Shown here: piece after piece, positions 1 to 36,470 of the stretch | How the letters are laid out: each line of letters begins with the position of its first letter | How positions within the stretch are numbered: the stretch's first letter is position 1 | Assembly (NCBI GenBank): GCA_001512625.1 | Contig: LFTD01000036.1 | Coordinates: forward strand, 13,259 to 49,728 | Source: Clostridiales bacterium DTU036 | GTDB lineage: Bacteria; Bacillota; Clostridia; Peptostreptococcales; Acidaminobacteraceae | Reading direction: 5' to 3' | Length of the DNA: 36,470 nt | The notes under the pieces: model-generated | What the model was told of the DNA's origin: nothing | Databases searched by the model: none | Seen by the model: the letters and a program-made list of their open reading frames with translations, nothing else | Translations under genes and position numbers: made by a program

Positions 1-1188
1 CTGCGCTTTATTAAAAAGCATGTGAAGAATACCAAGCTACAGATGCTTTTGAGGGGTCAAAACATTCTTGGATATCGCCACTACGCCGATGAAGTTGTTG
101 AGGAGTTTGTCCAGCGCTCAGTTGATAATGGCATAGATATTGTTAGAATATTTGATGCCCTTAATGACTTTAACAACATCAAGGTAGCCCTAAAGGCTAC
201 TAAAAAGGCTGGAGCCCACGCCCAGGCTGCCATAAGCTATACCACAAGCCCCGTCCATACCAAGGAGAAGTTTGTAGAGATGGCCAAGGAGCTTAGGGAT
301 ATGGGAGCTGATTCTATCTGTATTAAGGATATGAGTGGAATCCTCCTGCCCTATGAAGGAGCTGAGCTAGTAAAGGCTATTAAGGCCGAGGTTGACCTAC
401 CACTAGAACTCCACTCCCATATGACAAGTGGGGTTGCTGACCTTATGTATCTCAAGGGAATTGAGGCGGGAGCCGATATAATTGATACTGCTCTTAGCCC
501 TCTAGCCATGGGTTCAAGTCAGCCAGCTACTGAGTCCTTTGTAATGAGCCTTAAAGATGGTCCCTATGATACGGGCCTAAATATAGAAGTTCTTATGGAA
601 CTTGCTAATTACTTCCGCGGTAAGACTAGCGAGTATCTTGAAAAGGGGCTACTAAATCCCAAGGTTATGGGAGTTGATGTTAGGACTCTTTGGTATCAGG
701 TGCCAGGCGGTATGCTTTCAAACCTTGTAAGTCAGCTTAGTGAATCAAATAGGCTTCATCAGCTAGATGATGTTATGGCTGAGGTTCCAAAGGTTAGAGA
801 AGACCTTGGCTATCCTCCCCTTGTAACTCCAACTTCACAAATAGTTGGAACCCAGGCCCTCTTTAATGTGCTTACTGGTGAGCGCTATAAGATGGTACCT
901 GAAGAGGTCAAGGCCTATATGAGAGGTGAGTATGGTAGAAGCCCTGCTCCCGTTAATGAAGAGATAAAAAAACTGGTCTTAAATGGTCAAAAACCTAAGG
1001 AAGAAAGGGTTCAGACCCTGGAAGACTTCAAGAAGGAAATAGGTGAATACTACACCCAGCCCGAGGATGTGCTAAGCTACGCTCTCTTCCCCCAGGTAGC
1101 TCTGGAGTTCTTTAAGAAGAGAGAGGCTGCATCCTTAAACCTTGACAATAATCTACTCGATAGAGAGAACAAGGTCTACCCAGTCTAA
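1..1188 (+). CDS. Pyruvate carboxylase subunit B / oxaloacetate decarboxylase alpha-type carboxyltransferase (5' partial)
   Basis: Reading frame is open from base 1 (LRFIKKHVKNTKLQMLLRGQNILGYRHYADEVVEEFV...IVRIFDALND); LQMLLRGQN.LGYRHYADDVV and RIFDALND are typical PYC/OADA motifs. No biotinyl-lysine (AMKM) domain at the C-terminus. Confidence 0.9.
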   Translation: MRFIKKHVKNTKLQMLLRGQNILGYRHYADEVVEEFVQRSVDNGIDIVRIFDALNDFNNIKVALKATKKAGAHAQAAISYTTSPVHTKEKFVEMAKELRDMGADSICIKDMSGILLPYEGAELVKAIKAEVDLPLELHSHMTSGVADLMYLKGIEAGADIIDTALSPLAMGSSQPATESFVMSLKDGPYDTGLNIEVLMELANYFRGKTSEYLEKGLLNPKVMGVDVRTLWYQVPGGMLSNLVSQLSESNRLHQLDDVMAEVPKVREDLGYPPLVTPTSQIVGTQALFNVLTGERYKMVPEEVKAYMRGEYGRSPAPVNEEIKKLVLNGQKPKEERVQTLEDFKKEIGEYYTQPEDVLSYALFPQVALEFFKKREAASLNLDNNLLDRENKVYPV

Positions 1189-1541
1189 TGATGATTGGTA
1201 TTGATCTGGTTTACGTGCCAAGAATAGAGGCCCTTTTAAATAAAGGGCCCTTTCTAAAACGTTTTTTTACAGATGAAGAAATTGAATATTTTGAGAAAAG
1301 AAAGTCTGCTGAGGTTGTGGCTGGAAACTTTGCTGTTAAGGAGGCCTTTAGTAAGGCCTTGGGAACTGGAATAAGAGACTTTGCTTTAAAGGATGTAGAG
1401 GTACTTAGGGATCAGCTGGGAAAACCAATAATAAGACTTGGCGGGAGCTTAAAGGACAGAGAATTTAAATTTCTTCAGTGCAGTATCTCCCACGATGGGG
1501 ACTATGCTACGGCTATAGTTATTATGGAGGAGGAGAAATGA
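1188..1541 (+). CDS. acpS: Holo-[acyl-carrier-protein] synthase
   Basis: MIGIDLVYVPRIE..., FAVKEAFSKALGTGI, SISHDGDYATAIV motifs; overlaps the upstream stop (TAATG). Confidence 0.95.
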   Translation: MMIGIDLVYVPRIEALLNKGPFLKRFFTDEEIEYFEKRKSAEVVAGNFAVKEAFSKALGTGIRDFALKDVEVLRDQLGKPIIRLGGSLKDREFKFLQCSISHDGDYATAIVIMEEEK

Positions 1542-2608
1542 GACCTACAATAGCAAGAATACATATGAAAAACCTTAAGGCCAATATGGATTTGATGAAG
1601 GAGAAGGCAGGAGATAGGACCTTCCTTGCTGTCATTAAAGCCGATGCCTATGGTCATGGGGCAATTGAATGCTTAAACTATTTATATAAGGAAGGAGTTC
1701 GACACTTTGGTGTGGCCACCTTTGGTGAGGCTCTGGAACTTAGGGCAGTCTACGAGGATATCTTTATCCTGGTTTTGGGGGCAACTGACCCTTCTGACTA
1801 TGAGGAGGCTGCCAGAAAAAATATCAGACTACCAATTTTTGATTTGGCCAGTCTTGAGAACTATTTAGCCCTTGAAGAAAAGGGACCAGTACATATTAAG
1901 ATCGACACTGGCATGCACAGGGTAGGTCTTCAGCCCCAGGAGTTTATGGATAACATTGATAAAATCAAATTACTTGGAGCCGAGGGAATCTATACCCACA
2001 TAGCCAGGGCCGATGAAGAAGATACCACTTCCGCCTATGAGCAGATTGAAAGATTTAATAAAGTCCTTGAATTCAGCGATGCTCAGGGACTTAGATTCGA
2101 TTTCATCCATTATGCTAACTCCGCAACTATCCTTAGTTTAGATCTGGGAAGGACTAATTTGGTCAGAGGTGGAATAGCCATGTATGGGCTGGCCCCAGAT
2201 GGTAAGAAGGATTTTGGATTAAAACCTGTTATGACCCTCCACAGTAAGATTCTTTCTATTAGAGAAATCAATGAGGGGGAAGGGGTCAGCTATGGCCATA
2301 CCTTCGTAGCAGAAAAACCCTCAAGAATAGGCACCATGCCAATAGGCTATGCAGATGGCTATAAGAGACAGATGTCTAGGAAGGTTAGAGTCTATGTTGC
2401 TGGAGCCTTTGCTCCTCAGATAGGCAATATATCCATGGACCAGACTATGGTTGATTTAACAGAAACCGATGCCAAGCTTTACGATGAAGTTGAGCTTATG
2501 GGTGAGCATGTTAAGTGTGAGGAGCTGGCTGAGGCAGCTGGGACTATAAACTATGAGATAGTAACAACCATGGGTAGGAGGGTAGACCGGGAGTATATCT
2601 ATGAATAA
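1538..2608 (+). CDS. alr: Alanine racemase; start placed at ATG 1538 (ATGA overlap with acpS) rather than ORF-track 1478
   Basis: AVIKADAYGHGA PLP-lysine motif, HIKIDTGMHRVG, MPIGYADGY, GNISMDQTMVD; conserved acpS-alr order. Confidence 0.95.
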   Translation: MRPTIARIHMKNLKANMDLMKEKAGDRTFLAVIKADAYGHGAIECLNYLYKEGVRHFGVATFGEALELRAVYEDIFILVLGATDPSDYEEAARKNIRLPIFDLASLENYLALEEKGPVHIKIDTGMHRVGLQPQEFMDNIDKIKLLGAEGIYTHIARADEEDTTSAYEQIERFNKVLEFSDAQGLRFDFIHYANSATILSLDLGRTNLVRGGIAMYGLAPDGKKDFGLKPVMTLHSKILSIREINEGEGVSYGHTFVAEKPSRIGTMPIGYADGYKRQMSRKVRVYVAGAFAPQIGNISMDQTMVDLTETDAKLYDEVELMGEHVKCEELAEAAGTINYEIVTTMGRRVDREYIYE

Positions 2609-2987
2609 ATCCCATAGGAAGTTAAGATTAAAAATTCAAAGGGGGGATATCTACCTGGCTGACTTAGATCCTGGAGTAGGCTCCGAGCAGCAGGGCACTA
2701 GGCCAGTCTTGGTGCTACAAAATAACATAGGCAATAGATTTAGCCCCACAATTATAATTGCTCCTATAACAGGCCATATAAGAAAGGGCAATATCCCAAC
2801 CCATGTACTTATCACAGAAGAAATTTCTGGTTTAGAGAAGGATTCAAATGTGCTTTTGGAGCAGATCAGGACCATTGATAAGCAAAGACTAATCACTAAG
2901 CTGGGTAGCCTCTCAAAGGTTGCTCTTATGGATATTGAGGTGGCAACTAGCATTAGTTTGGGCCTTGATAAAAAGGAAGAAATCTAG
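2601..2987 (+). CDS. mazF: MazF/NdoA (EndoA)-type endoribonuclease toxin
   Basis: RGDIYLADLDPGVGSEQQGTRPVLVLQNNIGNRFSPTIIIAPITGHI...LLEQIRTIDKQRL; close to the NdoA consensus. 8-nt overlap with alr. Confidence 0.93.
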   Translation: MNKSHRKLRLKIQRGDIYLADLDPGVGSEQQGTRPVLVLQNNIGNRFSPTIIIAPITGHIRKGNIPTHVLITEEISGLEKDSNVLLEQIRTIDKQRLITKLGSLSKVALMDIEVATSISLGLDKKEEI

Positions 2988-2991
2988 ACAG

Positions 2992-3036
2992 AGAAGGGGA
3001 CAGCTTTTTAACGGCGGTGTAATATGTCCCCTTTTT
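2992..3036 (+). terminator. Long-loop hairpin plus T-tract between mazF and ftsE
   Basis: agaaggggaca (2992-3002) pairs with tgtcccctttt (3025-3035), one G:T wobble, about 22-nt loop, followed by T run. Confidence 0.5.
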
Positions 3037-3125
3037 CTGTAAAAACTTTTGTTATTTTTAAAATAGACTTGCAAATCTTAATCAAGGAGGCCTATAATAA
3101 TGAGCACCTTGAAAAGGAGAAGCTA

Positions 3126-3803
3126 ATGTTAGAATTAAAAGAAGTATCTATGCGCTATCCAGCCGGCAATGTAGCACTGGATAATCTGAGTATAGAAATA
3201 GATAAGGGAGAGTTTGTTTTTCTTATTGGTGCCTCGGGCGCTGGTAAGTCTACCTTTATAAAACTTTTGACTAAGGAACTCTCACCAACCTCAGGCCAGC
3301 TTTGGTTTGAGGATAAAAATATAACTAAATATCACAAAAGAAGGATTCCTCATTATAGGAGAAATCTTGGTATAGTTTTCCAAGACTATAGACTTCTTGA
3401 AAAAGAAACTGTAGCAGAAAATATTGCCTTTGCTATGAGAATTGTAGGTAAGAAGAATAGGGAAATCAAAAGAGAACTCCCCCTAATCCTAAATCTTGTA
3501 GGACTAAATGGTAAAGAGAAAAAATTTCCAGACCAGCTTTCCGGTGGAGAGCAGCAGAGGGTATCCATCGCTAGAGCCATTGCCAATAATCCCAAGCTAC
3601 TTATTTGTGATGAGCCTACTGGTAACCTGGACCCTGCCACTTCCTGGGAACTTATGGACCTACTTAGTAAGCTCCATAACCATGGAACCACCATTATCAT
3701 GGCTACCCATAGCAAGGACATAGTAAATACTATGCAAAAAAGGGTAATAGAGCTTGAAGATGGCAAGCTTATTAGGGATGAGAAGCAAGGAGGCTACGCA
3801 TAA
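3126..3803 (+). CDS. ftsE: Cell division ATP-binding protein FtsE; start re-assigned to ATG 3126 (ORF track 3024)
   Basis: [23 protein letters not shown]..., Walker [24 protein letters not shown], preceded by aaaaggag RBS; followed by ftsX. Confidence 0.92.
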
Positions 3804-4690
3804 TGGGTGCTCTAAGCTTTGTGTCATCACTTAAGAATATAAAACGAAATGCTTTAATGAGCTTTGCATCTATATTTTCAATAACATCTACCCTGATAAT
3901 TCTCGGGATTGTTATTGCCTTAATTTTAAATGTCAACCATCTGACCGATGAGTTTGTAGATAAGTTCAACATCCTCAACCTACAAATAAGTGATGATTAT
4001 AGTGATGGGGATATTGAAGAGCTTGAAGCTAAGATTTCTAGCATGGATAATATCAAGTCTGTCACTTTAATAACTAAGGAAGAGGCCTTGGAGAAGATGA
4101 AAAAAGACTTTGAAGGGCACAGCGAGACCCTTGAAGGTCTACCAGAAAACCCTATGCCCAACGTTCTTAGAATAGAACTTAAGGATGTGGAGCAGGCTGA
4201 GGCTACCATAGTTAAACTTGAGGAAATTGACAAAGATAATGAAATACATTATTATAGAGATACTGTTAATAAGATTTTAAATATAACCGATGTTATAAAG
4301 ACCGTAGGCATGGTTCTAATTCTAATTTTATTAATAACAACAGTCTTCGTTGTAAACAATACTATCCGTGTAAGTATTGCTGGGAGAAGAACCGAGATAG
4401 GCATTATGCGCTATGTTGGAGCTACAAGAGGATTTATACGAAGACCCTATCTTGTTGAAGGCATTATACTAGGACTTTTAGGTGCTGTAATAAGCACAGC
4501 CTTGATTAATTTTGGGTATGACAAGTTTATTGGTATGACGCTAAGCAGCTTAAGCCAACTTGGCCAGGACAAACCCTTTCTTGATACACTATATATCGTG
4601 AAGAGGGTCGGTTTCCTGGCGGTAATTATTGGCATAGGTGTTGGCATGGTAGGCAGCATCTTCTCCGTACGAAAATACTTACGAGTGTAG
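3803..4690 (+). CDS. ftsX: Permease-like cell division protein FtsX
   Basis: N-terminal TM, extracellular domain, C-terminal 3 TM with GRRTEIGIMRYVGATRGFIRRPYLVEGIILGLLGA; directly after ftsE. Confidence 0.93.
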   Translation: MGALSFVSSLKNIKRNALMSFASIFSITSTLIILGIVIALILNVNHLTDEFVDKFNILNLQISDDYSDGDIEELEAKISSMDNIKSVTLITKEEALEKMKKDFEGHSETLEGLPENPMPNVLRIELKDVEQAEATIVKLEEIDKDNEIHYYRDTVNKILNITDVIKTVGMVLILILLITTVFVVNNTIRVSIAGRRTEIGIMRYVGATRGFIRRPYLVEGIILGLLGAVISTALINFGYDKFIGMTLSSLSQLGQDKPFLDTLYIVKRVGFLAVIIGIGVGMVGSIFSVRKYLRV

Positions 4691-4692
4691 AG

Positions 4693-5949
4693 GTGAAAAA
4701 CATGAGAAAACTGATTGCGTTTTTGTTGGTACTTACAATGACACTTTCCTTGGGACTTTCCTTTGGAGCTAGCATTGATGACTTACAAAAGCAAATTGAA
4801 GAAAATGAAGCTAGTGTGGCGGGAAAACAAGCTGAGCTTGAGAGTGTTCAGGCTGAGCATGGCAGTGTAGAAGCTGCCTACTGGGCTGCAGTAGAAGAAA
4901 TTGAAATTCTAGAAGAAAGAATTGCCCAAACTGCCCTAGACATAGAAGCTAAAGACAAAGAAATTGCAAAAGCCCAAAAGGAACTAGACAAGGCCCGCGA
5001 AGACTATGATTTCCAAGCCTCAGAGTTTGGTGGCCGTCTTAGGACCATGTATCTTACTAAGGATGAGTCCTTTTGGAATATGATTTTCAATGCTGAAGGC
5101 TTCGAAGATTTGCTGATGAGGATTTCAAATTATCGTCGCATCGTTAAAATGGACGAGGAAACCCTAGACAGCCTAAATAAGCAAAAACTGATTCTTGAAG
5201 AAATGGAAGCTAAACTTCAAGCTGAAATGGATGAGCTCCAAGGATTAAAAGATCAACAAGAAGTTGATAAGATTGCTTTAGATGCAAAGGCAGTTGAGCT
5301 AGAGGAGCGCAAGGCTGAACTAGCAGCTATGGCTGAAGAAATATCTAATCAAATTGCTGCAGAAGAAGCTGCTGGTTATGAGATTCAATCCCAAATTGAT
5401 TACCTTGTAGAGCAAGCTAGGCTCCAAAGAGAAGCTGAAGAAGCTGCAAGAAGAGAACAGCAAAGACTTGAGCAAGAAAGACTTGAACAGGAAAATGGTA
5501 ATTCTGATAGTTCTTCTAGCTATGATGAACCAAGTAGAGGCCCCGACTTTGTAGGTGGTGGCTGGGCTTGGCCAACTCCTGGATACTACTATGTTTCTTA
5601 TGGATTTGGTAATAGAATTCATCCTCTATATGGAACTGCACAATTCCACAATGGAATAGATATTTTAGGTGATCATGGAACTCCAATTTATGCTGCTCGT
5701 TCTGGTTATGTAATACTAGCAGACTGGTATTCTGGCTATGGCAATACAGTTATAATTGACCATGGTGATGGAATGCAATCCCTATACGCCCATGGTTCTA
5801 GCATTGCTGCCTATTATGGCCAGTATGTAGGTGCTGGTGACTATATTATGGCTATGGGATCCACTGGAGTTTCCACTGCCAACCATCTCCACTTTGGAGT
5901 TATGAGTGGCGGTGTATGGGTTGATCCTACTGCTTATGTAGGTGGCTAG
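4693..5949 (+). CDS. Coiled-coil + M23 (LytM) peptidase, EnvC/PcsB-like murein hydrolase or activator
   Basis: Signal peptide, long coiled coil (QKQIEENEASVAGKQAELESVQ...), M23 domain with FHNGIDI, YAHGSS, NHLHFGV; next to ftsEX. Confidence 0.9.
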   Translation: MKNMRKLIAFLLVLTMTLSLGLSFGASIDDLQKQIEENEASVAGKQAELESVQAEHGSVEAAYWAAVEEIEILEERIAQTALDIEAKDKEIAKAQKELDKAREDYDFQASEFGGRLRTMYLTKDESFWNMIFNAEGFEDLLMRISNYRRIVKMDEETLDSLNKQKLILEEMEAKLQAEMDELQGLKDQQEVDKIALDAKAVELEERKAELAAMAEEISNQIAAEEAAGYEIQSQIDYLVEQARLQREAEEAARREQQRLEQERLEQENGNSDSSSSYDEPSRGPDFVGGGWAWPTPGYYYVSYGFGNRIHPLYGTAQFHNGIDILGDHGTPIYAARSGYVILADWYSGYGNTVIIDHGDGMQSLYAHGSSIAAYYGQYVGAGDYIMAMGSTGVSTANHLHFGVMSGGVWVDPTAYVGG

Positions 5950-5950
5950 G

Positions 5951-7198
5951 ATGAATCGTCGTCTACAGATTTCAACGATACTACTCACTGCAATCATTAC
6001 GGTGATTGCAGTGATTTTTGTTGTAAAAGTAATTCCCTTTAAACTAGGGGACCAGGTTTTAATAGATGTGGATGAATATGAAGAGCTCTATAAGACCTAT
6101 GAGCGTTTTGAAAAGATTCTAGCCTTAGAAAGAACAATTAAGGAAGAGTTCTATCAGGACACTACCGATGTAGACTTTGATACAGGCATGATAAAAGGAC
6201 TCTTCGATTCCCTTGATGACAAATACTCCCAGTATTATGATAGGGAGGAGTATACCCAGTTTAAACTTGAACTTACAGGAAACTTCTCTGGAGTTGGCAT
6301 TAACATAGATCCTATGGTGGATGGGGAGATTAATGTTGTTTCTATAATTGAAGGTACCCCGGCAGCTGGCTCTGGTATCCTAGCGGGGGATAGGATTTTT
6401 AGTGTTGATGGAATTGACATAATAGATGATGAATCTCATAATGCTGCTGTAGGTCGGATTAAGGGACCTGAGGGCACTGAGGTTACTCTAGGAGTCCGTC
6501 GCTTTAATAAAGAAAATGGGAAGGACGAGGAACTTAGCTTTACTATGAAGAGGGCGAGGATTCCCCTACCTCTAATTGAAAGTGAAATGATGGATGAGAG
6601 GGTTGGTTATCTTAGGATAATCTCCTTTGATGAAGGGGTTCACGGCAAATTTAAGGAAGCTTTACAGGGGCTAATGGACCAAGATATGAAAGCCCTGGTC
6701 CTTGACCTAAGGAGCAACCCTGGTGGATCTTTAAATGAGGTCATAAAGATTGCCGATGAGATTTTGGGTAAGCAGGTAATTGTTTCTACAGAGGGGCCTA
6801 GTTCTCCAAAGAGGACCTTTGAGTCCGATGAGAAGAATAGGCTAAAGATTCCTTTTGTGGTACTTATAGATGGTTCTTCAGCTTCAGCCTCGGAAATCCT
6901 AGCAGCCTCGATTCAAGATACAGAGTCAGCCCCACTATTTGGAAGTCACAGCTTTGGTAAGGGCCTAGTCCAAGATGTTATAAGCCTACCTGATGGTACT
7001 GGTTTTAAGCTGACTACTTCTTATTATTTAACACCTAGTGGTAGACTGATTACCCCTGATGAGCCTCTAATACCCGATGTATCTGAGGAAGAAATCCAGG
7101 AACTAGGCTATGAGGATAGTTTTGATGACTTCGGAAGATTTATAGATGATGGTGTGCTAAATTACTCAGTAGACTATCTGAATGAACTTTTAGATTAA
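5951..7198 (+). CDS. S41 family C-terminal processing peptidase with PDZ domain (CtpA-like)
   Basis: PDZ-like GVGINIDPM...GDRIFSVDGIDI; catalytic region LDLRSNPGGSLNE, DGSSASASEILAA, SFGKGLVQ. Confidence 0.92.
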   Translation: MNRRLQISTILLTAIITVIAVIFVVKVIPFKLGDQVLIDVDEYEELYKTYERFEKILALERTIKEEFYQDTTDVDFDTGMIKGLFDSLDDKYSQYYDREEYTQFKLELTGNFSGVGINIDPMVDGEINVVSIIEGTPAAGSGILAGDRIFSVDGIDIIDDESHNAAVGRIKGPEGTEVTLGVRRFNKENGKDEELSFTMKRARIPLPLIESEMMDERVGYLRIISFDEGVHGKFKEALQGLMDQDMKALVLDLRSNPGGSLNEVIKIADEILGKQVIVSTEGPSSPKRTFESDEKNRLKIPFVVLIDGSSASASEILAASIQDTESAPLFGSHSFGKGLVQDVISLPDGTGFKLTTSYYLTPSGRLITPDEPLIPDVSEEEIQELGYEDSFDDFGRFIDDGVLNYSVDYLNELLD

Positions 7199-7212
7199 AA
7201 GCATAAAAGATT

Positions 7213-7246
7213 GGGAGCCCTGTTAATGAGGGGCTTCTTTTTTTTC
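7213..7246 (+). terminator. Rho-independent terminator after ctpA-like gene
   Basis: agccct gttaatga ggggct stem followed by tctttttttt. Confidence 0.75.
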
Positions 7247-7301
7247 AAAAAATGGTAGGGATAAAGCTAGGGCTATAGTATAATGAGTAAAGGAGGTGGC
7301 T

Positions 7302-8393
7302 ATGCAATATAAAAAATTCTACGAATACGCACCACTACTTATTTTAGGAGCGGTTTTATTCTTTTTTGCCAATAACATGAATTATCTTCGAGAAATTTTT
7401 CGCATAACCCAGCCTGTCCTGTGGGGAGTTGCAATTAGCTATATTATGAACCCCGTATGCACCTTCTTTATGCAGAAGACCAATTGGCGCTGGTCTCTTA
7501 ACATTCTGGTAGGTTATCTATTATTCTTTATAATTATAGCTGGTTTTATTTTTTTAGTTATACCTATTATTGGTGAAAACTTAGCAGACCTTATCAAGAG
7601 CCTTCCTTCTATAGCAAGAGCTATAAGGGATATGCTAATTGAAATAGAAAAGGATTTATCCGCAGGTCCCCTGGCCCCCTTAGTTAAGCAGCTAAATCTA
7701 GGTAGCTATATAGAGCTGGGCTTTAGTAAGATAGGAGGCCTGCTCAATGGTATATCTAAGCTTGTGTTAGTCTTTTTCAAGGGACTCAGTCAATTTATCC
7801 TGGGCCTTATCATCTCCATCTACATGCTTTTAAATAAGGAATCAATTAAGCAGAAGGTCTTTAGGTTTTTACGGGTTCGCTTTACAGATGAGAGGGAGAG
7901 AGCAGTGGGAGACTTTATTAGAAAGGCTGATAGGACCTTTGGAGGCTTTCTTTCGGGTAAGCTCCTAGATTCTTTGATTATAGGAATAATTGCCTTCTTT
8001 GGCTTTCTGGTCCTTAAGGCACCCTATCCCCTGCTTCTGGCCTTAATAGTTGGAGTCACCAATATAATCCCCTACTTTGGACCGCTCATTGGAGGAGTTC
8101 CTGTAGTTTTTATAGTAATGTTTGTTGATGTAAAGCTTGCCGTATATGTAGCTATATTTATTTTTGCCCTCCAGCAACTGGATGGCTACTATATAGGTCC
8201 GAAAATACTAGGAGAGAGTATAGGGGTTTCACCCTTTTGGGTAATCCTGGGAGTTGTAATTGGCGGAGGCTTCTATGGGGTTGTTGGTATGGTACTAGGA
8301 GTTCCCACTTTGGCGCTTATAAATAGTGAGTTTGATGATTACTTGGAAAGAAGAGAAAAATTAATAGTTTCAAAGGAAAATGAGCCTGGTTAG
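7302..8393 (+). CDS. AI-2E (UPF0118/YtvI/PerM) family transporter
   Basis: Multi-TM protein with GVTNIIPYFGPLIGGVP and QQLDGYYIGPKILGESIGVSPFWVILGVVIGG. Start ATG 7302 with aaaggagg RBS. Confidence 0.9.
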   Translation: MQYKKFYEYAPLLILGAVLFFFANNMNYLREIFRITQPVLWGVAISYIMNPVCTFFMQKTNWRWSLNILVGYLLFFIIIAGFIFLVIPIIGENLADLIKSLPSIARAIRDMLIEIEKDLSAGPLAPLVKQLNLGSYIELGFSKIGGLLNGISKLVLVFFKGLSQFILGLIISIYMLLNKESIKQKVFRFLRVRFTDERERAVGDFIRKADRTFGGFLSGKLLDSLIIGIIAFFGFLVLKAPYPLLLALIVGVTNIIPYFGPLIGGVPVVFIVMFVDVKLAVYVAIFIFALQQLDGYYIGPKILGESIGVSPFWVILGVVIGGGFYGVVGMVLGVPTLALINSEFDDYLERREKLIVSKENEPG

Positions 8394-8403
8394 GCTCGTT
8401 TTA
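8378..8403 (+). terminator. Terminator hairpin overlapping the end of the AI-2E transporter CDS
   Basis: aaatgagcct ggtt aggctcgttt then t-rich; stop codon TAG (8391-8393) lies within the hairpin. Confidence 0.65.
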
Positions 8404-8458
8404 TTATGTACAATTAACTAACTAGAAGAATAATAATCATAAATAAGCACAAAAAAGG

Positions 8459-8487
8459 TTGTTAATTTAACAAATCACTGATATACT
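8459..8487 (+). promoter_or_regulatory. Putative sigma-A promoter with palindromic operator over the -35
   Basis: TTGTTA (8459-8464) - 17 nt - TATACT (8482-8487); 15-nt perfect palindrome TTGTTAATTTAACAA at 8459-8473. Confidence 0.55.
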
Positions 8488-8533
8488 AGGGTACAAACAA
8501 AAATAAGGACTAAGTCCTAGAAAGGATGGAAGC

Positions 8534-9937
8534 ATGAAAAAAGAAAGAGAATCATGGGGATCGCGGATAGGTTTTGTTCTGGCTGCGGCAGGATCTGCTA
8601 TAGGCCTTGGAAACATCTGGAGGTTTCCCTATATTACCGGTGAAAACGGTGGCGGAGCCTTCCTGCTCATTTATTTATTTTTTACCTTTGCAGTAGGTGT
8701 TAGTGTAATGACTTCAGAGTTTATTCTTGGTCGGAGCTCCAAACTGTCTTCAGTAGGAGCTTTTAAATCCAAGGATAGGTCTTGGACTTTTGTTGGTGTC
8801 CTGGGTGTTCTTACTCCGTTTTTAATCATGGGTTATTACCCAGTAATAGGAGGTTGGTCTCTAGCCTATATGGTCAAGTCTCTAACTGGCCTACTTAAGT
8901 CCCCTGATATGGTTGACTCCTTTGTGGGCCTAATCTCAGGGACTTGGGAACCCCTAATATGGATGCTTATATATCTTGCTATGAATGCTGTTATTATTGC
9001 AAGGGGAGTAAATAAAGGGATTGAGAAGGCTTCGGTTGTTCTCATGCCTACTTTATTTGTATTATTGATCATCATTATAATTAAGGGACTTACTTTACCA
9101 GGCTCAGGTGCAGGCTTAACCTTCCTACTAAAACCAGATTTTTCTCAGGTAAGACCCAGCTCCTTCCTAGCGGCTTTGGGGCAGGCCTTTTTCTCTCTAA
9201 GTCTGGCCATGGGAGTTATGACTACCTATTCCTCCTATCTCGGAGAAGAAGAGTCTCTGCCAAAGAATGCTTTAATTATCTCCACCATGGACTTTTCTAT
9301 TGCTCTGATGGCAGGCCTAGCTCTTTTCCCAGCTTTATTTGCCTTTGGTCTAGAGCCAACTCAGGGACCTGGTCTAGTATTTATGGTAGTGCCTAGAATC
9401 TTCCAGGAAATGGGAGCTGTTGGCCCCATCTTTAGCTTTATCTTCTTTGCAGCCCTAATGGTTGCAGCTCTGACTTCCTCTATGTCTCTACTAGAAGTTG
9501 TTGTTAGTTATCTCATGGATGAGAGAGGAATGGAGAGAAGGAAGGCCACCTGGTTATCTGCAACTGCTATGTTTGTTGTCTGTATTATGGCCTCCCTTAG
9601 CCAAGGCCCCTTGGCAGACGTGACCCTCTTTGGCCTAGGCACCCTAGACTTCTTAGATACCATTACAGATAAGATTTTCCTAGCTGTGGGCGGTGCTCTA
9701 ATAAGTATCTTTGTAGGCTGGAAGTTGGATAAAGATTTTCTTTATAACCAGTTTACCAATAATGGCAAGAGCGCCACTGGCTTTTTCAACATCTGGTATA
9801 ACCTTGTTAAATTTGTTATTCCTGTACTGGTAGCAGTCGTTGCTATATCTGGAATCCTGTCTATCGAGCAAACAGGTGTCATGGTTACTGGACTGGTTGT
9901 AATCGCTGTTCTAGCTATTTTTTCTAAAAAATTGTAG
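8534..9937 (+). CDS. Neurotransmitter:sodium symporter (NSS/SNF) family transporter
   Basis: WGSRIGFVLAAAGSAIGLGNIWRFPYITGENGGGAFLLIYL is the NSS signature; about 11 TM. Confidence 0.95.
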   Translation: MKKERESWGSRIGFVLAAAGSAIGLGNIWRFPYITGENGGGAFLLIYLFFTFAVGVSVMTSEFILGRSSKLSSVGAFKSKDRSWTFVGVLGVLTPFLIMGYYPVIGGWSLAYMVKSLTGLLKSPDMVDSFVGLISGTWEPLIWMLIYLAMNAVIIARGVNKGIEKASVVLMPTLFVLLIIIIIKGLTLPGSGAGLTFLLKPDFSQVRPSSFLAALGQAFFSLSLAMGVMTTYSSYLGEEESLPKNALIISTMDFSIALMAGLALFPALFAFGLEPTQGPGLVFMVVPRIFQEMGAVGPIFSFIFFAALMVAALTSSMSLLEVVVSYLMDERGMERRKATWLSATAMFVVCIMASLSQGPLADVTLFGLGTLDFLDTITDKIFLAVGGALISIFVGWKLDKDFLYNQFTNNGKSATGFFNIWYNLVKFVIPVLVAVVAISGILSIEQTGVMVTGLVVIAVLAIFSKKL

Positions 9938-9943
9938 TAATAA

Positions 9944-9974
9944 AGAGAAGCCTGAACCTAGGCTTCTTTTTTTT
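9944..9974 (+). terminator. Rho-independent terminator
   Basis: agaagcct gaacct aggcttct followed by ttttttt. Confidence 0.85.
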
Positions 9975-10061
9975 GCAAAAATGTTGATAATTTTGATTGA
10001 AGCGAATGATGTGGTAAGCTTTGGGGTAGTGATAAATAGATTAGTATTTAAGAGGATTTAT

Positions 10062-10925
10062 ATGGTAAGAATAATAACTGATTCTTCTGCGGACTTAAGA
10101 CCAGAAGAGTATATTGAGTTAGGAGTAAGCCCCCTTTATTTAATTATCAATCAGGGTGAGCGGGAATTTAGAGATGGCCAGGATATTTTTGGAAGGGATC
10201 TATTTAGGGGACTAGCAGAGGGCAGGAATTATAGTTCTGCCCAGGTTCCGGTTTTTGATTATCTCAAGCTTTTTAATAGTCTAGCTTCCCAGGGCCATGA
10301 CTTTATTTATCTTTCAATTTCTTCGGGTATTTCAGGCAGCTTTGAGACAGCTAGCCTAGCTATGGAAGCAATTAAAGAAGGTTATCCTGAGGTTAGAATG
10401 GCAGTGGTTGATTCCCGTGGGGCTTCGGTGGGGCAGGGGCTTATTGTAAGAAAGCTAGCAGAGGCTGCAAAAAAGGAGAAAAGCTTTGAAGAGCTTATGG
10501 AGCTGGCGGTCTTTCTCCAAAGCCATATCAAGCATGGATTAATAGTGCCGGACCTAAACCACCTATCAAAAGGGGGCAGGCTCTCAAAAAGCCAGGTGGT
10601 GCTAGGAAATTTAATGGGAATTATCCCCCTTATAGAGTTTGACTCCCAGGGCAACCTCTATGTTTTAGACAAAATCAGGGGCAGGAAAAAAGCCCAGAGA
10701 TTTTTCCTAAACAAGGCCTTAAAGGATAATCCTGGGCTTGATGAGATTAATATAGTCTATACCGATGAAGAGTCCAGAGATAGCTTCTTAAAAGAGGTCC
10801 AGGAGCTAATGCCTGGTGTTAAAGTAGAGGACTGGGAGCTGGGCTGCGCCATTGGCCTTCACACTGGGCCTGGAGCCCTAGGCATTGCCTACTTAGACAA
10901 AAACATACCTGATAAGTTTATTTAA
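10062..10925 (+). CDS. DegV family (fatty-acid-binding) protein; start at ATG 10062
   Basis: MVRIITDSSADL..., YLSISSGISGSFETASLA, VVDSRGASVGQGLIV, LSKGGRLS. Confidence 0.93.
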   Translation: MVRIITDSSADLRPEEYIELGVSPLYLIINQGEREFRDGQDIFGRDLFRGLAEGRNYSSAQVPVFDYLKLFNSLASQGHDFIYLSISSGISGSFETASLAMEAIKEGYPEVRMAVVDSRGASVGQGLIVRKLAEAAKKEKSFEELMELAVFLQSHIKHGLIVPDLNHLSKGGRLSKSQVVLGNLMGIIPLIEFDSQGNLYVLDKIRGRKKAQRFFLNKALKDNPGLDEINIVYTDEESRDSFLKEVQELMPGVKVEDWELGCAIGLHTGPGALGIAYLDKNIPDKFI

Positions 10926-11544
10926 GGCTAGGAGGGAAGCTATCCTCCATATCGGTCAGCTCAAAGATATCATCACCAGGCTTTAGTACATGCATAACCC
11001 ACTGCGCTTTAATCTCCCAGAGATTGGCCTGAACAGAAAAGGGATTCCAATCCTCAATATCAAAAATTCTCTGCCAGCTAGAAGTTATTTCATCTTCAAA
11101 GAGCTGGTAGAGTTTTTTATTTTTATCTAGTAGTAGTTCAAAGGAATTACTAATACCATGCTTATTTAGCTCCTTAAGATATCTCTTTTCATCCTCGCTA
11201 TCAGAGGGTAGATATAGGTTGTTAAGTACAAAGTCCCACTTAGTTCCATCAAAATACAAAACCTGGTCTCTGGGTACTCTAAGGGCGTAGACCAGCTCCT
11301 TTTCTATGGGCTTGAGGCAGTTTTCCTTACTGACAGAGCACCAGATGGGATAGGCTACATCTTTAGGTCTTTCCACTATCTTTTCAGCTAGACTGGTAAA
11401 GTGGGAGTATTTGTCTAGGAAGAAATCTGCTATATCCCCCATATGGAGTTTAATGTAAATCTCCTTGTTGGTTATCCTACCCTTTTGCTCTAGCTCATAT
11501 AGGGAATTCTCGTGTTGTCTGGTGTAGAGATGGATGTAATCCAT
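10918..11544 (-). CDS. DUF3841-like protein
   Basis: LYTRQHENSLYELEQKGRI...; W-rich C-terminus WNPFSVQANLWEIKAQWV. 8-nt convergent overlap with the degV 3' end. Confidence 0.7.
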   Translation of the reverse strand: MDYIHLYTRQHENSLYELEQKGRITNKEIYIKLHMGDIADFFLDKYSHFTSLAEKIVERPKDVAYPIWCSVSKENCLKPIEKELVYALRVPRDQVLYFDGTKWDFVLNNLYLPSDSEDEKRYLKELNKHGISNSFELLLDKNKKLYQLFEDEITSSWQRIFDIEDWNPFSVQANLWEIKAQWVMHVLKPGDDIFELTDMEDSFPPSLK

Positions 11545-11642
11545 AGTGACCTCCTGATTAGATGTATTTAGTGGATTCTTACCCCTTTATTAGGCTCTTA
11601 TAAACCTGATAAGAATGCTATAATTAATAGTTAGCAGTATGG

Positions 11643-11666
11643 TATAATAAATCAAACAAATGTTCG
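11643..11666 (+). promoter_or_regulatory. -10 element and LexA/DinR (SOS) box upstream of uvrB
   Basis: TATAAT at 11643-11648; CAAAC-AAAT-GTTCG at 11653-11666 matches CGAAC-N4-GTTCG with one mismatch, 9 nt before the uvrB ATG. Confidence 0.7.
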
Positions 11667-11675
11667 AGGAGTATT

Positions 11676-13634
11676 ATGGAGTTTAAAGTTCATGCCCCCT
11701 TTGAGCCTACGGGTGACCAGCCCCAGGCTATTGCAGGGCTAATTGATAGCATAAATAGAGGTAATAAGTACCAGACCCTAATGGGGGTAACGGGTTCAGG
11801 AAAGACCTATACCATGGCAAAGATTGTAGAAGGCCTACAAAGGCCCACCCTGGTTCTGGCCCATAATAAAACCCTGGCTGCCCAGCTGGCAGCTGAGTTT
11901 AAGGAGTTTTTCCCAGACAATGCTGTGGAGTTTTTTGTCAGCTACTATGACTATTACCAGCCTGAAGCCTATGTGCCAGGCCTGGATCTTTATATAGAAA
12001 AGGATAGCAGCATCAATGATGAGATTGATAAGCTGCGCCACTCGGCTACTGCAGCCCTTCAGGAAAGAAAGGATGTGCTAATAGTGGCCTCGGTTTCATG
12101 TATCTATGGACTGGGGAGTCCTGTTGACTACCAAAATCTTGTGCTTTCCCTAAGGCCTGGCATGGTTAAGACAAGGGAGGAGATTATAAGTAGACTGGTC
12201 GATATCCAGTACAAGAGAAATGACTTTGACTTTAAGAGGGGAACCTTTAGGGTTAGAGGAGATATAATCGAGATTATTCCAGCCAACAAGGAAGAAAACG
12301 CCTATAGGATAGAGCTCTTTGGAGATGAGATAGACTCCATCTCTGAGGTCCAGGTTCTAACTGGAGAGTGGATTGGCAGTAGGGACCATATAGCTATTTT
12401 TCCCGCCAGCCACTTTGTAACCGATAAGGCAAATGTAGAAAGAAGCCTTGTTGAGATTGAAAGGGAGCTAGAAGAAAGGGTGGCCTTCTTTAGGGACCAT
12501 AACAAGCTCCTAGAAGCCCAAAGGATAGAGGAGCGCACCCGCTATGACATGGAGATGCTTAGAGAAATGGGTTTTTGCTCGGGTATTGAAAACTACTCCA
12601 GGATTCTTTTAGATAGACCCCCAGGATCTAGGCCCTTTACCCTTTTAGACTACTTTCCCGATGACTTTTTAATGCTAATAGATGAGTCCCATGTTACCCT
12701 GCCCCAGGTCAGAGGCATGTATGGAGGAGATAGATCAAGAAAGTTAAATCTAGTAGACTATGGTTTTAGGCTGCCCTCGGCTCTGGATAATAGGCCTCTA
12801 AACTATGATGAGTTTTTAAAGGTTATTGGCCAGACTCTTTTTGTCTCTGCTACTCCTGGCCCCTTTGAGAAGGAACATACCCAGCACCAGGAAGAGCAGA
12901 TTATAAGACCAACAGGCCTTCTTGATCCTGAGGTAGAGCTCAGACCCACAGAGGGCCAGATGGATGATCTATTTGGTGAAATTATGAAGAGGGCTGAAAA
13001 AAATGAAAGGGTCCTTGTTACAACCCTGACCAAGCGCATGGCAGAGGACCTTACTGACTATCTCAAGGAGCTAGGAGCCAAGGTCACCTACATGCACTCG
13101 GATATAGACACCATTGAGCGGATGAAAATAATAAGGGATCTAAGACTTGGCCATGTGGATGTTCTGGTGGGAATAAACCTCCTCAGGGAGGGCCTGGACA
13201 TTCCGGAGGTTTCACTGGTGGCAATACTTGATGCAGATAAGGAAGGCTTTCTAAGAAGTGAAACTTCACTGATCCAGACCATAGGCCGGGCAGCTAGAAA
13301 TAGCCAGGGTAAGGTTATCCTATATGGAGACAGTGTTACTGGCAGCATGGAAAGGGCCATGGAGGAAACAAATAGACGTAGGGAGCTTCAAAAGGATTAT
13401 AATGACCTGCATGGCATAATCCCTAAGAGTATAGAGAAGGATGTAAGGGATGTCCTGGCTGCTACTAAGAAGGAAAGTGCTCCATCCTCCTTTAAAGAAC
13501 AGATAAAAGCTATGGATAAAAAAGAGCGGCTTGCCGAGCTAGAACTTGCTATGTTCAAGGCTGCCAATGAGCTGGATTATGAAAAGGCTATTGAGTTTAG
13601 AGACGCAATCGAGGAGCTTGAAAGGAAAAGATGA
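11676..13634 (+). CDS. uvrB: Excinuclease ABC subunit B
   Basis: [32 protein letters not shown]-terminal UVR motif [20 protein letters not shown]. Confidence 0.98.
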
Positions 13635-16453
13635 AAGATCGAATCTTTGTAAAGGGTGCTAAGGAGCACAACCTTAAAAATATAGATGTGCATATACCAA
13701 GAAATGAGCTGGTGGTAATCACTGGCCTGTCGGGCTCTGGAAAGAGCTCCCTGGCCTTTGATACTATTTATGCCGAAGGACAAAGGCGCTATGTAGAAAG
13801 TCTTTCTGCCTATGCCAGGCAGTTTCTAGGTCAGATGGAAAAACCTGATGTTGAACTTATTGAGGGGCTCTCACCAGCAATCTCAATCGACCAAAAATCA
13901 ACCTCTAAGAATCCCCGCTCCACTGTGGGGACTATAACTGAAATCTATGACTACCTGAGACTTCTCTATGCCAGGGTGGGAATCCCCCACTGTCCAGTTT
14001 GTGGTATCGAGATATCCCCTGCCATTTTGGATGAGGTAGTGGACCAGATTATGGAGCTTGAAGTAGGCACCAGGATCTATGTCCTGGCTCCAGTTATAAG
14101 GGGTAAGAAGGGAACCCATGTCAAAATCTTTGAAGCCTTGAGAAAAGACGGTTTTGCCAGGGTCAAGGTCAACGGAGAACTAAGAGACCTCCAAGAAACA
14201 ATAGAGCTAGAGAAGAATAAGAAGCATGATATCAGCGTTGTAGTTGATAGACTGGTAATTAAAGAGGATATAGTAAGTAGGCTGACAGACTCTATTGAGA
14301 CTGCCCTTGAACTTGAAGAAAACATGGTGATAATTGAGGTTCAGGGCCAAGGGGAGAAGATCTTTAACATGAATTTTTCCTGCCCCGAACATGGCCAGGG
14401 AATCAATGAGATGGAGCCTAGGAGTTTTTCTTTTAATGCTCCCTTTGGAGCCTGTGAGAAATGCAAAGGACTTGGTTTTCTTCAGGAACTTGACCCTGAG
14501 CTGATTATTCCTGATAGGAGCCTTTCGATAGATAAGGGAGCTATTTTGCCTATGAAGAATGTCAAGGCTGGCACCTACCATGGGACCCTTATTAGGAACC
14601 TTTTAAAGGGCACTGGCTATGACACCAAGACCCCAATAGAAGATTTTTCTGAGGAGGCTTTAAATAGGCTCTTCTGGGGTGAGGCAGGTAGGCAGGTGGA
14701 TATTGAGTATGAATCCAGCCGCTATGGCAGGAGGGTGGTAAAGACCCAGCTTGAAGGGATTATGCAAAACCTCCAGCGCAGGTACCATGAGACCAGATCT
14801 GGCTACATGCGGGATGAAATAGAAAACTATATGGCTGAGATTCCCTGTTCTTCCTGTGGAGGCAAGCGGCTTAAGCCCGAGGTTTTAGCTGTAACTATAG
14901 GGGGCAAAAATATCTACGAGCTAACCTCCATGAGTGTGGGAGATATCAGGGACTTTTTCACTGAACTTGTCCTTGAAGAACCCAGGGCCAGTATTGCAGA
15001 GCAGATTGTAAAAGAAATCAAGGCCAGACTAGACTTTCTTATAGATGTGGGACTTGACTACCTGACTTTAGCTAGAAGGGCAGGATCCTTATCGGGAGGG
15101 GAGAGCCAGAGGATAAGGCTGGCCACCCAGATAGGTTCAGGCCTAACAGGGGTCCTTTATATCCTAGACGAGCCCAGCATCGGACTCCACCAGAGGGATA
15201 ATAAGAGGCTTCTAGGAACCCTTAGAAACCTAACTGATCTTGGAAATACCCTGATAATTGTGGAGCACGATGAGGAAACCATTGAGTCCGCCGATTATAT
15301 CCTGGATATAGGACCAGGGGCAGGTGAATATGGAGGCCATGTAGTGGCAGAGGGTCCCATAGAAGATATTGTAAAGGTGGAAGAGTCTATCACAGGCCAG
15401 TTTATATCTGGTAAGAGAAGGATTGAAGTGCCCAGTGAGAGAAGAAAGCCATCGGGCTATATCAAAGTTAAGGGTGCCCAGGTTAATAATCTAAAGAACA
15501 TAGATGTTGATTTTCCCCTAGGTGTCTTTACCTGTGTAACAGGAGTTTCAGGCTCCGGTAAGTCAAGCCTGGTTAATGAGATTTTCTATAAAGCTATGCA
15601 TAGGAATGTCTATAGAAATCTTTCAATAAAGCCTGGACCCTATAAGAGCATTGAAGGCTGGCAGCAGATTAATAAGGTAATTGCCATAGACCAGTCTCCA
15701 ATTGGCAGGACCCCCAGGTCCAATCCAGCCACCTACACCAAGGTCTTTGACCCAATTAGGGACCTTTTTAGTGAGCTTCCAGAGTCTAAGAAGAGGGGCT
15801 ATAATAAGGGCCGCTTCTCCTTTAATGTTAAGGGGGGGAGGTGTGAGGCCTGTAAGGGGGATGGTATTAATAAGATAGAGATGCACTTTCTACCAGATAT
15901 CTATGTCAAGTGTGAAACCTGTAAGGGCAAACGCTATAACAGAGAGACCCTGGAGGTTAAGTACAATAACAAGAGCATCTATGATGTTTTAGAGATGACA
16001 GTTAGTGAGGCCCTGGTTTTCTTTGAAAACCATACCATGATTAAAAGAAGGCTTCAGACCCTGCAGGATGTGGGACTTGGCTATATAAAACTAGGTCAGC
16101 CCTCTACCCAGCTTTCCGGTGGAGAGGCTCAGAGGGTTAAACTAGCCTCTGAACTCTCTAAAAGAGATACGGGTCGGACTCTATATATCCTAGATGAGCC
16201 AACAACTGGCCTCCATATGGCCGATGTGGAGCTCCTTATTAAGGTTCTTCAAAGGCTAGTGGATGGAGGCAACAGCCTGATTGTAATAGAGCACAATTTA
16301 GATGTTATTAAGTCAGCTGACCATATAATTGACCTGGGGCCTGAAGGGGGCCACAGAGGAGGAGAGCTGGTGGCAGTGGGTAGCCCTGAGGAAGTGGCTA
16401 GGATCCCAGGTTCCTATACAGGTCAGTTTTTAAAGGATATGCTAAGTGTTTAA
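13631..16453 (+). CDS. uvrA: Excinuclease ABC subunit A
   Basis: [47 protein letters not shown]; zinc-finger CXXC motifs; duplicated ABC domains. Confidence 0.98.
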
Positions 16454-18251
16454 GGTTCCAGACAATATTAATAAGCAACTAGAGCGGGTGCCCCAAAGTC
16501 CTGGTGTCTACCTTATGAAGGATGGCCTGGGCAAGATTATCTATGTGGGCAAGGCCAAAAAACTAAAGAATAGATTAAGCTCCTACTTTAGGGCTGTGGA
16601 GAGCCATCCTGTAAAGACCAAGGCCCTGGTAATAAATACCAGGGAGTTTGAGTACATTCTCACCAACAGTGAGGAGGAGGCGCTGCTATTAGAGGCCAAC
16701 CTAATCAAGGCCCACCAGCCTAAGTTTAATGTGCTTTTAAAGGATGATAAGAGCTATCCCTACGTTCTTCTTACAGAGGAGAAGTTTCCCAGGCTTTTTA
16801 AGGTCAGGGGCCTTGATAAGAGGGGGACCTGCTTTGGGCCCTTTACATCTGATTTTGATGTTAACAAGGTGCTGGAGGCCCTCCACTCAGTCTATCCCAT
16901 CAGAAAATGCCACCTGCCCCTTGATAGGATTACTAGGCCCTGCCTTTACTACCACATGGGCATGTGCCTGGCTCCCTGCGCCTTTCCAGAGCTCAAGGAG
17001 GATTATGATAGGGCGGTGGAGCTAATCCGTGTTTTTTTTAAGGACAAGCGTCAGCCTCTTATTGAGCGTCTTGAAACTAAAAGGGATGAAGCGGCAGCTA
17101 GGCTGGACTTTGAAGGAGCAATAATTCTTAGAGACCAGATAGAGGCTGTAAAGAGGCTTTCTCTCCACCAGCAGCTTAGCCAGCTTAGGGCCGATGATAT
17201 GGACTATATTTCCTTTTCCGAAAAGGAAGATAGGATCTGTATTACGATTTTTATGCGCAGGGATGGTAAGCTAATTGATAGGGAGAACCATGTCTTTGAT
17301 AACCTTCTTGAGAAGGATAGGGGAGAGACCCTTCAGGAGTTTATTATTCAGTACTACCAGGAGGCTACCTTTATACCAGGGGAGCTGGTGGTAGAAGAGA
17401 TTGCTGAGAAGGAGCTGGTCAGTAATTACCTAAGAGAGGTCTCTGGCCATAGGGTGGAAATCACTAGGCCAATAAAGGGACAAAAAAAGGAGATGCTGGA
17501 GCTGGTCAGGAGAAATTCCTGGGAGTACCTGCATAAGTTTTCTGAAAAGATTGACAAGGAGCAGCTGGAAAAAGAAGAGCTGGACCTTATTCTCTATACC
17601 ATTTTCTCAAAGGAAATTAGGAGGGTAGAGGCCTACGATATCTCCCATCTTTCTGGGACCTTTACTGTGGGCTCCATGGTGGTTTATGAGGATGGAAAGA
17701 AGAAACCTTCTGATTACAGGAGGTTTAGGATCATCCATGATAAGGGAAATAGCGATGTGGACTCCATGGAGGAGATGCTGACAAGAAGACTTAAAAGAAT
17801 TCATGAAGAGGGCTTTGGAAAGAAGCCCGACCTCCTACTAATAGATGGTGGTATCCACCAGGTTAGGGCTGTGGAGAAGGTTCTAAAAGAGCTGGAGCTG
17901 GACCTGGAGGTTTGTGGTATGGTTAAGGATGACAAGCACAGGACCCAGGGGCTTTATGTGGATGGACAGAACATTCCTCTAGATAAGTCCTCAGCCCTCT
18001 ATAGGTTCATCTACAAAATCCAAGAGGAGGTCCACCGCTTTGCTATTAGTTATCATCATAAGCTTAGAGGCAGGGGCCTAGAAGCCTCTGTTCTAACAGA
18101 GATACCAGGGATAGGGGAAAAAAGAAAAAAAGAGCTCCTAAAGCATTTTAAGTCCTTGGAGAAAATAAAGAAGGCCAGTATTGAAGAGCTAGCTCAGGCA
18201 GATGGCATTAGTGAAAGACTTGCTGAAGATATATATAAATTTTTTAGGTAG
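16446..18251 (+). CDS. uvrC: Excinuclease ABC subunit C (GTG start overlapping uvrA)
   Basis: [36 protein letters not shown] domain, UVR motif, HhH C-terminus. Confidence 0.97.
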
Positions 18252-18259
18252 GAGAAGAG

Positions 18260-18877
18260 ATGAAGGGACTTTGGATTTCTTTTGAAGGTGGAGAAGGAAG
18301 TGGTAAGACCAGTCTAATAGAAGGACTGGTAAAAAAGCTAGAGGAGAGGGGCCTAAGCTACATGGTGACTAGAGAGCCCGGCGGGGTACCCCTAGCAGAA
18401 AGAATTAGAGATGTCATCATGACCAGGTCTGAGACTCCAATGGACCCTATGACTGAGGCTATTCTTTTTGCTGCCTCAAGAAGACAGCACCTGGTTGAGA
18501 AGGTCCTACCTGGCCTTGAGGCCGGTAAGATAGTTCTGATGGATAGGTATGTGGATTCTTCAATTGTCTATCAGGGCTATGGCAGGGGACTAGGAATGGA
18601 AAAAATAAGGGAGCTAAATCTTTTTGCCACTGAAGGACATATGCCGGACCTGACCTTTTACTTGGATCTGGATCCCGAGGAGGGCCTTAGAAGGATTCAT
18701 AGGAACCAAAGGGAGGTTAATAGGCTGGATGAGGAGGGTCTTGATTTTCATAAAAAAATCAGGGAGGGCTACCTGATCTTAAGTAAGAAGGAAAAGAGAA
18801 TCCACAAGCTTGATGCCAGTAAGAGCTTAGAAGAGCTTACCATGGAGGTTTGGCAGATAATAAAGGGCCTTTTATGA
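18260..18877 (+). CDS. tmk: Thymidylate kinase
   Basis: [52 protein letters not shown]. Confidence 0.97.
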
Positions 18878-19080
18878 TGGAAGACAGGGGCTCTTTTACA
18901 GTGGAACTTAGTGTTATGATTTTAGCTGTTTTCTTTGTGGTTCTGAGTTTTATATCTCTGACCAGCCTTGCATATAAGGGGCTCTATGAACCTGGTAGCC
19001 AGGCCCATGCCTATGAAGAGGCCTTTTTAAAGAAGATTGAAAACCTCCGCCATGAAAAGGTACTTAGGGAGGAGAGATAG
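18874..19080 (+). CDS. Small TadE-like pseudopilin-type membrane protein
   Basis: [34 protein letters not shown]: prepilin-like Gly cleavage site, Glu at +5, hydrophobic segment. ATGA overlap with tmk. Confidence 0.6.
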
Positions 19081-19081
19081 G

Positions 19082-19106
19082 AGACCAGTTGCTGGTCTTT
19101 TTTTTA
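19082..19106 (+). terminator. Rho-independent terminator after uvrBAC-tmk-TadE-like operon
   Basis: agaccag ttg ctggtct tttttttt. Confidence 0.85.
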
Positions 19107-19156
19107 TGTACAAGAGCAACTTTCTAGTGTAGGATGGACATAGAAAAGAGGTTATT

Positions 19157-20035
19157 ATGGACAAGAAAAAAGCTCTTTTACTGGCACTACTGGCTCAGGT
19201 TCTTTGGGGGATATTGCCACTTTACTGGAAGATCCTAGCCTTTATTCCACCCTACCAGATCCTGGCCCAGCGCATGGTCTGGTCCCTGGTTATGCTCCAC
19301 CTAGCTATTTATTTTATAAAGGGTAGGGGTTATTCTAGGAAGCTGATTAGGGATAGGAGCCACTGGAGGGGAAGTGCTCTTGGTGGTATTTTTGTTACTG
19401 CTAACTGGTTTATTTATATTTGGGCTGTCAACTCGGGCTTTGTCTTAGAGTCTAGCCTGGGCTACTATATCCTGCCCCTTATGACGGGGCTTCTTGCCCT
19501 GCTATCAGGCGAGAAACTAAGAAGGGTGCAGTGGGTTGCCTATGGTCTGGCGGCCGTTGGAGTTGTTATTTCAACCCTAGCACTAGGAAGATTTCCCTGG
19601 GTGGCCCTACTACTCTCAGGAACCTTCACAGTGTTTACCTACCTAAAGCGGGAGAGCCCTCTAGATTCCTTAGATTCTCTTTACACAGAGACCCTTTTTG
19701 TTGCTCCTGTGGCCCTTATTTTTCTAGTCTACTGGGAGTTTACTGGCCAAGGTATAAGTGGAAATTTTAGCTCCTTGAACTGGCTTCTCTTATCAACTAC
19801 GGGGATTGTAACTGCCCTCCCCCTACTTCTTTTTGGATATGGAGCCAAGGAGCTGTCTTTAAATATTAATGCCTTTATCCAGTATATTTCTCCAAGCTTT
19901 ACCTTTCTTCTAGGAGTCTTTGTTTTTAAAGAGGAGTTTGATCTTTTGAGGCTTGCTTCCTTTGTCTTTATCTGGCTGGGAGTCTTGGTATTTACCAGGG
20001 ACCAGATAAGAAGGGGAAGGAAAAAAGAAGCCTAG
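19157..20035 (+). CDS. rarD: RarD-type EamA/DMT family transporter
   Basis: ALLAQVLWGILPLYWKILAFIPPYQILAQRMVWSL; NWFIYIWAVNSGFVLESSLGYYILPL; multiple TM. Confidence 0.9.
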   Translation: MDKKKALLLALLAQVLWGILPLYWKILAFIPPYQILAQRMVWSLVMLHLAIYFIKGRGYSRKLIRDRSHWRGSALGGIFVTANWFIYIWAVNSGFVLESSLGYYILPLMTGLLALLSGEKLRRVQWVAYGLAAVGVVISTLALGRFPWVALLLSGTFTVFTYLKRESPLDSLDSLYTETLFVAPVALIFLVYWEFTGQGISGNFSSLNWLLLSTTGIVTALPLLLFGYGAKELSLNINAFIQYISPSFTFLLGVFVFKEEFDLLRLASFVFIWLGVLVFTRDQIRRGRKKEA

Positions 20036-20183
20036 TTTCTTTTTCTTTTTTAGATAAATTGATGGGACAACCTTAAAAACAGTGATTTGCTACCCCTGGT
20101 TTACAAATTGGACAGTCAGCTTTATAGATTGCAACTAAGCCAGGGACTATACTGATCTTAGAAAATATAAAGGAGGTTCCACT

Positions 20184-21149
20184 ATGATACTTGCAGATAA
20201 GATTATGTTTCATAGGAAAAAACTTGGCATGACGCAGGAAGAGCTAGCCCAAGAACTTAATGTATCTAGGCAGGCAGTCTCCAAATGGGAGGGAGCTCAG
20301 TCTATACCTGGGATTATTCAGCTTATAGTATCTTTTCTCTTAGTGTGGATTATTTGGTTAAGGATGAACTTGAAGACCCTGAATATGTCCAAGGTAGGGA
20401 GAATACTGGTTTTAGGAGGCTAAGCCTGGAGACTGCCAGTGAGTTTATTGAGGCTAATGAGCTCTATGCAAGTAAAATAGCCCTTGGAGTCTTTTTATCA
20501 ATTAGCTCAGCTATTACTTTAGTTTTCCTAGATGCTCTTGGAGCAGGGGGCTATCTTTCTGTAAACAAGGAGCTGCTAAGTACCCTGGGCATAATAGTCA
20601 TATTTTTACTAGTAAGCCTGGCAGTGGGAATCTTTATTCGTTCAGCTAGCATAATTAGCCGCTATAACTATCTTAAGACCGAGATTCTAGATAGGGATTA
20701 TGGAGTTGATAGTGTGCTTAGGCAAAGGCAAGAGGATTATAAAGCTAGCCATAGTAAAAAACAGGCCTTTGGTGTTAGCCTGCTGATTCTTTCGGTGATT
20801 CCTGTTTTAATTTCAGAGCTATTAAAACAACGGTCCTTTTTTAGAAACCACAGGAGTACCCCTATTCTTACTTCTAGTGGCCAGCGGTGTATATGTCCTT
20901 GTAAAGACATCAATCTATATGGCTTCCTTTTCTATTCTATTGGAGGAAGGCGACTATAGCCCTAGTAAGAAGGAGAAAGCCAAAATAGGCGAAAGGGTTG
21001 CTGGTGTTTATTGGCTTAGTGCTGTAGCGCTTTATCTTTCCTGGTCTTTTATAACAGGGGGTTGGGATAGGACCTGGATTATCTGGCCAATTGCAGGAGT
21101 GGGCTTTGGCCTTGTTAGTGTAATTGTATCGATTATTATTGATGACTAG
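20184..21149 (+). pseudogene. XRE-family HTH regulator with C-terminal membrane domain, broken by at least two frameshifts
   Basis: Frame 1 gives MILADKIMFHRKKLGMTQEELAQELNVSRQAVSKWEGAQSIPGIIQL; a second frame continues IFSLSVDYLVKDELEDPEYV... ; a third frame from about 20850 gives VPLFLLLVASGVYVLVKTSIYMA...WPIAGVGFGLVSVIVSIIIDD. Confidence 0.8.
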
Positions 21150-21170
21150 AAAAAATGTCTTTGTGAAGTA

Positions 21171-21202
21171 AAAAAGGAGAAGGCAAAAGCTATCTCCTTT
21201 TT
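21171..21202. terminator. Bidirectional terminator hairpin between convergent genes
   Basis: aaaaaggaga ... tctccttttt, perfect 10-bp stem between the pseudogene (+) and the DUF1538 gene (-). Confidence 0.75.
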
Positions 21203-21210
21203 AGGTTAAC

Positions 21211-23052
21211 CTACTTGTCTATTTCTTTCTTATTTTGCCTTTCAAACCCACCATGGCTGCTTATAGGTAGGACCATGATGGAATCAAAGCTAAGATCCTT
21301 TTCGTTTAGGAAGGCCTGGGTCATGTTCTGGGTCAATCCAGCATCTATAGCTAGAAGCACCACTTCCTTTTCAGGATCAATCTTAAGGCTGTAACCTGAA
21401 AGGGCATGGACCCTGGCGTCCCGGCCGTGGAGGACTGTAGCTCCCTGGGCTCCCTGGTCTCTAGCAAGATTGATTAGGTCCTGGGCCTTGCCTTTTGGAA
21501 GGACTATAAAGACCAGATCTTTATGGTAATCTTGGACTTCAATGGTATCAAGAATTGTATCACTATCCCCCTCTATTAGCATTCTATCCTCCTGCTTCTT
21601 ATTCCTGTGGGCAACAATGGTGCCTAGAATCATTAGACTCAGTACCGGAGCCATGGCTATCATAGCGATAACTCCAAAGCCATCAACAAGGACATTGGCA
21701 GTTGGTATCATGTCTGCTGCTCCCTGGGCAAAGGCCAGGACGAAGGTGGCAGACATGGGCCCTGAGGCGACTCCTCCAGCGTCATAGGCAATACCTACAA
21801 AGATTGGTTCTGCAAAAAAAGATAGGATTACTGCTATGGTAAAGCCTGGCAGCAGGAAGTACCAGAGTTTAAGTGAAGGGATCATTATTCTAAGGGTAGA
21901 AAGTGCAATTGCCGAGCCCACCCCAATTGACAGGGTAAGCCTGATTAATTTTATGGGGATAGCTCCGGCAGAGACCTCCCTTATTTGTTCTCCAAGAACA
22001 TGAACCGCCGGTTCTGCCAGCACAACTATAAGCCCGGTTAAGAAGCCAAAGAGGGGTAGGAGCAGGGTGTGGTTCTCTGCAATTCCCATCCCGATAAGCC
22101 TGCCCATATCCATAAAGCCATGGTTGGCTCCTACAAGAAAGAAGGTCAGGCCTAGGAAGGTATAGATCAGTCCCCTAATTATTCCTATTAATTCTTTCTT
22201 ACTCAGCTTAAAGCTCCTGTAGTTAAAGAAAAAGAAGAGCAGGGCAATGGGGCCAAGAGCTCTTAAGGAGTCTAAAAGGGTTCCAGGGATACTTCTAAAA
22301 AGTGGACCTAGAATCCCAGCTTCTTGGACAAAGGCCTGGGCCTGGCCCTGGATATGGGTCTGGCCGGTAAGGATGGCCATAATCATTACTGCAGGCATGG
22401 GGCCTGCAGACATGGCCCCTACCATTCCAAAGGCGTCTTCTTCTGACTTAGCCCCTCCTTTAACCTTGGCTAATCCTAAGGAGATGGCTAGGATAAAGGG
22501 GGTGGTCAGGGCCCCTGTTGTGGCTCCTGAGGCGTCAAAGGAGATGGCTACAAACTCCTCGGCCACAAAAACTGCCAGGATAAAGATGAAAAGATAGATC
22601 GAAGCCATTAGGACATTGTACTTTTTATTCATCAGGATCTGCAGGGAGGCCAGGGTAACCATGATACCTACTCCTACTGAAACTAGGGCCACCATGGCAG
22701 GGCCTGAAATTTGCCCTCCAGAAGCTAGCTCCACCTGGGAACCTAGAATAATTAAGTCAGGTTCTGCAATATTTATTAGAAAGCCCAGTAAAAAGGCTAA
22801 AATTAAAGCCTTAAGTAATTTTTTAGAACCTGCCAGTTCTGAGGCCATGTAAAAGCCAATGGGGTTCATAGACTGGTCCACCCCCCAAAGGAAGATGGAA
22901 AGGCCCACAAATAGGAAGGCTGCACCAGCTAGGAATCTAAGTATAACTTGGTAGTCAATATCAACTAGTCCAAAGATAATTAAGAGAACTAGGATTACTA
23001 TGGGAAAGAGAGACTGGCCTACTTCCCTAACTTTTTCTTGAAGTAGATTCAT
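21211..23052 (-). CDS. DUF1538 family membrane protein (two internal half-repeats) with C-terminal PII-like domain
   Basis: Repeats NIAEPDLIILGSQVELASGG / VLAEPAVHVLGEQIREVSAG and FDASGATTGALTTPFILAISLG / YDAGGVASGPMSATFVLAFAQG; C-terminal LVFIVLPKGKAQDLINLARDQGAQGATVLHGR resembles the neighbouring PII-like domains. Confidence 0.8.
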   Translation of the reverse strand: MNLLQEKVREVGQSLFPIVILVLLIIFGLVDIDYQVILRFLAGAAFLFVGLSIFLWGVDQSMNPIGFYMASELAGSKKLLKALILAFLLGFLINIAEPDLIILGSQVELASGGQISGPAMVALVSVGVGIMVTLASLQILMNKKYNVLMASIYLFIFILAVFVAEEFVAISFDASGATTGALTTPFILAISLGLAKVKGGAKSEEDAFGMVGAMSAGPMPAVMIMAILTGQTHIQGQAQAFVQEAGILGPLFRSIPGTLLDSLRALGPIALLFFFFNYRSFKLSKKELIGIIRGLIYTFLGLTFFLVGANHGFMDMGRLIGMGIAENHTLLLPLFGFLTGLIVVLAEPAVHVLGEQIREVSAGAIPIKLIRLTLSIGVGSAIALSTLRIMIPSLKLWYFLLPGFTIAVILSFFAEPIFVGIAYDAGGVASGPMSATFVLAFAQGAADMIPTANVLVDGFGVIAMIAMAPVLSLMILGTIVAHRNKKQEDRMLIEGDSDTILDTIEVQDYHKDLVFIVLPKGKAQDLINLARDQGAQGATVLHGRDARVHALSGYSLKIDPEKEVVLLAIDAGLTQNMTQAFLNEKDLSFDSIMVLPISSHGGFERQNKKEIDK

Positions 23053-23053
23053 T

Positions 23054-23707
23054 TTAACCCTCTTTCGTATTTCTAAAGAGGCCTGTGGCCCTGGTCACAG
23101 GCAGGGAGAAGATTACGCCCTTGCCTTCTTGATTAAGCTGCATTTTTTCAATTATCTGGTCCTGGACCCTATCTGCGATTGGGGAGGATACGATAAAAAA
23201 GACCAGGTCCTTTTGAGGCTCAACAAGGAGGTCAAAAAAAGAATCCTGGGGAACACCGGCTCCTCTTCCGGGAATTATGGTGCCACCTGCGGCTCCGGCC
23301 TCTCTAGCATGAAGAACACAGTCCTTAGCCTGGCCCTTATCAAGGATTGAAATAATACACTGATAGTCGCAGGAGGCCGGGTCGGGTCTCTGGCCCTTTT
23401 CATAGTAGGTTATACTTTGGAATTGGGTTAGGGGCAGAGAAAAGGAAATACCTCTGTGTTTCTTGTCAATCTTAAAATGTTTACGCATAAGTTCGTGGAG
23501 GGTATCCTCAAAGCTTGAGGATATTGGCATGAAGATAAGGTCTTTTTGGGACTCATTAAGGCCAAAGAACTCCAGCCATTTATTAAATACCGTACCCTCA
23601 CCAAGGAGGACTACCCCTCCTCCTAGGCCAAAGGCCTGCATTTGTTTAAGGACAGCTTCGGACTGGCCCTTATTTACTACACTTACAAATATTGTTTGGG
23701 GTAACAT
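23054..23707 (-). CDS. Protein with two tandem PII-like domains
   Basis: Domain 1 TIFVSVVNKGQSEAVLKQMQAFGLGGGVVLLGEG...KDLIFMPIS...GISFSLPL; domain 2 QCIISILDKGQAKDCVLHAREAGAAGGTIIPGRG...KDLVFFIVS...GVIFSLPV. 1-nt spacing to the DUF1538 gene. Confidence 0.8.
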   Translation of the reverse strand: MLPQTIFVSVVNKGQSEAVLKQMQAFGLGGGVVLLGEGTVFNKWLEFFGLNESQKDLIFMPISSSFEDTLHELMRKHFKIDKKHRGISFSLPLTQFQSITYYEKGQRPDPASCDYQCIISILDKGQAKDCVLHAREAGAAGGTIIPGRGAGVPQDSFFDLLVEPQKDLVFFIVSSPIADRVQDQIIEKMQLNQEGKGVIFSLPVTRATGLFRNTKEG

Positions 23708-23736
23708 TATTTACCTCACCTAATTTACAGACTAGT

Positions 23737-24609
23737 TTATAGACTTCTATAGGCTTCCTTTCTTAGATTGGGATGTGAATCAATCAAATAGTGATTTATT
23801 GTTGCTATGATTTTGTCTTTATCCTGGTCAAGTATACCAGCCAGGCCTAAATAATTTGAGGCATGGTTAGACCTAAAGGTTATACCCTTGGCCTCCACTT
23901 GGCAAACAAAAAGTTTTGTTTCTTCTAGGACTTGAAGGGGGGTTAGGGGAAGAAAGTCTCCCCTTTTTATCTCTAAATCAAGCTCTGTGCCTGGTTCTTG
24001 CATTAGGGTCAGAAGGCCCAAGTAATGGGGCTCCATTTGATTAATAAGTTTTGCGCTTTCCACTGCATGCTCATGACTAAGCTCCTGGCCTCCTAGGCCT
24101 GAGATCATGGTTACAGAAAGTAGGATACCTGCCTCTTTAACCTTTTTTGCCTGGTCAAGGATTTCCTGGGCACTGGCCCCCTTATTTACTTTTTTAAGGA
24201 TAAGGTCGCTGCCGCTTTCCATACCCAGGTAGATGATACCTAGGCCCAGCTCTTTAAGCTCTTTTAGTTGATCTACAGTTTTGGTAGCTAGGCTTTTTGG
24301 AGAAGCATAGATGCCTGTCCTCTTATTAGCTGGAAAGGAGCTGGAAATTTTCTTTAGTATAGTTTTAAGATCATCCATGCTCATAATAAGGGCGTCGCCA
24401 TCGCCTAAAAAAACCCTCTTATAAACATTTGCATATATACTCATGGAGTCCAGGTCAGCTAGGATTTCATTAAGTGGCCTGATTCTAAATTGGTCTTCTT
24501 TATACATGCTACAAAAGCTGCATTTATTATGTGAGCATCCTATGGTGCACTGTATGATTAGGCTTGAAGCCTCAGAGGGAGGCCTAAATACCTTACCTTG
24601 GTAGTTCAT
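23737..24609 (-). CDS. Radical SAM protein
   Basis: CTIGCSHNKCSFC (CX..CXXC cluster motif), RIRPLNEILADLDSM, GDGDALIM, GLGIIYLGMESGSDLILKKVNKG. Confidence 0.88.
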   Translation of the reverse strand: MNYQGKVFRPPSEASSLIIQCTIGCSHNKCSFCSMYKEDQFRIRPLNEILADLDSMSIYANVYKRVFLGDGDALIMSMDDLKTILKKISSSFPANKRTGIYASPKSLATKTVDQLKELKELGLGIIYLGMESGSDLILKKVNKGASAQEILDQAKKVKEAGILLSVTMISGLGGQELSHEHAVESAKLINQMEPHYLGLLTLMQEPGTELDLEIKRGDFLPLTPLQVLEETKLFVCQVEAKGITFRSNHASNYLGLAGILDQDKDKIIATINHYLIDSHPNLRKEAYRSL

Positions 24610-24949
24610 GATAAAACTCCTTCGATGATGAGTAAAGATAAAATAATTATATCAGTTTTTATTCAATATAAGAATTAAAACCGAATAATTATATTTATTT
24701 AAGACTGGGTGGGGTTAAATGGTCAGGTAAATATAAAAGTATTTTTTAAGTAGCTTTAAAGCACAGGATGAATACTAAGAAAAGATAGCACATTGGCTCT
24801 TTATATGATGTAGAAGTTATATTCTTATTAAAAATTTAAAAATATGTAAAAACAACCTCCTATTATGAGAATAAAACTCGCAAATTTAAAATGATGTTAA
24901 ATTAGCAAACAAGAAATCATGATATGGGTAATAAAATCTAACAATTTGT

Positions 24950-24978
24950 TTGTTGATGGTCAAAGCTTATGGTATAAT
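24950..24978 (+). promoter_or_regulatory. Putative sigma-A promoter of liv operon
   Basis: TTGTTG (24950-24955) - 17 nt - TATAAT (24973-24978), about 54 nt before the livK-like ATG. Confidence 0.6.
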
Positions 24979-25031
24979 ATTAAATATCACCAATACTTTA
25001 ACAAAAAGTAATGAAGGGAAGGAGTTTATTT

Positions 25032-26198
25032 ATGAGACGCAAGAGATTTTTAAGTTTTTTCTTAGTTATGCTACTGGTTTTACCAACGCTATTTAGTTGT
25101 GGTAAATCTGAAGACACAGTTGTTATTGGTTACATAGGAGACCTCTCTGGTGAAGATGCTTACGTTGGTGTACCCCCTCAGCTTTTCCTAAAGGACTACT
25201 TCGAGCAATTGAATAAAGAAGGAGGAATTTTAGGAAAGCAAGTTAAATTTGTTGCTTATGATATGCAACCTGATAATGCAGTCGATGGTTCTTTAGCTGC
25301 GAATCGCCTTATAAACGAGGATAAAGCTATAGCAATTATTGGACCTTCATCAAGCTCTGCGGCTATCCCCATGGCAGAGATATGTGGACAAGCTAAGGTA
25401 CCTTTTATTGCCACTTCTGCTACTAATGAGAAGGTTACAATTGCAGAAGATGGTTCACTTAATTCATATGCATTTAGAGTGTGCTTTATTGATTCATATC
25501 AAGGTACTGCTGCAGCAAATTTTGCTTATGATAAGGGAATTAGAAAGGTGGGAATGATTGAGACACTTGGCAATCCTTACTCCCAAAATATTTGCGATTT
25601 TTTTGCTGAACAGTTTGAACTCTTAGGAGGGGAAGTAGTAAGCAGGATAGGTGTTCAGGCTCAAGATGTTGAGTTTCGCGCTCAGCTCACAAATTTTGGT
25701 AGTGCAGGGATTGATGCCTTATTTTTCCCAAGTGGTACATATAAGCTTCCTTCTTTAGTTGCTAACCAAGCTGCGGATTTAAATTTGGATTTCAAATATA
25801 TTTTCACAGATGGAGTATATGATGATACCCTTCTTGAAGTTGCCGGTCCTAATATTGAGGGAGCTATCATGACTAATTACCTATTTGGAGATGATCCAGC
25901 TTATGATGAATTTAGAGATGAATATAACGCTAAGCATAAAGAGTATTCAGCAAACATCTTTGTATATCTAGCATATGATGCAGTTGAGTTACTAATGCAT
26001 GCTATTAAAGAATCAAATAGCCTTGATCCAGTTGAAATACAGAAGGCTCTTGAGAATGCAACTGATGTGGAGTTATTTACTGATAAGCATTTTACAGTAG
26101 ATCCTAAAACCCACAATCCTCTTAATAAGATGGTTGCAATCATAGGAGTCGAAGACGGTAAGTTCACATTAATTGAGAATTATTACCCAACAGAATAA
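25032..26198 (+). CDS. Branched-chain amino acid-type ABC transporter substrate-binding lipoprotein; start at ATG 25032
   Basis: Lipobox LPTLFSC; VVIGYIGDLSGEDAYVG...NKEGGILGKQVKFVAYD; Peripla_BP_6 type. Confidence 0.9.
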   Translation: MRRKRFLSFFLVMLLVLPTLFSCGKSEDTVVIGYIGDLSGEDAYVGVPPQLFLKDYFEQLNKEGGILGKQVKFVAYDMQPDNAVDGSLAANRLINEDKAIAIIGPSSSSAAIPMAEICGQAKVPFIATSATNEKVTIAEDGSLNSYAFRVCFIDSYQGTAAANFAYDKGIRKVGMIETLGNPYSQNICDFFAEQFELLGGEVVSRIGVQAQDVEFRAQLTNFGSAGIDALFFPSGTYKLPSLVANQAADLNLDFKYIFTDGVYDDTLLEVAGPNIEGAIMTNYLFGDDPAYDEFRDEYNAKHKEYSANIFVYLAYDAVELLMHAIKESNSLDPVEIQKALENATDVELFTDKHFTVDPKTHNPLNKMVAIIGVEDGKFTLIENYYPTE

Positions 26199-26231
26199 TT
26201 GAAAAGGCCCTTCTTTAAGTGATATTTGATT

Positions 26232-26268
26232 ATTTGTGCAATGGATTCAAATAATCCATTGCACAAAT
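26232..26268. promoter_or_regulatory. Perfect 16-bp inverted repeat between livK-like and livH-like genes
   Basis: atttgtgcaatggatt - caaat - aatccattgcacaaat. Confidence 0.85.
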
Positions 26269-26469
26269 TGTATTTTAAGATAAATTATTTTGAATAAATC
26301 GAATTATATGGTGTTCCAAAATTTGGCAAATTATCTCATCATATTATAGATCTAATTTTAATCAAGCTAAGGTATTAGTAAATTTATAATTTTGAGTGAT
26401 ATGCAAAATAAGAGCGGATTTTCTATATTGTAGAAAAGTATATGCTTTATATCGAGTGAAAGGATTGGT

Positions 26470-27348
26470 TTGAATATGACTATAATTCAGCAAATGATCA
26501 CAAGCGTATCTGTGGGAGGCCTTTATGCAGTGCTTGCGGTCGGATATGCGTTAATATACAGTGTGTTCGATTTCACTAACTTCGCATTCGGTGGAATAAT
26601 GATGGTTTCAGCCTTCTCAGGATATTTTGTATCTAATGCTGGATTTGGAACCATCGCGTCTATGATTGCTGCAATTGTGACAGGGATATTAGTGTCAATA
26701 GCGGTTGAATTATTGGCTTATAGGCCTATGCGTAAGAAAAATGCTAAAAGATTATTTTTAATGATATCAGCTATGGGTGTTAATATTTTTCTCACAAATC
26801 TATACCTTAGCCTTTTTGGTGCGAATCTCCGAACTCTTCCTAGCGGGTTTAAGGCTAATACGATTTCAATAATGAATGTGCAGATAGGAACTGTAGATAT
26901 TGCTGCGTTTTTGACATCTATGGTTGCTTTAGGTATTCTAACTTTTTTTCTTTATAAAACAAGATCAGGTATTACAGTTAGAGCCAGTGCTACTGATATT
27001 TCTACAGCAGGACTTATGGGAATAAATGTAAATAAGGTGTCTTTAATTGTATTTATTATTTCTGGGACAACGGCTGCAATTGCAGGAATGTTTTTTGGTA
27101 TGAAATACACTGTCTATCCTGGGATGGGAGCTATGTCAACTAAAGCTTTTATTGCCAGTGTAATAGGAGGTCTTGGTAGTCTCCAAGGAGCAGTGTTAGG
27201 TGGATTTTTGTTGGGCATTATGGAAACTCTAGTCGCAGGATATATATCGGCTACCTACAGGGATCTTTTTTCATTTGGAATAATGATAGTTGTTTTGATG
27301 TTCATGCCCAATGGACTTGTAGGTAGGGGTGATCAGAGTAAACTATAG
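26470..27348 (+). CDS. Branched-chain amino acid-type ABC transporter permease (LivH-like)
   Basis: GGLYAVLAVGYALIYSVFDFTNFAFGGIMM; IGGLGSLQGAVLGGFLLGIMETL. TTG start at 26470 or ATG at 26476. Confidence 0.92.
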   Translation: MNMTIIQQMITSVSVGGLYAVLAVGYALIYSVFDFTNFAFGGIMMVSAFSGYFVSNAGFGTIASMIAAIVTGILVSIAVELLAYRPMRKKNAKRLFLMISAMGVNIFLTNLYLSLFGANLRTLPSGFKANTISIMNVQIGTVDIAAFLTSMVALGILTFFLYKTRSGITVRASATDISTAGLMGINVNKVSLIVFIISGTTAAIAGMFFGMKYTVYPGMGAMSTKAFIASVIGGLGSLQGAVLGGFLLGIMETLVAGYISATYRDLFSFGIMIVVLMFMPNGLVGRGDQSKL

Positions 27349-27357
27349 GAGGACAAA

Positions 27358-28275
27358 ATGTATATAGCTTCTGTTATTGTCACAGTATGTGCAAATATAA
27401 TATCGGTTATTGGTCTTGCACTTCTCACTGGATATACTGGTATGTTCTCACTAGGCCACGCTGGATTTATGGCTATTGGTGCATATGGTGCGGTGTTATT
27501 AAACAGGTATTATGCTGTTCCATATTTTTTAGCCCTGATATCTGGTGGGGTAATGGCCGCTTTTGTTAGTGTAATTATAGGCTATCCAACCCTTAGAAAT
27601 AAGCTTCGAGGAGACTATTTTGCTATTTGTATGCTGGGTTTTGGTACTGTAGTTCGCTTGATTTTAAATAACTTAAATAATCCAGTGATAAATGGAGCAT
27701 TGGGTTTACCAGGTATTCCTAAACTTACATCACTTTGGTCAGCTTTGTTTATTATGGCAATACTAGTTTACTTTATGTGGAACTTTGTTAATTCCCAATA
27801 CGGCAAGAACTGTGTTGCTGTGCAGCAACAGGAAGTAGCCGCAGAAATGATGGGAGTCAGCTTAGTAAAAACAAAGCTTTTATCTCTGGTGATTTCAGCG
27901 TTCTATTGCGGTGTTGCTGGTGGGGTGCTAGGCTTTTGGCTCCAATATATAGCCCCAGCTTCTTTTTCAGACACACGCTCAAATGATTTTTTAGCAACGC
28001 TTGTAACTGGAGGAACAAATAGTATAACTGGGCCATTTTTGGCAGCAATTCTTCTCACTACAATGCTTGAGTATCTAAGATTTTTGGTTAACTGGCGACT
28101 TGTTGTCTATGGACTACTGTATATTCTTGTAATGAGATTTAGACCAGAAGGGATTATGGGCTACAAAGAATTTTCACTTAAAAAAACAATTTTATTTTTC
28201 AAGGAGTTCCCGCAGAATATGGGAAAATTAAAGGGAAAATGGGTTGGCTTCTGGGAAAGTAGAAATAGAAACTGA
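27358..28275 (+). CDS. Branched-chain amino acid-type ABC transporter permease (LivM-like)
   Basis: LALLTGYTGMFSLGHAGFMAIGAYGAV; LVTGGTNSITGPFLAAILLT; RFRPEGIMG. Confidence 0.92.
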   Translation: MYIASVIVTVCANIISVIGLALLTGYTGMFSLGHAGFMAIGAYGAVLLNRYYAVPYFLALISGGVMAAFVSVIIGYPTLRNKLRGDYFAICMLGFGTVVRLILNNLNNPVINGALGLPGIPKLTSLWSALFIMAILVYFMWNFVNSQYGKNCVAVQQQEVAAEMMGVSLVKTKLLSLVISAFYCGVAGGVLGFWLQYIAPASFSDTRSNDFLATLVTGGTNSITGPFLAAILLTTMLEYLRFLVNWRLVVYGLLYILVMRFRPEGIMGYKEFSLKKTILFFKEFPQNMGKLKGKWVGFWESRNRN

Positions 28276-28292
28276 AGGGAGGGAGAAGAAAT

Positions 28293-29078
28293 ATGACTAG
28301 TTCTGAGAAGATACTTGAAGTCAATGATCTTGTAATCCGCTTTGGTGGTTTAACAGCCATTGATGGCGTAAATATGCATATAAATAAAGGAGAATTTGTA
28401 GGCCTTATTGGACCAAATGGTGCAGGAAAAACAACATTTTTTAATTCGATTACTGGAAATGTTACACCTTCAGAAGGCTCAATAAGTTTCAACGGGGAGT
28501 CTCTTTTAAAAAAGAGCCCTGATGTTATTTCCCATATGGGGATAAGCAGGACTTTTCAAAACATAAGAATTTTTCCTAAAATGACTGTGCTAGAGAATGT
28601 AAGTCTTCCTATGCACAGTAAGCCATCTTATAATTTCTTTTCGGCAATGTTAGGGTTACCTTCAGTAAAAAAAGCTGATAAGATAATCCAGGAAAAAGCC
28701 ATGGATTTCTTACATAGATTGGGAATTGCAGAGTATAAGGATTATGAAGCTGGTACATTACCATATGGGCTTCAGCGCAGACTTGAGATTGCCCGTGCCT
28801 TGGCTGCTGATCTTAGCCTACTACTTCTTGATGAACCGGCTGCTGGTATGAATAATGATGAGTGCAATGAACTTGTTGAGCTTCTTCAAGGTATACATGA
28901 AGATTTCGATATATCAATAATGCTCATTGAACACCATATTGATGTTGTTCTTAATCTTTGCAGTAGGATATATGTATTAAATTTAGGTCAATTACTTGCT
29001 GAAGGCCCTCCACATGAAATTCAGTCAAATCCTGATGTTATACGTGCATATCTAGGAGAAAGGAGGGAAGGGCGATGA
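28293..29078 (+). CDS. LivG-like ABC transporter ATP-binding protein
   Basis: VNDLVIRFGGLTAIDGVNMHINKGEFVGLIGPNGAGKTTFFNSITG; ISRTFQNIRIF; LPYGLQRRLEIARAL. Confidence 0.93.
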   Translation: MTSSEKILEVNDLVIRFGGLTAIDGVNMHINKGEFVGLIGPNGAGKTTFFNSITGNVTPSEGSISFNGESLLKKSPDVISHMGISRTFQNIRIFPKMTVLENVSLPMHSKPSYNFFSAMLGLPSVKKADKIIQEKAMDFLHRLGIAEYKDYEAGTLPYGLQRRLEIARALAADLSLLLLDEPAAGMNNDECNELVELLQGIHEDFDISIMLIEHHIDVVLNLCSRIYVLNLGQLLAEGPPHEIQSNPDVIRAYLGERREGR

Positions 29079-29803
29079 GTAAATTAGTTGAGATTAAAGA
29101 TTTGTATTCTTATTATGGCGGAATTTGCGCTTTAAATGGGGTTTCCCTGTATATAAACGAAGGAGAAATCACATCTATTGTAGGCTCGAATGGTGCGGGA
29201 AAATCTACTTTGATGCGGACCATAGCTGGGGATAAGCAGATTGACAGTGGAGAAATTTTAATGAATGGGGAACCATTACCTAAACTAGTTCATGATGTGG
29301 TTAATAGTGGAATCTCATTGGTGCCTGAAGGTAGGCATATTTTTCCAGCCCTTTCAGTGAGAGAGAATCTCATACTAGGTACATGTGCACTAAAGGGACA
29401 AGAATACAAAAGAGCTATGAGTGAAACGCTAGAAGAGGTAATCAGTCTTTTCCCTATACTCGGCAAAAGGATAAAGCAATCTGGAGGAACACTTTCTGGT
29501 GGGGAACAACAAATGCTGGCTATAGGTCGTGCATTGATGGCTCACCCAAAATTATTGTGCCTTGATGAGCCATCCCTAGGACTTGCTCCAATTATAATTG
29601 ACGAGGTTTTTGATAAAATAATTCAGCTAAATAAGGAAAAAAAGTTAACTGTGCTACTTGTTGAGCAAAATGCCTATCTTGCTCTTGATGTGTCAGATCG
29701 TGCTTATGTCCTTAATACAGGCCTAATCACCCTTGAAGGCACCGGCAAGGAGCTAGCTGAAAACCCAAGTGTTCAAGAAGAATATCTTGGTGTTACAAGA
29801 TAA
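29075..29803 (+). CDS. LivF-like ABC transporter ATP-binding protein
   Basis: VEIKDLYSYYGGICALNGVSLYINEGEITSIVGSNGAGKSTLMRTIAG; LSGGEQQMLAIGRALM; DEPSLGLAP. Confidence 0.93.
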   Translation: MSKLVEIKDLYSYYGGICALNGVSLYINEGEITSIVGSNGAGKSTLMRTIAGDKQIDSGEILMNGEPLPKLVHDVVNSGISLVPEGRHIFPALSVRENLILGTCALKGQEYKRAMSETLEEVISLFPILGKRIKQSGGTLSGGEQQMLAIGRALMAHPKLLCLDEPSLGLAPIIIDEVFDKIIQLNKEKKLTVLLVEQNAYLALDVSDRAYVLNTGLITLEGTGKELAENPSVQEEYLGVTR

Positions 29804-29853
29804 AGATTTAGCTAAAATTTAGATAACTTTCTTAATGGAAATTGAGGTTAAAA

Positions 29854-30969
29854 ATGGACAGTAGAAATTTAGAATTAGCTGTAAAGCTTCGCCATGAGCT
29901 TCATCATCATCCTGAAGTATCCAATGAAGAGAAATGGACAAAGGCTCATATTATGAAGTTCTTAAGTGATTACTCAGATCTTGAACTAGTAGATAGGGGT
30001 AGGTGGTTCTATGCTATATATAAATCTAAGAACAGTGGAAGAAGAATTGCTTTTAGAGCAGACATCGACGCTTTACCAATAGATGAGACCATATCTTTAC
30101 CTTATGGTTCTGTATATCCTGGAGTTTCCCATAAATGCGGTCATGATGGCCATAGCGCGTCCCTAGCAGCCTTTGCCTTAGAGGTCGAGGAGAGAGGATG
30201 TAATAATGATATATATTTTATTTTCCAACATGCAGAGGAGACTGGAGATGGCGCAAAAGCTTGTGCTGTTCTAATCGATGAAGAAGGAATAGATGAAGTA
30301 TTTGGGTACCACAATGAGCCTGGATATCCTTTAGGAGAAGTAATAGTAAATGATGGGAGTTTTCAATGCGCTTCAAAAGGTATGAGCATATTTTTTAAAG
30401 GGGAACCATCCCATGCATCAGATCCAGGTGTTGGCAGGAATCCTGCAATGGCGATTGCAAGGATGATACGCGCCCTTCCAGACCTACATAAAGCTGAGGA
30501 TTACAAGGGGCTTGTTCTAAGTACTGTTGTCCACACAGAAATAGGTAGCAATAATTTTGGAACATCGGCAAGTAATGGAGTCCTCAGAATTACCATACGT
30601 GGGCAGTTTGAAGAAGAAATGGATCTCTTAGAGAAGCGAATTGATGCCCTGTCTTATGGATTAGCATCGGAATATGGTCTTGATTATTCTAAAGAGTTCA
30701 GTGATTATTTTCCTGAAAACTCTAATCACCAGGAAAGCGCACAAAAAGTAAGGGATGTCTGCCTTTCCCTTGGGATTAAAACTCATGAATTTCCTAATCC
30801 CAAAAGAGGTTCTGAGGACTTTGGATATTATACTAAAGCCACAAAAGGGGCATATTTTAATATAGGTGCAGGTGATATAACTAGCCATCATACAATTGGA
30901 TACGATTTTCCTGATGATATAATAGGCACTGCAGTAGAAGTCTTCTACGGCTTAGCCTGCATAGAGTAG
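29854..30969 (+). CDS. M20 family amidohydrolase (M20D-like: amidohydrolase/aminoacylase)
   Basis: LRHELHHHPEVSNEE, FRADIDALPI, HKCGHDGHSASL, HAEETGDGAKAC, SHASDPGVGRNPAMA. Confidence 0.88.
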   Translation: MDSRNLELAVKLRHELHHHPEVSNEEKWTKAHIMKFLSDYSDLELVDRGRWFYAIYKSKNSGRRIAFRADIDALPIDETISLPYGSVYPGVSHKCGHDGHSASLAAFALEVEERGCNNDIYFIFQHAEETGDGAKACAVLIDEEGIDEVFGYHNEPGYPLGEVIVNDGSFQCASKGMSIFFKGEPSHASDPGVGRNPAMAIARMIRALPDLHKAEDYKGLVLSTVVHTEIGSNNFGTSASNGVLRITIRGQFEEEMDLLEKRIDALSYGLASEYGLDYSKEFSDYFPENSNHQESAQKVRDVCLSLGIKTHEFPNPKRGSEDFGYYTKATKGAYFNIGAGDITSHHTIGYDFPDDIIGTAVEVFYGLACIE

Positions 30970-31003
30970 TATAAAAAAGCATAGAACCAAAGGGTGATAT
31001 CTA

Positions 31004-32635
31004 ATGGATAAATTAATAATTAATGCTGATATACATACCATGAATCCCGATGTACCACATGCAAATGCTGCAGTAATCATTGGACGGTATTTTGCCTATG
31101 TTGGGGATGAAGAGGGGGCTAGACTTTTTGTTGGATCTAGGGATCTTCTAGTAGATGAAATAGATATAAATGGATATAGTCTTTTACCAGGATTTAATGA
31201 TTCGCATCTGCATTTTCTACATTATGTTAAGACTAAAAAAACAGTTAATCTTTTTGGAGTTAGCTCATTAGATGGGATATTGAACACTTTGGAGAGTGCT
31301 CTAGAAAGCAAGAGAGAAGATACAGATATATGGCTTGTTGGCGAGGGGTGGAATCAAGATTACTTTACCGATGATAAGAGATTTCCTACGGCAAAGGATT
31401 TAGATAAGATATCAAGAGATGTTCCAATAATTATCATGAGGGCTTGCTTTCACATTGGTGTTCTAAATAGTAAGGCTATGGAACTAATGGGAATAAATAT
31501 AGAGTTTGCAAAAAAGCATAGACAATATGTTGATGTAGATAATGAGGGTAAGCCTAACGGGATTGTTAAGGAGTATATCTTCGATGATATAAAGTCAAAA
31601 CTCCCTGCTCCTGCAGTTGAGGATCTTGTTGCCATGCTTTTAGACAGCCAAATTGATCTTTATGAGCAAGGAATAACCTCAATCCAAAGCGATGATGTAA
31701 AATATTTGCCTAGGGGTAGTTACCCGGAATTTTGCAGACTTATGAGAGCTGCAGGGGAAGATGGAAGGCTCAAATTACGTTACAGTCTTCAGCTTTTAGT
31801 TGATAACTATGAGGATGTTGAAAAAGTTCTTGATTTGGGCTTTAATAGATTTTATGGAAATGATATTTTTAAAATTTCATGTATTAAAATTCTTGCTGAT
31901 GGTTCTCTAGGAGCTAAAACTGCATATTTGAGAGAAAACTATTTAGGAGATACTGGCAGAGGGATAGCAATTTACAGTGATGACCAGCTAAAAAGTATAG
32001 TAGCCAAGTGCCATGAGAACAACTTTCCAGTAGCAATACACGCTATTGGTGACGGGGCAATAGAACAAAGTTTGAAAGCCATTGAATATGCCCAGAATAG
32101 GTTTCCTCATATAAAACTAAGACATGGCATAGTCCATGCCCAAATAACTGACAAAGAAATTATTAGGCGTTTTAAAAGCTTAGAAGTAGGGGTATTTGCA
32201 CAACCAATTTTTATAAACTATGATATGCATATAGTATATGATAGAGTTGCTAAAAGTTTGGCGGAGACTTCCTATGCTTGGAAGAGCTTTATAAATGCTG
32301 GAGTAGTTTGTGCATATGGTAGCGATGCTCCTGTAGAATCTTTTAATACTATGCCCAATATATTTTCTGCTGTAACAAGGAAAAGTTTAAGTGGAGAAGG
32401 GCCTTTTTTATCTAATGAAAAAGTAAGCTTAGAGGAATCAATTGAAGCCTACACTGTTAATGGAGCCATTATGAGTTATGAAGAGGATATTAAGGGTAGG
32501 ATTAAAGAGGGATACCTAGCAGATTTTATTATTTTAGATGGGTTGCTTTCAAATATATGCGAAGAAGCTTTGCGTAACATTAAAGTGAAAAAAACATTTT
32601 TTGGTGGTGAGCTAGTTTACGAAAGGCAAGGCTAG
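31004..32635 (+). CDS. Amidohydrolase family protein (YtcJ-like, amidohydrolase_3)
   Basis: GYSLLPGFNDSHLHF, GEGWNQDYF, DGSLGAKTAYLRENY, HAIGDGAIEQSL, AYGSDAPVESFN. Confidence 0.88.
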   Translation: MDKLIINADIHTMNPDVPHANAAVIIGRYFAYVGDEEGARLFVGSRDLLVDEIDINGYSLLPGFNDSHLHFLHYVKTKKTVNLFGVSSLDGILNTLESALESKREDTDIWLVGEGWNQDYFTDDKRFPTAKDLDKISRDVPIIIMRACFHIGVLNSKAMELMGINIEFAKKHRQYVDVDNEGKPNGIVKEYIFDDIKSKLPAPAVEDLVAMLLDSQIDLYEQGITSIQSDDVKYLPRGSYPEFCRLMRAAGEDGRLKLRYSLQLLVDNYEDVEKVLDLGFNRFYGNDIFKISCIKILADGSLGAKTAYLRENYLGDTGRGIAIYSDDQLKSIVAKCHENNFPVAIHAIGDGAIEQSLKAIEYAQNRFPHIKLRHGIVHAQITDKEIIRRFKSLEVGVFAQPIFINYDMHIVYDRVAKSLAETSYAWKSFINAGVVCAYGSDAPVESFNTMPNIFSAVTRKSLSGEGPFLSNEKVSLEESIEAYTVNGAIMSYEEDIKGRIKEGYLADFIILDGLLSNICEEALRNIKVKKTFFGGELVYERQG

Positions 32636-32655
32636 AGTTGTTTAAGGGGAGTATA

Positions 32656-33552
32656 ATGATTGTTAAACCCTTTGTAGTAGGAGATGGTAAAGAGATGTAC
32701 TATAGGGTCTGGCAGGCTCAAAACGAAAAAAAGGTCCTGCAGCTAGTCCACGGCGCCAGTGAGCATTCGGGCCGCTATGATGAGTTTGCCCGCTGGCTAA
32801 ATAAAAGGAATATTTCTGTTTATGCCTTGGATAATAGGGGTCATGGTCTTAATAGTGAGGGCCTAGGCTTTGTCCATATTGATAGTGATAAATGGTTTAG
32901 ACTAGTTGAGGACCCTCTAGAGCTAGGAAAAATCATTAGTGAAACCACTGGGAAAAGACCCTACCTACTGGGTCATAGTATGGGATCTTTTATTGCTAGA
33001 ACCATGGCCCTTGAAGGGGGTAAGTATGAAAAATTCTTTTTTACCGGTACGGGTTGGCAGTCACCAGCCATGCTGGCTTCATCTAAGCTCCTAGTTAATT
33101 TACTGATTAAAATTTATGGAGAACTCAGGCCTGACAAAATGATAGATAAAATGAGTTTTGGTCAGTATAGGAGTATTATGATAAAAAAAGGTTTTGCTGA
33201 TAATTCCTATGGCTGGCTGACAAGGGATGAGGAAAAACAGGCAGAGGCTATGAAGGAGGATGCACTTAAGGAGCTCTTTAGCTTGGGGGCCTTCCTTAGC
33301 CTTCTTAATCTAGTAGAGGCTAGTCAGGATCCAAAGGGCCTTAATAATGTCCAGGCACCCGTACACTTTTTAAGTGGAGACAGGGACCCGGTAGGGGACT
33401 TTGGCAAGGGCCCTAAAAAGGCCTATGAGCTCTTTAGAGTAGCTCCGTTTAGGGCCCATCTAGAAATCTACGAGGGCATGCACCATGAAATCCTAAATGA
33501 TACCGAAAGATTAAAGGTCTACGATTACATCTATTACCATATGCAAAAATAG
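32656..33552 (+). CDS. Alpha/beta hydrolase (monoacylglycerol lipase / serine aminopeptidase S33-like)
   Basis: LQLVHGASEHSGRYDEFARWLNKR, ALDNRGHGLNSEG, LLGHSMGSFIAR (GXSXG), EGMHHEILND. Start ATG 32656 after aaggggag. Confidence 0.88.
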   Translation: MIVKPFVVGDGKEMYYRVWQAQNEKKVLQLVHGASEHSGRYDEFARWLNKRNISVYALDNRGHGLNSEGLGFVHIDSDKWFRLVEDPLELGKIISETTGKRPYLLGHSMGSFIARTMALEGGKYEKFFFTGTGWQSPAMLASSKLLVNLLIKIYGELRPDKMIDKMSFGQYRSIMIKKGFADNSYGWLTRDEEKQAEAMKEDALKELFSLGAFLSLLNLVEASQDPKGLNNVQAPVHFLSGDRDPVGDFGKGPKKAYELFRVAPFRAHLEIYEGMHHEILNDTERLKVYDYIYYHMQK

Positions 33553-33567
33553 CTTCCTGGATGTAAT

Positions 33568-33600
33568 AGGAGGGCAAAAATAAGCCCTCCTTATTTTTTT
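33568..33600 (+). terminator. Rho-independent terminator
   Basis: aggagggc ... gccctcct followed by tattttttt. Confidence 0.85.
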
Positions 33601-33630
33601 GCCTTAAAATAAGACTGGAGGAGGAGGCCA

Positions 33631-34881
33631 ATGAGAGATAAGGGTTCAATTAGTGTATTTTTTTCCATAATAATTCCACTGGTACTGGTGGTTTTGATGA
33701 TAGTAACTGAACTTAGCTACTATCATTTCCTCCTGCAAAGAGAGCTTAGTGGCCTCTATTTAGACCTTGATAATAGCCTATCAGGTTTTCACAGGCAGCT
33801 ATTTAATGAGCTAGGGCTTTTGGCCTTTGAAGGTGCTGAGGGAGAGGCCCCTCTTAGTGAAAAAAAGGTCCTAGAAGAAAGTATTATGCTTTTAATGGAA
33901 GAGGCCCAGCTTAGAGATGGGATTTATTTAGCAGAGAATTTGGCCTCTGAATTTTTGCAGTCCAAGCTAGGCCTGGATTTCTCTCTTTTTGATCTAGGAG
34001 AGCTAAATAGGGAACTTTCAGAAATAATAGCCAAGGCCAAGGAGGGAAAACTATCAGAAAAGGTCAGGCTGGAGTTTTTTGCTAAGGCCCTGGCTATGAG
34101 CCCCTATGTGCATTTACAGGGGATAGGCTTAAACCAGCTTCAAAGGCTAATTGAAGAAGGAAATGTAGAGGCTTTAAAAGAGATTAATCCTATCTTTGTT
34201 ATCAGTGAAGACATTAGAGATAACTACAAGATTTGGAGGGAGGCAGTAACAAAATATGATGTCCTCAACATCCTAGGTAGCTACTCCCTGGCTGACTACA
34301 GTGTGGACTATCTTGGCTACTCCATGACTAAAAAAGAAGACAAGGATTTAAGGAGTGAGTATATTTTGACGGGGCTGGAGCCGGGGGCCTTGCAGACTAG
34401 CCTGGTTAAGACTGAGCTCTATGGAGTCAGATTGGCCTTTAACTTGATTGAGTGTTTTTTTAACCCTAAGGTCAGGGCAAAAATATCCAGTTTATCTGGA
34501 GAAGACCCCAGGCTCTTTCTCCTCTTTTCCCTGGGCCAGGCTGCTATGGAAACTGGAGTGGACCTGGTCAGGATACTAGATAGGGAGAAGGTTCCTCTTT
34601 ATAAGGGAATGGAGGGCTTTACTACCTTAGGTAAGAAGGGAAAGTATTCTGAGGGCTGGAGCTATCCCTCCTATCTTAAAATCCTCCTGGGTCTTACGCC
34701 TAAGAGCCTATATTTTAGTAGGCTTGTAGAGGCTATTGAGCATAACTACGAAATATCCCTAGATAGGTTTTATACAGGCCTTACTATAGAAAAAGAACTT
34801 AAGTTTAAGGGGCGCTTTATTCCCTTTGAATTAGAAAAGCATTTAGAAGGAGGGCTCTATTATGTCAAACCAGAGGGGTAG
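33631..34881 (+). CDS. DUF5702-like / TadE-TadF-superfamily membrane-anchored protein
   Basis: MRDKGSISVFFSIIIPLVLVVLMIVTELSYYHFLLQRELSGLYLDLDNSLSGFHRQLFNELGLLAFEG: N-terminal pseudopilin-like segment followed by a long extracytoplasmic domain. Confidence 0.65.
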   Translation: MRDKGSISVFFSIIIPLVLVVLMIVTELSYYHFLLQRELSGLYLDLDNSLSGFHRQLFNELGLLAFEGAEGEAPLSEKKVLEESIMLLMEEAQLRDGIYLAENLASEFLQSKLGLDFSLFDLGELNRELSEIIAKAKEGKLSEKVRLEFFAKALAMSPYVHLQGIGLNQLQRLIEEGNVEALKEINPIFVISEDIRDNYKIWREAVTKYDVLNILGSYSLADYSVDYLGYSMTKKEDKDLRSEYILTGLEPGALQTSLVKTELYGVRLAFNLIECFFNPKVRAKISSLSGEDPRLFLLFSLGQAAMETGVDLVRILDREKVPLYKGMEGFTTLGKKGKYSEGWSYPSYLKILLGLTPKSLYFSRLVEAIEHNYEISLDRFYTGLTIEKELKFKGRFIPFELEKHLEGGLYYVKPEG

Positions 34882-35299
34882 TCTTAGCTTGGAAGGGGCT
34901 ATTGCTATTTCAGTTTTTATGCTGCTTCTTACAGCTTTTTATAGTTTTACCTATGGCTATAGACTTGAAAAAAAGGCCTTTGAAGTCGCAACCCTTTATG
35001 TTTTAGAAAACAACTATGAGGTGTTAAGTGAGGCTAACCTTAGAGCCTTATTAGTTAGTGACTATTTGAAGGTGGAAAAGGGACCAGTCTTTCGAGCCAT
35101 GGGCCATATTGAGGAGGAGTTTTTTTATCTTAGCAATGGTTTTTCCCAGCCTTTAGATGAGGTGGTTTTTATAACTGATTATGGAAAGATGTATCATTTG
35201 CCGGGTTGCCCCACTGTTAAAAAGAGTCTTAGGCCTGTTAGTAAAAAGGAGGTGCCCCACCTAAGTCCCTGTAAAGTCTGCCATAAAAAAACACCCTAA
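34862..35299 (+). CDS. TadE-like pseudopilin with C-terminal Cys-rich (Ada metal-binding-like) motif
   Basis: QRG|SLSLEGAIAISVFMLLLTAFYSFTY (Glu+5); C-terminus FITDYGKMYHLPGCPTVKKSLRPVSKKEVPHLSPCKVCHKK. 20-nt overlap with upstream gene. Confidence 0.65.
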   Translation: MSNQRGSLSLEGAIAISVFMLLLTAFYSFTYGYRLEKKAFEVATLYVLENNYEVLSEANLRALLVSDYLKVEKGPVFRAMGHIEEEFFYLSNGFSQPLDEVVFITDYGKMYHLPGCPTVKKSLRPVSKKEVPHLSPCKVCHKKTP

Positions 35300-35308
35300 A
35301 CAGGGTGT
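35284..35308 (-). terminator. Rho-independent terminator for the minus-strand lipid kinase, overlapping the end of the plus-strand CDS
   Basis: On the minus strand: acaccct gttt agggtgt ttttttt; on the plus strand it includes the TAA of the TadE-like CDS. Confidence 0.7.
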
Positions 35309-35326
35309 CATTAGGAGCTTCTTTAG

Positions 35327-36202
35327 TTAGTAGTAGCAGCAGATGGCCTTACTTATGGCTTGAACATTGGACTTTTTGTAGTCAAGTTCCTCTCCGTCCA
35401 CATCCATATGGCTGTTGGTGGATATGCAGAGGTTTTTAGTGGTAAAGTAGTCGACATACTTATTGTCTACATGGTCTCCGCTATCCAGTTGGGTGGCTAT
35501 TTCAAGAAGGTTTCTAAAAGGAGCTTTCTTAATTAGCAGGGCATTTAGATAGCCATCATTTATGCTGGCGTCTGGAGCTAGATTTTTAAAGCCGCCTATG
35601 GTGTGGGAGTTGCTGACTAAAAAGACTACATACTTCCCTTTATAGTGGTAGTCTTGACTTTCAATTTCAATTTCCTTGTAGAGGTCACTGGAGACGATTT
35701 CTTTTAGGCCTTCTACGTAGTAGGCAAAGGAGCCAAGGATGCTCTTGAGCTGGGCCCCGGTTTTATGGGCTACTTCAGAGAGCATTCCTGCTGCAACTAC
35801 ATTTATAAAGTATCTATCTCCAACAAGCCCTATGTCTATGGGCCTGGCCTGGGCCTTGTTAGTTAGGAATTCAGCATAGTCCTCTGGGTTTGTTGGTATT
35901 TTTAGGTAGGAGCAAAAATCATTAGAGGTGCCCCCTGCAAAGGGAGCCAGGGGTAATTTATTTTCTGACATCATAATTCCATTGACCACCTCATTTAAGG
36001 TTCCATCTCCCCCTATTGCTAAAAGTAGGTCTACCTGACCTAGGTCACACTGCCTTTTGGCTTCTTCGGCAGCGTTCATTGAACCCTTGGTGGCATAGTA
36101 GGAGACTGAGTGGCCATGGTGAAGTAGGGCAAGGGCAAGGTCTTCACCAATGTTTCCAAGTAATCTTCCAGCCTTGGGATTGTGAATAATATGAATACGC
36201 AT
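35327..36202 (-). CDS. Diacylglycerol/lipid kinase family protein (YegS/DgkB-like)
   Basis: IIHNPKAGRL, LLAIGGDGTLNEVVNGIM, PLAPFAGGTSNDFCSYL. Confidence 0.93.
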   Translation of the reverse strand: MRIHIIHNPKAGRLLGNIGEDLALALLHHGHSVSYYATKGSMNAAEEAKRQCDLGQVDLLLAIGGDGTLNEVVNGIMMSENKLPLAPFAGGTSNDFCSYLKIPTNPEDYAEFLTNKAQARPIDIGLVGDRYFINVVAAGMLSEVAHKTGAQLKSILGSFAYYVEGLKEIVSSDLYKEIEIESQDYHYKGKYVVFLVSNSHTIGGFKNLAPDASINDGYLNALLIKKAPFRNLLEIATQLDSGDHVDNKYVDYFTTKNLCISTNSHMDVDGEELDYKKSNVQAISKAICCYY

Positions 36203-36306
36203 AATACCTCCTTCTAATATTATTCTTATGAATAAGGATACCCCTAGGTTAGCTTTTCAAGCATAGCTACTTGGGGTATAATTATTAAAATGGGACGGGA
36301 GGCATT

Positions 36307-36470
36307 ATGAATTCAATAATAGAGCTTCTTGAAAAAGAAGCCATAGAATATAAATTAAATGAACCACTTAAGAATCACTGCAGTTTTAAGATAGGAGGAC
36401 CAGCCAGACTCCTGCTTCTTCCAAAGACTGTGGAGGAAATCCAAATCCTAGTTAGAGCCCTTGAGGGGAC
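36307..36470 (+). CDS. murB: UDP-N-acetylmuramate dehydrogenase (3' partial, runs off the window)
   Basis: Translated MNSIIELLEKEAIEYKLNEPLKNHCSFKIGGPARLLLLPKTVEEIQILVRALEG; N/HCSFKIGGPA motif. Not in the supplied ORF track. Confidence 0.85.
   Translation, partial: MNSIIELLEKEAIEYKLNEPLKNHCSFKIGGPARLLLLPKTVEEIQILVRALEG

Follow-up and report, generated by a model that had tools for sequence, protein, structure and literature searches.

Two adjacent genes in a 36,470-nucleotide stretch of DNA from Clostridiales bacterium DTU036 (the window, by which we mean the whole stretch analysed) probably specify a secondary transporter under PII control, the likeliest candidate being an antiporter of the UmpAB (DUF1538) type that exchanges a monovalent cation for H+. 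In what follows, D denotes a DUF1538 unit, P a PII-like domain, and a comma separate genes. The ORF, Pfam family PF07556 and an AlphaFold model identify the first protein, DDP (613 aa; 21211..23052), as a transporter of two tandem DUF1538 units that ends in a PII-like domain. The second, PP (217 aa; 23054..23707), consists of two tandem PII-like domains, as assigned from its ORF, Pfam, AlphaFold and Foldseek. A third gene, at 23737..24609, encodes a 290-aa radical SAM protein that is adjacent to the pair and that we judge to lie outside the system, based on its PF04055 match and the positions of its orthologues. All three ORFs are present on the minus strand, as are the features described below unless marked (+), and they are as tightly packed as a sequence-only reading of this DNA had described, the intervals between them being 29 nt (23707-23737) and 1 nt (23052-23054). 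That reading had joined the three genes in one candidate PII-gated transport system. Its three PII-like domains, its link between DUF1538 and PII, its fused version of UmpAB and its architecture of two DUF1538 units to three PII-like domains stood up to analysis; its role for the radical SAM protein did not.

The PII-like domains of PP occupy residues 4-93 (PP1; 23429..23698) and 115-208 (PP2; 23084..23365). When PP was compared with PF00543, only the second half matched (E 7e-6; 26.8 bits against a cut-off of 25). The AlphaFold model of PP (pLDDT 86.6, pTM 0.83) contains two beta-alpha-beta/beta-alpha-beta units, and the best Foldseek matches in the PDB are PII proteins (2xzw, 2j9d and 4ozn), which bears out the PII-type fold that had been proposed for both domains. 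The C-terminal domain of DDP, hereafter F (residues 511-597; 21262..21522), had no Pfam match. This domain was, nonetheless, matched by the PP query in a whole-genome search (E 1.6e-8), and its best Foldseek matches were SbtB and CPII, with a probability of 1.00 but an E-value of only 0.03. The third PII-like domain expected at the end of the DUF1538 protein is therefore supported by both its PP match and its predicted fold, and the alignment of the three copies that had been made by eye proved right. PP2 carries the motif GRGAGVPxD...EPQKD, F is of the PP2 type, and PP1 belongs to a diverged paralogue clade in the domain tree. Within the PP-DDP clade, F, PP1 and PP2 each have their own conserved pattern.

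PII-type proteins accompany DUF1538 almost without exception in the window's phylum (Bacillota), where 139 of the 399 genomes have DUF1538. Scoring PII as present when a genome matched the tandem-PII profile at E<=1e-20, we found a strong PII-type match in 137 of the 139 DUF1538 genomes and in a single one of the 260 genomes without DUF1538; canonical PII proteins gave weaker matches only. The two exceptions are a genome with an apparent contig end just after DUF1538 (G364; L170) and a genome with weak DUF1538 matches only (G116). The two genes also lie together. Among the loci examined, which represent a subset of the 137 genomes, nearly all of the 80 named ones have a PII gene directly beside DUF1538 and in the same orientation, and this adjacency is found in loci of the phylum, Spirochaetota MAGs, Alphaproteobacteria and Peptoclostridium. 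In Clostridium sp. CF012 (L131 5980-7497), an exception to the pairing, the tandem DUF1538 gene lacks a PII neighbour within the stretch examined. In scans of genome contigs, an alignment-based DUF1538 query gave matches and the single-sequence PP query gave none. No neighbour other than DUF1538 and PII recurred at a fixed place in the neighbourhood survey. The earlier reading had named a lack of co-occurrence between DUF1538 and PII-like genes in other genomes as grounds for refutation, and the 137 of 139 genomes count against such a lack; the link is wider than that reading supposed, as PII is encoded by separate genes in most DUF1538 systems. Given the near-constant company of PII, a signal of the cell's state probably turns the family's activity on and off, and co-occurrence this close to total makes the regulation, the ligand and the true substrate of DUF1538 directly testable. 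Public annotation of three plasmid records already names PII genes beside DUF1538. The pairing is thus visible in public annotation without discussion in the literature that we searched: among 5.39 million open papers we found no description of the link, five mention DUF1538, and in the one of these that also has the term PII it belongs to an unrelated sequence motif.

The loci take the forms D,D,P; D,D,P,P; D,D,PP; DD,P,P; DD,PP; a single D with a single P; and the PP-DDP of the window. Of these, D,D,P, D,D,P,P and DD,PP are common. Across loci, the number of PII copies per DUF1538 pair ranges from one to three, such that three is special to one clade. We considered a rule of equal PII and DUF1538 numbers; it was ruled out by D,D,P (2:1) and PP-DDP (2:3). 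The DUF1538-PII pairs of other Bacillota (DD,PP; D,D,P; D,D,PP) have the same two families in adjacent genes. In the window's clade, by contrast, the gene order is reversed, the PII domains number three and one of them is fused. The ratio of two DUF1538 units to three PII domains, one of them fused, is conserved in PP-DDP, which forms a single clade of 35 loci (34 plus L096, at a contig end) with SH-aLRT 100. Its hosts are Clostridia-type (Bacillota) MAGs, Spirochaetota MAGs and Kallipyga gabonensis, and the genes overlap by 4 nt in 23 of the loci. The fusion thus has a single origin on this tree. When single PII domains were placed in a tree of their own (about 108 columns), each of the three copies forms its own clade, the PP1 domains stand apart from the rest, and F groups with the second domains. 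Placing F with the clade's own PP2 gave the better likelihood (p-AU 0.73), while joining F to PP1 was marginally rejected (p-AU 0.049). Two loci hold tandem copies, DD-PP-DD-PP (L132 3639-8140 and L199 3-3645), and loss of the first DD and one PP1 from such an array would be a possible route to PP-DDP.

Several loci depart from these patterns. In Enterococcus lemanii (L143 7469-8121), the two PII domains are two genes beside a tandem DUF1538 gene. Three contigs, G001:C212 (L056), G002:C7 (L058) and G059:C12 (L076), have a single DUF1538 gene and a single PII gene with no second DUF1538 in the stretch; a lone seven-segment DUF1538 protein of this kind would need dual membrane topology. Finally, in one genus, two species have PP-DDP (G000:C79 and G001:C66 (L055)) and a third has DD-PP (G002:C93 (L057)). 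The two types lie on distant branches of the DUF1538 tree, a pattern suggestive of horizontal exchange.

The copy number bears on how the PII-like domains would assemble. One possibility is a true trimer like those of AmtB and SbtA, in which three DDP and three PP chains associate and F, PP1 and PP2 are each homotrimeric, the transporter still being PII-regulated. We regard this as a serious possibility, albeit one that we would not presume. It agrees with the 3:3 stoichiometry of the known PII-transporter complexes (PMC10117731) and with the relatives that have one PII per DUF1538 pair or a single D and a single P, since in these trimerisation could occur only across chains. However, the three copies are separately conserved and have diverged in their loop motifs, and three per transporter is the number required for one trimer. 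Neither side of this evidence is decisive. Alternatively, and we put this forward tentatively, the three non-identical domains could form an obligate 1:1 hetero-pseudo-trimer that gates the DUF1538 antiporter, with distinct sites and possibly different signals. If so, a symmetric PII switch would have been turned into one with distinct sites. PP-DDP would be a naturally occurring asymmetric assembly of PII domains, fused to the protein on which it acts, and would help explain PII control of transporters, in a setting of anaerobic gut and digester bacteria that includes the cultured K. gabonensis.

We turn to the transporter. DDP matched PF07556 in two stretches (E 8e-119; 394.9 bits against a curated cut-off of 22.6). 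In its AlphaFold model (pLDDT 88.7, pTM 0.79), residues 1-496 form the membrane part, from which a linker of low confidence leads to a small alpha/beta domain (511-597). The first DUF1538 half spans residues 1-230 (22363..23052) and the second residues 249-496 (21565..22308), both delimited by Pfam, topology and AlphaFold; the linker (residues 497-510; 21523..21564) has pLDDT <50 at 497-507 and is probably flexible. Hydropathy analysis revealed 14 segments, and Lys+Arg counts under the positive-inside rule in 70 sequences favour a cytoplasmic location for both the N- and C-termini of DDP. With both termini inside, the two seven-segment halves are predicted to have opposed orientations in the membrane, and the fused PII domain is predicted to be cytosolic. 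The model and alignment place acidic residues at equivalent helix breaks in the two halves. E97 (codon 22762..22764), in an AEP motif, is invariant and a candidate cation/H+ site, and E347 (22012..22014) is its AEP counterpart in the second half. D173 (22534..22536), near a helix break in FDASGATTG, is almost invariant and has its counterpart in D424 (21781..21783), the motif of this pair being DASG/DAGG. Both pairs are invariant or almost so across tandem halves and single DUF1538 proteins, in counts that include near-identical sequences. These residues, together with the opposite predicted topology, fit a cation/H+ antiporter like UmpAB.

UmpAB of Halomonas zhaodongensis is a pair of DUF1538 units with seven predicted TM segments each, of the same family as DDP, for which Na+(Li+,K+)/H+ antiport was measured in E. 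coli membranes (PMC5484666). The sequence-only reading had pointed to this report; the paper is real, and the view of DDP as a fused UmpAB is supported. In DDP, both units are in one chain, a PII-like domain is fused C-terminally and the partner is a tandem PII protein. DDP matched the NCBIfam models of UmpA and UmpB (NF041627 and NF041628) at E about 1e-41, with 139.9 and 141.3 bits, far below the equivalog cut-offs of 490 and 500 set for the separate proteins. The ORFs listed for the clone that gave antiport in E. coli include no PII gene (PMC5484666), indicating that PII is dispensable for activity. We also weighed whether DUF1538 proteins carry something other than Na+, Li+ or K+ (ammonium, bicarbonate or an organic ion, for example), with the cation tolerance of UmpAB a side activity. 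PII proteins usually partner with transporters of nitrogen or carbon, no PDB structure matched the DUF1538 region of DDP by sequence or by fold and none in a viral library by fold, and the family's function rests on one paper, in which the transporter was studied without a PII partner. We nevertheless think another substrate unlikely: antiport was directly measured on UmpAB (PMC5484666), the acidic residues at the helix breaks are conserved in all members seen, and DUF1538 is listed, alongside Mrp and K+ transport genes, among genes predictive of growth pH (PMC13255231).

In the PII-regulated antiporter that we favour, the two DUF1538 halves, elsewhere the separate genes UmpA and UmpB, would be joined and lie in the membrane in opposite orientation, and the invariant Glu and almost invariant Asp at the helix breaks of each half probably bind the cation or proton. 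Of the PII-like domains, one is tethered to the transporter and two belong to the partner made just upstream; all three would bind the cytoplasmic face of the transporter and adjust its activity to a small-molecule signal, much as GlnK acts on AmtB and SbtB acts on SbtA. The fusion supports this reading, since it shows a PII domain working within the same protein as the transporter. SbtA-SbtB likewise pairs a transporter, for bicarbonate, with a cytoplasmic PII-like regulator, and SbtB is among the best matches of F; however, SbtB is a homotrimer whereas the PII domains here are tandem and fused, and DUF1538 has no detected kinship to solved structures. In GlnK-AmtB, a PII gene similarly sits beside a transporter gene and GlnK acts on the cytoplasmic face (PMC10117731), but the transporter family is unrelated, and the DUF1538 systems have two or three diverged PII copies that have lost canonical B-loop residues. 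Against our explanation stand antiport by UmpAB without PII, the scores of DDP far below the equivalog cut-offs, the loss in the B-loop and a PII copy number that varies from one to three.

The B-loop change also bears on the signal. Canonical GlnB and GlnK bind ATP phosphate through a B-loop of the form TGxxGDGK/RIF. The PII copies analysed here lack its Lys/Arg and have GIIF in place of GDGRIF; the PP2 consensus is xxGxGIIF, with Ile in the position of the Lys/Arg. This loss makes sensing of ATP and 2-oxoglutarate of the classical kind doubtful, and the sequences suggest that another nucleotide or metabolite is the more likely ligand. Compared with canonical PII, the PP2-type copies have kept the glycine-rich loop motifs and an acidic-Pro-x-Lys element. 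It is quite improbable that the PII domains are merely scaffold or stabilising parts that sense no ligand: although the missing Lys/Arg and the degenerate ligand loops of F and PP1 would accord with such a role, the loop motifs of the PP2-type copies (GRGxG, EPEK/EPQK and GxGIIF) are strongly conserved.

The remaining gene of the three matches PF04055 at E 2e-20, and most relatives have an orthologue. Among the loci surveyed, this gene lies beside DUF1538 and PII only in the window genome and in another species of the genus (L079). We consider it highly improbable that the radical SAM protein modifies the PII protein or the transporter and that the three genes are one functional set, because adjacency is absent from every other PP-DDP or DD-PP locus examined and relatives have the orthologue elsewhere, including a congener (G002) in which it and the DUF1538 genes are on different contigs. 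The partnership, first drawn from adjacency, was accordingly rejected on the neighbourhood survey, and we treat the radical SAM gene as a chance neighbour.

Two further regions flank these genes. At 20285-21149 (+), ORFs of 224 and 90 aa overlap in different frames; both encode membrane-like segments with no Pfam match above cut-off, and together they may be a single frameshifted membrane protein gene. On the other side, a region at 25011-29803 (+), some 400 bases away from the radical SAM gene and on the opposite strand, begins with a Pfam-checked Peripla_BP_6 substrate-binding protein. It is followed by ORFs whose translations, as read, resemble the permeases and ATPases of a liv-type branched-chain amino acid ABC transporter.
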